Assembly: GCA_014799385.1 (NCBI GenBank)
Contig: JAAVIC010000013.1
Location: 1-64,000 of the forward strand
Source: Oscillospiraceae bacterium
GTDB taxonomy: Bacteria; Bacillota; Clostridia; Oscillospirales; Ruminococcaceae
DNA length: 64,000 nucleotides
Direction: 5' to 3'
A model generated the notes under the pieces. It made no database searches, was not told where the DNA came from, and worked only from the letters and a program-made list of their open reading frames with translations. A program made the position numbers and the translations under genes. Below are positions 1 to 64,000 of this stretch, piece by piece (the stretch's first letter is position 1; every line of letters begins with the position of its first letter).

Positions 1-243
1 CACAAGCCCAAGGAGAATTACGTCAATCCAATTACTGCTTCCATTATAGCTTAAACTTTGAGTACCGTCTACCACCTTTATTTCGGGTGGATCTGCCGGT
101 AATTATATTATAACAGGAGGATCAATTACAGACAGTCCGGAATTGCAAATCCGATTCACAGGTACGGCAAATGCGGATTGGAAAATTCGACATTCAAGAA
201 CAACAGGCTTTACAATATTTTTATCACTAAGGAGGTAATAGTT
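1..243 (+). other. Left-edge remnant, possible coding debris
   Basis: Frame 1 is open from the window edge and stops at TAA 52-54 (last residues NPITASIIA), so it may be the tail of a gene outside the window. A second open frame from about 62 to the TAA near 238 reads plausibly as protein (for example FTGTANADWKIRHSRTT) but has no start codon. Together these could be the decayed end of a secreted protein related to the next gene; that is inference. An AGGAGG at about 115-120 has no start codon at usable distance. A short hairpin (CCACC/GGGTGG, 72-90) has no T tract. Confidence 0.25.
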
Positions 244-1005
244 ATGAAAAAAATCACGAAAGTTACATCGGCATTGGTTGGCGTTACTATGTGCGCCGGA
301 ATTATCGGAATGTTAGCGACAAATGCTTCGGAAACAACTCCCGAACCGGAACAGGAAGTAAGTGCGGTAACGTATAATACTTCCAATCCTTCCAAGATGT
401 CTATCGAAGAGTTTGACAAAATGGTTGAGGAGATGGGTATTATTGATGTGAGCGTACCGAAAACTCCCTCGCAGAAATTAGTTGAGGACGCATACTCGGT
501 CGGCGAATGCAACATCTCGGAATATGTCGATAAGGTTTTGGAAAACCTTGAAGCAGCATTGGGTTTCCCCGCATATCCCACAAGTGCTCCGATACCCATT
601 GAGGATCTGGAATCACCAGAGAGGTCATATGGTTTCTTCCCGACATCTTCCACAACATTGCCTTACCCCATTTACTTGGGAGAAACTTCCAAAGGAGAAG
701 CGGTTGCATCAAAGTATTACTTCCGTGTAACCGGCAAGCCCATTGAATTAGACTTTGCCCTGCAGGTAAGGGGCAACAACGGCAAAGAAGCAGTGCTTAA
801 AACAACCTTGTACAGGGAGCGAAAAGAATGGGCAGGATTAGACTCGTGGCAGACTGTCAAGTCGTGGAATCAGAAATTAGGCACAACATTCGGCACAGAG
901 TATGAAATATCGGATGTAGACAGCGACTATGTTTACTGCCTTGTCTTTGAAAACATTTCCGACATTAATTGTACGATTTCCGGTTGTATTACCGTTTGCG
1001 AATGA
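244..1005 (+). CDS. Secreted protein of unknown function
   Basis: The protein has 253 residues. The start at 244 is chosen because AAGGAGG lies just upstream and the ATG opens a typical signal peptide (basic MKKITK, then a hydrophobic stretch to about residue 25, then NASETTPEPEQE). An upstream in-frame ATG at 178 would bury the signal peptide. The rest is acidic and soluble-looking, with short proline-rich stretches and four cysteines in the last 35 residues (around YCLVF and NCTISGCITVCE) that could form disulphides outside the cell. I do not recognise a family. A strong terminator follows and the next gene has its own promoter, so it is probably transcribed alone. The export prediction is firm; the function is unknown. 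Confidence 0.75.
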   Translation: MKKITKVTSALVGVTMCAGIIGMLATNASETTPEPEQEVSAVTYNTSNPSKMSIEEFDKMVEEMGIIDVSVPKTPSQKLVEDAYSVGECNISEYVDKVLENLEAALGFPAYPTSAPIPIEDLESPERSYGFFPTSSTTLPYPIYLGETSKGEAVASKYYFRVTGKPIELDFALQVRGNNGKEAVLKTTLYRERKEWAGLDSWQTVKSWNQKLGTTFGTEYEISDVDSDYVYCLVFENISDINCTISGCITVCE

Positions 1006-1037
1006 TTGTGGACGCAACCGGCTAATTGAATAGATTT

Positions 1038-1073
1038 CGCTCCGCCGTTTTTTCGGCGGGGCGATTTTTTTCT
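1038..1073 (+). terminator. Intrinsic terminator
   Basis: Hairpin CGCTCCGCCG / CGGCGGGGCG with a T6 loop, followed by ATTTTTTTCTTT. It ends the secreted-protein transcript. Confidence 0.85.
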
Positions 1074-1131
1074 TTATCGATATTGCACAAAGCAGATAAA
1101 AATTTCTTGTTAAATTCGTACAACTAGCATA

Positions 1132-1160
1132 TTGACAAAATCGGATTTTAGATTTATAAT
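1132..1160 (+). promoter_or_regulatory. SigA-type promoter of the zinc-ribbon gene
   Basis: TTGACA at 1132-1137, 17-bp spacer, TATAAT at 1155-1160. The leader to the ATG at 1313 would be about 145 nt. I see no obvious riboswitch in it; the remainder of 1074-1312 holds nothing else recognisable. Confidence 0.8.
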
Positions 1161-1312
1161 AAATTAAGCTAACTTTTTTCGAACTGTATGTGGCTCTTTT
1201 TCGTTTTGCCGATAGTGAGATGAAAAAGAAGAGATAAGGCTTATATTAAAGTGTTTTCTCGTAGTTCGGCTTTGCAGATGTGTGTTAGCTGTATCGGAGA
1301 AAGGAATTAAAG

Positions 1313-3802
1313 ATGATTTGTACTAAATGCAACAGCATAGTCCCGGATGAGGCAAAATTTTGCCCATCCTGCGGAGCAGACTGTAAGCCCGCTCCCGCAG
1401 CACAGAACACTTCGGAGAAAAAGCAGTGCGTAAAATGCGGACTGGAGCTTGAAAATAATGCCAAGTTCTGCCCCGTTTGCGGTACGGCGGTGAATGCCGT
1501 ATCTCTTGACAAGCAGCCCGATTCGGACAGCCTTGTTTCGGCAATGCCCGGCTCTGTACCCACACCGACAGCGGTTGCCGCTCCGTCTATGGGAACAGCT
1601 CCTTACACGCCCTCCGCAGACGCAACGCCGAGCGGATTCGGCGAACCTGCTCCAATGCCGCAGTACGCGCCTCCCGCAGGCGGATTCGGCGAGCCTGCTC
1701 CAATGCCCCAGTATGCGCCTCCCACGGGCGGATTCGGCGATATGGGCAATATGGGTGCCGTAAGCTCCGCAGCGGCGGCAACGGCAGCTCCCGTAAAGAA
1801 GAAAAACGGCGCGAAAATCGCTATCATCGTTATCGCTGCGACACTGGTTGCTCTGCTCGCGGCAGCGGCGATTTTCTTCTTCACCAACAGAGCGGCATTC
1901 CTCAGCACGTTTATGGGCAAGTCCAGATATGCGGCAATGGTTGAGGGCAACTCCGTAAAGGAAGCAGCCCAAAAGATTGACGCGTCCGCGATTTCCAACG
2001 GCATAAAGTCCGCTTCTCAACTCTATACGTCCTCGGCAGGTTCGTCGCTTGGCGATATTATGCCGATGTCGTACAACACAAGCGGCGTATCCCTGCCCTC
2101 GGTTTCCGCAACGGATTTCAGCGCCCTGATCGAAACATACAGCAAGGTTCTTACCGAGACTTACGGTGTGGACGCCATCAAGATAACGGGCGGCGCAAAT
2201 ATTAACCTCACCGATTCGGCAATTTCCGCTATCGGTAATGCCTCGGACGTAAAAGAGATCATCGACATCATAAACGGCACGACCTTTACATACGACCTCG
2301 CGGCGAACGATTCCATGGTAGGCGCGTATGTTGGCGCAGAGGGCAAAATCACGGTCAATGCCAAGGTTCTGGTAAACGAGGACGGCACATGCTATCTGGC
2401 TCTCCCGTTCGCATCGGATAAGGCGTTGATGTTCAAGGTGGACAGCGATTCCTATAATACTCCGTCCGCTTCCGAAACAGTAGCTCTGGAGTTGGACGAA
2501 AAGGAAATCTCCCGTCTTATTGAAGAGCTTATCAAGATTTACCTCAAGCACTACGAAAAAGCCGTAACCGAAATGGAAAACGGTTCTCTCACAATTAACG
2601 GCGAACCGATTTCCGGCAAGCTCATCACCGCCGACTTCAACGGAGAAATCCTCTCCGATATGATGAGTGATATGATTAACCACATCGGCGAGGATAAGTA
2701 TCTCTCCACTCAAATCGTTGATTTTGTAAACAAAAACGGCGGCGAGATCACACTCAGCGAATATCAGGCGGCATTCTCGATCGTAGCAAATACCGTTTCT
2801 CTCCCCGATTCCGTGGGCTTCTCCATCAAGACCGTTATCAATAAAAACGGCGACATTCTCGCGAAGTCCTACACAGCGGGTCCGAATAACGAAATCGAGT
2901 TTACATACAAGAACAGCGAAAAGAGCTTTAACGCTCAGCTTATCTTCAACGCAGACGGCGAAAAGTTTACCGCAAAGGTTGACTGCGTAAAGATTGACGA
3001 CAAGAGCGGCACAGTTGAGCTTTCGTTCCAGGAGAACGATGATGGCGAGTACAAGTTCACCATTGCGTACAGCGGCGTTGAAACCGTAAAGAGCTTTAAC
3101 AGAGATGTTACCGTAGGCACATTTACCGTAACCGTTAATATGCCCAAGGGCTTTAACGCAATTGACGATGAGCTGCTCACCGTTCTCGATGGTTTGCAGG
3201 TTACCGTTTCAAGCTCCGCAACCGCAGATTCTCAGACCGTTGACCTCAGCGTAAAGACTCCCGTTTACGGCAATGCGGCGATTACCCTTACGGTAAGCAA
3301 GTCCTCTTCCAATGAGATTCTGGCAGTTCCGAGCAATGTAATCGACTTCAACGGCGATATGGATTCAAATACCGAGAAAAAGTTCGAGGAATTTGAACAG
3401 GAAGTAGAAGACGCTCTCAAGAACATTGACGTTTTCAAGGGCATCATCGGGGAAATTGAGCCTTCCGTACCCGTTACTCCTGTTACACCAAATCCTCCGA
3501 GCATCTTCACTCCCGGCGCTTCTCACGCGAACGATGACTTCTCCTCAATGAGCTTTGACGAGCTTGACGAACTTTTCGATGAGTACATCGACCGCAGATA
3601 TGATGTGTCCGCTTACTCCGGCGACAGCGAATTTTACAGCAAGCTGGTGGATGTCAACGAGACATACTTAACAGCACACAACTACTGGTTTGATTATTGT
3701 TATGAATATGATTACAATGATGAAGCAACTCTTAACGAATTTAGAAACAGCTTGCGTGATTTCGTAATTGCCGTTGAAGCGTGCGAGGCACTTATTGACT
3801 AA
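1313..3802 (+). CDS. Zinc-ribbon, membrane-anchored protein with large extracellular domain
   Basis: 829 residues. Two tandem zinc ribbons open the protein (CTKCNSIVPDEAKFCPSCG near residue 3, CVKCGLELENNAKFCPVCG near residue 42), each with a CxxC...CxxC pattern. A proline/glycine linker follows (residues ~95-145) with two near-identical copies of GGFGEPAPMPQYAPP. One transmembrane helix lies at ~165-190 (AIIVIAATLVALLAAAAIFF). The remaining ~640 residues should lie outside the cell and are beta-rich, without catalytic motifs I recognise. This layout is common in Firmicutes zinc-ribbon proteins of unknown role; sensing or envelope maintenance is only inference. The start has AGAAAGG upstream. 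It is monocistronic, with its own promoter and a terminator. Confidence 0.85.
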   Translation: MICTKCNSIVPDEAKFCPSCGADCKPAPAAQNTSEKKQCVKCGLELENNAKFCPVCGTAVNAVSLDKQPDSDSLVSAMPGSVPTPTAVAAPSMGTAPYTPSADATPSGFGEPAPMPQYAPPAGGFGEPAPMPQYAPPTGGFGDMGNMGAVSSAAAATAAPVKKKNGAKIAIIVIAATLVALLAAAAIFFFTNRAAFLSTFMGKSRYAAMVEGNSVKEAAQKIDASAISNGIKSASQLYTSSAGSSLGDIMPMSYNTSGVSLPSVSATDFSALIETYSKVLTETYGVDAIKITGGANINLTDSAISAIGNASDVKEIIDIINGTTFTYDLAANDSMVGAYVGAEGKITVNAKVLVNEDGTCYLALPFASDKALMFKVDSDSYNTPSASETVALELDEKEISRLIEELIKIYLKHYEKAVTEMENGSLTINGEPISGKLITADFNGEILSDMMSDMINHIGEDKYLSTQIVDFVNKNGGEITLSEYQAAFSIVANTVSLPDSVGFSIKTVINKNGDILAKSYTAGPNNEIEFTYKNSEKSFNAQLIFNADGEKFTAKVDCVKIDDKSGTVELSFQENDDGEYKFTIAYSGVETVKSFNRDVTVGTFTVTVNMPKGFNAIDDELLTVLDGLQVTVSSSATADSQTVDLSVKTPVYGNAAITLTVSKSSSNEILAVPSNVIDFNGDMDSNTEKKFEEFEQEVEDALKNIDVFKGIIGEIEPSVPVTPVTPNPPSIFTPGASHANDDFSSMSFDELDELFDEYIDRRYDVSAYSGDSEFYSKLVDVNETYLTAHNYWFDYCYEYDYNDEATLNEFRNSLRDFVIAVEACEALID

Positions 3803-3829
3803 CAGCACGCGATCCCAAAATAAAAAGCT

Positions 3830-3860
3830 CCCCCTGCGGATAACCGCAGGGGGAATTTTA
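3830..3860. terminator. Bidirectional terminator between zinc-ribbon gene and glgD
   Basis: Hairpin CCCCCTGCGG / CCGCAGGGGG with loop ATAA, followed by AATTTTA on the plus strand. It separates the two convergent genes. Confidence 0.8.
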
Positions 3861-3878
3861 TGAAAGGAGGTACACAAA

Positions 3879-3953
3879 ATGTGTATGAAGACATCAAAGG
3901 TTAAACTACTCCGCCCTTGGAGATATACACGGGGAAGTCCACAGAGCCTGTAA
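3879..3953 (+). CDS. Possible 24-residue basic peptide antisense to the glgD end
   Basis: A near-perfect ribosome binding site (AAAGGAGG at 3863-3870) lies 8 nt before an ATG that opens a 24-codon frame ending at TAA 3951-3953. The peptide is basic (it begins MCMKTSKVKLLRPW). From 3901 onward it is antisense to the 3' end of glgD. There is no promoter of its own and the terminator lies directly upstream, so expression would need readthrough. The ribosome site may be a relic of a lost gene. Weak call. Confidence 0.2.
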   Translation: MCMKTSKVKLLRPWRYTRGSPQSL

Positions 3954-5025
3954 TGGTGCGGTTTTTCGTAATCGTTACGCTCTTGTCGGCGATCGCGTCA
4001 ATAAACGATGCCTTTTCCTCGATTACCGCGCCGTGCATTACGATACTGTTCTTGACAATCGCGCCCTTGCCGACCTTAACGCCGCGGAACAGCACAGAGT
4101 TCTCGACCGTTCCTTCGATTATGCAGCCGTCCGCAATCAGCGAATTTTTCACGGAGCAATCGATTCCGTACTTTGCGGGAGCAACATCGCGAACCTTGGT
4201 GTAAATCGGTGTATCAAGCGAGAACATCTCGTGCGAGATTTCGCGGTTCATCATATCCATGGTCGCCTTGTAGTAGGTTTTCATCGAGTCGATAACCTCG
4301 TAATACTTATTGTACTTATAACCCATGATTTTGAAATCGTGCAGCTTGTGCTGGAGAATATCCGTTTCAAAGCTGTACAGGCTGCGGCATTCGCTCTCGC
4401 GAATAAGCTCCTCAAGGAACTTTCGGCGCATAACATAGATGTTCAGCGCTATGTTCATCTCGCCGCCGATCGACGGTCTTGCCAACACATCATACACGGT
4501 GTTGTTCTCGTCAACGCACAGCACGGTCTGGGTCTGCGCGCGTTCGGGGATGTAAAATCCCGTTCCGTAAACGCAGGTAATATCCGCGCCGTTTTTCTCG
4601 TGGAAATCCACCATCGGCTTGATGTCCATATTCGTCACAACGTTGCTGTCCGTCATTACAACATACTCGCAATTGCTTTCGTGGATAAACTCCGCCGCGC
4701 CCGCGAGAGCCTCCAGTCTTCCACGGTACATTCCCGCGTTTTCGCGCCCATACGGGGGCAGAATGTGCAGTCCGCCCGTCTTACGCGCCAAATCCCATTC
4801 GGAACCCATTCCGAGGTGGTTCATCAGGGAGTAATAATTTGTCTTAGTAATAATTCCCACTTGGGTGATTCCGGAATTGACCATTCCCGACAGCGGAAAA
4901 TCAATCAGCCGATACTTGCTTCCGAACGGAACGCTCGCCATCGCTCTTGCCTTGGTAAGCTCGGGTAAGGTTTGTTCGTGCATATTAGCAAAAATCAAGC
5001 CCAAAACGTTAGCCATACTTGCCAT
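3901..5025 (-). CDS. glgD: Glucose-1-phosphate adenylyltransferase, GlgD subunit
   Basis: 374 residues from the chosen ATG. The longer reading begins at a TTG three codons upstream; GAGGAGG sits 10 nt before the ATG. The N-terminus (LGLIFANMHEQTLPEL, then SVPFGSKYRLIDFPLSG) matches the GlgD type, in which the nucleotide-binding GGxGxRL signature of GlgC is missing, so it is expected to be the regulatory partner in a GlgC/GlgD heteromer making ADP-glucose. The C-terminal ~100 residues have the hexapeptide-like repeats of a left-handed beta helix. It is the last gene of glgB-glgC-glgD, 18 nt after glgC counted to this start, and ends at the shared terminator. Confidence 0.93.
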   Translation of the reverse strand: MASMANVLGLIFANMHEQTLPELTKARAMASVPFGSKYRLIDFPLSGMVNSGITQVGIITKTNYYSLMNHLGMGSEWDLARKTGGLHILPPYGRENAGMYRGRLEALAGAAEFIHESNCEYVVMTDSNVVTNMDIKPMVDFHEKNGADITCVYGTGFYIPERAQTQTVLCVDENNTVYDVLARPSIGGEMNIALNIYVMRRKFLEELIRESECRSLYSFETDILQHKLHDFKIMGYKYNKYYEVIDSMKTYYKATMDMMNREISHEMFSLDTPIYTKVRDVAPAKYGIDCSVKNSLIADGCIIEGTVENSVLFRGVKVGKGAIVKNSIVMHGAVIEEKASFIDAIADKSVTITKNRTITGSVDFPVYISKGGVV

Positions 5026-5043
5026 ATCAAACAATCCTCCTCA

Positions 5044-6249
5044 TTATATATCTTTGGAAATCATAGCCTTGGGCGGAGCAACGGCATTTGCCGAAACGTC
5101 CACGTGATGCCCGATTACGGCAACGCCCCACTGCGACTTGTCCTCAATAAGCTCGGGACGCTCGCCGATGTGCGCGCCCTCTCCGATTACGCAGTCCTCG
5201 CCGACAATCGCGTATTCGATAACCGCGCCTTTCTTGATAACGGTATTGGGCATAATAATCGAATCGCGGACAATTGCGCCCTCTTCAACGGTAACTCCCG
5301 CGAACAGCACGGAGAAGTCAACCATTCCGTTGATTTCGCAGCCCTCGGCAATCATCGAGTTCTCGATACGCGACTGAGGACCTACATAATGCGGCGGCAT
5401 AACGGGGTTGCGCGAGTAAATCTTCCAACTGTCGTCCAACAGATCCAACGGCACTTTGGGGTCGAGAACGTCCATATTCGCCTCCCACAAGGAGTCGATC
5501 GTTCCAACGTCTTTCCAATATCCATCAAAGTGGTATGCAACCATCTTTTCCTTATTATCCAGCATTGCGGGGATTATGTTCTTTCCGAAGTCCTTGGTCG
5601 CGTTTTCATCGTTCTCGTTGTCAATAAGGTATTGACGCAGCTTAGACCACGAGAATACGTAAATTCCCATTGACGCGAGGTTGGACTTAGGCTCTTTTGG
5701 TTTCTCCGCGAACTCGGTGATAGTGCCGTCCTCTTTGGCGGTCATAATTCCGAATCGCGAAGCCTCCTCCCACGGAACTTCCAACACGGCGATAGTAGCG
5801 TCCGCCTGCTTTTCCTTGTGGAAGTCCACCATTTTGGAGTAGTCCATCTTGTATATGTGGTCGCCCGACAGAATAACCACGTATTCGGGGTTATAGCGGT
5901 CGACAAAGCTGATGTTCTGATAGATAGCGTTTGCCGTGCCGGAATACCAGCTCTTTCCGAGAGCGGTTTCATACGGCGGCAGAACGTGCACTCCGCCGTG
6001 CGCTCTGTCAAGTCCCCACGGCTGACCGTTGCCGATGTACTCATTAAGCACCATCGGCTGATATTGGGTCAGAACGCCCACCGTGTCAATTCCGGAATTC
6101 ACGCAATTGGACAGCGGGAAATCAATGATTCTGTACTTGCCGCCGTAAGGCACGGCAGGCTTTGCCATATCCTGCGTCAAAGCATACAAGCGGCTGCCCT
6201 GTCCGCCTGCGAGAAGCATAGCGACGCATTCCTTTTTAATATGGTTCAT
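5044..6249 (-). CDS. glgC: Glucose-1-phosphate adenylyltransferase (ADP-glucose pyrophosphorylase)
   Basis: 401 residues, the usual length. It makes ADP-glucose and pyrophosphate from glucose-1-phosphate and ATP, the committed step of bacterial glycogen synthesis. The nucleotidyltransferase signature is intact at the N-terminus ([12 protein letters not shown], then [19 protein letters not shown]). [10 protein letters not shown] and the [10 protein letters not shown] segment are also typical. The C-terminus is a left-handed beta helix ([21 protein letters not shown] and following repeats). GGAGG lies upstream of the ATG. It lies between glgB (44 nt upstream) and glgD, so the three genes form one operon. 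Confidence 0.97.
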
Positions 6250-6293
6250 AATGCATCCTCCAATATACGTTTTAGCTCCTATGGAGCTGTAAT

Positions 6294-8309
6294 TTACTTT
6301 ACCGATTTATTGGACTTCGCGGATTCCGTCTTGCCGGATTTTTCCTCCGCTTTCACGTCCTTTACTTCCTCAGCGGAAACCTCGGCAAACTCCACCTCGA
6401 CCGCCGCTTGCGGGTCGCGAATATTCTTCGGCTTGAAGAACAGCACCGACATCGGCGGAACATCAATCGAAATGCTGTACTGTTCGCCGTGCATTGGTGT
6501 TTCCACAGCGGAGATCGTGCCGTTCTTAATGCCGCTGCCGCCGAACTCAACATCGTCCGAGCTTAAAATCTCCTCGTAATCCGCGAAGTACGGAACGCCG
6601 ATTTCATACACCTCATGGCGCACGGGCTGGAAGTTGCAGACAACAATTATCTCGTCCTTGTTCTTACCGATTCTGCGGAACGCTATAACGGAGTTTTGGC
6701 TGTCGTCCGCGCAAATCCAGTGGAAGCCCTCCCAGCTTGTGTCGCACTCCCACAGCGCGGGGGTATCCTTATAGAACTTGTTCAGCACCTTTACATACTC
6801 GTGATACTTGTAATGAGGCTCAAACTCCAGAACTTCCCAGTCGAGCTGAGTCTGGAAGTTCCACTCTTTGTACTGAGCAAACTCCTGACCCATAAACATC
6901 AGTTTCTTGCCGGGGTGAGCCATCATATATCCGAGGAACGTCCGCATAGAGTTGAATCTGAACTCGCGCGGACCGCCCATCTTATCGAGCATCGAGCATT
7001 TTCCGTAAACCACCTCATCGTGGCTTATCGGCAGCACGAAGTTCTCCGAGAACGCGTAATAGAACGAGAATGTAACTAGATTATGGTTATACGGACGTCC
7101 GAGCGGGTCCATACTCATATACCGCAGCATATCGTTCATCCAACCCATATTCCACTTGAAGTTGAACCCGAGTCCGCCAATGTCTGCGGGCTTTGTAACC
7201 ATCGGCCACGCGGTGGATTCCTCGGCAACCATCAAGAGGTTGGGGTGTTCCTTGAATAAAGCGGCGTTCAGCTTTTGCAGGAACGCGATCGCCTCAAGGT
7301 TCTCCTTGCCGCCCTTGTTGTTAGGACGCCACTCGCCGTCACGGCGGTCATAGTCGAGGTACAGCATAGACGCAACCGCGTCAACGCGCAGTCCGTCAAC
7401 GTGGTACTTTTCAACCCAGTAATTCGCGTTGGAAACAAGGTAGCTCTGCACCTCGGGAAGTCCCCAGTTGAAGATGTGCGTCCCCCAGCTCTTATGCTCG
7501 CGGCGGAACGGGTCGGAATACTCATAACAGCTTTCGCCGTCCCATTCGTACAGACCCGCCGCGTCTTTCGGGAAGTGCGCCGGCACCCAGTCCACAATAA
7601 CGCCGATTCCCGCCTGATGGCATTTATCCACAAATTCCATAAATTCGTGCGGAGTGCCGAAACGAGATGTCGGAGCGAAATAGCCGATCTGCTGATACCC
7701 CCACGAGCCGTCAAAGGGATACTCGCCGATAGGCATAAGCTCTATATGGGTATAGCCCATATCTTTGATATACGGAATAAGCTCATCGGCAAGCTCGAGA
7801 TAACTCAGCTCTCTGCCGTCCTTGTGTTTCCACGAGCCGCAATTCACCTCATATATATTGATGGGGCTTTCGTAGATGTTCTTTTCCGCCAACTCGTCCA
7901 GGTATTTCTTGTCTTTCCAAGTGTAACCGTCAAGGTCGTAGAACTTGGTCGCGGTGTTCGGGCGAAGCTCCATATGATAGCCGTACGGGTCGGCTTTCAG
8001 CTTGATAAGCCCGTCGGGAGCCTCAACGCTGTACTTGTAATTATCGAACTGCTTGATTCCGGGAACAAATACCTCCCAGATTCCGCCGTCGCTGATTTTA
8101 TTCATGAAGCATTGTGTTCTGTCCCAGTGATTGAAGTCGCCAACAACGCTCACGGATTTAGCGTGAGGAGCCCAGCATCTGAATACTACGCCGGACTTAC
8201 CGTTTTCGGTTTCCTTGTGTGAGCCGAAAAAATCAAACGCGTGCGCATTCTCGCCCTGATGAAACAGGTACAGCGGAACGTTGTATTTTTCGGGAACTGT
8301 TATTGCCAT
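6294..8309 (-). CDS. glgB: 1,4-alpha-glucan branching enzyme (GH13)
   Basis: 671 residues. It transfers alpha-1,4 chains to make alpha-1,6 branches in glycogen. An N-terminal CBM48 domain lies around residues 20-120 ([20 protein letters not shown]), followed by the GH13 barrel. The nucleophile region is [15 protein letters not shown], the acid/base glutamate sits in VAEESTAWP, and the transition-state stabiliser in [11 protein letters not shown]. The last ~45 residues are a charged lysine/glutamate tail beyond the usual end, probably disordered. It is the first gene of the glg operon, with GGAGG upstream and a promoter at 8474-8502. Confidence 0.96.
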
Positions 8310-8473
8310 TTTGCGTTTACCTCCATCTTAAATTCGCGGATTTAGCACCGCTTGTTTCGCTGCGCTGCGCCTTTATGCCTCATGCAAAAAGCCGCACCAT
8401 GTAAAAACACGTCATTATTTTTTTGATTATTATCACCAAAAATTCTCGATTCAAAACGTGTTTCTTTAATCAT

Positions 8474-8502
8474 ATTGTAACATACATTGTAAAATTTTGC
8501 AA
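8474..8502 (-). promoter_or_regulatory. Promoter of the glgBCD operon
   Basis: On the minus strand TTGCAA (8497-8502), 17-bp spacer, TACAAT (8474-8479). The leader to glgB would be about 155 nt and contains only a weak hairpin around 8340-8400. The stretch 8503-8726 is AT-rich and shows no gene. Confidence 0.65.
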
Positions 8503-8726
8503 GTACCTTGTTAATAATTTATGAATAATGTCATTTTTTTCTTTTGGATTTGTGAAATTTGCACAAAGATTTTTATGAAAACGGTATACATTTGGTTTAC
8601 ATATGCATAATTTACTGATTATTTTGTTGAAAATCCGTTGATTTTGTGCAAAACATCAAAACAGTTGTCCAAGCATTCGCATTTCCCGCAAAGCGAGAAA
8701 TGCCGGCTTGTATAAAAAGTATTTTT

Positions 8727-8832
8727 CAGACTGTCGAGAAGCCACCGGATACGAGGAAGTCGCACCGCGGCTAGCCTTAAAGGCTGCCGCGCGTGCGGCT
8801 GACGAAGTAGATGGTGGTTTATCGACAGTCTG
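8727..8832. repeat. Long inverted-repeat element downstream of spoIIE
   Basis: The ends pair over about 20 bp: CAGACTGTCGAGAAGCCACC (8727-8746) with GGTGGTTTATCGACAGTCTG (8813-8832). A nested hairpin lies inside (GCGGCTAGCCT / AGGCTGCCGC around 8767-8791). There is no start codon or ribosome site. It lies between the glgB leader and the end of spoIIE. It could be a miniature inverted-repeat element or a structured RNA end; no target duplication is clear. Confidence 0.6.
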
Positions 8833-8863
8833 ATGCAATTACTCAGACAACTGTCGGTTATTG

Positions 8864-11131
8864 TTATCTGCCAACGGCAACGGTGATAACGCTGATGTCA
8901 TCGTCACGGACATCGGAGCGCCGCGCGGCTTTGGCTACGCGCTCGGAAAACTCGCACGGCTCGCACGGCTTGGAAAGCTCAAGAGAGAGCCACTGCTCAT
9001 CGGGAACAACGCCGTCCGTCATCATCAGGATAACGTCCCCCGCGCCGACAGTGAAACGCTGAACCGGCACGGTGAGCTTTCCGCCGACCCCCGCGGGCGG
9101 CGAGGACAGAACGGCGCGCACCAGCTTATCCGCGGACTTTATGTAGGTCGTTGCCGCTCCGGCTTTATAAACCGCGCATTCGCCGGTATTCAGGTCGATT
9201 TTGCAGATGTCGAGAGTGGCAAAGCTCTCGTCTGCGGACTTCACCATCATCACCGTGTTGACGATCTCCAGAGCCGCAGGCAGCGAGATTCCGCTTTTCA
9301 ACAGCTTGGACAGCACCATACACGCCATAGCGGAATCCACCCGCGCGCGGCTGCCCGTGCCCATACCGTCCGAGAGGACTATGTACAAATCTCCGTGCGG
9401 GTCTGTGAAGGTATCGTAGCAATCGCCGCAGACGTTGTTTTTTCCGCGCGGAATCTGATACGCGCCCACCCTCGCAGAGAGAGCCGTTCGTTCTGTCGCG
9501 GTGATACGGCAGCGTCCGCTGCCCGCCGAAATCTCGGGTAGCTCCAGATTTCGTCCCAGTGCTTTCTCCAGTATATCGCCAAGCCGCTCACGCGGAATAT
9601 TGGGTTCGCTTGAACCGTATGCCTCAAAGCGCAGCTTTCCGCGTCTGTCGAACATCACAAACGCTTGCGGATATTCCACGCCGCTCTCACGCAGCAGCTT
9701 TTCGGCGCGCCGCTCGGCGGATTTGTTGCGCGACGCGGAGTTTACATCGGACTTAATGTTCCCCATATCACGCAGAATATCCTTTATACCCTCAAGCTGG
9801 TCGACATAGATTCTTCTCATCTCGCGGATACGCTGCTCGTCCTGTTTCGCGGATATGTAACGCGAATATTCCGCCGTAATCGCTTTCGCCACGCCGCCCG
9901 GATTCACACACTCCTCGGCGCATTCGGCGGAGAGCGAGAACTCCGTCAGCTCAAACCCGGTGCGGAGCTGCGTCACAAGCCGCCCGAACTCCTCGCGGAA
10001 CTGCTCGTATTTCCGTCCCCAACAAACCATCGAATTTGGACAGGAGCGGCAAACGCGGTCGGCGGCGCGATCCGCTATTTGGTCGAAATTGGTGTTGTAG
10101 CGGCGGTCGAGCGTTTCGGCAGCGGCGGAGATCCCCGAGCCGATACCGGAGATCGCCTCCGCGGCAAAATTCAAACGTTCGCGGAGCATCATAGCCACTG
10201 TGCTGTCCGAAAAATCCCCCTCGGACGCGCCGATTTTCTCAATCGGAACGAACGAAAATGCCGCCGCGGAAATCGCGCATTCCAGCAGAATCCGCCACGA
10301 GCCCTCATCAATACCAGTGATAACCGTGGAGAGAACCGCCGCGAACACGAATCCCACGGCGCGAGCGGACTTCCCGAATCGCGTAAACGCGCAGCTTGCC
10401 GCCGCCGAAAACGCGATAACGGCACCCCCCGCTCCGATTCGGGGATCGGCAGCGCATAAACCCAACAGCGCGGGAATCCCGACTACGGCGAACCACGACA
10501 ATCCGCGCCGTGCCGTCAACGTCAACAGTGCGAATCCGAGCAGAGTCCGCCCGATGTTCATCACGTGATAGTCCAAAGCGCCCAATGCCGAAAACGCAAG
10601 CGCGATGACTATACAGCCAAGCGCACAGTCGCGCGGTTCGGTGATGTCAAATCCGCCGAGCTTGGCGGAATCGCGCAGTATACATACGCACAGCGCAAAA
10701 ATCGCCGAAGAGAGAGCCGCCACGATTACCGAAAGAAGTTCGGCGGTATTTGAGGTTTCGGCAATACGGGAGAAGAGAACCGCCGCGCCTGCCGCCACGC
10801 AGCGTTCCGCCGCGCGGAGTTTTGGCTTGCCCAAATCGGGAACAATTCGCGCCACAAGGACGATTGCCAACGCTCCAAGTCCGATCATCGCGTTCGGAAA
10901 TCCGAAAATCAACGCGCCGACAGCACCGCCCACAAACGCGCAAACCGCGCCCAGCCCCGACAATCCCGCCGCCAGAGCCGCCGCGTCCGGAGCCGCTGAA
11001 AATGTCGACGCTCCAAGCTCCATTGCCAGCGCCAGAATCCCCCATACCGCGCCGTTTTTCGCAAAATCGATCCAGTGCGAAAATGCCGTTTCACGCGTGA
11101 ATCCTCCGACCTTCAATCTTAACTTCTCCAT
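8864..11131 (-). CDS. spoIIE: Stage II sporulation protein E (PP2C-type phosphatase)
   Basis: 755 residues. In Bacillus and Clostridia, SpoIIE sits at the asymmetric septum and dephosphorylates SpoIIAA-P, releasing SigF in the forespore. The N-terminal ~300 residues are strongly hydrophobic with about ten membrane helices. A central linker follows, including a cysteine-rich patch (VCRSCPNSMVCWGR), and the C-terminal PP2C domain has the metal-binding aspartates in VLSDGMGTGSRA and MTDGVVPD. AAAGGAAA precedes the ATG. It stands alone. Its presence marks the host as a spore former or the descendant of one. Confidence 0.95.
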   Translation of the reverse strand: MEKLRLKVGGFTRETAFSHWIDFAKNGAVWGILALAMELGASTFSAAPDAAALAAGLSGLGAVCAFVGGAVGALIFGFPNAMIGLGALAIVLVARIVPDLGKPKLRAAERCVAAGAAVLFSRIAETSNTAELLSVIVAALSSAIFALCVCILRDSAKLGGFDITEPRDCALGCIVIALAFSALGALDYHVMNIGRTLLGFALLTLTARRGLSWFAVVGIPALLGLCAADPRIGAGGAVIAFSAAASCAFTRFGKSARAVGFVFAAVLSTVITGIDEGSWRILLECAISAAAFSFVPIEKIGASEGDFSDSTVAMMLRERLNFAAEAISGIGSGISAAAETLDRRYNTNFDQIADRAADRVCRSCPNSMVCWGRKYEQFREEFGRLVTQLRTGFELTEFSLSAECAEECVNPGGVAKAITAEYSRYISAKQDEQRIREMRRIYVDQLEGIKDILRDMGNIKSDVNSASRNKSAERRAEKLLRESGVEYPQAFVMFDRRGKLRFEAYGSSEPNIPRERLGDILEKALGRNLELPEISAGSGRCRITATERTALSARVGAYQIPRGKNNVCGDCYDTFTDPHGDLYIVLSDGMGTGSRARVDSAMACMVLSKLLKSGISLPAALEIVNTVMMVKSADESFATLDICKIDLNTGECAVYKAGAATTYIKSADKLVRAVLSSPPAGVGGKLTVPVQRFTVGAGDVILMMTDGVVPDEQWLSLELSKPCEPCEFSERVAKAARRSDVRDDDISVITVAVGR

Positions 11132-11260
11132 TTTTAATTTCCTTTCCCCATTTACGTCTTTTTATATCCTTGCAGAATACTGCTTTATTTATATTACCAT
11201 ATTCTTTCTGTGGATTATGTCGCATTTGGAAAGGATTTTATGAAAACTTTTCGCGGATAA

Positions 11261-11289
11261 TTGACAAATCTGTTTTTTCGTGGTATAAT
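11261..11289 (+). promoter_or_regulatory. Promoter reading toward the TPR-like gene
   Basis: TTGACA (11261-11266), 17-bp spacer, TATAAT (11284-11289). The leader to the coding region would be about 230-290 nt and carries two structured repeat copies (11405-11503 and 11529-11578). Between 11290 and 11400 I see only short GTTGA/GTTGACAGT repeats. Confidence 0.75.
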
Positions 11290-11404
11290 AAAAGTTGAAA
11301 GTTGATAGTTGACAGTGTACAGTTAATTCGGGTTATAACTGAAATCCACTGTTCAGGGCGCAAAATTAATGCGCTGTAATTCAAAGCAAGTAACCGGGAA
11401 GAAG

Positions 11405-11503
11405 TGCAGATTCAAAACGCGAGCGGGGCGCAACACCACAAAGTGGTGTTGCGGCTTGCTCAGCGAACGCAGACGCAAAGCGTCTGCGTGGTTTTGAATT
11501 TGC
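11405..11503 (+). repeat. Three-way-junction leader repeat, copy 1
   Basis: Closing stem GCAGATTCAAAAC / GTTTTGAATTTGC. Inside are hairpin 2 (GCAACACCAC/GTGGTGTTGC, 11430-11452, extended by an outer GAGC/GCTC pair) and hairpin 3 (CGCAGACGC/GCGTCTGCG, 11468-11488). The closing stem is followed by TATTAAAATAAG. The distance from the stem end to the GTG at 11527 is 23 nt, the same as in other copies. Confidence 0.85.
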
Positions 11504-11528
11504 TATTAAAATAAGAAAGGGGTGAAGT

Positions 11529-11578
11529 GCAAATTCAAAACGCTTGGCGGCATTTCAAAAGCGCGTTTTTGAATTTGC
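11529..11578 (+). repeat. Leader repeat, reduced copy 2
   Basis: It has the same closing stem as the family (GCAAATTCAAAACGC against GCGTTTTTGAATTTGC) followed by CTATTAAAA, but both inner hairpins are gone. It directly abuts the ATG at 11587, so the usual AAGGAG segment is missing. It looks like a deletion derivative of the element. Confidence 0.7.
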
Positions 11579-11586
11579 TATTAAAA

Positions 11587-11982
11587 ATGAACATTCATTT
11601 TGATATGGCGATCCAGTTTATCAATCTTGAGAGTTACGACAACGCGGTAAGGGAGCTTAACGAGGCAATCGCGGAGGAGAAAGCGGAGGGCAACGAGAAT
11701 TTCGCTATTCAGTTTACTTGCGTATTGGGCGAGCTGTTGGCTAATCTCGGTCGGGTAGAGGAATCCCGCGCGGAGTTCAATAAGGTTATCGAGTACTGCC
11801 GCCGCGAAAATTCGCTGCCGAAACAGCTCAACATCGCGGAAACGTATATCGCGGCATTTGACGGAAGGATTCAGATGACTTCCGCTCCCGCGAAAAGACC
11901 CGGTGACGCGCCGCTTGTCGGCAAGCCGATACAAAACAAATCGTTCATCTCAAAGCAGATGAACAAACGCAGAAAAAAATAA
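11587..11982 (+). CDS. Small TPR-like cytoplasmic protein
   Basis: 131 residues from the ATG at 11587. It is helical, with two tetratricopeptide-like helix pairs (INLESYDNAVRELNEAI and LGRVEESRAEFNKVIEYC), then a flexible basic tail ending KQMNKRRKK. The start is uncertain. The ATG has no ribosome site because a reduced leader repeat abuts it, whereas GTG 11527 is in frame, has GAAAGGGG just upstream and lies exactly 23 nt after copy 1. That start would add 20 residues encoded by the repeat itself. It is followed 20 nt later by the dCMP deaminase gene, probably in one transcript. The function is unknown. Confidence 0.7.
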   Translation: MNIHFDMAIQFINLESYDNAVRELNEAIAEEKAEGNENFAIQFTCVLGELLANLGRVEESRAEFNKVIEYCRRENSLPKQLNIAETYIAAFDGRIQMTSAPAKRPGDAPLVGKPIQNKSFISKQMNKRRKK

Positions 11983-12002
11983 AGAAGGGCGAAACGCAAA
12001 TT

Positions 12003-12488
12003 ATGCGGGTTGACAAAAATAACTACTATCTGGATATCGCGCAGACGGTCGCCGAACGCGGAACTTGTCTGCGGCGGAATTTCGGCGCGATAATCGTGCA
12101 CAATGACGAGATTATTGCCACGGGCTACAACGGCGCACCGCGCGGCAGAATCAACTGCTCGGACAGCGGCGTATGTACGCGCGAAAAATTGAACGTTCCG
12201 CGCGGGCAGCGGTATGAGCTGTGCCGCTCGGTACACGCGGAGGCGAATTGTATCATCTCCGCGCCGCGCTCCGAGATGATAGGCTCCACATTGTTCCTCG
12301 CCTGCCTTGACGCGGCGACAAACACACTTGACGGCAACGTAGAGCCGTGTTCGATGTGCAAACGAATGATCATCAACGCGGGTATCGAGCAAGTGGTTGT
12401 ACGCGTTTCACCTGCGGAATATAAGATCTTCTCCGTAAATGACTGGGTCGAAAATGACGACAGCTTGAACTTAAGCGAGGGCTACTGA
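12003..12488 (+). CDS. Deoxycytidylate (dCMP) deaminase family protein
   Basis: 161 residues. It converts dCMP to dUMP, feeding thymidylate synthesis. The zinc-dependent deaminase signature is complete: VHAEANCI supplies the zinc histidine and catalytic glutamate, and EPCSMCKRMI the two zinc cysteines. NGAPRGRINCSD is typical of ComEB-type dCMP deaminases, including the extra cysteine-containing insert. Its stop overlaps the rsmA start by one base (TGATG), so the two genes are translationally coupled. The ribosome site (GAAGGG) is about 13 nt upstream, which is long. Confidence 0.92.
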   Translation: MRVDKNNYYLDIAQTVAERGTCLRRNFGAIIVHNDEIIATGYNGAPRGRINCSDSGVCTREKLNVPRGQRYELCRSVHAEANCIISAPRSEMIGSTLFLACLDAATNTLDGNVEPCSMCKRMIINAGIEQVVVRVSPAEYKIFSVNDWVENDDSLNLSEGY

Positions 12489-13336
12489 TGGAGCTTACAA
12501 ATATCGGCGTGATTCGGGATTTGTTCGAGCGTCACGGATTTTCGTTCACGAAATCGCTGGGGCAGAACTTCCTTATAAATCCCGCAATCTGCCCGAAAAT
12601 CGCCGAGCTTGGCGGCTGCGGAGAGGGAATCTGCGCGTTGGAAATCGGCACGGGCGTGGGAGTTCTCACCACCGAGCTTGCCCGCCGCTGCGACAAAGTG
12701 GTTGCGGTGGAAATAGATACCTCCCTGAAACCGATTCTGGAGGAAACGCTCGCGGAATTTGACAATGTTGAGGTGGTTTTCGCGGACGTTATGGAAACCG
12801 ACCTCGCGAAACTTATCGCGGAGAAGTTCGGCGACAGGGAAGTGGTAGTCTGCGCAAATCTGCCGTATTACATCACCTCGCCCGTGATTATGCGCGTGTT
12901 GGAGAGCCGCCTCCCCGTGAAAGCGATGACGGTTATGGTTCAAAAGGAAGCCGCGGACAGGCTCTGCGCCGCTCCCGGAACGCGCGAATGCGGTGCGATT
13001 ACCTACGCGGTGAATTATTACAGCAAACCCAAACTTCTGTTCCGCGTGAACCGCGGCAGCTTTATGCCCAGTCCGAATGTGGACAGCGCGGTTATTCGTC
13101 TGGATATTGACAGCACGAAAAAGCTCCCCGAAGCCGAGGAGCAGATGTTGTTCAAAATTATCCGCGCGGGATTTTCCCAACGGAGAAAGCAGCTTGTAAA
13201 TCCTTTATCCGCAGAACTTGGACGCTCAAAAGCGGAGCTTGCCGAAACGCTCTCCTCTCTCGGAATCAAACCCACAGCGCGCCCCGAGGAGCTGTCCCTT
13301 GATGACTATGTGAAACTCGCCGAATGTGTAAAATAA
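12488..13336 (+). CDS. rsmA: 16S rRNA dimethyladenosine transferase RsmA (KsgA)
   Basis: 282 residues. It dimethylates two adjacent adenosines near the 3' end of 16S rRNA, late in small-subunit assembly. N-terminal KSLGQNFLINP, SAM-binding ALEIGTGVGVLT, acidic AVEIDTSL and catalytic ANLPYYITSPV are all present. The SFMPSPNVDSAVIRL segment is the family's conserved C-terminal portion. It is coupled to the dCMP deaminase by a TGATG overlap and ends at a perfect palindromic terminator. Confidence 0.97.
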   Translation: MELTNIGVIRDLFERHGFSFTKSLGQNFLINPAICPKIAELGGCGEGICALEIGTGVGVLTTELARRCDKVVAVEIDTSLKPILEETLAEFDNVEVVFADVMETDLAKLIAEKFGDREVVVCANLPYYITSPVIMRVLESRLPVKAMTVMVQKEAADRLCAAPGTRECGAITYAVNYYSKPKLLFRVNRGSFMPSPNVDSAVIRLDIDSTKKLPEAEEQMLFKIIRAGFSQRRKQLVNPLSAELGRSKAELAETLSSLGIKPTARPEELSLDDYVKLAECVK

Positions 13337-13344
13337 AAACGAAT

Positions 13345-13367
13345 CCCCCGAAACGTTTCGGGGGTTT
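13345..13367. terminator. Terminator between rsmA and the NERD gene
   Basis: Perfect palindrome CCCCCGAAACGTTTCGGGGG followed by TTT. It lies between convergent genes and can serve both. Confidence 0.8.
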
Positions 13368-13370
13368 GGC

Positions 13371-14108
13371 TTATATATTCTCTCTCGCGTCGTTCATTAT
13401 TTTCGCGATATTCTCCATACGCGAGCGGGAGAGAACCTCTCCGCGGTCGTAATTTTCCAGGAAGTGCATAAGCTCCTTGCTGCCGAGGCAAACATAATCA
13501 ATTTCGCGGAGGTTCAGTTTCAGCTTAACATTATCTCCCGAAAAGTACAGCACCGTATCGATCCAGACGTCCTCGCCCGCCGCATTGAGAATACTCTTGA
13601 CAATATCGCGCTGACGGCGCATTTGTTTAATGGGATTGTCCATCTGCTGGACGGTGTTTTTGTCGCGGTAGTATTTCCGCTGCTCCCATTTGTCCGCTTT
13701 CCAGCTTCCTTGAATCGTACCGCCGTGGTTCTTGACCTCCACGATAATAACGCCCTTGTGACTGATAATCAACATATCCAGCTCGGAGCGTCCGCGCTTA
13801 TACCGCACGGGAAGATTACAGAACACGATGTTGTTTCCGCTCAGTCGCTTTACCGCTCTGAATAGCTGCTTCTCGCCGCGCCGACCGCTGTTGAGGATAT
13901 TATACCGCCGCCCGACAATAACATATGCCGCGTTGGACAGGAAAATCAATCCGATAAACACAACCGCGAGGATCTGCTGCTCAAACAAACGGAAAAACAC
14001 AAATGCCAACAGCATAAGTACCGGAAAAACCCCCAAAAGCACCTGAACCACCAATAACGCTGCGATTTTACGGTTGTTGGTGTTTCTGCAACGAATAACC
14101 TTGTTCAT
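13371..14108 (-). CDS. NERD-domain membrane protein
   Basis: 245 residues. Two N-terminal transmembrane helices (about residues 15-62) precede a nuclease-related domain: GRRGEKQLFRAVKRL, SELDMLIISHKGVIIVEVKNHGG. This pattern (E...D...ExK) resembles the core of restriction-like nucleases and is diagnostic for NERD. The family's activity is poorly known; DNA processing is inferred from the fold. The C-terminal ~80 residues are alpha/beta. The start is 8 nt downstream of the ychF stop on the same strand, so it is likely cotranscribed with ychF. Confidence 0.88.
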   Translation of the reverse strand: MNKVIRCRNTNNRKIAALLVVQVLLGVFPVLMLLAFVFFRLFEQQILAVVFIGLIFLSNAAYVIVGRRYNILNSGRRGEKQLFRAVKRLSGNNIVFCNLPVRYKRGRSELDMLIISHKGVIIVEVKNHGGTIQGSWKADKWEQRKYYRDKNTVQQMDNPIKQMRRQRDIVKSILNAAGEDVWIDTVLYFSGDNVKLKLNLREIDYVCLGSKELMHFLENYDRGEVLSRSRMENIAKIMNDARENI

Positions 14109-14116
14109 TTCATCTC

Positions 14117-15211
14117 CTAAACATTGAATCTAAACAGCGTAACATCGCCGTCACGCATTACATAATCCTTACCCTCAAGGCGAATTAAGCCCTTTTCCTT
14201 AGCGGCAGCCATCGAGCCGCAGCTTATCAAATCCTCAAAGGAAACGATTTCCGCGCGGATAAAGCCTTTCTCGAAATCCGTATGGATCTTGCCCGCCGCC
14301 TGCGGAGCTTTAGTGCCGTCCTTTATCGTCCACGCGCGAACCTCGGGAGTACCCGCCGTGAGGTACGAAATCAATCCCAGCAGTCGATAGCCCGTCTTGA
14401 TAATACGGGAAAGTCCCGAGCTTTCGAGACCCATTTCTTCAAGAAACATCGCCTTATCCTCATCGGACATATCGGAAATTTCCGCCTCGATCTGCGCGCA
14501 AATCGGCAGAACCTCGGCGTTCTCCTCCTTGGCGATTTCGCAGACCGCCTTATATTCGGGATTAGAATTAATATCTCCGGTGAAATCCGCCTCGGACATA
14601 TTCGCCGCATAGATCACGGGCTTGTTGGAGAGCAATGGTGTATCCTTAAGCATTGCCAGCTCGTCCTCGGTATAATTGTAGCTCCGCGCGGACTTTCCGT
14701 TTTCGAGATGAGATTTCAGACTCTCGAAAAAGTCCACCTCCGCCTGTGCGGATTTATCGCCTTTAAGAGCCTTTTTTGCGCGGTCGATGCGTCTTTCGAG
14801 AATTTCCAAATCCGAGAAAATCAGCTCCAGATTGATTGTTTCAATATCACGTGCCGCGCCGATAGAGCCGTCCACGTGGATTATATTGTCGTCCTTAAAG
14901 CAGCGGACAACGTGCACGATAGCGTCCACCTCGCGGATATTCGACAAGAACTTGTTGCCCAGTCCCTCGCCTTTGGACGCGCCCTTTACCAGTCCCGCGA
15001 TGTCCACAAACTCCAGTGTCGCGGGGGTGAACTTCTCGGGATTGTACATTTTCGCCAGTGCATCAAGCCGCTCATCGGGCACGGAAACGATTCCCACATT
15101 CGGCTCGATAGTGCAGAACGGATAATTCGCGGACTCCGCGCCCGCGTTGGTTAATGCGTTAAACAGGGTGCTTTTGCCGACATTCGGCAGACCCACCATT
15201 CCTAATTTCAT
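14117..15211 (-). CDS. ychF: Obg-family ATPase YchF
   Basis: 364 residues, full length. YchF binds ATP in preference to GTP, associates with ribosomes and modulates stress responses. The P-loop GLPNVGKST opens the protein, and the switch region FVDIAGLVKGASKGEGLGN is characteristic. The base-specificity motif is AANMSE rather than NKxD, as expected for an ATP-preferring member. A C-terminal TGS-like domain follows. It has its own promoter at 15273-15301, downstream of two small-RNA genes on the same strand. Confidence 0.97.
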   Translation of the reverse strand: MKLGMVGLPNVGKSTLFNALTNAGAESANYPFCTIEPNVGIVSVPDERLDALAKMYNPEKFTPATLEFVDIAGLVKGASKGEGLGNKFLSNIREVDAIVHVVRCFKDDNIIHVDGSIGAARDIETINLELIFSDLEILERRIDRAKKALKGDKSAQAEVDFFESLKSHLENGKSARSYNYTEDELAMLKDTPLLSNKPVIYAANMSEADFTGDINSNPEYKAVCEIAKEENAEVLPICAQIEAEISDMSDEDKAMFLEEMGLESSGLSRIIKTGYRLLGLISYLTAGTPEVRAWTIKDGTKAPQAAGKIHTDFEKGFIRAEIVSFEDLISCGSMAAAKEKGLIRLEGKDYVMRDGDVTLFRFNV

Positions 15212-15272
15212 ATTTCATTTCTCCATCAATTATTAAGTTGTACGTTTAAGGCTTTTTATGCAGCCTATGTAT

Positions 15273-15301
15273 ATTATACCACATTTGTTGCCAAAAGTCA
15301 A
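15273..15301 (-). promoter_or_regulatory. Promoter of ychF
   Basis: Minus-strand TTGACT (15296-15301), 17-bp spacer, TATAAT (15273-15278). The leader to the ATG is about 55 nt. Confidence 0.8.
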
Positions 15302-15304
15302 TAG

Positions 15305-15452
15305 AAAAACCCCTCCCGATTTCTCGGGAGGGGTGGCTGCTTGGCAGGCGTCCGAATCTCCTGCATCTCTCAAAGCGTTTAACCGCTTTTGTCTAACCAT
15401 CGGCGTGTGGACCGTACGAAATCTTCCACCTCAAACAGCTCCTACTTAGCCT
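15305..15452 (-). ncRNA. Tandem small RNA, copy A
   Basis: An independent transcription unit of about 150 nt with no open frame. Its promoter is TTGACA (15482-15487), 17 bp, TATAAT (15459-15464). It ends at the hairpin CCCCTCCCGA/TCGGGAGGGG with a T5C tail on the minus strand (15304-15333). Predicted long-range pairing closes GCTGTTTG near the 5' end with CAAGCAGC just before the terminator. An apical stem-loop forms from CAAAAGCG/CGCTTTG. It is highly similar to copy B. The overall rod shape recalls 6S RNA, but I cannot confirm a family. Confidence 0.75.
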
Positions 15453-15458
15453 ACTCTT

Positions 15459-15487
15459 ATTATAGCATATTTATTCGTGTTTGTCAA
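15459..15487 (-). promoter_or_regulatory. Promoter of small RNA copy A
   Basis: TTGACA-17-TATAAT on the minus strand, followed by AAGAGTAGGCTAA, which is shared with copy B. Confidence 0.8.
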
Positions 15488-15496
15488 TTTTCCAAA

Positions 15497-15653
15497 AAGA
15501 AAACCCTCCCGATTTCTCGGAAGGGTTTAGCTCAGGCTGCTTGGCAGGCGTCCCATTCTCCTGCATCTCTCAAAGCGGTTTCCCGCCTTTGTCAAGCCGG
15601 CGGCGTGTGGACGGGGACGAAATCTTCCACCTCAAACAGCTCTTATTTAGCCT
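15497..15653 (-). ncRNA. Tandem small RNA, copy B
   Basis: The second copy, directly upstream of copy A. It has its own promoter (TTTACA 15683-15688, 17 bp, TATAAT 15660-15665) and its own terminator (AAACCCTTCCGA/TCGGGAGGGTTT with TTCTTTTT, 15494-15528). Conserved blocks shared with copy A are GAGCTGTTTGAGGTGGAAGA, TTTGAGAGATGCAGGAGA and GACGCCTGCCAAGCAGCC. In the apical stem, copy B has CAAAGGCGG/CCGCTTTG against CAAAAGCG/CGCTTTG in copy A, so pairing is kept while sequence differs. It has no coding potential. Confidence 0.75.
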
Positions 15654-15659
15654 ACTCTT

Positions 15660-15688
15660 ATTATAGCACATTTATTCGCGTTTGTAAA
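15660..15688 (-). promoter_or_regulatory. Promoter of small RNA copy B
   Basis: TTTACA-17-TATAAT on the minus strand. The -35 lies inside the 3' end of the preceding coding region (15672-16058). Confidence 0.75.
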
Positions 15689-16058
15689 GTACTTTTTTGT
15701 TTTTTAACACCCTTTTCCATTCTTTTTCATTTATATTCATAAATGTAATGATTGAATTTTTGAAATCAGGGTCATCATATGAAGTTTTTAGTCTTAATAC
15801 GGTCTTAAACAATTCTTCACCATTAGAAAATGGATTCAAAATCAAAGCGGAATATGGCTTATTTGCTTCAACAATATAACAAGGATTTTCGACAATCTCC
15901 CGCAAATATCCAAGATATTTGCGTGCAGCGTCCGGGTGTCCGTTTGCGATATGCGCAATCCGCTCTTCGGTAATGATTACCTCGTCCGTTTGAATATCCT
16001 CGGTAATGACCTTGAATATTTCAACATTGATTTTCCCTACAAAGTGTATGTCTTTCAT
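15672..16058 (-). CDS. Small protein resembling PBECR-type nucleases
   Basis: 128 residues from the ATG at 16058 (MKDIHFVGK), preceded by GTAGGAAG. An upstream in-frame extension would run through the previous gene and is not credible. The central block (EERIAHIANGHPDAARKYL, then LREIVENPCYIVEANK) resembles the phage-barnase/EndoU/colicin/RelE-like nuclease-2 group, where a conserved histidine follows the ITxERxxHI motif. That assignment is by eye. It follows the two-helix membrane protein by 7 nt and seems to be last in the CDF operon. The promoter of small RNA B overlaps its 3' end. Confidence 0.7.
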   Translation of the reverse strand: MKDIHFVGKINVEIFKVITEDIQTDEVIITEERIAHIANGHPDAARKYLGYLREIVENPCYIVEANKPYSALILNPFSNGEELFKTVLRLKTSYDDPDFKNSIITFMNINEKEWKRVLKNKKVLYKRE

Positions 16059-16065
16059 TGGCTTC

Positions 16066-16806
16066 CTACTTCCAGTTTCGAGTAAAGCTCGGGGCTTCGA
16101 GCGCGGGATTTGACGTCTTGGGCTTGGGCTTTTGGCGCGCGCGGACGAATTGTGAAATATCAAACGGCTTTTTCTCGGGAGTGTTCTTGAACTCCTCCCA
16201 ATAGAACAAAACCGCGCGCTCGATTCGCTTGGTATTACCCAGGCGGTTCTTCACGGTTACCTCCGTAATCTCGGAGAAATAACCGTATTCCAGGATTTCG
16301 GTATCAAGCCGGATATTTCCGTCCGGGTCAACATGATAGCCCAGTCTGTCGGTCTCGAGGAAGTACTCGCGTATTTTGCCCTTAAACTTGATATTGTGAG
16401 GGGCTTGCTTTGGATCGCGCGAAACGCTCTCCAAATCCGCGAACGGGATTATATACAGCCGCCGCAGGATTATCAGCTCTCCGTACCGAACAAATTCCCC
16501 GGCATACTCGCTGTAAATCACCGCGCTTGGGATAATATCCATAAACGTATACCGTGCGTGCCTGCGAATACGCTTGTCGGTAAAATACACCGCTGCGAAC
16601 GCAAACAGGATACCGAACAGCACACTCCCGACAACCACCGCGAACAATAATACCGCCAACGGCGAATTGAACCGCAGCACGATATTCACCGTGCAGAACA
16701 CGCACAACGCGATTATCGGAATAATGACAATGATTAAGATATGACGAAGTCTGTCGGAATATTTGTCGAGGTCGGCGTGAAAGTAGTAGTATTTTTCGGC
16801 TCTCAT
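16066..16806 (-). CDS. Two-helix membrane protein of unknown function
   Basis: 246 residues from ATG 16806, which has AGGAGG upstream. The longer open frame would overlap the CDF gene. Two transmembrane helices at about residues 25-85 (HILIIVIIPIIALCVFCTV and LLFAVVVGSVLFGILFAF) are followed by a cytoplasmic domain with a PH-like or YcxB-like pattern (ARYTFMDIIPSAVIYSEY, LESVSRDPKQ) and a basic tail. It starts 4 nt after the CDF transporter stop, so it is cotranscribed. The function is unknown; the YcxB-like impression is weak. Confidence 0.7.
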   Translation of the reverse strand: MRAEKYYYFHADLDKYSDRLRHILIIVIIPIIALCVFCTVNIVLRFNSPLAVLLFAVVVGSVLFGILFAFAAVYFTDKRIRRHARYTFMDIIPSAVIYSEYAGEFVRYGELIILRRLYIIPFADLESVSRDPKQAPHNIKFKGKIREYFLETDRLGYHVDPDGNIRLDTEILEYGYFSEITEVTVKNRLGNTKRIERAVLFYWEEFKNTPEKKPFDISQFVRARQKPKPKTSNPALEAPSFTRNWK

Positions 16807-16810
16807 TGTG

Positions 16811-18001
16811 TCATTCCTCCTGTTCGGTTTTGGGAATCGCCGCGTAACCATAATCATAGGTGATTACAGGGCGGCAGTCGGGGAACTTCAACCGCAGAAA
16901 GCGAGTTATCTCCTCGGTAAGGGTGTGTTCCTCTATCCCACAGTCACTCGGCACAACACAGTCGAAAATCACCTTTTTCTCATCGGAGCAAGTCACTGTA
17001 CGCACATCGTGCACCGAAATCCGCTCATCGATTTCTCGGACGATTCGTCCCAGCTCGGCATTTATCTGCCCGGTTTCACTGTCATCGCCGACAATCGGGT
17101 CGGGGTGAACCAACATGTTAAGTCCCTCCGCAAGGAAGTCCCGCTCGATTCTGTCAATTATCTCGTGGCACTCGATAAGCGTCATATCCGCAGAAACCTC
17201 CACGTGCGCCGAGGCGAACTGCCGCCCCGGACCGTAATCGTGGATCATCAGGTCGTGAGTTCCCAACACTCCGTCATAGGACATAATCCGCACGCGGATC
17301 CGCTCAACAGTTTCCTCATCGGGAGCTTTTCCGAGCAAAGGACTCATCGCCTCGCGAATCAGCCCTATTCCGCTGAATATGATAAACAGTGCCACCAACG
17401 CGCCCATAATTCCGTCTAACTGCAATCCGCTGAAGTGCGCGATTACAAATGCCGCCAACACTGCCGCCGTGGAGATTACGTCATTACGGCTGTCGGCAGC
17501 GGCGGCTTTCAGGGTTTCCGAACCGATTTTTCGGCTGATTTTCCCGTAGAAAAGCATCATCCACAGCTTAACAACAATCGAGATTCCCAGTGCCGCGACC
17601 GAAATCACCCCGAACTCCACCTCGGTGGGAGCGATGATTTTGGCAACACTATCGCGGAACAGCTCCGCTCCGATTACGATAATCAGCGCAGCCACCATAA
17701 ACCCCGCGAGGTACTCATATCTCCCATGACCGTAGGGGTGCTCGCGGTCGGCGGTTTTCTCCGAGAGCTTGAACCCGATAAGACTGATTATGCTTGATGA
17801 CGCGTCCGAGAGGTTGTTTACCGCATCCGCCGTAATGGAAACGCTCCCCGAAATCAATCCCGCGAAGAATTTCCCCGCGCACAACAGCAGATTGCAGGCA
17901 ATTCCCACATATCCCGCCATCTTTCCGTAAGCTGCCCGAACCATCGGACTTGCCGTGTTTTCGCTGTCCTTTATAAATAAACGTGATAATAGCTTAAGCA
18001 T
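16811..18001 (-). CDS. Cation diffusion facilitator metal efflux transporter
   Basis: 396 residues from ATG 18001 (GGGAG 8 nt upstream; a GTG nine bases earlier would overlap the ribosome site). CDF proteins export Zn, Fe, Mn or Co by proton antiport. The metal-site motif SITADAVNNLSDASSS in helix 2 and HPYGHGRYEYLAG between helices 2 and 3 are clear, and a second aspartate pair lies in AAADSRNDVIST. The C-terminal cytoplasmic domain is longer than in typical members (about 100 extra residues), suggesting two regulatory domains. It is first in a three-gene operon with a duplicated leader region (18051-18211). Confidence 0.93.
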   Translation of the reverse strand: MLKLLSRLFIKDSENTASPMVRAAYGKMAGYVGIACNLLLCAGKFFAGLISGSVSITADAVNNLSDASSSIISLIGFKLSEKTADREHPYGHGRYEYLAGFMVAALIIVIGAELFRDSVAKIIAPTEVEFGVISVAALGISIVVKLWMMLFYGKISRKIGSETLKAAAADSRNDVISTAAVLAAFVIAHFSGLQLDGIMGALVALFIIFSGIGLIREAMSPLLGKAPDEETVERIRVRIMSYDGVLGTHDLMIHDYGPGRQFASAHVEVSADMTLIECHEIIDRIERDFLAEGLNMLVHPDPIVGDDSETGQINAELGRIVREIDERISVHDVRTVTCSDEKKVIFDCVVPSDCGIEEHTLTEEITRFLRLKFPDCRPVITYDYGYAAIPKTEQEE

Positions 18002-18050
18002 TGTAATCACTCCCGTGCATTATATACCCCATTATATCATATTTTTGTTC

Positions 18051-18211
18051 CCACTATTATGTTAACTTTAATTGAACGCGGTTTTCTGTAAGGATATTGG
18101 GCTGTTTTTATTATATCATAGCGGCAAGTTGCCGCCACTATTCCCAATATTACGTTGACATTGGTCAAACGTTATTTCTGTAAGGATATTGCGCTGTTTT
18201 TATTATATCAT
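18051..18211 (-). repeat. Duplicated leader segment upstream of the CDF gene
   Basis: Two direct repeats of about 70 and 77 bp (18051-18120 and 18135-18211) share TTTCTGTAAGGATATTG, GCTGTTTTTATTATATCATA and the CCACTATT start. On the minus strand each carries a TATAAT, and a third TATAAT lies at 18031-18036. Only the distal one has a good -35 (TTTACA 18225-18230, 17 bp). A palindrome TTGACATTGGTCAA (18155-18168) lies inside the distal unit and could be an operator. Confidence 0.6.
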
Positions 18212-18235
18212 ATTTGTTTACGTTTGTAAACCCCA

Positions 18236-19132
18236 TTAATTTTCCACCAATCCCTCAAAATCGAAGATGGGCGTGTATTCCTCTTTTGCGGAGGATTTTT
18301 CCTGCATATAACCCTCCAACCCTGCGTCAATCACCGCGTCCAGAACTTTCCGATACTCGAATGTCGTGATTCGCCGATTGTATTTCGCAAGAGAGGAATC
18401 GGACTTCACAAGACCGAACGGTGTGTACTGGCTCATCAGGCTGAACAAAATCTCCCCACCGAAACGCTCCCCAAACTGCTTGACAACTTCTATGCTGTCC
18501 TTATACCCGCCCGGGAGAACCAAATGACGGACAACTGTTCCGCGCAGCAAAATGCCGTCCCCGCCGAACTGCGGCTTTCCCGTTTGTTTGACCATCTCCG
18601 CGACCGCGTTTATCGCCGTATCGAAATAACCCGGGGCTTTCGAGAGCCGTACCGCCAATTCATCGCTGTAATATTTCACATCGGGGAGGTAAATATCCAC
18701 GATTCCATCAAGCATTCGCAGCGTTTCCACTCGCTCATATCCGCCCGAGTTGTACACGATAGGGAGCGTCAAACCGTTTTTCCGAGCCATTTCCACAGCA
18801 TTGATTATCTTCGGCACGAAATGCGTGGGATTTACAAGGTTGATGTTATGCGCGCCTTTTCCCTGTAATTCAATGAAAATCTCCGCGAGCCGCTCCTCGG
18901 AGATTTCGCGGTGCTTGCGCTCCGCGCTGATTTCGTAATTCTGACAAAACGCGCACTTCAGCACACACCCCGAAAAGAACACCGCGCCGCTGCCTCTCGT
19001 CCCGGAGATACACGGCTCTTCCCACCGGTGGAGCATAGCCTTTGCGGCGGCGATTTGTTCGCCCATTCCGCAGAAACCCGTTGCTGTTGCTCTGTCAACG
19101 CCGCATTTTCGCGGGCATAATTCGCACTTCAT
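18236..19132 (-). CDS. PflA-like radical SAM protein
   Basis: 298 residues. The radical SAM cluster motif is CVLKCAFCQNY (CxxxCxxC, near residue 56). The N-terminus carries further cysteines (CELCPRKCGVDR, GFCGMG) that may bind another cluster. The family is related to pyruvate-formate-lyase activating enzyme and to AmmeMemoRadiSam-type proteins, but substrates are unknown for this subgroup. GGAGG precedes the ATG. It is monocistronic on the minus strand, with the flagellar operon terminator upstream. The radical SAM assignment is sure; the reaction is not. Confidence 0.9.
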   Translation of the reverse strand: MKCELCPRKCGVDRATATGFCGMGEQIAAAKAMLHRWEEPCISGTRGSGAVFFSGCVLKCAFCQNYEISAERKHREISEERLAEIFIELQGKGAHNINLVNPTHFVPKIINAVEMARKNGLTLPIVYNSGGYERVETLRMLDGIVDIYLPDVKYYSDELAVRLSKAPGYFDTAINAVAEMVKQTGKPQFGGDGILLRGTVVRHLVLPGGYKDSIEVVKQFGERFGGEILFSLMSQYTPFGLVKSDSSLAKYNRRITTFEYRKVLDAVIDAGLEGYMQEKSSAKEEYTPIFDFEGLVEN

Positions 19133-19145
19133 AGATTCCTCCGCT

Positions 19146-19186
19146 AAAAAACCGCCTTGTCGGGACTTCCCGACAAGGCGGTTTTA
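19146..19186. terminator. Terminator of the flagellar operon
   Basis: Long hairpin ACCGCCTTGTCGGGA / TCCCGACAAGGCGGT with T-rich flanks on both strands. On the minus strand it is followed by TTTTTTAGC, ending the fliD-fliS-fliT side. Confidence 0.85.
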
Positions 19187-19192
19187 TACTAA

Positions 19193-19678
19193 TTATGAAT
19201 TTCTGTTAAATGACTGACCCGTTGCCTTGCCGACAACCGCGCTGTTGTAGTAACCGATTTTCTGCTTGGTCTGTTTAAGCTGCTCCAACTCGCGGCGAGA
19301 ATCAACGTGGCGATCCTTAAACTGATTGGAAACGACCTTATCCTTGTCGAGGATACGCTGCTTGGCAACCGCCATTGTCTTTTGGAGCAGTTGCAGCTTT
19401 TTGTGCGCCTCGTCCAACGGAACCGAAACATAGCTGCCATTAATCAAAGCCCTCAGCAATGTTTGCTCCTCGGGCAGCTCACAGTCCACCACGGATTCGA
19501 GGTCGCCCTTCAGATCCTCGAGGGTGTCAATAAGCTCGTTTCTGGCAATCAGCCCCTGCTGAACGATCTCCAACTCGGCATTGATCATACTGTCGGTCTG
19601 TTTTTCATATTCCTGGAGCGTTTCGATGATCCGCGTAATGATCTCCGACGCTTTTTCACAACCAAAAATCTCAGCCAT
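19193..19678 (-). CDS. Flagellar chaperone, FliT/FlgN-like
   Basis: 161 residues, almost wholly alpha-helical with heptad spacing (IITRIIETLQEYEKQTDSMI, LIDTLEDLKGDLES, HKKLQLLQKTMAVAKQRIL), as in small export chaperones that keep axial proteins unfolded. It is last in the operon, after fliD and fliS, the place fliT occupies in Bacillus, so FliT-like is the best guess. Sequence alone does not separate FliT from FlgN. The start has AAGGGGGG upstream, and a structured leader repeat fills the gap to fliS. Confidence 0.7.
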   Translation of the reverse strand: MAEIFGCEKASEIITRIIETLQEYEKQTDSMINAELEIVQQGLIARNELIDTLEDLKGDLESVVDCELPEEQTLLRALINGSYVSVPLDEAHKKLQLLQKTMAVAKQRILDKDKVVSNQFKDRHVDSRRELEQLKQTKQKIGYYNSAVVGKATGQSFNRNS

Positions 19679-19699
19679 ATTTCCCCCCTTATCTAAATA

Positions 19700-19869
19700 G
19701 AAAATTCAAAACCACACATACGAGCTTTGCTCGTCTGTGTTCGCTAAGCGAGCCGCAACACCGTTTCACGGTGTGTCGCCGGCAACACGATGTTGCCAGC
19801 GACTGCCCAAAACGCAGCACGGATGCTGCGCAATTAAGGCAGTCGCTATAGCTTGCGTTTTGAATTTGC
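19700..19869 (-). repeat. Leader repeat before the fliT-like gene (expanded copy)
   Basis: In gene sense the closing stem is GCAAATTCAAAACGC / GGTTTTGAATTTTC, ending 21 nt before the start codon. Hairpins: ACACAGACGAGC/GCTCGTATGTGT and ACACCG/CGGTGT. Two extra stems are inserted: GGCAACA/TGTTGCC and an outer AGCGACTGCC/GGCAGTCGCT enclosing CGCAGCA/TGCTGCG. It lies between fliS and the fliT-like gene inside the operon. Confidence 0.8.
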
Positions 19870-19908
19870 ACTTGACTCACGAACGTTGATATAAATCATA
19901 GCGTGGAG

Positions 19909-20322
19909 TTAAAACAGGCTCTTCTTTTGGTTCGCTTTCTCCTGAGCCTCGATTTCCTCTCTTGTCATCTGGCTTATCTGTGTGAATGCGTCACGCAGTT
20001 CGCCAATCATCGGAATAATCTTCTTTACCTCGTCAAGCTCCTTGCTGACATTCGCCTTGACTATCACCTTGTAAAAGAACACATACAGATCCTCAAGGTT
20101 TTTGGAAATCGGCACGGACATATCCAATGCCTCACGCAGAGCGTCAATGCAGTCCTCTGCCTTGATAAAAGCCTCGTTGGACTTGGCGAAATTCTTCTTC
20201 TCGATGAAATCAATGCCGATTGCAAGCTGACGCTCGATTTCACTGTACAGCTTTATAACAACTTCAACCGGAGTCATAGTCGTTACAGACTGCTTTTTGT
20301 ACTGCGAATAGGGGTTAACCAT
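19909..20322 (-). CDS. fliS: Flagellin export chaperone FliS
   Basis: 137 residues, the usual FliS length. It binds newly made flagellin and holds it export-competent. The N-terminus (NPYSQYKKQSVTTMTPVEVVIKLY) matches the FliS pattern of NxY followed by the P-x-x-L/V-x-x-x-L-Y helix. All-helical, with a basic tail. AAAGGATTG precedes the ATG. It sits 20 nt downstream of fliD, the standard pairing. No flagellin gene lies in this window. Confidence 0.93.
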   Translation of the reverse strand: MVNPYSQYKKQSVTTMTPVEVVIKLYSEIERQLAIGIDFIEKKNFAKSNEAFIKAEDCIDALREALDMSVPISKNLEDLYVFFYKVIVKANVSKELDEVKKIIPMIGELRDAFTQISQMTREEIEAQEKANQKKSLF

Positions 20323-20342
20323 AAGACATCAATCCTTTGTTA

Positions 20343-22727
20343 TCATTGAGTTGTACCAAAGTTATTCAAGAATCCCGACATATAGCTCGACTGGCTGTTG
20401 AGGTCGGACATCATCTTTTCGAGATTCGTGAATACGCTCCACCAGTACTCTTCCTTGGAATCGTAACGATCCTGCAAAGTCGCGATACGCTTGTTGATCT
20501 GCTCCATCTCGCGGTAGATCGCGTTGTTCTTGGCGGTCGTACCCGATTCCAGACCCGCCTTGCGGATAAGCGAACCCTTTACAACGTCACCCGACAGTCT
20601 TGAAGTGCTGACCGCGTCGTCAATAACGTTGCTGATTTGCTTCATTACACCGCTGTTGGGGTCGGTAAACAGCTTTGTAACCGCCTCGGGATTCTCGGCA
20701 AACGCCTTATCGAGAGCTTCCTCGTCAATCGCCAGCTTGCCGCGCTTTGCGCCCTCGGAGTCTGTAATCCCGCTTACGGTCTTGATGCCCATATTGAACA
20801 AGCCGAACTTCGAGCCGTCGTCCAATGTTACGGTATTGTAAATGCAAATACGCATCTTGGACATAATGGACGAAACAGTGGAATCGTTGTACAGAACGCC
20901 CGCCTTCGCCATATTTTCCCACTTCTCGATTTCCTTGTCGTCCATCTCTTCCTTTTCCGCGTCCGTAAGCGGCTCGTAGAGATTGTTCTTGGAATCGCGC
21001 TTGGGAGCGGTGCCGACATAATTATATATATCGTCAATCAACTGATTGTAGTCATTGACAAAATCCTTGATGGACTGCTTGATATCCGTGTAGTCCTTGG
21101 AAATGCCCACGGTAAGCTCGGTATCCAGCTCTGCCTCGCTGAAATCAAAGGTCGTTCCGTCCGTGGTGTAAGAGTTGGAGTTGTGGTAAACCGTGATTCC
21201 GTTCAGCTCAAACTTCGCGTTCTGACCGATTTCATAATTTGAACCCGCGCCAACCAGTCCGAGCGCGCCCGCGAGAGCGTCCGAGGAGTCAATATCCACA
21301 TCGCCGCCGTTGCCGAGGTCGTTTGCGGTAATGATGAACTTATTCTCCATCTTGGAGTAGGTCATCGTAACACCCGCGCCGCTGTTGTTCACTGCGCTTA
21401 CCAAATCCGAAATAGTAGCCTTCGCATCTACGGAAATCTTCTTGCCGTTGACGGTCATTTCGTACTTTCCGTCCGCGTTTGTGGGGATTCCAAGCGACTT
21501 AAGGGTATCCTTGTCGGTGAATCTGTTCGTAACGGTACCCTTTTGCAGACCGAGAGTTCCGCCGCTTGTCGCGGTAAGCGAAAACTCGATATTCTCGCCG
21601 CCCTTTGTGGCTGAGATGTACGAGCCGTCAATATTGAAAGTAACACCCTCGCTTGAATAAGCGGAATTAAGCGCGGAGGAAATTGCCGCCGCGTTCTTAT
21701 CCTTAGCCGCCTGAGTGGAGGTGTAGGTGTAGTTGTCCAATTGCTCCTGAGTTACCGTTGCGTCTGCGCTGAGCTTGTTATCCTTGCGGTAAGCCGCAGC
21801 TTTAAGCTGATTGTATTCATTGAGAATCGCGCCGTTGCCCGCTTGGTTTCGGCTGTCAAAATATTTTTCCGAAACGCCTTGGAAGTTGACATTCTTTACC
21901 GTACCGTTAATGTTTACAGCGATGGAGTTCGTACCGGTAACTGCTGCCTGCGTCGCAATCGCGATTTTCTCGGAAGGACGGGACAATCCGAAGTTACCCG
22001 TCTTTTCGGTGAGGATAACTGCCGCGTTGCCGCTTGTTTCAAAACCGAATGTTCCGTCACCGTTATCCTTCGCCTTAATAAACTGATTGGTGCCGTCTGA
22101 TGTGCCGAACGAATCATTGAACTTAGTGTTCAGCGTATCCAACAAGTCGGTCTTGAAGGTCGCGTCATCAAACGTGCCGTCTCCGTTGCTTTTGAGAGTT
22201 GCACCAAACTCGATAGTCTTGGTGACATCGCCTACCCTTACATCCATCTCGAACTTATATTCACGGTCGCCGTCTGCGTTTGTGGTGTACTCCGAGCTGC
22301 TTATCGCCTTGTCAATATCCAGCGAAAAGCCTGCGGGTTCGAGAACCTTGCCCGTGCGTGTAGAGGCGGTCGCAAGCTGCTCCACCTTGAGCTTGTAATT
22401 TCCCTCAACAGAGCTTGAGGTCGTGGAAACCTTAAGCCCCGAAGTACGGTCGGGATTTGCCTTATTCGTGATGGTCGACTTGAACTTCGAGAACGAAGTC
22501 GGACTCATCAGATAGCTGTCGCGTTTGAGAATATCAAAATACTTGCTCTTAAACGCAGTCAGCTTGGACGTAATATCGCGGTAAGCCTCCTGCTTCCACT
22601 GGAGCTTTTGGAGCTTCTTGTTCTGATTGTCGATTTTTGTCTGATAAGACGACATCATCTTCTCAATCATCGACTCGGTATCATAACCGGAGTTGATACC
22701 GCTAAGACGCATTATATCATTAGCCAT
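20343..22727 (-). CDS. fliD: Flagellar filament cap protein FliD
   Basis: 794 residues, about 250 more than a typical Gram-positive FliD. The N-terminal domain is plain (LSGINSGYDTESMIEKMM, YQTKIDNQNKKLQKLQWKQE). The C-terminus has FVNDYNQLIDDIYNYVGTAP and a long coiled coil (EQINKRIATLQDRYDSKEEYWWSVFTNLEKMMS, here given in parts), as in FliD_C. The extra length is in the surface region, including a flagellin hook-IN-like motif (MTVNGKKISVDAKATISDLV). It caps the growing filament and guides flagellin folding. AGGAGAAATA precedes the ATG. It follows csrA by 2 nt. Confidence 0.93.
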   Translation of the reverse strand: MANDIMRLSGINSGYDTESMIEKMMSSYQTKIDNQNKKLQKLQWKQEAYRDITSKLTAFKSKYFDILKRDSYLMSPTSFSKFKSTITNKANPDRTSGLKVSTTSSSVEGNYKLKVEQLATASTRTGKVLEPAGFSLDIDKAISSSEYTTNADGDREYKFEMDVRVGDVTKTIEFGATLKSNGDGTFDDATFKTDLLDTLNTKFNDSFGTSDGTNQFIKAKDNGDGTFGFETSGNAAVILTEKTGNFGLSRPSEKIAIATQAAVTGTNSIAVNINGTVKNVNFQGVSEKYFDSRNQAGNGAILNEYNQLKAAAYRKDNKLSADATVTQEQLDNYTYTSTQAAKDKNAAAISSALNSAYSSEGVTFNIDGSYISATKGGENIEFSLTATSGGTLGLQKGTVTNRFTDKDTLKSLGIPTNADGKYEMTVNGKKISVDAKATISDLVSAVNNSGAGVTMTYSKMENKFIITANDLGNGGDVDIDSSDALAGALGLVGAGSNYEIGQNAKFELNGITVYHNSNSYTTDGTTFDFSEAELDTELTVGISKDYTDIKQSIKDFVNDYNQLIDDIYNYVGTAPKRDSKNNLYEPLTDAEKEEMDDKEIEKWENMAKAGVLYNDSTVSSIMSKMRICIYNTVTLDDGSKFGLFNMGIKTVSGITDSEGAKRGKLAIDEEALDKAFAENPEAVTKLFTDPNSGVMKQISNVIDDAVSTSRLSGDVVKGSLIRKAGLESGTTAKNNAIYREMEQINKRIATLQDRYDSKEEYWWSVFTNLEKMMSDLNSQSSYMSGFLNNFGTTQ

Positions 22728-22729
22728 AA

Positions 22730-22963
22730 TTATTTCTCCTCCCGTTTCTGTGTATCATTCAGAAGCTGCTTTATTCCGCGTGTGGAAGCCGCCGCTTGTT
22801 CGTTTGTCTGACGCAGCGTTTTAAGCTCGCTTCTTACAATCTTTACCTCTTTTGGAGCGTTAATTCCGATTTTCACCTTGTCCTTAGAAATCTCCAGTAC
22901 CGAAATCTCAATATTGTCGGAAACCAGAATGCTTTCGCCGGGCTTACGAGTAACAACAAGCAT
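22730..22963 (-). CDS. csrA: Carbon storage regulator CsrA
   Basis: 77 residues from ATG 22963; a longer frame upstream overlaps fliW and is not used. The N-terminus [14 protein letters not shown] and [18 protein letters not shown] are the family hallmarks. CsrA is a dimeric RNA-binding protein that blocks ribosome sites at GGA loops, classically on flagellin mRNA in Bacillus. The C-terminal ~25 residues extend beyond the core and are charged. It starts 1 nt after the fliW stop, matching the FliW-CsrA antagonist pair. Confidence 0.97.
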
Positions 22964-22964
22964 A

Positions 22965-23408
22965 TTACGCCCCCTTATCGAAATTGTTTGAGGAATAAAC
23001 GGGATACTTGAAATCGTAATCCTCAAGCATTATCTGCGCGGCAATATTGTCACGCGTGTTGATGACGATAGGGCAGCGAAGGTTTATTGTGGTTTCCTTG
23101 TAATTGTCGGGAACTATTGCCACGGCAATACAGCGGTGGGGAGTGTTCTCGTCAATTTTAAGCTCCGCCTGCTCCTCATCGCTTATCTCGAAACAATAGT
23201 CGGGATAAATCAGCATGGGGTCATAAACCACAAAGCACGGCTCTGTGCTGTCCACCGCCTGAAGCCACATCGGAAACGTATCCTCGCCCAACGGACTTAA
23301 CAGCGTATAGCGCTTTACGTCCTCAAATCCAAGAATCCCGCTTGGAACGGTGATTATCGTGCTTTCGTCAATCTCAACTTCGCCAAAATCTCTTGTTTCA
23401 ATATTCAT
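22965..23408 (-). CDS. fliW: Flagellar assembly factor FliW
   Basis: 147 residues, typical. FliW binds CsrA and flagellin in turn: free flagellin titrates FliW, releasing CsrA to repress flagellin translation. Recognisable segments are [36 protein letters not shown] and [25 protein letters not shown]. It is followed at once by csrA and preceded by a DUF6470 gene, the same order as fliW-csrA behind yviE in Bacillus. Confidence 0.96.
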
Positions 23409-23412
23409 TTTA

Positions 23413-24036
23413 TCAACCCTTTATATCCAATAACGGCGGCTCATAATTCGGATTCGCGCTTGGCGGAACATAAATCGGGTCGCCTATGTACTCGATTTCC
23501 ACGCGCGGTCTGTCATGAATAATAAGCTCCACGCTGCCGGGGATAAACTCCATCGGAAGCTGGCTTGTAACGTCCCAGTCGATGTCTTGCTCTCCCATCT
23601 GATATTCGATGTTGAGCTTACCCGCGTCAAAGGTTACATCTGCGCCCTCTTTGGGTAGAAACTCCATAATGGTTTCCACCGTTGCGCCAGCTCTGGCATT
23701 GTTTATCGCGATTTCGCTCGGCGATACCCCGCGTGCAAGCTGGTCGCCCTCGGACGCAATTTTCGCCGTACCCTGAAACGCGATCTTCCACCCCTCGGAA
23801 GCCTTTTGCGCCATAACATCGCCGTCCGTCATATTGCCATAGCCCAGACTGCTTCTTGCGCGGTAGGTGTCAATATTGAGCTTTAACGGCTCAGCCTGCA
23901 TAACAAAACCGCCGTTTTTGGTGGTAATGTTGACCTTCGGCTGATGGTCGCCCTCAACGGGCTGATATTTGGCATTTGTTACCTTGATCTCGATTTGAAT
24001 CGGGATCGTGGTGATCTGAAGTAAATTGGGAATCAT
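23413..24036 (-). CDS. DUF6470 family protein (YviE-like)
   Basis: 207 residues. The start is at ATG 24036, with AGGAGG nearby; a TTG one codon earlier is the alternative. The N-terminus (LLQITTIPIQIEIKVTNAKY) and the position between flgL and fliW match YviE of Bacillus, a conserved but uncharacterised flagellar-operon gene. It ends with a proline-rich stretch. No signal peptide or membrane helix. The role in flagellar assembly rests on gene position. Confidence 0.85.
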   Translation of the reverse strand: MIPNLLQITTIPIQIEIKVTNAKYQPVEGDHQPKVNITTKNGGFVMQAEPLKLNIDTYRARSSLGYGNMTDGDVMAQKASEGWKIAFQGTAKIASEGDQLARGVSPSEIAINNARAGATVETIMEFLPKEGADVTFDAGKLNIEYQMGEQDIDWDVTSQLPMEFIPGSVELIIHDRPRVEIEYIGDPIYVPPSANPNYEPPLLDIKG

Positions 24037-24131
24037 CAAAACACCTCCTGTGTATCAATCCTAGAGCCGCGGCAATCCATTTCAAATACGGAATTTTCAA
24101 ATTCCGCAAATTCTACGCAGCTCCATTTAAT

Positions 24132-26330
24132 TTACTTTATATAATTGAAAATGCTGTTCGGAACTACCGAGCTTGACATCTGCAAGCACGCGTTATACAT
24201 TGCCTCATAGGTTTTCCACAGCGTGATTTCCTTTTTCGCGTCCGTAACCTCGAGGTCGTTCTGACGCTCGCTGAGGTTCTCGGAGCGGGTGGTGATACGC
24301 GTGAGATTGAAGTCGATAAATTCTTCGTTGCAGCCCATATCCGCAATCTCAGCCAACAGACCTTCCTTTGCTACGGCGATTCTGTCGAGGCAGCCGTTCG
24401 CGTAAGCAATATCGCCGTTGCGGAGCGCTCTCGCAGCGTCCAATGTAAGCTGAATGTAGTTGTTCGAGTAGATTCTCTCACGCTCGACAACAGATTTTCC
24501 CGAATCGATGGAATTAGACAAAATCACCGCCGTATCTCCAGCAGTAACCTTGCCGTCAGCCGCAACAGTCGGAGCGCCCGTACCGAACGCGTCCTCCAGA
24601 GCCTTGTTGATATTCGCGATAGTCGCGTTATTATCCGCGCCGCCTGCGAACTCTATATCTCTTACGGAAGTGCCGTACATTACTTTGAGCTTATATGTTG
24701 TACCCTCACTAATGCTGTTTGTATCAATGGAGTAAGTAGGGAAGCTCGATACGGAAACGGAATTGTTGTCGCTTGTCTTTGCAATCGAAACAGAAGTTCC
24801 GTCCGCCAACGAGATAGTACCCGCCTTGTCGCCGTCCTTTGAAACATCAAAAGTCATTCCCGTGAAAGCGTCGCTTGCTTGCAATGCTGCCTTGATATTT
24901 GCTGCTGTCACGTCCACGTCTGCGCCCGCCGTAAACTCTATATCCGCAGACTTTCCGTTGACTGTTGCGCGGAGTGTGTACTTTTCGCCGTCTTTCAAAG
25001 CCTTGAGGTTGATCTTGTCCTGTGATGTGGAACTTATGGATACGGTGTTTCCGACTGTATCCCCCGCAGGGTCATGAACTATAACGTCCACGTTTTTTCC
25101 CTCTGCGGAAATGATACCCTTCGTGATTCCCGACTTGGAAACGGAAACCTCGCCCGCACCAAATGCAGCGTCCAGCGCGCTTTGAATACTCTCAATCGTC
25201 AGCTTGTCGCGTTCTTCGGCATCGCTTTCCGTACCTGCAACAAAGCTGATGGTCTTTTTCGTGTCGCCTACGGTAACATCAAGCGTGTAGGTCTGACCCT
25301 CTGCCAGAGACTCGACATTCACCTTAAACTTGTTGGTATATCCCGAATCGTTATCTATAACCGCCTTGCTGGTGCGTTTTGCGTATTCGTTGTTTACCAC
25401 ACTGCAAATGCCGCCCTCAACGGGGGTGAAGTTGCCGTTGTCATAATCGGCAAGATAAATCACGCCCTGTTCGTCCATATGCGGAACAGGCAGACCGTAA
25501 GCCTTTGTCTTGGCAAACTCCTTGTCCAGCTCTGCGTTTATCTGATCCATTTTTTCGGTGTTGGTATCACCGTTGCACACGAAATTGATCGTCTTTTTGA
25601 CGTTGCCCGCGTATACGTCCAGGCTGTATGTTCTGTTCTTCTGAATACTCGAAAGGTCGATATCCGCCACACCGTATTCCGCGCCGCAACCCGAAACCTT
25701 TGCTCCATTGAACGAAATACGCAGCACGGACGCTTCATCGGTTTCGTGGCTGCTCTGGTTGGTGACCATTCCCAGTCCGATATCGAGGTTAACGTTCGCA
25801 GAATAGGGAAATTCCTTGTAATCGTTCATCGCGTTCACCGGGATTCCGTGATATGTAACCGTAGCGGGATAGCCCGTTGAGTCATCGAGAATCGCAAACG
25901 GCATCGAGTCATTGCTCTCGCCGCCGAAAATTACGCGCCCCGCGGAATCGGTGTTGAAAATCGCGCAAAGCTCACGTGCGCTGGTCTCCAACTGCTGCGC
26001 ATAAATATTGTAATCCACAATATCCTTAGTGGTATTGCAAGCCGCAACGATAGTTTCGCTTATCTGCGCCATCTTCTCGGATACCTGCAACAGCGAGGTT
26101 TCCGCCTCGGTGTAGAACTCGTTCGCGGTCTTGAGGTTTTCGGTGTACTGCTCGTTGTAGTAAAGCGACTTGCGCACGGTAAGCGCCTTAGCCGCCGCCA
26201 ACGGAGACTCCGAAGCGCGAGAGAAGCGTCTGTTTGTGGTAATCCGATGCTCGGTCGCATTTTTAAGACTAAGTATACGGTTCAAATCGCGGTTATATCC
26301 GCGTAAAATAGTAGAATTTGTAATTCTCAT
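24132..26330 (-). CDS. flgL: Hook-filament junction protein FlgL with four extra repeat domains
   Basis: 732 residues against about 300 for ordinary FlgL. Conserved ends are present: N-terminal MRITNSTILRGYNRDLNRIL and SESPLAAAKAL; C-terminal helix including NLSERQNDLEVTDAKKEITLW. Between them sit four related modules at about residues 227-330, 340-440, 440-535 and 538-610. Each opens like EGQTYTLDVTVGDTKKTISF and ends with a stretch pairing as a second strand (for example AANIKAAL or IANINKALEDAFG). They should be surface domains on the junction. A tandem pair of structured leader repeats precedes the start. It follows flgK. Confidence 0.9.
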   Translation of the reverse strand: MRITNSTILRGYNRDLNRILSLKNATEHRITTNRRFSRASESPLAAAKALTVRKSLYYNEQYTENLKTANEFYTEAETSLLQVSEKMAQISETIVAACNTTKDIVDYNIYAQQLETSARELCAIFNTDSAGRVIFGGESNDSMPFAILDDSTGYPATVTYHGIPVNAMNDYKEFPYSANVNLDIGLGMVTNQSSHETDEASVLRISFNGAKVSGCGAEYGVADIDLSSIQKNRTYSLDVYAGNVKKTINFVCNGDTNTEKMDQINAELDKEFAKTKAYGLPVPHMDEQGVIYLADYDNGNFTPVEGGICSVVNNEYAKRTSKAVIDNDSGYTNKFKVNVESLAEGQTYTLDVTVGDTKKTISFVAGTESDAEERDKLTIESIQSALDAAFGAGEVSVSKSGITKGIISAEGKNVDVIVHDPAGDTVGNTVSISSTSQDKINLKALKDGEKYTLRATVNGKSADIEFTAGADVDVTAANIKAALQASDAFTGMTFDVSKDGDKAGTISLADGTSVSIAKTSDNNSVSVSSFPTYSIDTNSISEGTTYKLKVMYGTSVRDIEFAGGADNNATIANINKALEDAFGTGAPTVAADGKVTAGDTAVILSNSIDSGKSVVERERIYSNNYIQLTLDAARALRNGDIAYANGCLDRIAVAKEGLLAEIADMGCNEEFIDFNLTRITTRSENLSERQNDLEVTDAKKEITLWKTYEAMYNACLQMSSSVVPNSIFNYIK

Positions 26331-26352
26331 AAGTTACCCCTTATTTCAATTT

Positions 26353-26452
26353 GAAATTCGCGAAACGTCTCACTCCGCTGCGCTCCGTTCGCCTAGCCGA
26401 GCCGCCTTGCCTCCGCTTCACTGCGGCAAGGCATCTCGCTTTCGCAAATTTC
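26353..26452 (-). repeat. Leader repeat proximal to flgL
   Basis: In gene sense the closing stem is GAAATTTGCGAAAG / GTTTCGCGAATTTC, ending 22 nt before the flgL ATG. Inner hairpins: CCTTGCCGCAG pairing with GCGGAGGCAAGG, and an imperfect GGAGC-centred stem. AAATTGAAATAAGGGG follows. It is one of two near-identical tandem copies. Confidence 0.8.
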
Positions 26453-26464
26453 TTATTTCAATTT

Positions 26465-26565
26465 GAAATTCGCGAAACATATCACTCCGCTGCGCTCCGT
26501 TCGCCTAGCCGAGCCGCCTTGCCTCCGCTTCACTGCGGCAAGGCGGCTCGCTTTCGCGAATTTCC
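26465..26565 (-). repeat. Leader repeat distal to flgL
   Basis: Second tandem copy; the repeat unit is about 112 bp. In gene sense the closing stem is GAAATTCGCGAAAG / GTTTCGCGAATTTC. It differs from the proximal copy at only about ten positions, so the duplication is recent. Its AAATTGAAATAAG tail leads directly into the proximal copy, not into a start codon. Confidence 0.8.
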
Positions 26566-26590
26566 TTAGATACCATAACGATGATTTAAG

Positions 26591-28141
26591 TTATAACCCC
26601 ACTCTTCCGGTGCCGTTGATGAGCTTGTCAAGCAAATCGTCCAGCGCCGTTACCAGACGCGAGGAAGCGTTATACCACTTCTGATAGTTCAGCATATTTA
26701 TGCCCTCTTCGTCAATCTGCACCGCCGAAATGTCATCGCGAGCGTCCAACAGTCCGTCCACGGTATTTATAGCCGTATCGTTGCGCCCCGACTCATATTG
26801 GATTTTCTGCCCCAGACGATTGGAGATAAACGAAATATATTCGTTAATGCTGCCCTCGAAATCGTGAGCGTTGCCGAACTTGATATTGCTGTTATCAAAC
26901 TGCGAAATGAGGTACAGAACATTAGTATTCTGCAGCGTAACCTTGCCGTTTATTACTTGCTCTTTCTGGTCGTAACCATAAACGTAAAGTCCCGTTTCAT
27001 CATCGAGCTTGCGCACCTTTCCAATCATTGTCGGGTCTTCCTGCCACGCTTTCGACACGCGGATATTTCCCGCCGTGATGAGCGCGTCCTCGGTTGCCGG
27101 CTCGAACATCTTGCGGAAATCGTCAAACTCCGCGCCGTTCGCCTCGTTAAACGTCTTGGCAATCGTCCGTGCGAACTCGTTTATTGCCGAACGGAAATAC
27201 GCGATTCCGTATTCGCTGTTCTGATGTCCCGTAGCGTAAACGCCGTTTCCGTTAATCATATCGAAATAAGCCTTCAGCGAACCTGACTGCAAATTCAAAT
27301 CGTGACCGCTTTCAAATCCGAGAATTGCCTGACCGTAATTGTTATAATCCTTCATTATAAGGCGGTTCGTCTTGTTCGCCTCTCCATCGAGAACCGTAAC
27401 TCCGCCCATCTTTATGGAGTATGAGCCGTCATTGAAGTGCTGCACCTCGATATTTCCGTAAGTCGCAAGCTCATCGATATAAAGATTCATCTGGTCGTTC
27501 AGCTCGTTGGGACCGTATTCATCGGGATAGTGGAACTTCTCCTTGACGATTTTCTGATTCAGCGTATTCATCTCATCGAGGAGCTTGTTCACATAGTCCA
27601 CGGTATCTTGAAGTTCCGCCACATAGGTATCCTCAACCTGCTTGAGTTCTGTGTCGTAAGTATTTAATAACTGGCAAAGATTCACTGCGGAATTTACGCA
27701 GATAATCGCCACATCCTTGGAGTCGGGCTTTTTACCCGAATAATCCTGGAGAGCGTTGAAGAACTGCTGCGTGTAATACTGCAAGCCGTCCGATTCAAAG
27801 TTATCGAGAATATCCTCTATATCGGTAAGGATTCCGACCTTTGTTTCGGTTTCCGCCTCAACCGCAACGTTCTCGCGGTAACGCTTATCAATGAACTGAT
27901 CGCGGATCTGCGACACGCCGTAAGCGTTTACGCCCTGACCCGCCATACAGAGCTGGCTGCGCTTGGAAGTCCAGTTCGGGTCGCCCTGGGCGGAGATATA
28001 ATCCGCGTACAAATCAACTCTCTGCCGCGTGTAACCCGGCGTATTGATATTGGAAACGTTGTTTCCGGTAATGTCGATATTTTTCTGCGCGATTTGCAGC
28101 GTGCGCTTTTGGACTTCAAATCCCATAAATGTAGGTCGCAT
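26591..28141 (-). CDS. flgK: Flagellar hook-associated protein FlgK
   Basis: 516 residues. FlgK forms the first hook-filament junction layer. The N-terminal D0 region is canonical (FMGFEVQKRTLQIAQKNID, then NNVSNINTPGYTRQRVD). The C-terminal SAVQIDEEGINMLNYQKWY and SRLVTALDDLLDKLING match the closing helix. AGGAGG precedes the ATG. It sits 8 nt after flgN and is followed by flgL with the tandem leader repeats between them. Confidence 0.96.
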   Translation of the reverse strand: MRPTFMGFEVQKRTLQIAQKNIDITGNNVSNINTPGYTRQRVDLYADYISAQGDPNWTSKRSQLCMAGQGVNAYGVSQIRDQFIDKRYRENVAVEAETETKVGILTDIEDILDNFESDGLQYYTQQFFNALQDYSGKKPDSKDVAIICVNSAVNLCQLLNTYDTELKQVEDTYVAELQDTVDYVNKLLDEMNTLNQKIVKEKFHYPDEYGPNELNDQMNLYIDELATYGNIEVQHFNDGSYSIKMGGVTVLDGEANKTNRLIMKDYNNYGQAILGFESGHDLNLQSGSLKAYFDMINGNGVYATGHQNSEYGIAYFRSAINEFARTIAKTFNEANGAEFDDFRKMFEPATEDALITAGNIRVSKAWQEDPTMIGKVRKLDDETGLYVYGYDQKEQVINGKVTLQNTNVLYLISQFDNSNIKFGNAHDFEGSINEYISFISNRLGQKIQYESGRNDTAINTVDGLLDARDDISAVQIDEEGINMLNYQKWYNASSRLVTALDDLLDKLINGTGRVGL

Positions 28142-28149
28142 ATTTCCTC

Positions 28150-28641
28150 CTAAATGTGCTTAAACGCTTTTGCGGCGGATTGTCCCCCCGCGACCTTTGA
28201 CGCGTTTTTATTGTAAGTTTCCGGCTTGTCGATGATCCCGGCGCGGGCGACAAGCTCCTTTTGATTATCAAGTTTTCGCTTGACCATCTCTGTGGTTTCC
28301 GCGTTCAGATTGGTGATATTTTCCACAAGCTCGGTAAGCTGCCCACTGAGCATTTTGATTTTCGCGCGATACTCCTCGGGTGACATCTCGGCAAGCTCGG
28401 AAAGCCGCTTATCCTCGATACCAAGCCCACGAAACAGCTCCAGCCGCTTATCTTCGAGAGACTTGCTTTTCATCAGGAACGCTTGTTCATCGTTAAGCGA
28501 GTCGGTAAGCCAATCCAGATCGTCCGCGATGATTTTGGAGTGTTTTTTCAGCAGAAACACATACAAATCGCGGTAGAAATCCACGTCTATCTCCAGACAC
28601 CGCATAACGGCTCGCGCCGTAATCTCGTCCATAAGCTCCAC
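28150..28641 (-). CDS. flgN: Flagellar chaperone FlgN
   Basis: 163 residues, starting at GTG with GGGGTGA upstream. All-helical, with a long amphipathic segment (LRRLSELAEMSPEEYRAK region) and a C-terminal helix (LVENITNLNAETTEMVKRKL) followed by a flexible tail, as in FlgN proteins that escort FlgK and FlgL. It lies 4 nt after flgM and 8 nt before flgK, the normal operon position (yvyG in Bacillus). The assignment rests on fold, length and position. Confidence 0.85.
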   Translation of the reverse strand: MELMDEITARAVMRCLEIDVDFYRDLYVFLLKKHSKIIADDLDWLTDSLNDEQAFLMKSKSLEDKRLELFRGLGIEDKRLSELAEMSPEEYRAKIKMLSGQLTELVENITNLNAETTEMVKRKLDNQKELVARAGIIDKPETYNKNASKVAGGQSAAKAFKHI

Positions 28642-28645
28642 AAAA

Positions 28646-28909
28646 TCACCCCATGAAAATCATAGCCGCGATAACGCTGCTGTCGATGCCGCTTTGCGCC
28701 GTTTCGCCCGCCTCAAGAAGCTCCCTGGGGGCAGCGTCCGCGCGTACTTCCTGCGCGATCGCGGCTTTTTCCGCGTCAATCAGTGCGGAAAACCCGAATT
28801 CAACTCTGTCGGTATTTTTAGGCGATGCGGCAACATTGGATTTTTTTGTTGTACCAACCTTATTGTTCTTATAAGCGGGGATAATTCCGCCGATACGTTT
28901 AATCTCCAT
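28646..28909 (-). CDS. flgM: Anti-sigma-28 factor FlgM
   Basis: 87 residues. The N-terminus (MEIKRIGGIIPAYKNNK) and central NTDRVEFGFSALIDAEKAAI match the weakly conserved FlgM pattern (MKI...I.....Y....., then DKVEIS..A). FlgM binds SigD (sigma-28) until the hook is finished. It heads the late flagellar operon and is itself preceded by a SigD-type promoter, giving the usual feedback loop. It has GGTGGTGG upstream. Divergent sequence keeps the confidence moderate. Confidence 0.8.
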   Translation of the reverse strand: MEIKRIGGIIPAYKNNKVGTTKKSNVAASPKNTDRVEFGFSALIDAEKAAIAQEVRADAAPRELLEAGETAQSGIDSSVIAAMIFMG

Positions 28910-28973
28910 AATGCCACCACCTTACAGTTATTTGTCATTGATTGATAGCTCTGCACACTATCCACTGTATATA

Positions 28974-29000
28974 TTATCGTCCGAAATTTGAAAAACTTTA
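28974..29000 (-). promoter_or_regulatory. SigD (sigma-28) type promoter of the flagellar operon
   Basis: Minus strand: TAAA (28997-29000), 15 bp, GACGATAA (28974-28981). This fits the Bacillus/Clostridia SigD consensus TAAA-N15-GCCGATAT in spacing and in most bases. It lies 65 nt before flgM. A sigma-28 gene is not in the window. Confidence 0.75.
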
Positions 29001-29031
29001 GCGCATTTACGAATTTTGACGATTTTTTTTA

Positions 29032-29203
29032 GGCAATACCGCACAATTATTGTCGTACGATTGCGTTAAGCAAATTTTTCGTCAGGTTGCCGAAAACGAC
29101 GCAGGAATACTGTCGTATTTCAAGGAGTTTTTGGCAAAAATGACGGAAAATTTGTAAGCAAGCGTGCGGCAAAAGCGTTAGCCGGTAATTGTGCGGTGTT
29201 GCC
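29032..29203. mobile_element. Candidate miniature inverted-repeat element
   Basis: 172 bp bounded by 18-bp near-perfect inverted repeats: GGCAATACCGCACAATTA (29032-29049) and TAATTGTGCGGTGTTGCC (29186-29203). TTTA flanks both sides (29028-29031 and 29204-29207), consistent with a 4-bp target duplication. There is no coding capacity. It lies between the SigD promoter and the convergently positioned end of a prepilin gene. It would need a transposase elsewhere in the genome. Confidence 0.6.
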
Positions 29204-29250
29204 TTTATAATAATTTTGCGCCCTTGGTTTTCCAAAGGCGCAAAAGCGTT

Positions 29251-30024
29251 TTATAACAATGTTGTTCCGCCGAATCCGATTTTCGCGATGATGTTTCCGT
29301 TCCTGTCTGTGGAGGGCGCGGCAGTACCGCATATCTCGCCGTTCAGCAAAATATTGTCTTCACCACTGAACGTATAATCGCTTGTATCGCTGCCGCCGAG
29401 TCTGTCATAAGAAAACGCGGTATAGTCAACGATTACAGTATCCATTTTCTCAATTTGATTTGTCATAGCGTTGTATTGGGGATTACACGAGATTTTTGCG
29501 TAGTAATATCCATTCTGGTACTCTACTCTCTTCTCGATCTCCATTTTAAGCAGCCGCCCGAACTCGCTTCCGTCATCGGAATCATTTTTTGAGACCACGT
29601 TTGTTATAGATCCGTTTTCGCAGTTGACATATACAACCTTGTTCCCCTCTACCTTTACCTCAATGCACAAGGTGCACGGCGAGGGATAATTATCGTTGGT
29701 AGTCGGAATGCCCGCTCCCAATGACGACGCGTCAAACGGATAATTTCCGTTTGCACCCTTGTAGTATTTTATATACGGAGTTGCGGGGTTATCGCGGAAA
29801 ACCGGCGAAAGCTGCCCCGGATAGGTCATATAACGCGTAAACGCCGATTGAACCGCCACATAGAAATTGGTGGCATTTGTATTCGCCGTTTTCAAACGCG
29901 TTCTCCTGTTGTCTATATTCAGCAGGATAACCGTTGCCATCACCGCCAAAATCGCGATAACGACAATCAGCTCCACCAATGTAAAGCCCTTTTTCCGCTT
30001 CATTTTCTGAAGATATTTTATCAT
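29251..30024 (-). CDS. Type IV prepilin-like protein
   Basis: 257 residues from ATG 30024 (GAGGAGG upstream); longer in-frame starts are unlikely. The class III signal ends KRKKG|FTLVELIVVIAIL with the conserved +5 glutamate, followed by the hydrophobic N-terminal helix. The body has three cysteines (CTLC and others) and no known enzymatic motif. It follows the main pilin gene on the same strand and is separated from it by a hairpin. Minor pilin or pseudopilin is the likely role. Confidence 0.88.
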   Translation of the reverse strand: MIKYLQKMKRKKGFTLVELIVVIAILAVMATVILLNIDNRRTRLKTANTNATNFYVAVQSAFTRYMTYPGQLSPVFRDNPATPYIKYYKGANGNYPFDASSLGAGIPTTNDNYPSPCTLCIEVKVEGNKVVYVNCENGSITNVVSKNDSDDGSEFGRLLKMEIEKRVEYQNGYYYAKISCNPQYNAMTNQIEKMDTVIVDYTAFSYDRLGGSDTSDYTFSGEDNILLNGEICGTAAPSTDRNGNIIAKIGFGGTTLL

Positions 30025-30111
30025 TTTCCCGTACCTCCTCATTTCTCTCAAGACCTTGTTTTTACAAAGCCTCCGCGTTGCAAAAACAAAACCCCGATAA
30101 AATACACATAA

Positions 30112-30141
30112 TTCCTCGGCGGTTTTATCTCCGCCGAGGAA
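30112..30141 (-). terminator. Hairpin after the main pilin gene
   Basis: TTCCTCGGCGG / CCGCCGAGGAA with an 8-nt loop. The tail is AT-rich but lacks a clean T run (AATTATGTG on the minus strand), so it may attenuate rather than stop transcription into the downstream prepilin gene. Confidence 0.55.
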
Positions 30142-30178
30142 TATTGTGTTTAAGCTTTACGCTTTTACGTACATCAGA

Positions 30179-30844
30179 TTAGCCGATGTCTACCTTAGGA
30201 GAAGTACCTACAATGTAGCCATCAGTCGGGCTGATGCCTGCATTCTTGCCATCCCACTCATACGCAGTAGAGTCCCATTCGCCATTAGTACCCAACTTAG
30301 GGAGATTAGTGCCAAGAGTAATAGCAGCGCTTGTATCAGCAGTGTAAGCAAGTGCTACACAGTTCGCATCGCCTCTCAAAGAAGCTGCGATAGAAGCTGT
30401 CTTCATATCGGGGAAACGGTTTGCAAGCTTAGAAGCAAGCAATTTTTCTGCGCTCTTGTTGCCAGAAAGAGTTGTAGAAGTGTCTACAGCACCAGATGCA
30501 GTACCCCACTCAATATCTGTACCATTGCCCTTCTTGAAATTAGCTTTATCAGCAGCAGCTACAGTCCACTTACCGCCGTCTACCTGAATGCTCAGCGTCT
30601 GAGTTACAGAAGCAGAAGACTTCATTCCATAGCCAGCAGTGTCAGCATCGGTCAAGAACTCAGTGATTGTATCTCTGATGCTCTTTGCGGTAGAGTCAGC
30701 AGATGTAACTCTGGACTTGGTAACTACACCCAACAGGGTAGGAACGAGGATCGCAGCAAGTACGCCGATGATAGCGATTACAACGATCAACTCAACGAGC
30801 GTGAAGCCCTTTTTGGCTTTGAGAGCCTGAAGTTTCTTTATCAT
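30179..30844 (-). CDS. Type IV pilin, PilA-like (probable major pilin)
   Basis: 221 residues. The leader KAKKG|FTLVELIVVIAIIGVLAA is a textbook prepilin peptidase site. The mature part starts with the long hydrophobic helix, then a globular domain ending in a PTDGYIVGTSPKVDIG strand. Its synonymous codon choice is noticeably biased to forms such as GCA, GTA, ACT and TCT compared with neighbours, as in highly expressed genes. It has its own strong promoter and a ~190-nt structured leader, supporting the idea that it is the major pilin. A paralogue lies at 31741-32400. Confidence 0.92.
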   Translation of the reverse strand: MIKKLQALKAKKGFTLVELIVVIAIIGVLAAILVPTLLGVVTKSRVTSADSTAKSIRDTITEFLTDADTAGYGMKSSASVTQTLSIQVDGGKWTVAAADKANFKKGNGTDIEWGTASGAVDTSTTLSGNKSAEKLLASKLANRFPDMKTASIAASLRGDANCVALAYTADTSAAITLGTNLPKLGTNGEWDSTAYEWDGKNAGISPTDGYIVGTSPKVDIG

Positions 30845-31031
30845 AGTAAAGACCTCCTAAAAAAATTAATATGTATAGCCCCAACGGGACTATATCCAAT
30901 GGTATTACGGATTGGGCGAACCGCCCGGGTCAGCCGACTTAAACTTCCAACTCGCTTCTCAAACCTTCACCGCTTTTTCGGTATGTTCTCTTGAAGTTTG
31001 TTTTCGGTTTTTATCGTCTTTCCCTTTCCGT
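30845..31031 (-). promoter_or_regulatory. Structured 5' leader of the main pilin gene
   Basis: About 187 nt between the inferred transcription start and the ATG. In gene sense, AAACTTC pairs with GAAGTTT to enclose an ACCG/CGGT hairpin. A GGGCGGTTCGCCC hairpin follows, and ATAGTCCCGTTGGGGCTAT ends just before a T7 run and AGGAGG. I could not match it to a known riboswitch class. It may be a stability or translation-control leader. Confidence 0.5.
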
Positions 31032-31037
31032 GATTTT

Positions 31038-31066
31038 ATTATACTACATCTGTTTTGAAATTGCAA
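31038..31066 (-). promoter_or_regulatory. Promoter of the main pilin gene
   Basis: Minus strand TTGCAA (31061-31066), 17 bp, TATAAT (31038-31043). Confidence 0.75.
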
Positions 31067-31364
31067 GGGGTTTTTTATAAAAAAATTGCCAAAAGTCACA
31101 TTTTTGTTAAAATCACTCCTTTTTGAGAAAAGTTTTTGTGCATTTTAACGAAAATGGAATCGTTTTCACTTATGTAACGCCCGAAATTTTCATAAAACGC
31201 AGAAAAATTTTTTCTTCTGCCCTCAAAAATAGACAAGAAAATTGTGCGCATTCTTTGCAAATCGTATAAAAATATCCTCGATTCGGGAAAAATAATATGA
31301 TATTTTATACCAAAAACACTCCCCAAAAGGAAGCGATTATTTTCGTTTCTCCGTGGAAAGGGGG
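31067..31364. other. AT-rich spacer without a recognisable gene
   Basis: Very AT-rich with runs of A and T. An open frame of 91 codons exists on the minus strand (31096-31371), but it has no ribosome site and overlaps the antitoxin promoter, so I do not call it. I see nothing else here. Confidence 0.5.
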
Positions 31365-31393
31365 TTGACAAATCGGAGATGATGTGCTATAAT
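31365..31393 (+). promoter_or_regulatory. Promoter of the antitoxin RNA, locus 1
   Basis: TTGACA (31365-31370), 17 bp, TATAAT (31388-31393). The surrounding sequence (GGTTGACAAATC and TATAATATAAGTG) is almost the same as in locus 2 at 59311-59339. Confidence 0.85.
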
Positions 31394-31399
31394 ATAAGT

Positions 31400-31481
31400 G
31401 CAATAAAGGTAAAGGCGTTCATAACGTCTGCACAAAATCGAGCGCCCTCCGCAGTCGTCACTTTGCGGAGGGCGCTCTTTT
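31400..31481 (+). ncRNA. Antisense RNA antitoxin, type I locus 1
   Basis: A short RNA of about 80 nt from the promoter just upstream to a strong hairpin (GAGCGCCCTCCGCA / TGCGGAGGGCGCTC, 31440-31477) with TTTT. It contains AAGGCGTTCATAACGTCTGCAC (31412-31433, given here only as the block around GTTCAT and TCTGCAC). On the plus strand this repeats the sequence over the toxin start region (31581-31602), so the RNA can base-pair with the toxin ribosome site and AUG. The two transcripts converge on the hairpin. Confidence 0.75.
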
Positions 31482-31505
31482 GGGATTGTGCGCTAGGCTC
31501 GCCTG

Positions 31506-31592
31506 TTACTTTTTACCGTCGAGCCATTTGCTTATGTAATCAGAGACCACATTAGCCATAACGGTAACAATAAAGGTTATAAGGACATTCAT
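31506..31592 (-). CDS. Type I toxin-like membrane peptide, locus 1
   Basis: 28 residues, ATG at 31592, stop 31506-31508, with AAAGGAGGTG ideally placed. The peptide has one hydrophobic helix (VLITFIVTVMANVV) and a polar end SKWLDGKK. Locus 2 encodes a paralogue ending SKWLDGNE. This size, single helix and WLD tail fit the Fst/Hol-Tox group of small membrane toxins in Firmicutes. The gene has its own promoter and faces a short antisense RNA across a shared hairpin, as in the par locus of plasmid pAD1. It lies in the gap between two pilin genes. Toxicity is inferred. Confidence 0.8.
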   Translation of the reverse strand: MNVLITFIVTVMANVVSDYISKWLDGKK

Positions 31593-31643
31593 CTATCTGC
31601 ACCTCCTTTCGTAAAAACGTCCGGAGTTGTAACCGGCAAGTAC

Positions 31644-31672
31644 ATTATACCACATCCGACAAAGATTGTCAA
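31644..31672 (-). promoter_or_regulatory. Promoter of toxin gene, locus 1
   Basis: Minus strand TTGACA (31667-31672), 17 bp, TATAAT (31644-31649). The leader to the AUG is about 45 nt. Confidence 0.85.
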
Positions 31673-31686
31673 TATCTGCTAGGAAA

Positions 31687-31719
31687 TAAAAAATCTCCCA
31701 AAAAATGGGAGATTTTTTT
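31687..31719. terminator. Terminator of the pilB-pilT-pilin transcript
   Basis: AAAAAATCTCCCA / TGGGAGATTTTTTT, usable on both strands. It lies 22 nt after the pilin gene on the minus strand and insulates the toxin promoter. Confidence 0.85.
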
Positions 31720-31740
31720 GTTAATTTTGTTAATTTAGAA

Positions 31741-32400
31741 TCAACCAATCGGAATCACCGGAGAAGTACCCACGGTAAGTCCTGTCGGCGAGATTCCGGG
31801 GATTTTTCCGTCCCACACAAAGAAATCGGCGGGTCTGCCATCAGTCACCGGCGGATAATCACCCGCGCCCATCACTGCGGATTGGTCGACAGTATATGCC
31901 ACGAAGGTGCAAACCCCACCGCGGAATGCCGCCACGATAGCACCACACTCTAACATCGGAAGTCGGTCTGCCAACCACACGCACAAATATTTCTCACCGC
32001 TTGTAATACCCGCGCGCGGGTCGCCGGACACACCTTGGCTTGCGGCGCCGCCATTACCCCATTCGATTTCAGTTCCCCCGCGCTTGTTGAAGTTGTTTGG
32101 GTCGGAAGCAGAGCTGCATTCCCATACGCCGCCGTTAATGGTGATGTCAAACACCTCCACAACACCGTCCGCCTGCTTCATACAAAAACCATCGATTTCT
32201 GCGTCAGTCATAAAATTATTAAGCGTCTTGCGAATTTCGGCGGCGGTCGAATTTGCCGATGTCACCCGCGCTTTCGTCACCACTCCGATAAGGGTAGGCA
32301 CGAGAATCGCCGCCAAAACACCTATTATGGCAATAACCACAATAAGCTCAACCAGCGTAAAACCTTTTTTCTTCATCATTTTGTGGATTAGCTTGATCAT
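31741..32400 (-). CDS. Type IV pilin, second PilA-like paralogue
   Basis: 219 residues. The leader KMMKKKG|FTLVELIVVIAIIGVLAA is nearly identical to the main pilin, and the first ~60 residues and the C-terminus (GISPTGLTVGTSPVIPIG) are clearly homologous. The middle diverges and holds four cysteines absent from the other. It follows pilT by about 30 nt and ends at the operon terminator, so it is cotranscribed with the ATPases, unlike the main pilin. It may be an alternative pilin or minor subunit. Confidence 0.9.
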   Translation of the reverse strand: MIKLIHKMMKKKGFTLVELIVVIAIIGVLAAILVPTLIGVVTKARVTSANSTAAEIRKTLNNFMTDAEIDGFCMKQADGVVEVFDITINGGVWECSSASDPNNFNKRGGTEIEWGNGGAASQGVSGDPRAGITSGEKYLCVWLADRLPMLECGAIVAAFRGGVCTFVAYTVDQSAVMGAGDYPPVTDGRPADFFVWDGKIPGISPTGLTVGTSPVIPIG

Positions 32401-32433
32401 AATAAGCCTCCTTTCGGCGCGTTCTGCCGCGTC

Positions 32434-33513
32434 TTAACCCATTTCAAGGAATCTTCTGTACTCGGAAACGTCCTTGCAGCGTGATCTCGCCACTTCATCG
32501 GTGATTTTGCCCATTCTTACCAAACGCGCCAGATCCTGGTCAAGTGTGAACATTCCGTCCTTTTTACCTGTCGCGATAGTCGAGGGAATCTGGTGGATCT
32601 TACCCTCACGAATCATCGCGCCGATAGCGTCTGTTCTTGCCATAATCTCCAAAGCCGCGCATCTGCCCTTGCCGTCCGCCGTGGGAACAAGCGTCTGCGA
32701 GATAACGCCAACCAAGTTACCGCCGAGCTGCGCGCGAATCTGTCCCTGCGAGTGCGGCGGGAATACGTCTATGATACGGTCGATAGTCTCAGCCGCGCCC
32801 GTTGTATGCAGAGTCGAGAACACCAAGTGTCCTGTTTCTGCCGCCGTTACCGCCGCGCTGATGGTCTCGAAGTCACGCATCTCTCCGACGAGGATAACGT
32901 CCGGGTCTTCACGAAGTGCCGCACGCAGCGACCCGGAGAACGAGTCGACATCCTGTCCGATTTCACGCTGATTCACCATTGCCTGTTTATGAGTATGAAC
33001 ATACTCGATAGGGTCCTCGACTGTCAGAATATGACAGTTTCTCTGACGATTGATGTAGTCAATCATCGCCGCCAATGTTGTGGATTTACCCGAACCCGTA
33101 GGTCCCGTAACAAGCACCAATCCACGGGGTTTCATCGCAAAATCGGCGATTATCTGCGGATGATTCAGATCCTGCAAAGTCGGAATATCATCGCGCAGCA
33201 GACGGATCGCAACAGCGTGGTATCCGCGCTGGCGATACACGTTAACTCTGTGACGGAATCCCGCCGCGGAGGTATACGAAAAGTCCGTGTCCAGTCCTTT
33301 TGAAATCTGGTTCTTATGCTTGATTGACGTAATCTGATTGATAATATTCACGATAATCGGCTCGGTGCAGTCGGGATACCCCGAGAGCTTTCTCAGCGAA
33401 CCGTGCAAGCGCACAATCGGCGGAAGTCCCGCAGTGAAGTGCAAGTCCGAACAGCCCAAGTCGCGCGACTCGTCCAGAATGCGGTTAATGTCCATAATGT
33501 TGGCGTTTTCCAT
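32434..33513 (-). CDS. pilT: Type IV pilus retraction ATPase PilT
   Basis: 359 residues, standard. PilT disassembles the pilus and powers twitching. The PAS-like N-domain (CSDLHFTAGLPPIVRLHG), Walker A GPTGSGKST, Asp box EDPIEYVH, Walker B VILVGEMRD, His box TGHLVFSTLHT and the PilT-type helix AIGAMIREGKIHQI are all present. The last is typical of retraction rather than assembly ATPases. AAGGAG precedes the ATG. A three-way-junction leader repeat lies between pilB and pilT. Confidence 0.96.
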   Translation of the reverse strand: MENANIMDINRILDESRDLGCSDLHFTAGLPPIVRLHGSLRKLSGYPDCTEPIIVNIINQITSIKHKNQISKGLDTDFSYTSAAGFRHRVNVYRQRGYHAVAIRLLRDDIPTLQDLNHPQIIADFAMKPRGLVLVTGPTGSGKSTTLAAMIDYINRQRNCHILTVEDPIEYVHTHKQAMVNQREIGQDVDSFSGSLRAALREDPDVILVGEMRDFETISAAVTAAETGHLVFSTLHTTGAAETIDRIIDVFPPHSQGQIRAQLGGNLVGVISQTLVPTADGKGRCAALEIMARTDAIGAMIREGKIHQIPSTIATGKKDGMFTLDQDLARLVRMGKITDEVARSRCKDVSEYRRFLEMG

Positions 33514-33536
33514 GTCATTTCTCCTTATTTTTAATT

Positions 33537-33630
33537 GAAATTCCGAAAACGTGCGGACTTCGTCCGCACTAGCTGAGCAACCCGAAACACCGCTACGCGG
33601 TGTTTCGCGCTGCTCGCTTTTCGGAATTTC
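33537..33630 (-). repeat. Leader repeat before pilT
   Basis: Gene sense: closing stem GAAATTCCGAAAAG / GTTTTCGGAATTTC, ending 23 nt before the pilT ATG. Hairpin 2 is GAAACACCGC/GCGGTGTTTC inside a GAGC/GCTC pair, and hairpin 3 is TGCGGAC/GTCCGCA. The sequence of the closing stem differs from the GCAAATTCAAAAC type but the pairing is kept. AATTAAAAATAAGGAG follows. Confidence 0.85.
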
Positions 33631-33807
33631 CCTCGATTACCGTAAGTTACTCCAAATCAACGCGTCACGGTATCCCGCGCCGCTTGCATTTTGGATTTAC
33701 CTTCGATACCCGTAACCTGCTGCGGATTATAACGTGCAATTTTGCAGCACCATTGCGTTTATTGGGATTGTTTGATTTGAAATCCCAAAACTCGTCCGCA
33801 ATTTGGA
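33631..33807 (-). repeat. Degenerate partial leader-repeat copies
   Basis: On the minus strand, AGCAGGTTACGGGTATCGAA (about 33699-33721) followed by GGTAAATCCAAAATGCAAGC repeats the 5' half of the adjacent element (AGTAACTTACGGTAATCGAG then GGAAATTCCGAAAAGCGAGC). The 3' half is lost. Another GGATTTCAAATC-like fragment follows toward pilB. It contains no gene. Confidence 0.5.
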
Positions 33808-35520
33808 TTATACTGTGTATGTAGCCTTGATAAGCTCATCAAGGGTGGTTTTACCCTGTTCCACCATCTGCGTTACGTTGTCACGCAGCAGCTTTGTGCC
33901 GTTTTTGGTCGCCTGTTCGCCGATTGCCTCGGCAGACGCTCCCTCGGAAACCATCACCTTAAGATCAGGCGTCATTACAATAATCTCGTGAATCGCGGTA
34001 CGTCCGTGATAGCCCGTTCCGCGGCAAGCTCGGCAGCCGCCCGAATGTACCCTGTAAATATCGATCGGTTCTTTACGGTGCATAAGCTCCAGCATTTCGG
34101 GGTCTGACAGCGTGTATTTCTCCTTGCACTGATCACACAACAGCTTTACAAGTCGTTGAGCGATAATTCCGACAACCGAGCTTGCAACCATGTATGGAGC
34201 AACGCCCATATCCACCAGACGGACGATAGTTCCCGCCGCATCGTTGGTATGCAGTGTGGACAATACAAAGTGTCCTGTGATAGCGGCGCGAATCGCAATA
34301 TCAGCGGTTTCGCCGTCACGAATCTCTCCGACCATTATGATATCCGGGTCCTGACGCAGAATCGAACGCAGCGCCGCTCCGAACGTCATACCCGCCTTGT
34401 CGTTGATCTGACACTGATTGATACCGTCGATTTTCTTCTCGACAGGGTCCTCAACCGTTACGATGTTTACGTTCGGCTGCGCAAGCTCTCCCAATGTCGC
34501 ATAAAGCGTTGTGGATTTACCGGAACCGGTAGGTCCCGTAACCAACATAACTCCGTTCGGGCAGCGGATTATCTGCTTGAACATCTGATAGTTATAGTCG
34601 GTCATACCAAGGTCGGTAATTTTACGTGCCGCCGCGTCCGCCGTAGACAACAAACGTATAACGCACTTTTCGCCGTATACGCAAGGAATCGTGGACACAC
34701 GCATATCCAGATTAGTTCCGTCAATACGCGTTCCGAAACGTCCGTCCAACGGAATACGCTTTTCGGCGATGTTCATACCAGCCAGAATCTTGATACGCGT
34801 GATCAGCGAATTGTGGAATGACGGCGGAATCTTCATATCCTGCTCCACCAACTCACCATCGATTCTGAAACGGATTTTCGTTCTGTCCTTGAATGCCTCG
34901 ATGTGAATATCCGTACACTGCATACGGAATGCGGTTTCAACCATCATATTAACGAGCTTTACGATGGGCGCGTTATCGATGCGTCCCTCGGACTCGGCAT
35001 TCGCCAGATCCTGTTCGAGCTTGGAATTGTCCACCTGCTCGCTTTCCAGCTCATTCATCGTGCTGTCGATAGCTTGCGATGAGTAATATTTATTGATGGC
35101 GGCTTCGATCTGTGTCTTGGTTGCCAGCTTGGGGATGATCTCCATGCCGGTCTGAACCTTCAAGTCCTCGAAGATGTAGAAATTTACGGGGTCGTTTGTC
35201 GCAACCATAAGTCTTCCGTGATTGATTTGATACGCGAAGACCAGCTTATCCTTTGCGACAGATTGCGGAATTTTTCCGACCGCCTCGGTGCTTACCTTTT
35301 CTGTCACCAAATCCACAACCGGAACCTTAAGCCGAATTGATAACGCCTGAGCGAGCTGTGTTTCGGAAACCAATCCCATTTCAAGGATTATCTCACCCAA
35401 CATCTTGCCCTTGCCGCTCTGCTGTTGTTTGTTCAGCGCCTCTTTGAGCTGCTGCTCGTTGATAAAGCCGCTTTCCAGCAAGACATCGCCAATTCGTATG
35501 TTGTTCATTGGACCTGCCAT
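33808..35520 (-). CDS. pilB: Type IV pilus assembly ATPase PilB
   Basis: 570 residues. PilB powers pilus extension. The N-terminus has the MshEN domain (IRIGDVLLESGFINEQQLKEAL and LGEIILEMGLVSETQLAQAL repeats), which in other PilB/MshE proteins binds c-di-GMP. The motor has Walker A GPTGSGKST, Asp box TVEDPVEKKI, Walker B IIMVGEIRDGETADIA and the tetracysteine CDQC...CRAC zinc site. GAAAGGAATG precedes the ATG. It leads a pilB-pilT-pilin operon. With the EAL protein in this window, c-di-GMP control is plausible but unproven. Confidence 0.96.
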   Translation of the reverse strand: MAGPMNNIRIGDVLLESGFINEQQLKEALNKQQQSGKGKMLGEIILEMGLVSETQLAQALSIRLKVPVVDLVTEKVSTEAVGKIPQSVAKDKLVFAYQINHGRLMVATNDPVNFYIFEDLKVQTGMEIIPKLATKTQIEAAINKYYSSQAIDSTMNELESEQVDNSKLEQDLANAESEGRIDNAPIVKLVNMMVETAFRMQCTDIHIEAFKDRTKIRFRIDGELVEQDMKIPPSFHNSLITRIKILAGMNIAEKRIPLDGRFGTRIDGTNLDMRVSTIPCVYGEKCVIRLLSTADAAARKITDLGMTDYNYQMFKQIIRCPNGVMLVTGPTGSGKSTTLYATLGELAQPNVNIVTVEDPVEKKIDGINQCQINDKAGMTFGAALRSILRQDPDIIMVGEIRDGETADIAIRAAITGHFVLSTLHTNDAAGTIVRLVDMGVAPYMVASSVVGIIAQRLVKLLCDQCKEKYTLSDPEMLELMHRKEPIDIYRVHSGGCRACRGTGYHGRTAIHEIIVMTPDLKVMVSEGASAEAIGEQATKNGTKLLRDNVTQMVEQGKTTLDELIKATYTV

Positions 35521-35611
35521 ATATAATTCATTCCTTTCGTATAGTTTAACAGAGAATAGCTGTGGTTATCGGAACAATACAACTGCCAATAACTATTTTC
35601 TAAAAACTATC

Positions 35612-35640
35612 TTGCAATATCTGCAATTTTATGGTAAAAT
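35612..35640 (+). promoter_or_regulatory. Probable promoter for the prepilin peptidase gene
   Basis: TTGCAA (35612-35617), 17 bp, TAAAAT (35635-35640), reading toward pilD with the inverted-repeat element (35649-35864) inside its leader. Confidence 0.5.
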
Positions 35641-35648
35641 ATCATTAA

Positions 35649-35864
35649 CGGATATTGAACCTGTCCACACAGCCGCTCAACGCCTGTCTTGCGGCAAATT
35701 TTCCCGATTTCTGCGTCAAAAATTCTTGACGAGACAACGGAACGTTGTCTGATACATTACGACTGCGAATTTTTTCCTTGAACTCGGAAAAATTTGTAAA
35801 GACTCGCGAAGCGTTTCTGGCGCAATCCAAGCATTTCGGGCTATGTAGACAGGTTCTAAATCCG
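35649..35864. repeat. Long inverted-repeat element upstream of pilD
   Basis: 216 bp bounded by 26-bp imperfect inverted repeats: CGGATATTGAACCTGTCCAC... (35649-35674) against ...GTAGACAGGTTCTAAATCCG (35839-35864). A nested GAGACAACG/CGTTGTCT hairpin lies at 35731-35750. No coding capacity. It sits between divergent pilB and pilD and ends 30 nt before the pilD ATG. It is a candidate miniature mobile element; no target duplication is clear. Confidence 0.6.
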
Positions 35865-35893
35865 ACTCATTATAATTAAGGAGGGTCATCAAA

Positions 35894-36949
35894 ATGCCCA
35901 TAGCTGTTCACATTGTATACGCGGTATTTGCGTTTCTGTTCGGCTCCGTTATCGGCAGCTTTTTGAACGTGGTAATACTGCGTACTCCGCTGAAACAATC
36001 GATAATCACCGAGCCGTCACATTGCTTTTCGTGCAGTCACAAACTCGCGTGGTACGATATGTTCCCGATTTTCAGTTGGATTTTCCTCAAGGGAAAATGC
36101 CGTTACTGCGGCGCGAAAATCTCACCAAGGTATATGATCGTTGAAGCAACGACCGCCGTTGTCTACTGCGCGGCATATCTCGTCTTTGGATTCAAATGGG
36201 AGCTTGCATATGCCGCAGTGCTTTTCGCAGTACTTATCGTCCTCTCCGGGATAGACCTCGACCACTTTGAGATTCCCTATTGGTGCAGCATCACAGTTGC
36301 TGTCCTCGGAATCGCCGCGTTTTTCGTATTTCCCGAAATGCCGTGGTATGAGCGTCTGATTTCGTTCGGAATAATCGCGGTACTGTTCGTAATTCTGGTG
36401 CTTACCGGAGGTATGGGCGGCGGAGATCTGCAGCTTATGCTCGGAGCCTCGCTGCTTCTGGGATACAGAGTCTTTGTCGCTCTGCTTATCGGAATAGTCC
36501 TTGGCTCGATATACGGAATCATCAAGAAAATCCGCGATAAAGAAGTCGAAAAGGAAATATCCGAAAAAATCAAAAAATTGGTGTGCGAATGGTATCAAAA
36601 TCAGCTTGACCGTGGCTCAGGATATGTCGAGAACGATCAAACCGATATAATTGTCGGTGGAATAAGCGAGGGAAACCCCGATATTGAATGGGAGTTCCTC
36701 GAAGAAAAGGTCTGGAACGGCTTGCCCGACAAAGCGGCATTAAGTCAAACCCTTCGTGAAAACATTTCGGACGAACGCGAAGGCGCGTTCAGGATTTTCA
36801 TAAACGGCAACAAGGTCGCCAAAGTAAAATATCAGCGGCGAATGGCATTCGGACCGTTCCTGGCGATTGGCATCGCTGCGGCGTGGCTGTTCGGCACACC
36901 GATCCTGAATTGGTATTACGGTCTTATCGGTCCGTTCAATACCCATTAA
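35894..36949 (+). CDS. pilD: Prepilin peptidase with an extra cytoplasmic insert
   Basis: 351 residues; PilD is usually 250-290. It removes the class III leader from prepilins. The N-terminal methylation-domain cysteines are present in two CxxC pairs (HCFSCSHK, KCRYCGAK). The catalytic aspartates lie in SGIDLDHFEIP and GMGGGDLQLM. Between the seventh and last helices is a charged ~105-residue insert (residues ~212-320: KEVEKEISEKIKKLVCEWY through VAKVKYQRR) of unknown fold. It reads on the opposite strand to the rest of the pilus genes. AAGGAGGG precedes the ATG. Confidence 0.93.
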   Translation: MPIAVHIVYAVFAFLFGSVIGSFLNVVILRTPLKQSIITEPSHCFSCSHKLAWYDMFPIFSWIFLKGKCRYCGAKISPRYMIVEATTAVVYCAAYLVFGFKWELAYAAVLFAVLIVLSGIDLDHFEIPYWCSITVAVLGIAAFFVFPEMPWYERLISFGIIAVLFVILVLTGGMGGGDLQLMLGASLLLGYRVFVALLIGIVLGSIYGIIKKIRDKEVEKEISEKIKKLVCEWYQNQLDRGSGYVENDQTDIIVGGISEGNPDIEWEFLEEKVWNGLPDKAALSQTLRENISDEREGAFRIFINGNKVAKVKYQRRMAFGPFLAIGIAAAWLFGTPILNWYYGLIGPFNTH

Positions 36950-36964
36950 GCAATCGACAAATAT

Positions 36965-36995
36965 TTCGGGGCGAGCGAATCGCCCCGAATTTTTA
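36965..36995. terminator. Bidirectional terminator between pilD and the prepilin gene
   Basis: TTCGGGGCGA / TCGCCCCGAA with loop GCGAA, then TTTTTATTT on the plus strand. Confidence 0.85.
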
Positions 36996-37016
36996 TTTGC
37001 CGTGAACATTTACAGA

Positions 37017-37928
37017 TTACGGTGTTGTAATCGTGTCAAACTTTCTCGCCACGTAATAGATGTAGGTTTCGGGATAATACAAAGTCATACCGGTATCTTC
37101 ATCTATCTGAGTAGTAACGCCGGTCGCATCGTATACGCCCTCATTGATTTCATAAATCTTGTATTTGTACCCTCCGGCAGTCGGTTTGTTGGTATAATTG
37201 CTTGCGATAGTGGTGCATGATGTAAAGCTCTCGCCCACATACGCCAAAGAGCTTTCGATTCTGTTGGCAGCATCGGTGCTGTAACACCAATTATCTCTAT
37301 ATACCTGAGTAACATTCTGGAATCCGATATAATGCAGATTGATGTCGCCGTCCGCGTATTTCGGAGTTGTTATTGACGGGTCTGCCGGATTGGGAACATC
37401 ATAGTTGTTGTCGATCAGCTTAAACTGCGGAACGATATACAGATCGTCATAAATGCAGTCGCCCATAACGCTTATCGCATCGGGCTTTCCGTTCGCGAGC
37501 TGCGCGATCTTGAAAGTGCTCTGATCAACAACATTCTGACGGAGTACGAGCTTGTATTGACCCTTTATCCCGGTTTCCATCCAGCTAAACGAAATGCACC
37601 GCAGCTCATGCGAAGCGTTGACATATCCCGTCATCTCGGTGAAATCTGCGTCCCCGTCTGTCGGGTCTGTGCCTTGCTTGACGTTCGTGTAAATCTTAAC
37701 ATACTCCGCATATCGCAGGCTGTTGGTGATATAGGAATCGATCGCCTCCATCAGCATTACGCCGCGGGCGTTCTTTTCGCCGTCAGCAACGATCGACATA
37801 ACCGGAGCCATAAAGCCCAACACACCGAGCATCATAATTCCCAGCAGGGCAATGGAAACGATTACCTCAACCATCGTAAATCCTGCGTTATTTCGTCTGC
37901 CGAAAAGCCGTTTTATGTGCTTTAACAC
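37017..37928 (-). CDS. Type IV prepilin-like protein
   Basis: 303 residues, starting at GTG with GGGAGG upstream. The leader RRNNAG|FTMVEVIVSIALLGIM carries the +5 glutamate. The globular domain is long and contains scattered cysteines (LRCISFS, DCIYDD, NWCYST, SCTTIAS). It is last in the pilC-pilMN-pilO operon on the minus strand. It probably serves as a minor pilin at the initiating tip complex, by analogy with PilV/PilW-like minor pilins. Confidence 0.88.
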   Translation of the reverse strand: MLKHIKRLFGRRNNAGFTMVEVIVSIALLGIMMLGVLGFMAPVMSIVADGEKNARGVMLMEAIDSYITNSLRYAEYVKIYTNVKQGTDPTDGDADFTEMTGYVNASHELRCISFSWMETGIKGQYKLVLRQNVVDQSTFKIAQLANGKPDAISVMGDCIYDDLYIVPQFKLIDNNYDVPNPADPSITTPKYADGDINLHYIGFQNVTQVYRDNWCYSTDAANRIESSLAYVGESFTSCTTIASNYTNKPTAGGYKYKIYEINEGVYDATGVTTQIDEDTGMTLYYPETYIYYVARKFDTITTP

Positions 37929-37949
37929 GTTAAAGCCTCCCTTCTGAGG

Positions 37950-39110
37950 TTACGAATCCCCGGTATTGCTCTCAGCGTTTCCTCCGTTGTTGCCGTTCAC
38001 GATATTCATTTGATACGGATATGCTCCGTAAATGTTTATATTATCATATTGAATACCGAACGGAGACGCTGTAAAGTCTAACAAAGAATATCGTGTACCG
38101 CCGCCGGCAGCAGCACTGCCGTTGGTGCCGAACGAATCCGTGGTGAGGTTGCCAGGATCCGCCTCGAAATCGACAAAGAACGTAATTGTGCTGCTATATT
38201 TGAAACCATCGGAAACATAGTTCGTCATAATTCCGCCCTCTTTCTTGAACGGAACGCCGACTCTAACGGAATTTGAACCGCCGCCTCTTACGGTATAGTT
38301 GTGTGTGCCGTTATTGCGGTTGATTTCGCTGCCCGAAGCGTCGCAATAGCCTACGTTGATGACCTTAGCCGCCAACGGAACCGTTTGGGTGTATTGATAA
38401 TCCGCCCCGGTGTTGGGGTCAACACCGGTATTAACGATCGCGCTCTTTACCGGGTCGATCTGCCCGTCCATATAGAAGTACAGTACATACTCGGAATACG
38501 GCTTGTCAACCGCCGCCATAGTAGCGCTGCTTGCGGAGCATGTAAACACATATCTTACTTGTGTTCCGGTAAGCCCAATCGGATAAACCTTCTGCACGCT
38601 TCTTACTTGAACATATTCCAAACCCTTAGAGCCGGAAATTCTTATGTTGGCAACACCTGCGTTGCGGCTCTCCGCGAGAGCCATTTCTCCGCCTGCTTGC
38701 GAACCTCCGCCGCCAAGGCTTCCGCCTCCCGAGCCGCCGTCACCGAATGTGCCGTCATAGTTTACGGGAGAAACGAAATAGTTGATGCCAACTGCGGTAT
38801 TTCCGCCGCCCGAATCTTTGATCTGATATGCCAGTGAAACATCATACTGATCCGATCCGTCTACGGAATTGAACTTCATACCGTAATCGGCTGTCTTGGT
38901 CTGAAAGTCGCTCGCACTCTTGGAAACCTTAGCGAGCTGCTGCTCTTGTACAGCAAGCTCCTTGCCATAATCGTTGATGTCTTTGCGGGTTTTCAGGGAT
39001 AACTGCAGAATCTGCGATATCATGGTAGACATAAACGCGAAAATGACCATCGCGACGATAATCTCCACCAATGTAAAACCGCTGCGGTTTGAAAAAAATC
39101 TTTTAATCAT
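37950..39110 (-). CDS. Type IV prepilin-like protein
   Basis: 386 residues from the ATG at 39110, chosen because GGGAGG lies 7 nt upstream; earlier in-frame starts would overlap that site. The leader SNRSG|FTLVEIIVAMVIFAFM is followed by a globular domain with a glycine-rich stretch (GGSGGGSLGGGGSQAGG at about residue 130). Its coding region nearly touches the PilX-like gene upstream, whose stop is 2 nt before it. A likely minor pilin (PilW-like). Confidence 0.88.
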   Translation of the reverse strand: MIKRFFSNRSGFTLVEIIVAMVIFAFMSTMISQILQLSLKTRKDINDYGKELAVQEQQLAKVSKSASDFQTKTADYGMKFNSVDGSDQYDVSLAYQIKDSGGGNTAVGINYFVSPVNYDGTFGDGGSGGGSLGGGGSQAGGEMALAESRNAGVANIRISGSKGLEYVQVRSVQKVYPIGLTGTQVRYVFTCSASSATMAAVDKPYSEYVLYFYMDGQIDPVKSAIVNTGVDPNTGADYQYTQTVPLAAKVINVGYCDASGSEINRNNGTHNYTVRGGGSNSVRVGVPFKKEGGIMTNYVSDGFKYSSTITFFVDFEADPGNLTTDSFGTNGSAAAGGGTRYSLLDFTASPFGIQYDNINIYGAYPYQMNIVNGNNGGNAESNTGDS

Positions 39111-39112
39111 GG

Positions 39113-41323
39113 TCATTCCTCCCCAAAGCTCTTCTTCCACGACTTGTCATCAATGCCGACCAACGGGTGCGCTCTGCACTCATCGATCATCAGTTCGCTC
39201 GGAAGTTTGTCGGGATACAGTCCTATGTATTGGTGCATACCCGCGAGATTGAAGTCCGCGCAGGCAATACCGCCCAAGAAGTTGATTCTCTTACCGGAGG
39301 ACTGCTTACCATCGAAGTGAATAGACGCATAAGGAGCGTAAATATAACCCCAGAATACGCTGAACGCTTCCTTGTTCGGCTCTGTGAACTTAATGGATGA
39401 ATTTGCGCCGCACATGGTAAGATAGATATTGGTTGTCGGGTTTTTGCTGCCTGTTGCGTTGTAATCTATGCGGTTTGAGCACGTACCAATAGAATATACC
39501 TTGCCGTTTTCCTCAACGGTCTTGTAATAATCCCCCTCGCAATCCCTACAGATAACCTTGCTGAAGTGGTGTCTCGTGCATGTGATCTCGTATTTGCGAT
39601 TATTACAGATTTCACATTCTTCAGTCACCTGAACTGCCTCGTTCTTGCACTGAGTGCAATTATCGCCGCAATCCCAGTGGATATATTGCTTCAAGGATCT
39701 TTCATCGGATCTGTTGTTTTGCGAGTTGAATCCATAACTCAACCAGTCCTCATGCATAACGAACGTTCTGCCGCTCCAGTTTTCGTAGTTCACACCGTTC
39801 GGAACCTCGAATCTGACCGATCCTTTGCCCCTCAGCAGAATCCACATATTGGTTTCATCTTCTTTTCTCGGGAACCAGGAGAACGTCTTGCCGCCGTCAA
39901 GATAACCCGTCAGCTTGATGGTATACAAATTGTCGGGATTATCGCCGGTATCGATAATGATCTTGAAACCGTTGTCTGTATCGGTGCTGCTCCATCCACT
40001 GCCTCCCGCAGTTATATTTCTGATAGTGCAGCCTTGGTTGGTGGGACTCCATGTGATTACTGTCGGGAGATCCCATACGAGGTTGATATCTCTCTCCGTA
40101 TCGATCCCGGGTATCGCGTTTTCACCCGTATAATAAGCGGTGTTCCAATCGTAGTAGGTTACGGAAGTGGTGGTCTCGCGGATTATTCTTATGCACTCGT
40201 TTGTGTCGATAACCTTATGAGGATTGCTCGAAGCGGTATTCCAGCTGGAAACGCCCTTGTATGTATGCTGGAAGCCCGAGTGAGGATTGCCGTTCTCATC
40301 GGTAATATTTCCGACAACGAACAATCTTACGCTCGTACCGAATTTGCTTGCCGCGTCGCCCTTAATGATAACATTTCCGAGAACATAAATATCCACGTTG
40401 GTCATACCCCGAGAGTCCGACTCAACAATAAAGTCTCCGCCGACAATAACGCGGTTGGTCTTATCCTCATAGGTAACGCCGCCAAGCACATCATCGCCAG
40501 GGAACGGAGTGCAATGTTTCTCATTACTGAGCTTGAAGTTGTTTCTTATAACCCATTGAATGGGTTTTACACCTGCCCACTCATTTTTCTCATACGTTTT
40601 CTCAACGCCATAGTCCAATTCCATAGAACCGGCTGCGTATACGTTGCCCATATACTGCAGCTTCGCTTCGTTATCCTGATCGCCCTTTGCCAAATCGCCG
40701 TAAGGCATCATAAACGCGTACTCGGTATCATAGAAGACATCGCAGTACATAGCGCCCATACCGATAGCGCTGTTTGTGGGAGTGAATCCCGAGGAGGTAA
40801 ACAGCTTATCGGGAACACCACCGCCACCTGCCGGTTGACTGGACAACTTCGGAATAATAACATATTGGTGAACCGTGGACTCGGTGCCGTTAATCATTGA
40901 AGTAACGGCAAAGTCGAACAGTCTTCCCTCAGCGTCATCGCAAAGGAACGTAATGTCCGCGATATACGCGCCCACTTGATCCTCATCATCTCTCGAAGCT
41001 CCCGCAAACGAGGTAAAATCGTTGTTGCTTGTGGTAATGGTTTGACCCACCTGCATCTGGTCGATAGCCTGTGAAAGCGCGGTAAATCCGGATTTGTTCG
41101 CATCGTCCGTTCTTGCGATAATACCGCCAAGCAAGCTCTCGTTCAGAGAAAGCGCCGACTGATACGATTGTTGTTGGTTAAATATTGCGTATTGCGTCTT
41201 TCTGGACGAAACAACTGAAAAATACATAGCCATGCTTGTAACGATCAGTGCCGTCATAACGCTCAGCACCATAAACAGCGCGCTTCCGCGCTTGCTTATG
41301 TACTTCCTGAATTTGTGCCGCAT
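39113..41323 (-). CDS. Large PilX-like pilus protein with a cysteine-rich module
   Basis: 736 residues. The N-terminus (SKRGSALFMVLSVMTALIV) is hydrophobic like PilX, without the FTLVE glutamate motif. A beta-rich middle (VIVGGDFIVESDS, VDIYVLGNVIIKGD) resembles the solenoid-like domains in pilus-associated PilX/adhesin proteins. Near residues 550-620 is a cysteine/histidine-rich segment (CGDNCTQCKNE, CEICNNRKYEITCTRHHF, VICRDCEGD, GTCSN) that looks like paired metal-binding knuckles. AAAGGAGG precedes the ATG. It follows the pilO-like gene. Tip adhesin or minor pilin is inferred. Confidence 0.8.
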   Translation of the reverse strand: MRHKFRKYISKRGSALFMVLSVMTALIVTSMAMYFSVVSSRKTQYAIFNQQQSYQSALSLNESLLGGIIARTDDANKSGFTALSQAIDQMQVGQTITTSNNDFTSFAGASRDDEDQVGAYIADITFLCDDAEGRLFDFAVTSMINGTESTVHQYVIIPKLSSQPAGGGGVPDKLFTSSGFTPTNSAIGMGAMYCDVFYDTEYAFMMPYGDLAKGDQDNEAKLQYMGNVYAAGSMELDYGVEKTYEKNEWAGVKPIQWVIRNNFKLSNEKHCTPFPGDDVLGGVTYEDKTNRVIVGGDFIVESDSRGMTNVDIYVLGNVIIKGDAASKFGTSVRLFVVGNITDENGNPHSGFQHTYKGVSSWNTASSNPHKVIDTNECIRIIRETTTSVTYYDWNTAYYTGENAIPGIDTERDINLVWDLPTVITWSPTNQGCTIRNITAGGSGWSSTDTDNGFKIIIDTGDNPDNLYTIKLTGYLDGGKTFSWFPRKEDETNMWILLRGKGSVRFEVPNGVNYENWSGRTFVMHEDWLSYGFNSQNNRSDERSLKQYIHWDCGDNCTQCKNEAVQVTEECEICNNRKYEITCTRHHFSKVICRDCEGDYYKTVEENGKVYSIGTCSNRIDYNATGSKNPTTNIYLTMCGANSSIKFTEPNKEAFSVFWGYIYAPYASIHFDGKQSSGKRINFLGGIACADFNLAGMHQYIGLYPDKLPSELMIDECRAHPLVGIDDKSWKKSFGEE

Positions 41324-41356
41324 AAGGTCCTCCTTTCAAGTCGGTAGATGTGAAAA

Positions 41357-42340
41357 TCACTCTTCGGACGAAACAATGCCATCCTGTTCGTCAAGAATAG
41401 GCTTGGGGTTCTGCATACGCTCAACGCTGTAAAGCGTCAGTGTATTCTCCCACGAACACAAGTAATCCGAAACATCGCCCTTATTGTTATTGTTGTTGCC
41501 GGCAGCATCGGGGTTAGGCGTCAGAACATTTGAACCGGAAGAACTGCTGCCGCTTAACGCACCCGGGAAATCACGCTCAAATGCCGCCTTGCCATTAGCC
41601 TCAGCTTCTTTAAGAATATCTTCGACCATTTCATCGTACTTTCTTGTAATATCATTATAAGTAAGCTCGATATTCTGTGTTTTCATTGCCTTTCGTACAA
41701 CATTTCCGTTCTCCTCACGGACAAAGTTGTTGATCTCGTCCGCAAATTTGATAAGCTCATCGTTGGAGAGCGACTTAGCGGTGAACGAGATAGTAGTCGC
41801 GCCGATAGTCTGATCTCCGCCGAGCGCTGCTTGCAAAGCCGCCTTTCTGAGCTGCTCTGCCTGCTCCTCCTTGGAGAGCGTCACGCCGCCCTGCGTTGCG
41901 AATTGCTTAAGCGGATACGATATAGGACTGAGACTTGTAAACGAAGGAGAAAGTGTGTCCGTGTCAAGATTGCCGATCTTCAACTCCTCAATCAAGATTT
42001 TGGATTGTTCCTCCGGCTTATTGGCATCCTTGGTGTACTTCCTGTTCTCGAGAAATTCTCTGAACATATCGTCAACCTCATACCCGTCCATCTCCGAAAA
42101 GAACATATCCGCCGTGTCCTCGCCCTTTTCATAAGCCTCCTCGATCTGCTTTCTCAAATCAGCCTTGGTATCGGCTTTTGCCTTTTTCTCATCAAATTCT
42201 TTCTGCTTGGTTTCCATTGTTTCCTTGTTACGATTCATTTCTTCCAGCTTGGGCTTGAACATCAAAAATCCACCAAGCGCTATAATAACCACCGCTATAA
42301 TGATCATAAGTCCAATGCGTTCCTGCTTACTTAACTTCAT
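41357..42340 (-). CDS. PilO-like pilus alignment protein
   Basis: 327 residues. A short cytoplasmic start (MKLSKQERIG) and one membrane helix (LMIIIAVVIIALGGFLMF) lead into a coiled coil (residues ~30-75, rich in K and E) and a ferredoxin-like C-terminal domain (ATTISFTAKSLSNDELIKFADEI). This is the PilO layout. It is longer than usual, with a disordered N/G/S stretch near residue 270. Its start overlaps the PilM-PilN stop (TAATG), so the two are coupled, as pilN and pilO are elsewhere. Confidence 0.82.
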   Translation of the reverse strand: MKLSKQERIGLMIIIAVVIIALGGFLMFKPKLEEMNRNKETMETKQKEFDEKKAKADTKADLRKQIEEAYEKGEDTADMFFSEMDGYEVDDMFREFLENRKYTKDANKPEEQSKILIEELKIGNLDTDTLSPSFTSLSPISYPLKQFATQGGVTLSKEEQAEQLRKAALQAALGGDQTIGATTISFTAKSLSNDELIKFADEINNFVREENGNVVRKAMKTQNIELTYNDITRKYDEMVEDILKEAEANGKAAFERDFPGALSGSSSSGSNVLTPNPDAAGNNNNNKGDVSDYLCSWENTLTLYSVERMQNPKPILDEQDGIVSSEE

Positions 42341-43989
42341 TATTCAGTCACCCCCGAAGTATCGTTGTCTTCATTCTCGGCAAAATCCTCTGTGCCGAGC
42401 GTTGCGTGATCCTCATCATTGCCCATTGGCAGCGTCATTGTGACACTGAACGAGAACATTGTGTCGTAAGGCTTGCCATCCGAAGAGAGCATCTCGTATA
42501 CGCCATAGTCGCTTGCGTTCAGCTTGGTGAAGCCCTCGTATTGTATGTTCTCGAAATATGGCTCATTGTACTTATTCAGTACTTTCTCGTTCATATATCT
42601 GACAAGATTAGCCGGAACAGGCGAGGGATCGCCGTTTGAGCAGCCCTTGTAAACTACAGTGACCTCATTCCCCTCAATAACTATGGACTCTATGTCAAGC
42701 TGCTGATTATTATTCTTATCCAAAAGTCCGCTGTTCTCTGCAAGCGGTTCGCGCAGCTTGTCAAACACTTGACCCGTAATCTTCGGGGTATAGTTAAAGA
42801 GGTTCTTAACCGATTCAATCGTGTTATTGTAGCTGTTAAAGCCCTCAAGCATTGTAGTACGCGCGTCAACAATCGCCAGAGCCGGCTCAAGCGCCTTGAT
42901 GTCGGTTTCCAGCTTTTGTGCCTTATTTACGTAGTTGTTGCTGATTACGCTTACAACACCAACCGCCGCGCCGACAACAGCTGCGGAAGCCGCCATAACG
43001 CCCACCAGTCCCAACAGGAACTTATCCGAGCCCTTGGAAGCCTTTGCCGATGTTGCCTCAAGCAGGTTGATGTGGTCGGTTTCCTTATTACGCTGATACA
43101 GCGCACCGATAGCATTCGCGAATTTCGAGAAGTCGAACTGCACCGATGCCTGAATATTGCTCGGCATGGAAAGCATATTTGATGAGATATTGAACTGCGC
43201 TATGGCGTTTGAAATCTCCATAAAGCTGTCGATTTCGCCATAGAACAGAATCTCCTGAAGCCCGCGCGTATTCTTTCTGCTGCGAATGAACTGAATCATA
43301 CGGAACAGATTGTCATAAACCGCATGGGTAACGTAATCGGGCGCGTCGTCATAGTCTGCGGGGTCGATGTTGGAATACCGCGAGAACGCCAAGCGATTGT
43401 CCTCATACAGATTCATATTCAAAAAGCTCTTGTCGATCTGGATAAGCAGAACCGGCATTCTGTCGGAGAGCTTTGGGGTGTTTGTGATAAGCCGTGTAAT
43501 GGAGTTGTTCGAGATGTTAACAGCCTTAAGCGAAAGCCCGATGTGCTGAAACAGTCTTACATAGCCGTCAACCAATCTCTGAGGACAAGCCGCCGCCATA
43601 ACCTTAAGCATCTTATTGTGCTCGGCGTCCTCGGTTTCTCCCGCGATAGTAAAGGATATGTTATAATCCGTGGAAACGTTCATTTCCGACTGGATCATAG
43701 CCTCGATGATCGCGGTGTTTTTCATACTCTTGGGTTTTGCGACAGTCAATTCCTTATACACAATGTTGCTGGAGGTAATCGAAACAACAGCCTCCTTCTC
43801 CTTGATGTCCCTGGACTTGATGATGTCATTCAGCTCTGAAGCCACCATGGGAACATCGGTGATGAATCCGTTGGTAACCATACCAAGCGTAAGCTCACGC
43901 AAATCCGCGTCCTGAATCTTAATCTTATTGCCGCTGTGCACACCTCTGACAAGCTTTATTTGTCTGTCGGTAATATCAATAGAAAGCAT
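42340..43989 (-). CDS. PilM-PilN fusion protein
   Basis: 549 residues. Residues 1-320 have the actin-like PilM fold (LSIDITDRQIKLVRGVH, VLLIQIDKSFLNMNLYEDNRL, EILFYGE). A membrane helix follows at ~335-360 (FLLGLVGVMAASAAVVGAAV) and then a PilN-like periplasm-facing domain (VNKAQKLETDIKALEPALAIVD coiled coil, then SFSVTMTLP). In most bacteria PilM and PilN are separate proteins that bind through the PilN N-terminus; here they are one chain. GAGGTGA precedes the ATG. It is coupled to pilO. Confidence 0.85.
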   Translation of the reverse strand: MLSIDITDRQIKLVRGVHSGNKIKIQDADLRELTLGMVTNGFITDVPMVASELNDIIKSRDIKEKEAVVSITSSNIVYKELTVAKPKSMKNTAIIEAMIQSEMNVSTDYNISFTIAGETEDAEHNKMLKVMAAACPQRLVDGYVRLFQHIGLSLKAVNISNNSITRLITNTPKLSDRMPVLLIQIDKSFLNMNLYEDNRLAFSRYSNIDPADYDDAPDYVTHAVYDNLFRMIQFIRSRKNTRGLQEILFYGEIDSFMEISNAIAQFNISSNMLSMPSNIQASVQFDFSKFANAIGALYQRNKETDHINLLEATSAKASKGSDKFLLGLVGVMAASAAVVGAAVGVVSVISNNYVNKAQKLETDIKALEPALAIVDARTTMLEGFNSYNNTIESVKNLFNYTPKITGQVFDKLREPLAENSGLLDKNNNQQLDIESIVIEGNEVTVVYKGCSNGDPSPVPANLVRYMNEKVLNKYNEPYFENIQYEGFTKLNASDYGVYEMLSSDGKPYDTMFSFSVTMTLPMGNDEDHATLGTEDFAENEDNDTSGVTE

Positions 43990-44014
43990 AAATTCACCTC
44001 ATAGTTTTTATTTT

Positions 44015-44062
44015 CAAACCGCAAACGGGGAATTTCCTGTGTAAAGCCGCGCTTGCGGTTTG
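44015..44062 (-). repeat. Degenerate leader-repeat copy before pilM
   Basis: Gene sense: closing stem CAAACCGCAAGCG / CGTTTGCGGTTTG, followed by AAAATAAAAACTATGAGG; the stem ends 25 nt before the start. The inner hairpins are reduced. It keeps the family pattern of stem, AT-rich tail and ribosome site. Confidence 0.6.
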
Positions 44063-44132
44063 TTTTGCTCTCCGTATAATTTCGCAACCTGCGGAGAGCG
44101 GTATTCCGAATTTCTCCGAGAACCTCGGTCTG

Positions 44133-45323
44133 TTATGCGATGTTCATCATTCCGCCGTACAGCAACGGGAACATACCCGCAAGGAAGAAACCGATGGCGA
44201 TACCCATGATGATAATCATCAACGGCTCCATCATACTAACCAGCTTTCCGATCGCGCTGTCCGCCTCTTCTTCATAATATTCCGCCGCCTTGCGCAAAAT
44301 CGTATCCAAAGTACCCGATTCCTCGCCGACGTAGATAATTGAGGTAAACATACCTTCAAATATTCCCGTTTTTTCGATGGCGTTCGACATTCCCTCACCG
44401 AGCTTTATCGAATCCACAACCTCTTCAAAACGTTTTCTTACATACATATTGTTGACTACCGAAATGGATTTTTCGATACATTCAACCATCTGCAGACCCG
44501 CTCCGTAAAGGTTGGACATATTTCTTGCGAACGTGCCGGTATAAACGGTCGCAACGAGCTTTCCGACCTTGGGGATCTTCAGCAGGTATTCGTCCATTTT
44601 CAAGCGCGTCTTGGGAGTTTTCATAAGCATCATAAAGACCACAATGATTGCAACGATTACAATGACATAAACATACCATTGATTAACCAGCGAATCCGAA
44701 AAGGCAAGAAGTGCTTTTGAAAGCCCCGACATTTCTTCTTCCGGCATCATACCTGCAAACGACGGCAAAACCGCCACGAACAGCAGTATGATAACCGCAA
44801 TCAGCAGCACGAACAGGATAACGGGATAAACCATCGCAGACTTGACTTTATTTGCGGTCTTGTTGCTGTTTGCAAAGTGGTCTGACAAACGAGCGAACAT
44901 ATCGTCCAACGTACCAGAAGCCTCACCTGCGGCAACCATGCTGACAAACATTTCCGGGAAGACGCCGGGCTTGGATCTGAGAACGTCCGAAAACGCCTTA
45001 CCTTTTTGCACCTCTTCGTAGATGTCCAGCAAAACAGCCTTTGCCTTTTTGTTTTCCTGCTGATCCTGAAGTATGTACAGCGCCCTTACAAGGGACAGAC
45101 CGGCGGCAGACATAGACGCCAACTGACGCGAGATGAAGGAAACCTCCTTGACCTTGAACTTGTACTTCACATCGTTTCCGCCCTGACCCAAGTCGCGGTA
45201 GCTGGTGACGTACAACTTCCGTTCTTTCAGTTTTACCTGCAGGTCTTTGTAGTCCTCCGCCATTTCCGAACCACGGATCGTTTTACCGCTGGTGTCGGTG
45301 GCAACAAAAGAGAATTTATTCAC
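44133..45323 (-). CDS. pilC: Type IV pilus inner-membrane platform protein PilC
   Basis: 396 residues from GTG 45323 (GGAGG 8 nt upstream; an upstream in-frame ATG lies inside the leader). Two GspF domains (around residues 65-190 and 265-390) share patterns such as VKEVSFISRQLASMSAAGLS and KLVATVYTGTFARNMSNLYGAG. Three membrane helices are visible. PilC anchors the PilB/PilT motor. It is first in the minus-strand operon pilC-pilMN-pilO-pilX-prepilins. Confidence 0.94.
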   Translation of the reverse strand: MNKFSFVATDTSGKTIRGSEMAEDYKDLQVKLKERKLYVTSYRDLGQGGNDVKYKFKVKEVSFISRQLASMSAAGLSLVRALYILQDQQENKKAKAVLLDIYEEVQKGKAFSDVLRSKPGVFPEMFVSMVAAGEASGTLDDMFARLSDHFANSNKTANKVKSAMVYPVILFVLLIAVIILLFVAVLPSFAGMMPEEEMSGLSKALLAFSDSLVNQWYVYVIVIVAIIVVFMMLMKTPKTRLKMDEYLLKIPKVGKLVATVYTGTFARNMSNLYGAGLQMVECIEKSISVVNNMYVRKRFEEVVDSIKLGEGMSNAIEKTGIFEGMFTSIIYVGEESGTLDTILRKAAEYYEEEADSAIGKLVSMMEPLMIIIMGIAIGFFLAGMFPLLYGGMMNIA

Positions 45324-45382
45324 CTGAAAACCTCCGTTCCACGACAAACGCGAATTTGCCGTTTTTTTCAGCGGATCATCTC

Positions 45383-45443
45383 AAGCCGACACCGCGCAGC
45401 CTCCGCGTTCCCGCGGCACAGCCCGGCTGTGCGGTATCAGCTT
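45383..45443 (-). repeat. Divergent three-way-junction element before pilC
   Basis: Gene sense: stem AAGCTGATACCGC / GCGGTGTCGGCTT with two inner hairpins, CACAGCC/GGCTGTG and CCGCGG-GAA-CGCGG. The architecture is the same as the leader repeats, with no sequence identity in the closing stem, and it lies 59 nt from the start. Relationship uncertain. Confidence 0.5.
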
Positions 45444-45653
45444 ATTTTTGGGCGCAATTTGCCCATAAGCCGCTGTGTATTTACTTTAATTATAACATAA
45501 CCGTTTTTTTTTTTCAAGTATTCTTTTACAACTTTTTTGATTTTTTTGCCATTTTGTGGGAATTAGAATGTAGAAATTTTAGCCTAACTTATGTGCAATT
45601 TCACCAAAAATTAATCTTTTCGGTTAAAAACTGTCATATTTTCAACTCCACTC
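45444..45653. other. AT-rich spacer between pilC leader and glgP promoter
   Basis: Long T and A runs (T10 near 45509) and no open frame of note. A TTTACTTTAATTATAAC block near 45480-45497 may hold the pilC promoter on the minus strand, but I cannot fix it. Confidence 0.35.
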
Positions 45654-45682
45654 TTGATTTTGTCGGAAAAATATGGTACAAT
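45654..45682 (+). promoter_or_regulatory. Promoter of glgP
   Basis: TTGATT (45654-45659), 17 bp, TACAAT (45677-45682). The leader to glgP is about 405 nt and contains two leader-repeat copies. Confidence 0.65.
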
Positions 45683-45787
45683 AGTTGTGTAAAGAATAGC
45701 TGTTAGTTATTGGGGTTAAACCACAATTCGCTGCTTGAAGTGCAATTCAGGCACATTATAACTTACAGCAAGTTATTGGTGATTAGT

Positions 45788-45889
45788 GCAAATTGCGAAA
45801 GCGAGCGTTGCAGCATACCGCGAAGCGGTGTGCTGTGACGCTCGGCTAGTGCAGATGAGCGAAGCTCATCTGCACGGTTCGCAATTTGC
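45788..45889 (+). repeat. Leader repeat upstream of glgP, distal copy
   Basis: Closing stem GCAAATTGCGAA / TTCGCAATTTGC, GAGC/GCTC pair around hairpin CAGCATACCGC/GCGGTGTGCTG, and hairpin TGCAGATGAGC/GCTCATCTGCA. It is preceded by AGCAAGTTATTGGTGATTAG, shared with the proximal copy. No start codon follows at the usual distance. Confidence 0.8.
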
Positions 45890-45972
45890 TCTTCAAATCA
45901 ACCAACTACACGCCACGCTTTGGGGGCGCAAGTTTAGAGCGTTATAACAAAAACAAGTTATTGGTGATTAGC

Positions 45973-46070
45973 GCAAATTCAAAACGCAAGCGGCGCGTTA
46001 CACCGCACAGCGGTGTAACGGGTCGCTTAGCGAACGCAGACGCTTTGCGTCTGCGTGGTTTTGAATTTGC
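45973..46070 (+). repeat. Leader repeat upstream of glgP, proximal copy
   Basis: Closing stem GCAAATTCAAAAC / GTTTTGAATTTGC, hairpin CGTTACACCG/CGGTGTAACG, and hairpin CGCAGACGC/GCGTCTGCG. It is followed by CATTAAAAATAAGGAG and, 23 nt from the stem end, the glgP ATG. Flanked upstream by AACAAGTTATTGGTGATTAG. Confidence 0.85.
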
Positions 46071-46093
46071 CATTAAAAATAAGGAGTAAAGAT

Positions 46094-48457
46094 ATGATTG
46101 ATAAGACTTTGTTGAAGAACGATTTTGAGGACATTCTGCGTGAGGGCAGCGCGGATGGCAAAAAGCACACCCCCGCTCAGCTTCATGACGCGCTCTCGCG
46201 GGCGATAATGAAGCAGGCAGTGCCGATGATGAACTGCTCCGCGCCGCAGGGCAGGGGAGCTTCGTACCTGTCTATGGAGTTTCTCGTAGGGCGCGCGGTG
46301 TACAACAACATCTTGTGTCTGGGACTTGCGGACTATGCGGAGGAACTGCTTCAAAGCGCGGGCGGCTCGCTGTCCGACCTTGAAGAAATCGAGGACGCCG
46401 CTCTCGGAAACGGCGGTCTGGGACGGCTTGCGGCTTGCTTTCTTGACAGTGCCGCGACAATGAAGCTGCCGTTGACGGGTTACGGAATCCGATACAAGTA
46501 CGGACTGTTCAAGCAAGCTATTGAGAACGGTTTCCAGCGCGAATATGCGGACGACTGGACAAAATACGGCGACCCGTGGAGCAGACGCGTGGACGATGAC
46601 GAGGTCATTATTCACTTCACTACCGGCGATGTAAAGGCTGTTCCTTATGATATGCCGATTTTCGGTTACAAGAACGATTTCGCGGGAACATTGCGCCTGT
46701 GGCAGGCAGAGCCGGTCTGCGCGTTCGATTTCGATGCGTTCAACCGCGGGGATTACTTTGCGGCAACAACGGGGCAAATCCAGGCGGAGAATATCTCCAG
46801 AACGCTTTACCCGAACGATGAATCTCACGAGGGCAAGGTTCTGCGCCTGAAACAGGAGTATTTCTTTAGCGCGGCGTCAATGGCGGACTTGGTGAAAAAA
46901 CACCTCGCCGCAGGTCGCGATTTAAGCACCTTCGCGGAGTACAACACGATTCAGCTTAACGACACTCACCCCGTAATCTCTATCCCCGAGCTTATCAGAA
47001 TCTTTGTGAACGTTCACGGAATGCCGTTTGAACAGGCATTTGAGATTGTAAAGAATACGTTTAATTACACCAACCACACGATTATGTCCGAAGCGCTTGA
47101 AAAGTGGGGAAGCGGTATCATCGCGGAACTGCTGCCCGAGGTTTACGCGTTCATTCTGCGTATCAACGAAACGTTCATCTCGGATATGTACCGCCGCAAT
47201 ATTGCGCGCGAAAAAATCGAGAGTATGATGCCCGTACGCGACAACACGGTGCATATGGCGCGTATCGCGATCTACTGCTCACGCTATGTAAACGGCGTTG
47301 CGAAAATCCACACCGAAATTCTCAAGAACACCGCGCTGCATGACTGGTACGAGCTGTTCCCCGAGAGATTCCAGAACAAGACCAACGGAATCACCCCGCG
47401 CCGCTGGCTCGCATTGTGCAACCCCGAACTGAAAAAGCTCATTAACGAACTGTTGGACGGCGAAGGCTGGATCACGGATTTGTCAAAGCTCAGCTCGCTG
47501 CGCTCATTCGCTGACGACAAGTCCGTATTGGCGCGGTTCAGCGGAATCAAGCGCGCGAACAAAGCCGCTCTCGCGAAATATATCAAGGAACACGAGGGCG
47601 TGGAGCTTAATCCCGATTCGATGTTCGATATTCAAGTAAAGCGTCTGCACGAATATAAGCGTCAACTGCTGAACGCGTTCTCGATTCTGTACATCTATTT
47701 CGGAATCAAAGACGGAAGTATCTCAAGAGATAACCTCGCTCCCATCACGTTTATCTTTGGCGCGAAGTCCGCTCCGGGATACGCGCGCGCAAAGGGCATT
47801 ATCAAGTTTATCAACGAAATCGGCAACCTTGTAAACAACGACCCGTCCATCAACGGTCTGCTTAAAGTTGTGTTCGTGCAGAATTACAACGTATCTTACG
47901 CGGAAAAGCTGGTTATCGCGGCGGATATTTCCGAGCAAATATCCACTGCGGGAACGGAGGCTTCCGGCACGGGCAATATGAAGTTTATGCTCAACGGAAC
48001 AATGACTCTCGGCACTTATGACGGCGCGAACGTTGAGATCTGCGAGGAGGCGGGCGAGGAGAACAACTACATCTTCGGCGCGCGTGTTGAGGATCTGGCG
48101 CGTATCATGCCGAATTACGACCCGCGTAAAATCTACTCCGAAAACACCCGCGTGGCACGCGTTCTTAACACGCTGATCGATGGCACGTTCAACGACGGCG
48201 GCACGGGAACATTCCGCGAGCTGTACTACTCGCTGCTGGACGGTGCGTCATGGCACAGACCCGACCATTACTACATTCTCGGCGATTTGGAGAACTACGT
48301 TCAGGCAAAGCTCAAAGCAAACAGCGATTTCAAGTTCAACCACGCGGAATTTATCAAGAAGTGCTGGCTGAATATGGCGGCAGCGGGCAAGTTCAGCTCC
48401 GACCGCACCATTGCCGACTACGCAAAGGAAATCTGGAACATCACTCCGCAGAATTGA
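46094..48457 (+). CDS. glgP: Glycogen/maltodextrin phosphorylase
   Basis: 787 residues from ATG 46094 (AAGGAG upstream, part of the leader repeat tail). It releases glucose-1-phosphate from glycogen ends. The PLP-binding lysine lies in GTGNMKFMLNGTMTLGT. GNGGLGRLAACFLDSAAT, ENGFQREYADDWTKYG and QLNDTHPVISIPELIR are standard family blocks. It is slightly shorter than E. coli GlgP (~815), as in many Clostridia. It is remote from glgBCD, so synthesis and breakdown are transcribed separately. Confidence 0.97.
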   Translation: MIDKTLLKNDFEDILREGSADGKKHTPAQLHDALSRAIMKQAVPMMNCSAPQGRGASYLSMEFLVGRAVYNNILCLGLADYAEELLQSAGGSLSDLEEIEDAALGNGGLGRLAACFLDSAATMKLPLTGYGIRYKYGLFKQAIENGFQREYADDWTKYGDPWSRRVDDDEVIIHFTTGDVKAVPYDMPIFGYKNDFAGTLRLWQAEPVCAFDFDAFNRGDYFAATTGQIQAENISRTLYPNDESHEGKVLRLKQEYFFSAASMADLVKKHLAAGRDLSTFAEYNTIQLNDTHPVISIPELIRIFVNVHGMPFEQAFEIVKNTFNYTNHTIMSEALEKWGSGIIAELLPEVYAFILRINETFISDMYRRNIAREKIESMMPVRDNTVHMARIAIYCSRYVNGVAKIHTEILKNTALHDWYELFPERFQNKTNGITPRRWLALCNPELKKLINELLDGEGWITDLSKLSSLRSFADDKSVLARFSGIKRANKAALAKYIKEHEGVELNPDSMFDIQVKRLHEYKRQLLNAFSILYIYFGIKDGSISRDNLAPITFIFGAKSAPGYARAKGIIKFINEIGNLVNNDPSINGLLKVVFVQNYNVSYAEKLVIAADISEQISTAGTEASGTGNMKFMLNGTMTLGTYDGANVEICEEAGEENNYIFGARVEDLARIMPNYDPRKIYSENTRVARVLNTLIDGTFNDGGTGTFRELYYSLLDGASWHRPDHYYILGDLENYVQAKLKANSDFKFNHAEFIKKCWLNMAAAGKFSSDRTIADYAKEIWNITPQN

Positions 48458-48490
48458 CCGTGTTCCGTATTTTAACCGGGAGGAATCTTT

Positions 48491-49069
48491 ATGCCGCGGC
48501 CTTTGGCAAATGAACATTACACCTATGCCGATTATTTGGAATGGGACAACGATGAGAGATATGAGCTTATTAACGGAGAAGCTGTTATGATGGCTAGTCC
48601 GACATTTGCTCATCAATTGGTTTCCGCAGAGCTTGTACGACAATTCGGAAACTTTTTATCCGACAAACCATGTCAAGTCCTTCACGCTCCGTTAGACGTT
48701 CGTTTGTTCGAAAAGGACGAGGACAGTGCCGATTACGTTGATACTGTTGTTCAACCTGATTTACTGGTGTTATGCGATAAAAGAAAACGTGACAATCATG
48801 GCATAAAAGGCGCTCCCGATCTCATTATCGAGATATTGTCGCCGTCAAATTTCCGCAATGATTGTCTAGTTAAACTTAATCTCTATCAGCAAGCCGGTGT
48901 GCGTGAATATTGGATAGTTGACCCGGAAGAAAAAACAGTCCATGTATTCCTTCTCAGCGAAGATACCACATATCGTCATTTGAAACCTTACGGACAAAAT
49001 GATACTGTTAAGGTCAACGTCCTTGAAGGATGCTTTATAGAGCTTGATAAAGTATTCTCCGAAATCTGA
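48491..49069 (+). CDS. Uma2-family putative restriction-like endonuclease
   Basis: 192 residues. The Uma2 (DUF820) family has a PD-(D/E)xK nuclease fold: here RYELINGEAVMM, VQPDLLVLC, and PDLIIEILSPSN with a following YWIVDPEEK. Biological role is unknown for the family; copies are scattered in many genomes. GGGAGG precedes the ATG, 33 nt after glgP. Base composition is a little more AT-rich than glgP. It ends at a strong terminator. Confidence 0.93.
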   Translation: MPRPLANEHYTYADYLEWDNDERYELINGEAVMMASPTFAHQLVSAELVRQFGNFLSDKPCQVLHAPLDVRLFEKDEDSADYVDTVVQPDLLVLCDKRKRDNHGIKGAPDLIIEILSPSNFRNDCLVKLNLYQQAGVREYWIVDPEEKTVHVFLLSEDTTYRHLKPYGQNDTVKVNVLEGCFIELDKVFSEI

Positions 49070-49076
49070 CAAATCA

Positions 49077-49111
49077 AACGTCCCGAACGAAAGCGTTTCG
49101 GGACGTTCTTT
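49077..49111 (+). terminator. Terminator after the Uma2 gene
   Basis: AACGTCCCGAA / TTCGGGACGTT followed by CTTTT. Confidence 0.85.
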
Positions 49112-49241
49112 TGCCGATAAAGGCAAAAACTGGTTTATATACAGCACGACCCCCGCCCTCTCCGGCAGGGATTTTTCGTTTTCTGTAATATTTCCACAAA
49201 ACAACCATCAAAAACTTTACTAACTTTGTTTATTTTATACC

Positions 49242-49270
49242 TTGCAAAACATAATACTTTGTGGTAAAAT
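49242..49270 (+). promoter_or_regulatory. Promoter of the leucine-rich-repeat lipoprotein
   Basis: TTGCAA (49242-49247), 17 bp, TAAAAT (49265-49270). Confidence 0.65.
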
Positions 49271-49332
49271 TATATATGACAGGGAGAGATTTATCCCATG
49301 TAAACTATGAATTATTGAAAGGACAAAAGATC

Positions 49333-50190
49333 ATGAAGAAATTTTTAACGTTTTTTGTATGTTTGGCGGCGGTTTTGAGCCTGACTGCGTGTTCGGGCGG
49401 AAATAACGATTCCGATTCCAACTCAAGCACAAGCACACAGACAAGCGAACAATCCACCACACAAAGCGAGCAGTCCACACCCGTCAGCACTCCCGAAAGC
49501 ACTCCGGGAAGCACAAGCGAAGAACCCCCGATAAATGTGCCCACCACTTCCGAATTGGGCTTTGAGGGGTATTACGATGATGACGGTAATATTGTGGTCT
49601 CCAAATATAACGGAAATGATTCGGACGTTGTTATCCCCTCGGAAGTCAACGGACATTCCGTGGTAAAAATTGACGAATGGGCTTTTGAAGAATGCAAAAT
49701 CCTCAAAAGTATAACCATACCCGAAAGCATAACCGAAATTGGCGACTGCGCTTTCAGCGACTGCGAAAATCTTGAGACCGTAAATATCCCGAAAAGCATG
49801 ACAAAAATCGGCGAGTATGCGTTCAGCAACTGCGTAAGCCTCAAAATCGCGGAAATCCCCTCCGGTGTAACCAAAATCGAACACGGCAGCTTTGACGGAT
49901 GTACAAGTCTTACGAGCGTAACCATTTCCGAAGGAGTTGTCGAAATTGGCGAATATGCGTTTCATAATTGCGAAAAGCTCACAAGTGTGAATATTCCCGA
50001 CAGCGTTACGGTAATCGCCGGGGACGCTTTCACCAGCTGCACAAGGCTCACATATGTGAAACTACCCTCCGGATTGACTTCGATCGACGATATGACCTTC
50101 CTTTTCTGCGAGAACATCGAAGTCGAGTACAAGGGCGCGACCTACGATTACGACCATCTTGACGAACTGACTGCGGCAGTGAACGGCTGA
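49333..50190 (+). CDS. BspA-type leucine-rich-repeat lipoprotein
   Basis: 285 residues from ATG 49333, chosen for its signal peptide and GAAAGGA; a longer frame begins at 49261. The lipobox is LTAC at about residue 20, so the mature protein is lipid-anchored to the membrane surface. An S/T/Q-rich linker (~60 residues) precedes five or more LRR_5 repeats of about 23 residues (for example ITIPESITEIGDCAFSDCEN, VNIPDSVTVIAGDAFTSCTR). Such repeats bind host or dietary ligands in gut bacteria; the target here is unknown. Confidence 0.9.
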   Translation: MKKFLTFFVCLAAVLSLTACSGGNNDSDSNSSTSTQTSEQSTTQSEQSTPVSTPESTPGSTSEEPPINVPTTSELGFEGYYDDDGNIVVSKYNGNDSDVVIPSEVNGHSVVKIDEWAFEECKILKSITIPESITEIGDCAFSDCENLETVNIPKSMTKIGEYAFSNCVSLKIAEIPSGVTKIEHGSFDGCTSLTSVTISEGVVEIGEYAFHNCEKLTSVNIPDSVTVIAGDAFTSCTRLTYVKLPSGLTSIDDMTFLFCENIEVEYKGATYDYDHLDELTAAVNG

Positions 50191-50371
50191 CAGCAAAACC
50201 GCTCTTTCGAGAGCGTGTGATATAGAAGTATTGCGGTGTCGAGCGAAAACGCTTGACGCCGCGATTTTCTCCGAAACGGACTAAAAAAGGGGATCGGTTT
50301 TCCCTGCCGGCTCGGCTCTGTTGACTTGACGCAACGGAACAGAACGACAGGATAACCGATTATTCGACAAA

Positions 50372-50407
50372 GAAAAGCCCCTCTTCGAGTTCTCCCGGAG
50401 AGGGGCT
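50372..50407 (-). terminator. Terminator after the ribbon-helix-helix gene
   Basis: AGCCCCTCT / AGAGGGGCT, with TTTTCTTTG on the minus strand. The gap from 50191 also has a weak hairpin (CGCTCTTTCGAGAGCG) after the lipoprotein gene. Confidence 0.75.
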
Positions 50408-50413
50408 GATTTC

Positions 50414-50602
50414 TCACTCAATTTCGCAGTTGTCGAGACCAAATACAAGAATAATGTTGATCAGCTCATTTCGAGAACGGTTTGTGTTTTTGGATAGCTC
50501 ATCAAGGCGTTCGACAACGCTATCCTTTATACGAACAGAAAAAACTTTGTATCCGTCCTCGCCTTTCAAATTGGCTCGCTTGGTAATTTTCAACTTATCC
50601 AC
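50414..50602 (-). CDS. Small ribbon-helix-helix DNA-binding protein
   Basis: 62 residues, GTG start with AGAGGTGATATT upstream. The segment KVFSVRIKDSVVERLDELSKNT followed by NRSRNELINIILVFGL is the beta-alpha-alpha RHH (CopG/Arc) pattern. It is divergent from a SLOG-protein fragment, sharing a promoter region rich in ACATAT/ATATGT half-sites, which suggests autoregulation. It could be an antitoxin-type regulator without a visible toxin. Confidence 0.8.
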   Translation of the reverse strand: MDKLKITKRANLKGEDGYKVFSVRIKDSVVERLDELSKNTNRSRNELINIILVFGLDNCEIE

Positions 50603-50619
50603 AATATCACCTCTAACAT

Positions 50620-50660
50620 ATATTATAACTTGACATTTACATATTGTATATGTTATAATT
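50620..50660. promoter_or_regulatory. Overlapping divergent promoters with palindromic sites
   Basis: Plus: TTGACA (50630-50635), 18 bp, TATAAT (50654-50659). Minus: TATACA (50645-50650), 17 bp, TATAAT (50622-50627). ACATATTGTATATGT (50639-50653) and neighbouring ACATAT/ATATGT half-sites are good candidates for the RHH protein's operator. Confidence 0.6.
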
Positions 50661-50696
50661 TATGTTATAGATATGTTAAAAAGAGGGGGCTATGCT

Positions 50697-50904
50697 ATGA
50701 CAGTGGCTTGTTTTGGGCATAAAGATACTCCAAGCGACATCAAACTGCGCTTAGAGCGAGAGATTGTACGTCTGATAGAGGAAAACGAGGATATAACCAT
50801 TCTTGTCGGAACGCACGGCTCGTTCGATGGAATGGTACAGAAAATGCTGAAAAACCTTGCGCCGCGATATCCGAATATGAATTATCATATCGTTCTCGTG
50901 TATT
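50697..50904 (+). pseudogene. Truncated 5' copy of the SLOG gene
   Basis: The first 208 bp are almost identical to 51305-51512 (about 8 differences, mostly third positions). Then homology stops abruptly after CGTTCTCGTGTATT. The frame runs on to 51080 through sequence that is antisense to the XRE gene, so residues after about 69 are not real homologues. The lost half contains the rest of the Rossmann fold. It still has a promoter and AGAGGGGGC, so a short peptide may be made. Confidence 0.8.
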
Positions 50905-50944
50905 ATATGACAAAAACAACCAATCATCACGATTGGCTGCCTTC

Positions 50945-51190
50945 TCATTCAATTTCTTGGTCGAGATTGTCAAATACTTCTGCGGAGAAAAACTCGCCAA
51001 GGGACATATCCAAACCGTCACACAAAATTTTTATTGTAGTGATTGATACTTGTCCGCGCCGCTCATCAAATAAACTGTAAACGGTTGAGGGAGTAATACC
51101 CGAAATGTTTGCTAATTCGTTAGGCTTTATGTTTCTCTCGGCGCATATATCTCTAAACCGTGCCACAACCGCGTTTTTCACTTTAGACAT
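50945..51190 (-). CDS. XRE/Cro-type helix-turn-helix regulator
   Basis: 81 residues. The HTH is clear (ELANISGITPSTVYSLFDERRGQVSITTIKILCDGL), with a short acidic tail (FFSAEVFDNLDQEIE). It sits between the truncated and the intact SLOG gene and reads the opposite way, sharing its upstream region with the intact copy. An inverted repeat in that region (51206-51224) is a likely operator. It lacks a ligand domain. Confidence 0.9.
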   Translation of the reverse strand: MSKVKNAVVARFRDICAERNIKPNELANISGITPSTVYSLFDERRGQVSITTIKILCDGLDMSLGEFFSAEVFDNLDQEIE

Positions 51191-51205
51191 TCCCTCACCC
51201 CACTC

Positions 51206-51224
51206 AATTAAGTATAACTTAATT
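51206..51224. promoter_or_regulatory. Candidate operator of the XRE regulator
   Basis: AATTAAGT / ACTTAATT with a 3-bp spacer, 15 bp upstream of the XRE ATG and overlapping a TATAAT on the minus strand (51222-51227). Confidence 0.55.
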
Positions 51225-51256
51225 ATAATATTTTATTCGCGTCCGCGTATACGCAC

Positions 51257-51285
51257 TTGCGTAATTTGAAAAATGATGTTATACT
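51257..51285 (+). promoter_or_regulatory. Promoter of the intact SLOG gene
   Basis: TTGCGT (51257-51262), 17 bp, TATACT (51280-51285), then GAGGTGA before the ATG. Confidence 0.55.
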
Positions 51286-51304
51286 ATTGTTGAGGTGATG
51301 TTTT

Positions 51305-51730
51305 ATGACAGTGGCTTGTTTTGGGCATAAAGATACTCCAAGCGACATCAAACCGCGCTTAGAGCAAGAGATTGTACATCTGATAGAGGAAAATGAAGAT
51401 ATAACAATTCTTGTCGGAACGCACGGCTCGTTCGATGGAATGGTACAGAAAATGCTGAAAAACCTTGCGCCGCGATATCCGAATATGAATTATCATATCG
51501 TTCTCGCGTATTTACCGGTCAAAAGGGAAGAAAATAACTTTGAGGGGCTGCCGACAATGCTCCCCGAGGGCATTGAGAATGTGCCTAAAAAGTTAGCTAT
51601 CAGCTATCGGAATGACTTTATGGTCAGGGAATGTGATGCCGTTATCTGCTATATCACGCACGATTGGGGCGGGGCGGCACGATTTGTTGAAAAAGCGCGA
51701 CGGCAAGGAAAGCGTATCATTAACCTATAG
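51305..51730 (+). CDS. SLOG-like Rossmann-fold protein
   Basis: 141 residues. ACFGHKDTP at the start and ITILVGTHGSFDGMVQKML look like a SLOG/DprA-related nucleotide-ligand fold; YRNDFMVRECDAVICYITHDWGGAARFVEKA is the second conserved half. SLOG proteins bind nucleotide-derived ligands in stress and defence settings; this type also occurs as stand-alone proteins of unknown role. GAGGTGATG precedes the ATG. Its first half is duplicated upstream at 50697-50904. Confidence 0.8.
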   Translation: MTVACFGHKDTPSDIKPRLEQEIVHLIEENEDITILVGTHGSFDGMVQKMLKNLAPRYPNMNYHIVLAYLPVKREENNFEGLPTMLPEGIENVPKKLAISYRNDFMVRECDAVICYITHDWGGAARFVEKARRQGKRIINL

Positions 51731-51758
51731 CAAACGACAAAAATATTTGTCGTTTGCT
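51729..51758 (+). terminator. Hairpin after the SLOG gene
   Basis: AGCAAACGACAAA / TTTGTCGTTTGCT with loop AATA. It overlaps the stop codon. It has no T run, so termination may be weak. Confidence 0.5.
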
Positions 51759-51840
51759 AAGCTTGTAGAAAAAGTAAGCAATTCAGTGTGGGGACAACTG
51801 ATACACCCCAGCCAAAGGGACGGTTTTTTGGATTCCGTTA

Positions 51841-51869
51841 TTGACAAATTCCCCCCGATATGTTATAAT
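51841..51869 (+). promoter_or_regulatory. Promoter of the GH13 enzyme
   Basis: TTGACA (51841-51846), 17 bp, TATAAT (51864-51869). Confidence 0.85.
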
Positions 51870-51928
51870 GTAATCACCGTTGGAAAATGATTCCGGCGAG
51901 GAAATTCAATATTCGGGAGAGATTTATT

Positions 51929-53248
51929 ATGAAATGGTATGAAAACGCAGTATTTTATCACATTTATCCGTTGGGTTATATGGGCTGTCCGTTACGGAAT
52001 GACGGAACAAGCGAGCCTTCCCATAAGATTCTCAAGGTGATTGACGATATTCCGCATATCAAGGAACTGGGCTGTAACGCGATTTACTTCGGACCGGTTT
52101 TCGAGAGCGTTGCGCACGGCTATGACACAATCGACTACACGACAATCGACCGCCGTCTCGGCACAAACGAGGACTTCAAAAAGGTCTGCGAAGCGCTGCA
52201 CGAAAACGGTATCCGCGTGATTCTGGACGGTGTGTTCAACCACGTTGGACGCGATTTCACACACTTTATGGACGTTCGCCAAAACAAGCTCGGCAGCTCC
52301 AAAAAGGACTGGTTCCACGTTCGCGAGGGCAACTCCAACTACAATGACGGCTTTTACTATGAGGGCTGGGAGGGGCATTATGACCTTGTAAAGCTCAACC
52401 TCTACAATCCCGAGGTAAAGCGGTATATTTTCGAATGCGTTTCGGGCTGGAGAAACGAATTTGGTATTGACGGTCTGCGTCTTGACGTAGCATACTGTCT
52501 TGAGCCGAACTTCCTTAAAGAGCTTCACAACCACTGCAAGGGAATTTCGGACGACTTCTTCCTGTTGGGTGAAACGCTCCACGGCGATTATAATCAGTGG
52601 TGCAACGGCGAAATGCTGGATTCCGTGACGAATTATGAGTGCTATAAGGGCTTGTTCTCCAGCTTCAACGATATGAATATGTTCGAGATCGCGCACTCCA
52701 TTAACCGTCAGTTTGGCAGCGAGAACTGGTGCATTTATCGTGGAAAGCACTTGTATACATTCGTGGACAACCACGACGTATCCCGCGTGGCAACGATCCT
52801 CAAAACCAAGGAGCACTTGCCGCTGATTTACACGCTGATGTTTATGATGCCGGGCATTCCCGCAGTGTATTACGGAAGCGAGTTCGGCGTATTGGCTGAT
52901 AAGAAGGACGGCGACCCTGGTCTGCGTGTGGAGTTTGACCTTGAGAAGATGAAGTCCGAGGGACTGAACGACCTCACCGCTCATATCGGTAAGCTCGCTG
53001 AAATCGAAAAGAACCACCCCGCCGCTGCCGAGGGCGATTACAAGCAGGTTCAGCTTACCAACCGCCAGTACGCGTTCTCCAGAAGTACGGGCGAGGAAAC
53101 GCTGATTGCCGTGATAAACGCGGACGGCGCGCCGTTTACGTTCAATCTTAACCGCGGCGGACAGGCGGAGAACCTACTCACGGGCGAGAAACAGGAGCTT
53201 GGCGGACTGACTCTGCCGGCATTTACGAGCGCGGTGTTTAAGGTTTAA
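51929..53248 (+). CDS. Alpha-amylase family (GH13) enzyme, cytoplasmic
   Basis: 439 residues from ATG 51929. No signal peptide, so it acts inside the cell. GH13 residues are intact: nucleophile in DGLRLDVAYC, acid/base in LLGETLHGD, and the third carboxylate in TFVDNHDVSRV. It is small, with no N-terminal CBM. The family includes maltogenic amylases, cyclomaltodextrinases and sucrose phosphorylase-like enzymes; I cannot choose. It probably trims malto-oligosaccharides from glycogen or uptake. It has its own promoter. Confidence 0.92.
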   Translation: MKWYENAVFYHIYPLGYMGCPLRNDGTSEPSHKILKVIDDIPHIKELGCNAIYFGPVFESVAHGYDTIDYTTIDRRLGTNEDFKKVCEALHENGIRVILDGVFNHVGRDFTHFMDVRQNKLGSSKKDWFHVREGNSNYNDGFYYEGWEGHYDLVKLNLYNPEVKRYIFECVSGWRNEFGIDGLRLDVAYCLEPNFLKELHNHCKGISDDFFLLGETLHGDYNQWCNGEMLDSVTNYECYKGLFSSFNDMNMFEIAHSINRQFGSENWCIYRGKHLYTFVDNHDVSRVATILKTKEHLPLIYTLMFMMPGIPAVYYGSEFGVLADKKDGDPGLRVEFDLEKMKSEGLNDLTAHIGKLAEIEKNHPAAAEGDYKQVQLTNRQYAFSRSTGEETLIAVINADGAPFTFNLNRGGQAENLLTGEKQELGGLTLPAFTSAVFKV

Positions 53249-53283
53249 TCGAAGGCGGTACCAAGGAAAGGGCGGTGATTATC

Positions 53284-53706
53284 GTGACAGTAATTCTGCT
53301 TGGTTTTTTCGGCAGCATTCTTACATTATGCGTTATGGCTGTCGAGGTGGGAATCATCGCGCTTGTCGGAGATGACTACGGAGCTGCGGCGGCAGTGCTT
53401 GCCGCTGTAATCCCCGTGGTATGCCACATTGCTGTGTCCGCCTTAGTGTATAATCGTTTTAGAAAAAATCATGGGCTTTCCGCGCTGAAGTTCGTTATGC
53501 TTAACGCGCTGTTCCCCTTCATCATCGGCGCGTTGGGTTATTTGGTATTTGATACGATACGCAGATTTAACGGCTATGGTTGGGATGGTCTTATGGAAGA
53601 GTTTTTGTCACTTTGCGCGGTCGGATACTCGTTGGTGTATGCCGCCTTTCTTTCGGCTGTACTTGGGATAAGGATTGCAATTGGCAAGAAAAAGGAACAA
53701 CAATAA
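53284..53706 (+). CDS. Four-helix membrane protein of unknown function
   Basis: 140 residues from GTG 53284 (GGTGAT upstream); an in-frame GTG at 53275 is possible. Four hydrophobic helices are visible (VILLGFFGSILTLCVM, VLAAVIPVVCHIAVSALV, LNALFPFIIGALGYLVF, VYAAFLSAVLGIRIAI) and a basic tail. It resembles the next gene in size and layout, suggesting an old tandem duplication. No known family. Confidence 0.7.
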   Translation: MTVILLGFFGSILTLCVMAVEVGIIALVGDDYGAAAAVLAAVIPVVCHIAVSALVYNRFRKNHGLSALKFVMLNALFPFIIGALGYLVFDTIRRFNGYGWDGLMEEFLSLCAVGYSLVYAAFLSAVLGIRIAIGKKKEQQ

Positions 53707-53752
53707 ATCCGGTAAAAGACAATCATAACAAAGTTGACGAAAGGAGCAGCTC

Positions 53753-54193
53753 ATGAAAGAACCGCTCGCGGTAACGCTTCTGCTAATACTGGGCGCTGTT
53801 GTGAATTTAATCGCCGCGTTTTGCTGCGCGGCTTTGATGGCATGGACAGACTTAAGCGGAGCAGTGAAGTTCACTGTTATTATTGCGGTGTTTGTGCTGA
53901 ATATCGCGGTTTTGACGCGTGCGCGCAAGCGGTTTTATTGGGAATACGCACTCTCCGCGCCGAAATTTGTGCTGCTTGGCACAGCACCCTCCGTTTTGCT
54001 TTCCCTCGCGGGATTCGTGGTCGTTGATGTGATGACGAGCTTCGGGGCTTTCGGTGCGCCGCCCTCGGGAGCGTTTGATTTCAGAGGTCTGGACGAGTTT
54101 GCGTTTGCGGCGTATATAACGTTTTATGTTGTGTCCGTTGCGGTTGGGCTGTCCGTGACTTTGGGAATATCACACGTCCTTAACCGACAATAA
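53753..54193 (+). CDS. Four-helix membrane protein of unknown function
   Basis: 146 residues. Helices at about 8-30, 37-56, 74-97 and 122-142; loop with RARKRFYWEYALSAPKFVLLG resembling NRFRKNHGLSALKFVMLN of the preceding gene. AAAGGAG precedes the ATG. It lies 46 nt after its likely paralogue and 28 nt before dprA. Unknown role. Confidence 0.7.
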   Translation: MKEPLAVTLLLILGAVVNLIAAFCCAALMAWTDLSGAVKFTVIIAVFVLNIAVLTRARKRFYWEYALSAPKFVLLGTAPSVLLSLAGFVVVDVMTSFGAFGAPPSGAFDFRGLDEFAFAAYITFYVVSVAVGLSVTLGISHVLNRQ

Positions 54194-54221
54194 CTGTCAA
54201 CTTTCAAAAGGGGGGATTCTC

Positions 54222-55424
54222 GTGGCAAAAAGCTCCGTGGAGGTCTGGCTGTGGCTGCTGATGGTTATGCAGCCGTTCAATTCCAAAACGAACTACATTC
54301 TGTCGCAGTGCGGAAATGACGCAACTCGGGCTTGCCGTGATATTCGCGACGGGAGATTTCCGTTTCTGAGCGACGGCGAAAAGCGGCGCGCCGCCGAGGT
54401 GCGCAACGGCGCGGTTTACGAGATTATGCGGACGTGCGCGGAACATAATGTCCGTATAATCACCCTCGATGACGATGAATATCCCGTGCTGCTGAAATGC
54501 ACCGAAAAGCCGCCCGTAGTGTTGTTTGTCGCGGGGAGTCTTGCGGGGCTGAACGACAGACTGTCTATTGCGGCAGTGGGAGCGCGAGAGGTGACGGATT
54601 ACAGCGTAAAAGCCGCGAATTACCTTTGCGGACCGCTTGCCCGCGCCGGAGCGGCTATCGTCAGCGGATTGGCGGTCGGCTCGGATACAGCCGCTCACCG
54701 CGCTTGTCTTAACGCAGGCGGAAGAACTATCGGTGTTGCGGGCTGCGGAATACTCGTGAATTACCCCAAGGAGAGCGCGGGGTTAAAGCGCGAGATCGTG
54801 GAAAGCGGCGGCGCGATAATCAGCGAGCTTATGCCCACCGCGCGGAGCTTTGGCGCGTACTTCCACGAGCGGAATCGAATCATTTCGGGGCTTGCCAACG
54901 GCACACTGGTGATTCAGGCGGCGGAGAGCAGCGGTTCTCTCTTGACGGCTTCGCACGCGATTCGTCAGGAACGCGCTCTGTTCGCCGTTCCGCCGCACGA
55001 CATCAGCTCTCCCGTTTATCGCGGAAACGCGAATCTTATCCGCGAGGGCGCGTTATCCGCCGCCGACCCGCGCGACATCACTGATTGGTTCAGAAAGCAC
55101 TCCATTGATGACGAGGAGCTGCTGCGCAAGGTCGCGGAGCTAACCGCCAAAATCGCCGCCAAAAAGCAGCCCGTTCCGCGTAAGAAAAAGAATCCCGAAA
55201 AGTCCTCAGAGGAGAATGATTCCGTTGTGGACGAAACGGTTCTTGAATCGCTTTCGGAGAGCGAGGCGGCTTTGTTAAAGCTGATTTCCGCCGCTCCCGC
55301 AGACAGTGATACGCTGATGGACAAGTCGGATATGGACTTCGGCGAACTTTCCGAGGCACTTACCAATCTTGAGATTGACGGTTGCATTACACGTACTCCC
55401 GAGGGGTTGTACGCGAGAGCATAA
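54222..55424 (+). CDS. dprA: DNA-processing protein DprA (Smf)
   Basis: 400 residues, GTG start with GGGGGG upstream. DprA loads RecA on incoming single-stranded DNA during transformation; many non-competent bacteria also keep it. The Rossmann core has VSGLAVGSDTAAHRACLNAGGRTIGVAGCG and ISEL...ERNRIISGLANGTLVIQA. A charged linker (KKQPVPRKKKNPEKSSEEND) leads to a C-terminal winged helix (LSEALTNLEIDGCITRTPEGLY). It ends at a strong terminator. With type IV pilus genes nearby, natural competence is possible but ComEC/ComEA are not in the window. Confidence 0.95.
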   Translation: MAKSSVEVWLWLLMVMQPFNSKTNYILSQCGNDATRACRDIRDGRFPFLSDGEKRRAAEVRNGAVYEIMRTCAEHNVRIITLDDDEYPVLLKCTEKPPVVLFVAGSLAGLNDRLSIAAVGAREVTDYSVKAANYLCGPLARAGAAIVSGLAVGSDTAAHRACLNAGGRTIGVAGCGILVNYPKESAGLKREIVESGGAIISELMPTARSFGAYFHERNRIISGLANGTLVIQAAESSGSLLTASHAIRQERALFAVPPHDISSPVYRGNANLIREGALSAADPRDITDWFRKHSIDDEELLRKVAELTAKIAAKKQPVPRKKKNPEKSSEENDSVVDETVLESLSESEAALLKLISAAPADSDTLMDKSDMDFGELSEALTNLEIDGCITRTPEGLYARA

Positions 55425-55460
55425 AAAATCCGCGGTACGTTTTGTACCGCGGGATTTTTT
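55424..55460 (+). terminator. Terminator after dprA
   Basis: CCGCGGTAC / GTACCGCGG with loop GTTTT, flanked by AAAAAATC and GATTTTTT. Confidence 0.88.
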
Positions 55461-55483
55461 CGCCAAAAAATTACCAAACCCAC

Positions 55484-55512
55484 TTGCATTTTCCGAAAAA
55501 GTGTGTTATAAT
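55484..55512 (+). promoter_or_regulatory. Promoter of the DUF1851-like gene
   Basis: TTGCAT (55484-55489), 17 bp, TATAAT (55507-55512). The stretch TTGCATTTTCC-AAAAAGT is shared with the pyrE promoter. Confidence 0.8.
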
Positions 55513-55564
55513 GAAAACACATAAACATTCACTTTTTATGGATTATTTGAAGGAGGACACACTA

Positions 55565-56146
55565 ATGGACGAAAATGCAGCAGAGCTGTTCAAGAACAGC
55601 ATAAAACACGCAGATGTTCCCGAGGAGATTATCGAAAAGTATCGGGGCAAGGTGTCGGACGACATCATTTCCCTGTGGAGAGAATACGGCTTTTGTACCA
55701 CCGAGGACGGATATTACAAGCTGGTGAATCCGGACGATTATATTGACATTATCGGCGAAATTTACGGTGGCGAACATGATAATGTTGCGGTTACTGATGA
55801 GGCGGCGGTTGTATTCGCAACAGGCATGGCTGATGTTATATTATACGATAATGATGGGTTCTTTATTTATGTTAATGTCAGACATGAAAAGTGCGGTGCA
55901 ATAGGCAAAAATTTTACGGTGACGATGAGAAGAATGAGAACTGCGGATTTCAGGCACACGGTATTGTCGTGGGAGCCGTATGAGGACGCTGTGAAAAAGC
56001 TGGGCACTCCCGCGTATGATGAGTGCTTTGCATATGAGCCGTTGTTAAGTCTTGGCGGGGCGGAAAAGGTCGAAAATCTCCGCAAGGTTAATCTCATGGT
56101 TCATCTTGATATTGTCAGCCAAATGCAAGACCCTGCTGAGTGGTGA
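55565..56146 (+). CDS. GAD-like / DUF1851 domain protein
   Basis: 193 residues from ATG 55565 (AAGGAGG upstream). The first part (PEEIIEKYRGKVSDDIISLWREYGFCTTEDGYYKLVNP, spanning residues ~20-57) is the GAD-like domain, and the second half (GGAEKVENLRKVNLMVHLDIVSQM) the DUF1851 part seen in immunity proteins of type VI effector Tdi1. In Firmicutes such proteins are usually orphan genes of unknown function. It is alone, with its own promoter. A weak hairpin (CCCCGC/GCGGGG, 56164-56186) follows. Confidence 0.8.
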   Translation: MDENAAELFKNSIKHADVPEEIIEKYRGKVSDDIISLWREYGFCTTEDGYYKLVNPDDYIDIIGEIYGGEHDNVAVTDEAAVVFATGMADVILYDNDGFFIYVNVRHEKCGAIGKNFTVTMRRMRTADFRHTVLSWEPYEDAVKKLGTPAYDECFAYEPLLSLGGAEKVENLRKVNLMVHLDIVSQMQDPAEW

Positions 56147-56224
56147 TAAATCGAATATTTAACCCCCGCTTCATGATGAGGCGGGGATTATTTGCTCTTC
56201 TCCAAAAAACAGCATAAAAAACCC

Positions 56225-56253
56225 TTGCATTTTCCAAAAAAGTATGTTATAAT
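56225..56253 (+). promoter_or_regulatory. Promoter of pyrE
   Basis: TTGCAT (56225-56230), 17 bp, TATAAT (56248-56253), nearly identical to the promoter at 55484-55512. Confidence 0.8.
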
Positions 56254-56286
56254 AAAAGAGAGTAGATTAAAGCGGGGGGAATGCTT

Positions 56287-56940
56287 ATGACATACAAAGA
56301 GAGTTTCATAAAGTTTATGGTGGACAGCGGTGTGCTGAAATTCGGCGAGTTCACGCTGAAAAGCGGCAGAATCGCTCCGTATTTCATCAACTGCGGCAAC
56401 TACAAGACAGGAGCGCAGTTGGCGCGGCTCGGCGAATATTACGCGGAGTGCATAAATGAACACAGACTGAAACCCGATACGCTGTTCGGACCTGCGTATA
56501 AGGGAATCCCGCTGTCAGTGGCGGCTTGCACCGCGCTGTTCAATAAGTTCGGTGTGGACTGCAACTACTGCTTTGACCGTAAGGAAGTCAAAGACCACGG
56601 CGAGGGCGGAATGTTCGTTGGAAAAACCCTTGAGGACGGCGAAAAGGTGGTTATCATCGAGGACGTTATGACCAGCGGAAAGGCTCTTCGCGAGGTTCTG
56701 CCCAAGCTCCAAGGCGCGGCGAAAATCGACATCGAGGGTATGATCATCACCGTTGACCGCGCAGAAAAGGGGCTTGAATCCGACAAGTCCGCCGTGCAAG
56801 AGGTGTATGATGAGTTCGGCGTAAAGGTGTATTCCATCGTGAATATCGAGGATATTATCGCGGCACTCGAAAACGGAATTATCCCCGGCGCGGAATATGT
56901 CGGCAAAATGAAAGAATACCGCGAAAAATATGGCGCATAG
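56287..56940 (+). CDS. pyrE: Orotate phosphoribosyltransferase
   Basis: 217 residues from ATG 56287 (GGGGGGA at good spacing; an ATG two codons earlier is too close to it). It joins orotate and PRPP to make OMP in pyrimidine synthesis. The PRPP-binding motif VVIIEDVMTSGKAL, the FGPAYKGIPLSVA loop and DRKEVKDHGEGG flexible loop are intact. It is isolated from other pyr genes. Confidence 0.96.
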   Translation: MTYKESFIKFMVDSGVLKFGEFTLKSGRIAPYFINCGNYKTGAQLARLGEYYAECINEHRLKPDTLFGPAYKGIPLSVAACTALFNKFGVDCNYCFDRKEVKDHGEGGMFVGKTLEDGEKVVIIEDVMTSGKALREVLPKLQGAAKIDIEGMIITVDRAEKGLESDKSAVQEVYDEFGVKVYSIVNIEDIIAALENGIIPGAEYVGKMKEYREKYGA

Positions 56941-56995
56941 CAACAGCGAAAGGATTTTGGGCGTTATGACTAAAGGCAAGTGTTCGGTGATTCGT

Positions 56996-57103
56996 GAAAT
57001 CCAAAAAGAGTCAAAATTTCCTGCGGAAATTTTGACCGGTTTCGGAATGTTGACAGAGTGAGCGCAGCGAACGGAGCCTAAGCATTCCGAAATTTTGGAT
57101 TTC
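56996..57103 (+). repeat. Leader repeat before a small lipoprotein gene
   Basis: Closing stem GAAATCCAAAA / TTTTGGATTTC, hairpin GTCAAAATTTC/GGAAATTTTGAC, and outer hairpin TTCGGAATG/GCATTCCGAA (with one bulge). It is followed by TATTAAAATAAGGGG; the stem ends 23 nt before the ATG at 57127. All stems differ in sequence from other copies while the fold is kept. Confidence 0.82.
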
Positions 57104-57126
57104 TATTAAAATAAGGGGTGAAGTTA

Positions 57127-57531
57127 ATGCTCATTAAAATCAAAGCGGTTGTTCTTGCGTTAGGCGCGGCTTTGGCATTGAGCGGCTGCGCGAGTACCGC
57201 TCATCGGGACGACCTCGCAGGGAAAGGCTTCGTTTATGAGAAAGGCGGCTTCCCCGACAGGTTCGGAATACAGTTGTACGATGATAACAGCTTTACTTAT
57301 TATGCCGGATCGTTCAGCAGTTACGTTGGATACGGAGCTTGGGAGCTTGACGGTGATACACTGATTCTCCGTGAGAATGCCAACACGACCGGAGATTCAA
57401 ACATATTCAAGTTTAAGGTCGGCGAGGATTCGTTGAGCTATATCGCTGAAGGGTCGGACAAATTTATGTATGTTGACGTTGGCGATGGTGAGAAATTCAC
57501 GGAGGAAAAGTTAAACGGGTTTCCGTTTTGA
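57127..57531 (+). CDS. Small lipoprotein of unknown function
   Basis: 134 residues from ATG 57127; a GTG three codons earlier overlaps the ribosome site. The signal peptide ends in lipobox LSGC, so the protein is membrane-anchored. The mature part has two beta-like repeats (FGIQLYDDNSFTYYAGSF, GYGAWELDGDTLIL), recalling META/lipocalin-like stress lipoproteins, but I do not assign a family. A leader repeat lies directly upstream. Confidence 0.75.
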   Translation: MLIKIKAVVLALGAALALSGCASTAHRDDLAGKGFVYEKGGFPDRFGIQLYDDNSFTYYAGSFSSYVGYGAWELDGDTLILRENANTTGDSNIFKFKVGEDSLSYIAEGSDKFMYVDVGDGEKFTEEKLNGFPF

Positions 57532-57571
57532 GTTGGGCATTATAGCCAAAAGCAAGTGATTGGTGATTCGT

Positions 57572-57669
57572 GCAAATTCAAAACGCGAGCGGGACATATC
57601 ACCGCCCGGCGGTGATATGGCTCGCTCGGCGAGCGCAAACGCACAGCGTTTGCGCGGTTTTGAATTTGC
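57572..57669 (+). repeat. Leader repeat before the cap-like protein gene
   Basis: Closing stem GCAAATTCAAAAC / GTTTTGAATTTGC, hairpin ATATCACCG/CGGTGATAT, GAGC/GCTC pair, and hairpin GCGCAAACGC/GCGTTTGCGC. It is followed by TATTTAGATAAGGAG; the stem ends 23 nt before ATG 57693. Preceded by AGCAAGTGATTGGTGATTCG. Confidence 0.85.
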
Positions 57670-57692
57670 TATTTAGATAAGGAGTGATTTTT

Positions 57693-58913
57693 ATGACAGT
57701 TGGAAGAACGGCAAGATTACAGTTTAATATGGCAAAGGTTCAAACCCAATACGGGTCGGCTCTGGATAAACTCCAAGGGCAGTACCTTGCGGGCAAATTC
57801 AACAATTACGGCAAGTTTTCAAGCTCCACGCAATCGCTGAACGACCTGCTTAAGAGCAACGCGCTCAAGAATAAGAGCGATATTTACCGCGAGAAGTTCA
57901 GTGAGCTGTATAAGAGCATCTACGGGATTGATGATTCCTCGGAGAGCGAAAGCACGGTTGCTTCCTCGCAGTCGATCAAGACCGCTTCGGCGAATGCGGG
58001 CGGCGCGGCAGAGAGTATCAAGTCTTTCGCCAATGATTTGAAATACGGCGGCGAGGTGGACATTGACGCGTATAAGGCACAAGCACAGAGCTTTGTGGAT
58101 AACTACAACGCGATGATCGACAAGGTTGGAAATTCCGACAATCAGAACGTTCTGCAAAAGGGTGTACTGATGGTAAACACGGGAAAGGTCTACACAAGCT
58201 CCCTCAAACGCGCGGGGATTACCGTGGGCGCGGATAACAAGCTCACGCTGAGTGACGACCTGTCCAAAATCAAGGCGTCGGATATCAAAACGGCATTCGG
58301 CACGAATGGATTCTCGGATAAGGTAATTCAGAAGTCGCGTCAAATCAACACTTTGACGGGCGGTTCGGGGCTGTTCACCAAGAACGTGACAAGCTCCAAC
58401 AAGACCGATTCCACCGAGAAAACCGATAATTCAGGTACTCTCAAGGAGATGACAAACGCAGTCAAGGAAGCGGCGACCGCAGTTAAATCCTACATACACG
58501 GGCTTGGTTCGGAGGAGAACTCGTTCTCCGCGACCGACTTCACCAATACCGCAAAGGACTTTGTGAATAAGTACAACTCGTTTATGGACGAAATGGAAAA
58601 GTCCGATAAATCGACAATTCAGCAAAAGGGAACTACCCTTGCGGGTACGGCTCGCGCATACAAGCATATGTTAGGACGCGCGGGGATTTCCGTGGACGAA
58701 AACGGCAGACTGTCCATCACGGACGCAATCAAGGACATCACCGAAAATGACGCGAAGTACACTTTCGGCAACGGCGCATTCCTTGATAAAGTCACCGAAA
58801 AGGCGAACCAAGTCAACTCTCTTGTAAGCAGCGCAAAGGCTATGGGCTACAACTCCGACAGAACCGCGAACTATGCGTACACAAGCGGCGCGCTTTATTC
58901 CGTTTACGCGTAA
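57693..58913 (+). CDS. Flagellar-cap-like protein with an internal duplication
   Basis: 406 residues from ATG 57693 (AAGGAG). No signal peptide. Two ~115-residue repeats (about residues 105-220 and 290-400) share ...FVDNYNAMIDKV/FVNKYNSFMDEM..., ...TSSLKRAGITVGADNKLTLSDD/KHMLGRAGISVDENGRLSITDA..., ...FSDKVIQKSRQINTL/FLDKVTEKANQVNSL. Each resembles the C-terminal part of FliD, with the FVxxYN pattern. It may be a flagellar-secreted structural or regulatory protein; the link is inference. It is distant from the flagellar operon. Confidence 0.7.
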   Translation: MTVGRTARLQFNMAKVQTQYGSALDKLQGQYLAGKFNNYGKFSSSTQSLNDLLKSNALKNKSDIYREKFSELYKSIYGIDDSSESESTVASSQSIKTASANAGGAAESIKSFANDLKYGGEVDIDAYKAQAQSFVDNYNAMIDKVGNSDNQNVLQKGVLMVNTGKVYTSSLKRAGITVGADNKLTLSDDLSKIKASDIKTAFGTNGFSDKVIQKSRQINTLTGGSGLFTKNVTSSNKTDSTEKTDNSGTLKEMTNAVKEAATAVKSYIHGLGSEENSFSATDFTNTAKDFVNKYNSFMDEMEKSDKSTIQQKGTTLAGTARAYKHMLGRAGISVDENGRLSITDAIKDITENDAKYTFGNGAFLDKVTEKANQVNSLVSSAKAMGYNSDRTANYAYTSGALYSVYA

Positions 58914-58926
58914 AGGAGCGTCTGAA

Positions 58927-59238
58927 ATGAAAAGCAAAACATTAAAGAAAACTTTAATCATAGCCGGAGCGGTTTTGCTTGTCACGTATCTCTCCTTTTG
59001 TATCATGGACTGCGTTCGGTTAAGGAAGTCCGCGAAATATACTCAGCCGCTTATCACGCTTTCAACCGTAAGCGATTCCCAAGAGGGATATTCCTATTAC
59101 TACGGATTGGGGTATAAGGTAAAGTATTCAATCCCGAAGTTCGCGGGGGAGAAGAACGGTATTACCCGTTATGACTCAACAGTTGACGGCGCGGAATTTT
59201 CGTGGCTCGGTATTCCGATATGGGGCTGGTGGCTGTAA
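58927..59238 (+). CDS. Small single-helix membrane protein
   Basis: 103 residues from ATG 58927 (AAAGGAG). One N-terminal helix (TLIIAGAVLLVTYLSFCIM), then a short extracellular beta-rich part with YYYGLGYKVKYSI and a C-terminal LGIPIWGWWL. It follows the cap-like gene by 13 nt, so likely cotranscribed. Unknown role. Confidence 0.7.
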   Translation: MKSKTLKKTLIIAGAVLLVTYLSFCIMDCVRLRKSAKYTQPLITLSTVSDSQEGYSYYYGLGYKVKYSIPKFAGEKNGITRYDSTVDGAEFSWLGIPIWGWWL

Positions 59239-59258
59239 TACGGTTTTAGCAAAATAAA

Positions 59259-59290
59259 AAAAATCCCTCGCCGATGGCGGGGGATTTCTT
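59259..59290 (+). terminator. Terminator after the small membrane protein gene
   Basis: AAATCCCTCGCC / GGCGGGGGATTT with T-rich tail. Confidence 0.8.
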
Positions 59291-59310
59291 AGTTTTCTTT
59301 CGGAAAAGGG

Positions 59311-59339
59311 TTGACAAATCAAAGCAGATGTGATATAAT
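59311..59339 (+). promoter_or_regulatory. Promoter of the antitoxin RNA, locus 2
   Basis: TTGACA (59311-59316), 17 bp, TATAAT (59334-59339), closely matching locus 1. Confidence 0.85.
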
Positions 59340-59344
59340 ATAAG

Positions 59345-59433
59345 TGTGAAGAATGTCAGTAAATCTTAAACATGCAATGCACAAGAAATTGTCCCCCCGC
59401 GAGGTTAGGCTCTCGCGAGGGGACAGTTCTTTT
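59345..59433 (+). ncRNA. Antisense RNA antitoxin, type I locus 2
   Basis: A short RNA ending at TGTCCCCCCGCGAG / CTCGCGAGGGGACA (59390-59425) and GTTCTTTT. The block 59351-59382 (GAATGTCA, AAATC, CATGCA, TGCAC in order) repeats plus-strand sequence over the toxin start (59517-59543), so it can pair with the toxin mRNA start region in trans. It has the same layout as locus 1. Confidence 0.75.
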
Positions 59434-59450
59434 GCTAGTGCTTTTGCCGG

Positions 59451-59534
59451 TTACTCATTACCGTCAAGCCACTTGCTAACGAGGTTTGCAACAACGCTAG
59501 CTACGACGGAGAGGACGAATGTCAACAAATCCAT
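59451..59534 (-). CDS. Type I toxin-like membrane peptide, locus 2
   Basis: 27 residues, ATG at 59534, stop 59451-59453, with AAAGGGGGTG upstream. One hydrophobic helix (LLTFVLSVVASVVANLV) and the tail SKWLDGNE, paralogous to locus 1. It has its own promoter and converges with an antisense RNA on a shared hairpin. The two peptides share the S-K-W-L-D-G end but little else in the RNA, so cross-neutralisation is unlikely. Toxicity is inferred from family resemblance. Confidence 0.8.
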   Translation of the reverse strand: MDLLTFVLSVVASVVANLVSKWLDGNE

Positions 59535-59590
59535 GCACTGCACCCCCTTTCCATATGTAAGTCCAGTGGGGATACACCGGCAAGTATATT

Positions 59591-59619
59591 ATAATACCAC
59601 ATTCGGCAAAGTTTGTCAA
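59591..59619 (-). promoter_or_regulatory. Promoter of toxin gene, locus 2
   Basis: Minus strand TTGACA (59614-59619), 17 bp, TATTAT (59591-59596). Confidence 0.8.
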
Positions 59620-59636
59620 TATCCGCAAGAAAACGA

Positions 59637-59667
59637 AAAAATCCCCCGCCATCGCGGGGGATTTGCT
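59637..59667 (-). terminator. Terminator of the EAL gene
   Basis: ATCCCCCGC / GCGGGGGAT with loop CATC; the minus strand continues with TTTTTTCGTTTT. Confidence 0.8.
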
Positions 59668-59751
59668 TATATATTCAACATTTTTTAACATTTGAATGTT
59701 GAAAACTCTGTGGAATATGTTGAAAACTCGTTGACAATCCGTTGAAGAATG

Positions 59752-62700
59752 TCACTCCTTGGCTTTTTCGCGGTGTTTGCGGGTCTGGGCGGCGAGCAGC
59801 TCCTCAAACTCATCGTGCGGCATCGGGCGGTAATAGAAGAATCCCTGAATCATATCGCAGCCGAGACCGCGGAGGAAGTCCACCTGAACCTGGGTTTCCA
59901 CGCCCTCGGAAACCGTTTCGACGTTAAGACTCTTGGCGAGCGTCACCACCGAGGAGATTACCTTCTTGCTCTTGTCGGTGAGGTCGTTTCTGAGGAAAAA
60001 TCCGCCGTCAATCTTCAGCGTATCGAACGGTAACTGCGTGATCAGATTCAGCGAGGAATATCCCGAGCCGAAGTCGTCCACCGAAATGTGGAATCCGCGG
60101 TCTTTGAACCACGAAACCGTGTCAATCAGTTTTTCAATGTGGTCGGTAAGCAGCGTTTCGGTGATTTCCAGCTCTATATACTCGTGCGGAACGCCGATTG
60201 CGTTCACAAGGGAGTTCAGCTTGGTGCAGAAATTATCATCGCCGAGATGATAACGTGATACGTTCATCGAAATCAACGGCACTTCGATTCCCTTGCGGAG
60301 CCATTTTGCGATGTCGGCAACGGCATTGCGGTAGATGGCGAAATCCATATCGTTAATGAAACCGTTCTCCTCGAAAATCGGAATGAACTTACCCGGAGAG
60401 ATGATCTCTCCATTGGGACGAATCCAGCGCACAAGTGCCTCCGCGCCGACAATATCACCCGTTTCAATGCTGACCTTGGGCTGATAGTAGACCTTAAATT
60501 CGTTGTTTTGAAGAGCCTGTTCCATATTGGATTCAATAAACAGGCGTTCTTTGATTTTATCACGCAGCGCGCCGTCATAATACACAACAAAGTTTTCATT
60601 GTATATCGTGCGTGAACGTACGGTGTGCTGAGCGGTAATCGCGCGGTCGAGCGCAGTCATTACACTGACATTGTCCTCATCGAGCGTGCAGACCCCTACC
60701 AACAGGTAAACCTGTATATTAAATTTGTCATGGATCTGCTTTTGGACGCTGCCGAGCATATGGTGGATCCGGGTGTCGAACTCCTCACTGTCGGAGCCTT
60801 TGAACAACCCGACAAACCGCGAACCCTCCGAGCGGCACAACAGCTCGTCTTGAACGGTGCATCGCTGAAGAATATCCGCAGCGGCAATCAGCAGGGAGTT
60901 CCCCGCTTCAAAGCCGTGAATATCATTCAACTTGCGAAATTCGGCGATGTTTAACACGACCACGCGGTATCCTGCGCTGTCCTCCGAGGTCATTCGCAGG
61001 GCTTCGGCGGCGAACGCGTCAAACGTGATAAGCCCCGTCAGACCATCAGTCATCTGAATCTGCCCCAGACAGTCGGTAATGTCCGTAGAACTGATAACAT
61101 ACCGTTTTTCGCCGTTTTCGTTCTCCTCGGCGGAGGCGGTGATGTTCAGCCAACGATGATCTTTTTCACAATACAGCGCGTTAGAGGCATAGGTTTTGCC
61201 TGTTTCGTCCAGTAAAAGCGCGGGACAGCCGACACAAGGACTGTCGCGGTGGCGCATTTTTTCGTAACAGATGTCACCCGGGCACAAATCGTAATGTTCG
61301 GCGGCATTGTCGCCGAAAAGCTCGATCTTAAACTCACCCGGAATAATGGTGAATCCTTCTATATGGTGGTCGTTTATAATCGTTCCGTGAAGCTGTTTCA
61401 TTGTGCCTACGGATTTCTCCTCGAAGTAATTCGCGTAAATCTCCGTCAGCGCGTTTTCGAGCGAGTCGATAATCTGCAAATCGCAGTCTGTAAGCTCGAA
61501 GCTGCTGTTAAAGACAATAACGAAATACCCGTTGATTTCGCCCCCATAGCGAATCGCGCGGCACTCGGCGCACACCGCTCCGTTGACAAGCGACAGCCCG
61601 TCAATGTGCTTGCCGCCGCTGTGTATCCTGATACCGTTTTTAGACCCGAACGCGCGGGCAACATCCTCGTCTGAGCATGTGCGTTTTACCGCAGGACATT
61701 CCTCGGGCGGCAGACCGGTGGCATTATAGGTCATAGTGCCGATCGTGGTGTTTTTTACGCGGTTGTATATGTAAATATTGGAAGCGCCTATGCACTCTCC
61801 CGCCGCCTTAAACGCGGCTTTAAGCATTGCGCCGGGGTTATCCCCGCTGCAAAACGCGCGGACAAGCAGCTCGTAGACTTTCGCCGCACCCGCCGACATC
61901 GCGGAGGTATCCACATTGGCGGTCAAATCTTCGGGAGTGCTGTACATACGCATCGTCATACCGCTTGTATAGTGCATATAGCACCCTCCGCCGCTCTTTC
62001 GCGACTCGGCAAGGGCAATGGCGGACTCGCTGTACACCTGTTCGAGCTTTCTTCCGTTGCGGAACACCGAAATCCCCACCGAAACCGTAACCGGCTCTCC
62101 ATCATACGGATAGGAATTTACCGTACTGAGAATTTTCCTTGCAACCGCGTTCAGGTTAGAGGTCTCTCCGAATGTCACATACATCAAGAATTCGCCGCCG
62201 CGTACTCTTGCCACGGCGCTGGTGTGCTCACAAGAGCTGATTCCCATAAGGATCTTGGCGATGGCCTTTTCGATATAATCGGAATATTCCGCGCCAAGAC
62301 GCGGCAAGATCCCGCGGAAATTATCGATTCCGACCGCCAGCAGAGCCGCATTGGTATAGCGGTTCACGCCAATGCGTTTTTCCTTGACAAAGCTCTTGAA
62401 CAGCTCTGCCGAGTATGTCCCGGTAAGGCTGTCGCGCCGTCCGAAGATTCCGTCGTCGCTGCTGCCCTTTTCGGCGGTAACGTCAAGGGTTCTTCCAACG
62501 ATTTTTGTCGGATTATCATTGTCATCGTAAACGGCTCTGCCCTCATAACGCTGCCAGATAATATCGCAGTTTTCATTTATCACGCGTATCTCGCAGGATA
62601 CCTCGCGGTCGCCGCGCTTCATTGCATCACAGAATCGGTTAAATTCGGGCTGATCTTCGGCGCAGACGCTGCCCGAACCGAGCATTGACTCACGAAAGCG

Positions 62701-62907
62701 CACAATCGGTTCAAGGTTGTTTTCATACCTCCCGCCGAGCTTCTTGTATTGATAGAACACATCGGTCGCGATATCGTACTCCCACAAACCGAAGTAAGTA
62801 TACTCCGAGGAGATTTTTGTGCGCAGCTTTTCCGCGCGAAGTGATATTTCAAGACGCTTGATTTCTTGCTGCGCCTGTTTGATTTCGTTAAGTAAATTGT
62901 CGGACAT
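59752..62907 (-). CDS. Multidomain c-di-GMP phosphodiesterase (PAS, two degenerate GGDEF, EAL)
   Basis: 1051 residues, no membrane helix. An N-terminal PAS-like domain (~20-140) is followed by a GGDEF domain whose active loop reads RVRGGEF and is shifted from GGDEF. A GAF-like middle (~340-500) and a cysteine-bearing PAS (DICYEKMRHRDSPCVGCPAL) come next, then a second GGDEF with SEGSRF in place of GGDEF. The C-terminal EAL domain is intact: GAEALVRW, MNVSRYH, LEITET, DDFGSGYSSL, KIDGGFF, SEGVET. It should hydrolyse c-di-GMP rather than make it. Confidence 0.93.
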   Translation of the reverse strand: MSDNLLNEIKQAQQEIKRLEISLRAEKLRTKISSEYTYFGLWEYDIATDVFYQYKKLGGRYENNLEPIVRFRESMLGSGSVCAEDQPEFNRFCDAMKRGDREVSCEIRVINENCDIIWQRYEGRAVYDDNDNPTKIVGRTLDVTAEKGSSDDGIFGRRDSLTGTYSAELFKSFVKEKRIGVNRYTNAALLAVGIDNFRGILPRLGAEYSDYIEKAIAKILMGISSCEHTSAVARVRGGEFLMYVTFGETSNLNAVARKILSTVNSYPYDGEPVTVSVGISVFRNGRKLEQVYSESAIALAESRKSGGGCYMHYTSGMTMRMYSTPEDLTANVDTSAMSAGAAKVYELLVRAFCSGDNPGAMLKAAFKAAGECIGASNIYIYNRVKNTTIGTMTYNATGLPPEECPAVKRTCSDEDVARAFGSKNGIRIHSGGKHIDGLSLVNGAVCAECRAIRYGGEINGYFVIVFNSSFELTDCDLQIIDSLENALTEIYANYFEEKSVGTMKQLHGTIINDHHIEGFTIIPGEFKIELFGDNAAEHYDLCPGDICYEKMRHRDSPCVGCPALLLDETGKTYASNALYCEKDHRWLNITASAEENENGEKRYVISSTDITDCLGQIQMTDGLTGLITFDAFAAEALRMTSEDSAGYRVVVLNIAEFRKLNDIHGFEAGNSLLIAAADILQRCTVQDELLCRSEGSRFVGLFKGSDSEEFDTRIHHMLGSVQKQIHDKFNIQVYLLVGVCTLDEDNVSVMTALDRAITAQHTVRSRTIYNENFVVYYDGALRDKIKERLFIESNMEQALQNNEFKVYYQPKVSIETGDIVGAEALVRWIRPNGEIISPGKFIPIFEENGFINDMDFAIYRNAVADIAKWLRKGIEVPLISMNVSRYHLGDDNFCTKLNSLVNAIGVPHEYIELEITETLLTDHIEKLIDTVSWFKDRGFHISVDDFGSGYSSLNLITQLPFDTLKIDGGFFLRNDLTDKSKKVISSVVTLAKSLNVETVSEGVETQVQVDFLRGLGCDMIQGFFYYRPMPHDEFEELLAAQTRKHREKAKE

Positions 62908-62983
62908 AATTATCCCCCTTGGAGTTATCGGAAAAACCTATTAATGAAGATTGAACCAAGTAAAAGCATTAATACCTATTTTA

Positions 62984-63012
62984 ATTATAACATCTGACAA
63001 TCGTCTTGTCAA
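62984..63012 (-). promoter_or_regulatory. Promoter and candidate operator of the EAL gene
   Basis: Minus strand TTGACA (63007-63012), 17 bp, TATAAT (62984-62989). The palindrome TGACAA-TCGTC-TTGTCA (62995-63011) overlaps the -35 and could bind a repressor. The leader is about 75 nt. Confidence 0.75.
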
Positions 63013-63137
63013 GTGCTTGAAAAAATTTGGGCATTTTCAACAATTTTTTTGTGATTAATTTGTTATATGTTGAATTATTCGAAATGTATGATTCTCTTCG
63101 CCGAAATCAGCGAGGAGAAATTTTTCTGCAAAACCAC

Positions 63138-63166
63138 TTGACAATCACGGAAAAATCTGTTATAAT
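63138..63166 (+). promoter_or_regulatory. Promoter of rpsF
   Basis: TTGACA (63138-63143), 17 bp, TATAAT (63161-63166). Confidence 0.85.
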
Positions 63167-63173
63167 ATATAGG

Positions 63174-63248
63174 TATCGGCAAATGCCGGACAAATCCTTT
63201 CCCGCACGAAAAATTGTGGGATATATATCCATAAGGAGGTGCTACAAA
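63174..63248 (+). promoter_or_regulatory. rpsF leader, possible S6:S18 binding site
   Basis: A 75-nt leader containing CGGCAAATGCCG and TCCCGCACGAAAAATTGTGGGA hairpins and a CCG in the first. A known rpsF leader motif binds S6:S18 through a CCG box; the match here is only suggestive. Confidence 0.35.
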
Positions 63249-63542
63249 ATGGCAAAGTTAAGCGAAAAGTATGAGGCAGTCATCGTTTTCTCCCTCAAAA
63301 AGGACGAGGAGCAGGTCAAGGCTCTGACCGCTAAGTTCACCGAGCTTATCAAGACAAACGCAACTCTCGACAGCGTTGAGGAGTGGGGCAAGAAGAAGCT
63401 TGCTTACGAAATCAACTACGAGGGCGAGGGTTATTACGTTCTGTATAAGTTCGAGTCCAAGCCCGACTTCCCCGCAGAGCTTGAGCGTATCATCAACATT
63501 ACCGATGGCATTCTGCGCTCGGCAGTTGTACTGGCTAAGTGA
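63249..63542 (+). CDS. rpsF: Ribosomal protein bS6
   Basis: 97 residues from ATG 63249 (AAGGAGG). Segments YEAVIVFSLKKDEEQVKAL, EEWGKKKLAYEINYEGEGYYVLYKF and ITDGILRSAVVL are canonical S6. It binds S18 and the central domain of 16S rRNA. It is followed 42 nt later by ssb, the normal rpsF-ssb-rpsR operon. Confidence 0.98.
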   Translation: MAKLSEKYEAVIVFSLKKDEEQVKALTAKFTELIKTNATLDSVEEWGKKKLAYEINYEGEGYYVLYKFESKPDFPAELERIINITDGILRSAVVLAK

Positions 63543-63584
63543 TTCCCAAAGGGGAAGAACGGATAGAAAGACGGAGGTGTTTTC

Positions 63585-64000
63585 GTGAACAAGGTATTTA
63601 TGATGGGAAGGCTTGTCAATGAGCCTGAGCTTAAAACAACACCGAATGGTATTACAACTTGCAGATTCAGAATTGCCGTTGACAGAAATTACCAGAAAAA
63701 GGGTGAGGAGAAGAAATCCGACTTTTTCAATGTGATTGCATGGCGCGGAACAGCCGAATTTATCAATCGTTTCTTTTCAAAGGGACGTATGATAATGATC
63801 GAAGGCGAAATGCAGGTAAGTCAATTTACCGACAAGAACGGAAACCCCTCAACGTGGTATGAAATCGTGGTGGAGAACGCGTTCTTCACCGGCGAGAAGT
63901 CCAATGGCGGCGGAAACTATGGCGGATATAACGATGCGCCGCCTATCACCGAGCCGCCCGCAGGATACGGCGGAGGATACGGAAGCTCCGACAGTTACGG
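63585..64000 (+). CDS. ssb: Single-stranded DNA-binding protein (3' end outside the window)
   Basis: 138 residues are visible from GTG 63585 (GGAGGTG upstream); the gene runs off the right edge. MGRLVNEPELKTTPNGITTCRFRIAVDR, FFNVIAWRGTAEFINRFFSKG and MIMIEGEMQ form the OB-fold. The G/N/Y/P-rich tail has begun; the acidic C-terminal tip is beyond the window. Confidence 0.96.
   Translation, partial: MNKVFMMGRLVNEPELKTTPNGITTCRFRIAVDRNYQKKGEEKKSDFFNVIAWRGTAEFINRFFSKGRMIMIEGEMQVSQFTDKNGNPSTWYEIVVENAFFTGEKSNGGGNYGGYNDAPPITEPPAGYGGGYGSSDSY

Follow-up and report, generated by a model that had tools for sequence, protein, structure and literature searches.

A three-way-junction repeat next to ribosome-binding sites in an uncultured Oscillospirales genus, probably a small mobile element

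The window analysed here, a whole stretch of 64,000 nucleotides from an Oscillospiraceae bacterium, carries in front of its glgP gene two copies of a structured repeat standing in tandem, with further copies before pilT, flgL and other genes (Table 1). The repeat unit begins with a left arm of about 40-67 nt, continues with a three-way junction (3WJ) of about 98 nt and ends in a 12-nt tail, next to which the Shine-Dalgarno (SD) site and start codon of the host gene are found. Within the 3WJ a closing stem of 12-14 bp is followed by a long hairpin, a linker, a second hairpin, a short linker and the closure of the stem; five 13-nt closing-stem arms are the commonest and account for 105 of 150 host copies, many rarer types making up the remainder. 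The tail is AT-rich (consensus YATTNARATAA, 12 nt) and passes into the SD core, GGAG or GGGG starting at nucleotides 11-14 past the closing stem in 110 of the 150 host copies. Judged by sites of the sister species G052 that lack the element, from which the boundary with the tail was placed, the SD core is apparently part of the host gene. The left arm was missing from the description given in the original prediction, which was made from the letters of the window; it is conserved 5′ of the closing stem in the 150 host copies with the consensus TTATAAC..CAA..TA..GG.GA..AGT, the left end of the element is variable and the limits of the arm are approximate. A TATAAT-like hexamer (5 or 6 of 6 positions matching) begins exactly at -31 in 68 of these 150 left arms and falls within -36..-28 in 86, the control windows giving 4-29, while no enrichment of a -35 box was found upstream of it; the most conserved base upstream of the stem is A at -18. 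The TATAA of the left arm is seen again at -72 and -113, that is with a 41-nt period. Tandem repeats of about 41 nt, composed of the left arm and the first nucleotides of the closing stem, also occur in stretch L057 (about 3437-3640), which suggests slippage or partial insertion. Reading the left arm as the C-terminus of the upstream protein (RYNxKQxxGD in one frame) was rejected, the frame being not generally open and the stops differing.

A covariance model, R1, was built from the alignment of seven window copies. The original prediction had listed 12 places in the window, eight of which match R1 there (E <= 1e-5); since seven of these built the model, only 19700-19869 is an independent window match and the genome search is the real test. 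Two more places, the collapsed copy at 11529-11578 and the class II copy at 56996-57103, are related by eye, whereas 44015-44062, which may be a remnant, and 45383-45443, which found no support, gave no R1 match in the window. Class II has two further copies elsewhere in the host genome (C9:33310 and C9:71916), and the neighbours 26465-26564 and 26353-26452 are, by their sequence likeness, apparently a recent duplication. Scanning the window against Rfam at the gathering score gave no match on the element; the matches obtained were two skipping-rope RNAs elsewhere (RF02924; 15336-15439 and 15536-15640, both on the minus strand with about 100 nt between them, scoring 49.7 and 47.5 bits), and a permissive scan of 45700-46120 produced four matches, each at about half the gathering score or less and chance-like. 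No description of this repeat family was found in the literature covered, to which subscription journals contribute little, so that absence from print is not claimed. Apart from the element, the window holds a direct repeat of 209 nt, 97% identical (50696-50904 and 51304-51512), and a nested second small hairpin repeat, roughly GTGACCGCC..GCGCGGC..GCCGCGC..GGCGGTCAC, lies inside hairpin loops of several element copies (window 19700-19869, and in the host the C1:10022 and C9:33310 regions).

Table 1. Copies of the repeat and their parts in the 64-kb window (R1, covariance model built from seven window copies)
Feature	Position	Strand	Evidence and context
3WJ copy	45973..46070	+	R1 105.5 bits; before glgP (start 46094; glycogen phosphorylase family TIGR02093)
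12-nt AT-rich tail of glgP copy	46071..46082	+	Sequence; SD GGAG 46083-46086 and ATG 46094 next
Left arm of glgP copy (GGGGGCGCAAGTTTAG..TTATAAC..CAAGTTATTGGTGATTAGC)	45905..45972	+	Conserved upstream profile; left end approximate
3WJ copy, first of tandem pair	45788..45889	+	R1 96.1 bits; 12-nt tail 45890-45901
Left arm of 45788 copy	45753..45787	+	Left end approximate
3WJ copy before pilT, GAAATTCC stem type	33537..33630	-	R1 102 bits; tail 33525-33536
3WJ copy	11406..11503	+	R1 102.9 bits
Collapsed copy (closing stem and short loop)	11529..11578	+	Sequence and fold; no R1 match in window
3WJ copy with nested second hairpin repeat (by eye)	19700..19869	-	R1 35 bits; before gene 19193-19678 (-)
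3WJ copy before flgL, second of tandem pair, 12-nt spacer	26353..26452	-	R1 match
3WJ copy, 95% identical to tandem neighbour 26353..26452	26465..26564	-	R1 match
Class II copy, same flanks, different inner hairpins	56996..57103	+	By eye; before gene at 57127
3WJ copy before gene at 57693	57572..57669	+	R1 103 bits

In the host genome (G000; 2.69 Mb in 33 contigs, 99.91% complete) 1017 candidates were obtained, and among the best 150 that were scored 148 match R1 at E <= 0.1 and 140 at E <= 1e-3, which rules out chance. In 67 stretches totalling 475 kb, the window among them, 212 matches were obtained at E <= 1e-3 with both strands counted, and at least 150 non-overlapping copies were taken from the best places of these stretches. 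Repeated search over 400 kb of the host without copies among the matches listed added two matches; the host total is perhaps 160-180 copies by our estimate.

Positioning of these copies relative to genes is far from random. An ORF (at least 80 codons, or running off the stretch) starts within 80 nt downstream in the sense direction of 128 of the 150 copies, 124 of them with ATG, as compared to 9 of 150 with ATG in the opposite direction. Inspection by eye of the 22 copies without such an ORF revealed another copy next in 18, a remnant in 2 and short genes in 2, so that nearly every host copy lies upstream of either a gene start or a further copy, in the sense orientation. The spacing claimed originally is confirmed, the closing stem ending 21-23 nt before the ATG in six measured copies, and the distance from stem to start is 18-28 nt in 112 of 121 copies with a scored SD start. 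Placement regardless of start codons, which would have spoken against the prediction, is not seen in the host: a stricter gene-start test is passed by 118 of 150 copies and by 251 of 4000 random intergenic positions and strands, drawn from all intergenic positions, those inside elements included. G052 shows the same placement in 52 of 68 copies, seven more being first members of tandems and nine others including several before short genes (by eye). In two further genomes of the genus, G006 and G022, the gene-start test is passed by no more than 10 of the 27 copies sampled, several of these 10 lying beyond the usual spacing, and many copies have another left-arm-like motif next instead; thus SD targeting is not general to the family, and SD placement is a feature of G000, G052 and some others.

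Search among relatives relied on a second model, R2, of 88 rows including relatives; the best 96 candidates per genome were scored in the genus, with stricter filters. At E <= 1e-4 it finds matches in 14 of 43 genus genomes, host included, from 1 to at least 96 per genome, in agreement with the expectation of further copies in relatives; the richest are G052 (at least 96), G000 (at least 95), G049 (92) and G022 (60), others having fewer. The remaining 29 of 43 gave no match at this threshold among their best 96 candidates. Likewise, none of 294 genomes of an order-level sample besides the host matched, in a shallow search scoring the best 14 candidates per genome. Going by pilT (85%), the closest relatives with a name are uncultured Oscillospiraceae and Clostridia MAGs, names that may omit the host's own genome; no copy before pilT was seen by eye in 14 relatives, L115 having a similar tail together with a short hairpin. 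The closing stems seen in G006 and G022 are mostly GAAATTTC-like, and the left flank is, by eye, mostly without the TATAAT-like hexamer.

The prediction had further claimed that the stems change together with pairing preserved. Covariation is strong: over 150 copies, aligned by fitting to the structure, which favours the pairing figure, 96.9% of 6050 pair cells hold standard pairs, slid controls giving 31-43%, and 35 of 41 pairs have double changes. The manner of change proved different in part, being at least partly block replacement of whole hairpins and not stepwise compensatory mutation. Unpaired bases of the junction are near-invariant in the 88 rows including relatives (one row being an opposite-strand match and one locus occurring twice): the linker A is kept in 88 of 88, the neighbouring G in 87 of 88, and the two G of the third linker in 85 and 78 of 88. 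Mismatches are distributed unequally, G.U plus U.G numbering 228 in the host versus 40 for A.C plus C.A; without the two richest columns the numbers are 136 versus 38, and 29 columns favour G.U versus 6. In G052 they are 113 versus 37 of 2720 cells, and host hairpin 2, taken by itself, shows a small excess (21 to 14). From this G.U excess the sense strand appears to be the folded one. G.T is the better mismatch in DNA too, so the excess alone cannot separate RNA from single-stranded sense DNA.

Comparison with G052, which is syntenic with the host, allowed occupied and empty sites to be read. For 60 host copies the downstream gene could be aligned in the G052 stretches; 38 of them have a G052 copy no more than 60 nt away, as compared to 22 without one, although some of these 22 are first tandem members or weakly aligned; in the reverse direction 35 of 47 G052 copies have a host copy. 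Seventeen differing sites were read by eye. Six are without the element in G052, three of them very clean on both sides (L055:1501/L250, L057:3359/L257 and L044:8017/L245); since the left arm is missing from these three as well, it belongs to the insertion there. The other three contain unmatched G052 sequence of about 30 nt (L046/L249 and L051:12185/L260) or about 100 nt (L044:16565/L245). The native SD core stands directly at the right end of the insertion in five of six empty sites, the L044:8017 site having no SD in either species. A further site, L072/L256, is empty in G052, but its filled counterpart has retained no SD. Nine of the 17 are not simple insertions: three are shared with different contents, one is a degenerate copy, one a deletion remnant, one ambiguous and three poorly aligned. 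At L063/L247 an extra tandem copy of the host lies between the tail and the SD that adjoin in G052, flanked on either side by AAAATCA, perhaps no more than the old tail. By eye, the six sites without the element in G052 show no obvious target-site duplication, and the element has no visible fixed terminal sequence. In the L055:1501 region (L250:13320) the element entered between the end of a terminator-like T-run and the SD, and this leader has no Rfam match at the gathering score.

Shared sites do not imply shared contents. For 31 closely positioned host/G052 pairs, the genes beside which are 92% identical (median), median identity is 65% for the 3WJ and 61% for the left arm; the same-site 3WJ has a median rank of 34 of 68, the value that chance would give, with 65.2% identity as compared to 65.0% for random pairs. 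Nevertheless, the same-site 3WJ is in the top six for 9 of 31 pairs, meaning that part is inherited, and by left arm the same-site copy ranks first or second in 8 of 31. At L055:3590/L250 the left arm and closing stem match and both hairpins differ, while at L042:4259/L246 the stem types differ despite matching left arms. Such comparisons indicate that at least some sites are inherited while their contents are replaced. Tandem neighbours are spaced by 11-15 nt, about one tail, in 11 of 19 pairs; only 4 of 19 pairs are 95-99% alike, the other 15 being not near-identical. This suggests tandem arrays as a route to replacement, the step from tandem to replacement being our inference.

Twenty downstream proteins (17 of a random 20 and three more from the window) have mixed functions spanning amino-acid, purine, glycogen, flagellar, transport, Fe-S and other roles, 4 of 20 being without a family at the cut-offs used; a functional regulon was rejected for the lack of a common theme, and this mixed housekeeping set makes a single ligand regulon unlikely. 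Insulation of the SD by the 3WJ was likewise set aside as at best weak on an in-silico folding test (n=113 of 150), where the mean SD unpaired probability is 0.589 with the 3WJ, 0.520 with its letters shuffled and 0.566 with it removed; the value with the 3WJ is higher than shuffled in 75 copies and higher than removed in only 58. Y1 (PF01797), RVT_1, IS110, TnpB and integron integrase were rejected as movers, none of the five tracking the element in a comparison of presence and absence only. The Y1 transposase has no match at E <= 1e-3 in the host genome; it is present in 8 of 25 genomes searched, and none of 13 Y1 loci examined contains an element match. IS110 Transposase_20 is present in 8 of 43 genus genomes, G000 and G052 not among them. 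RVT_1 gave no match in G006, G022, G049 and G051, which carry 31-92 element matches; since these genomes are 77-90% complete, its lack there is not absolute. Integron integrase (TIGR02249) is above cut-off in 0 of 43 genus genomes, and the weaker matches in all 43 and in 14 controls are other tyrosine recombinases.

We consider the repeat to be a small non-autonomous mobile element of one uncultured Oscillospirales genus, inserted next to ribosome-binding sites and riding in mRNA leaders, and assign to this reading a probability of about 70%. Searches and alignments present it as dispersed, patchy between species, present or absent at orthologous sites and tandem in places, with helix sequences varying, pairing and junction bases kept, and most sites shared with G052 occupied by unrelated copies. 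Mobility, conservation of structure and SD-proximal placement are well supported by these comparisons, while recognition by shape and targeting to the SD are what we infer from them. The moving form would be recognized by a folded single strand, either the sense DNA strand or RNA, and not by sequence, and would enter beside the SD core, which reads GGAG in sense and CTCC on the opposite strand. Such an entry would leave the SD-to-start distance intact, the gene would still work and the copy would survive; new copies could enter between the old tail and the SD, with loss of the older copy by deletion, giving the turnover observed. Transcribed copies would form an mRNA leader, any effect on expression being putative and secondary. 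The prediction had left the choice between selection on RNA shape and a mobile element aimed at ribosome sites; both halves gain support, but the unit also includes the left arm and the 12-nt tail, the SD core is seemingly the host's, the stems change partly by block replacement, and placement at gene starts drops to 10 of 27 in G006 and G022. A bolder proposition is that we deal with a new kind of mobile element, the sense-strand fold of which (single-stranded DNA or RNA) is recognized and delivered by an enzyme specifically to ribosome-binding sites in sense, a self-spreading leader whose sites are inherited and occupants exchanged; it is put forward tentatively, the balance being somewhat against it.

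Other explanations, which are not mutually exclusive, have to be weighed against the same data. The left arm may be a mobile promoter, with the 3WJ and tail as leader, kept for driving the downstream gene. The hexamer at -31 in 68 of 150 left arms, the A at -18, where a start is expected, and the absence of the left arm, as of the element, at empty G052 sites all fit such a portable promoter, but no -35 enrichment accompanies the hexamer, the 41-nt period of TATAA (-72, -113) is as expected of a tandem repeat, the spacing in 11 of 19 tandem pairs is too short for a second left arm, and the left flank in G006 and G022 mostly goes without the hexamer (by eye), which leaves this reading unlikely. 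Rather less can be said for a host cis-regulatory RNA, riboswitch-like or a protein-bound leader, with a large regulon, duplicated and kept by regulatory selection. Its fixed sense position before the SD, conserved junction bases among variable helices, the G.U excess and sites occupied in both species (38 of 60 and 35 of 47 alignable) are what such a leader would produce; yet the downstream genes are a mixed housekeeping set, 3WJs before the same gene in the two sister species are for the most part unrelated, 29 of 43 genus genomes lack a match, hairpin sequences and lengths are not conserved, and Rfam gave no match in the window at the gathering score and weak, chance-like ones in the permissive scan. 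We therefore hold it improbable.

Covariation itself might be devoid of selective meaning if it arose on DNA, by template-switch correction or copying of whole hairpins between copies. Hairpins do change as blocks between orthologous sites and the G.U excess of hairpin 2 is small (21 to 14), but G.U outnumbers A.C in total as well as in 29 of the 35 informative columns, and the junction bases left unpaired hardly vary between species. Part of the G.U excess could come from strand-biased deamination, the mostly-A-U columns being too few to separate the two. This reading, too, is improbable. A classical MITE moved by a cut-and-paste transposase, with the closing stem as terminal inverted repeats, would share with the element the inverted terminal arms, the length of about 100 bp, the many copies and the lack of coding capacity. 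Since arm sequence is not conserved (five commonest types in 105 of 150 copies, many rarer), no target duplication is obvious and the tail and left arm lie outside the arms, we consider it very unlikely.

Among known systems, integron attC is a recombination site recognized by its folded strand and unpaired bases and not by sequence; here, however, no integron integrase exceeded the cut-off in the 43 genus genomes and no gene cassettes were seen. BOX of Streptococcus pneumoniae, composed of boxA-boxB(n)-boxC modules, can extend either operon end (PMC3049150). BOX, as described there, resembles the present element in being interspersed, modular and strongly folded, with parts of 5′ or 3′ transcripts possible, and is thought parasitic, spread mainly in the species' past and variable in size at orthologous sites; by that description the present element differs, its helix sequences turning over around a conserved junction and its copies lying beside the SD. 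REP/REPIN with RAYT (PMC3116915, PMC8266576) share high copy number and extragenic palindromes, as well as the recognition, proposed here, of a folded single strand, but REPs are short (20-40 bp) single palindromes as opposed to a three-way junction of about 98 nt, and RAYT is a Y1 transposase, which the host genome is without. Correia/NEMIS, ERIC and RUP are, according to PMC2229807, non-autonomous repeats below 200 bp with folded transcripts able to affect neighbouring mRNAs, some bacterial MITEs having putative promoters; most such MITEs are bounded by terminal inverted repeats with a TA end motif and show target duplications (PMC2229807), whereas conserved terminal inverted repeats, a TA end motif and target duplications are not seen in the element here. 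The element is a variant of small non-autonomous bacterial repeats outside the REP, MITE and BOX families: REP because neither of the REP features tested is present, MITE because conserved inverted repeats are lacking (as to a target duplication, six sites show none obvious by eye and the tandem site L063/L247 has a doubtful one), and BOX as set apart by description.

Small mobile repeats usually scatter through intergenic DNA. The present family, in a gut bacterium, instead sits exactly in the regions where translation of well over a hundred genes starts; if transcribed with these genes, the element becomes part of their mRNAs. Shape and junction are kept, although the time since two sister species parted has sufficed for replacement of the helices. 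This opens the questions of how a DNA or RNA element finds ribosome-binding sites, whether its insertions rewire expression, and which enzyme moves an element defined by its structure when the genome has no Y1 single-strand transposase. As to distribution over the host genome, copies among the matches listed cluster by contig, 34 being on C1 (237 kb) and 1 on C33 (277 kb), with C1, C2 and C17 contrasting with C33 and C27, which may be related to genome position or replication direction.
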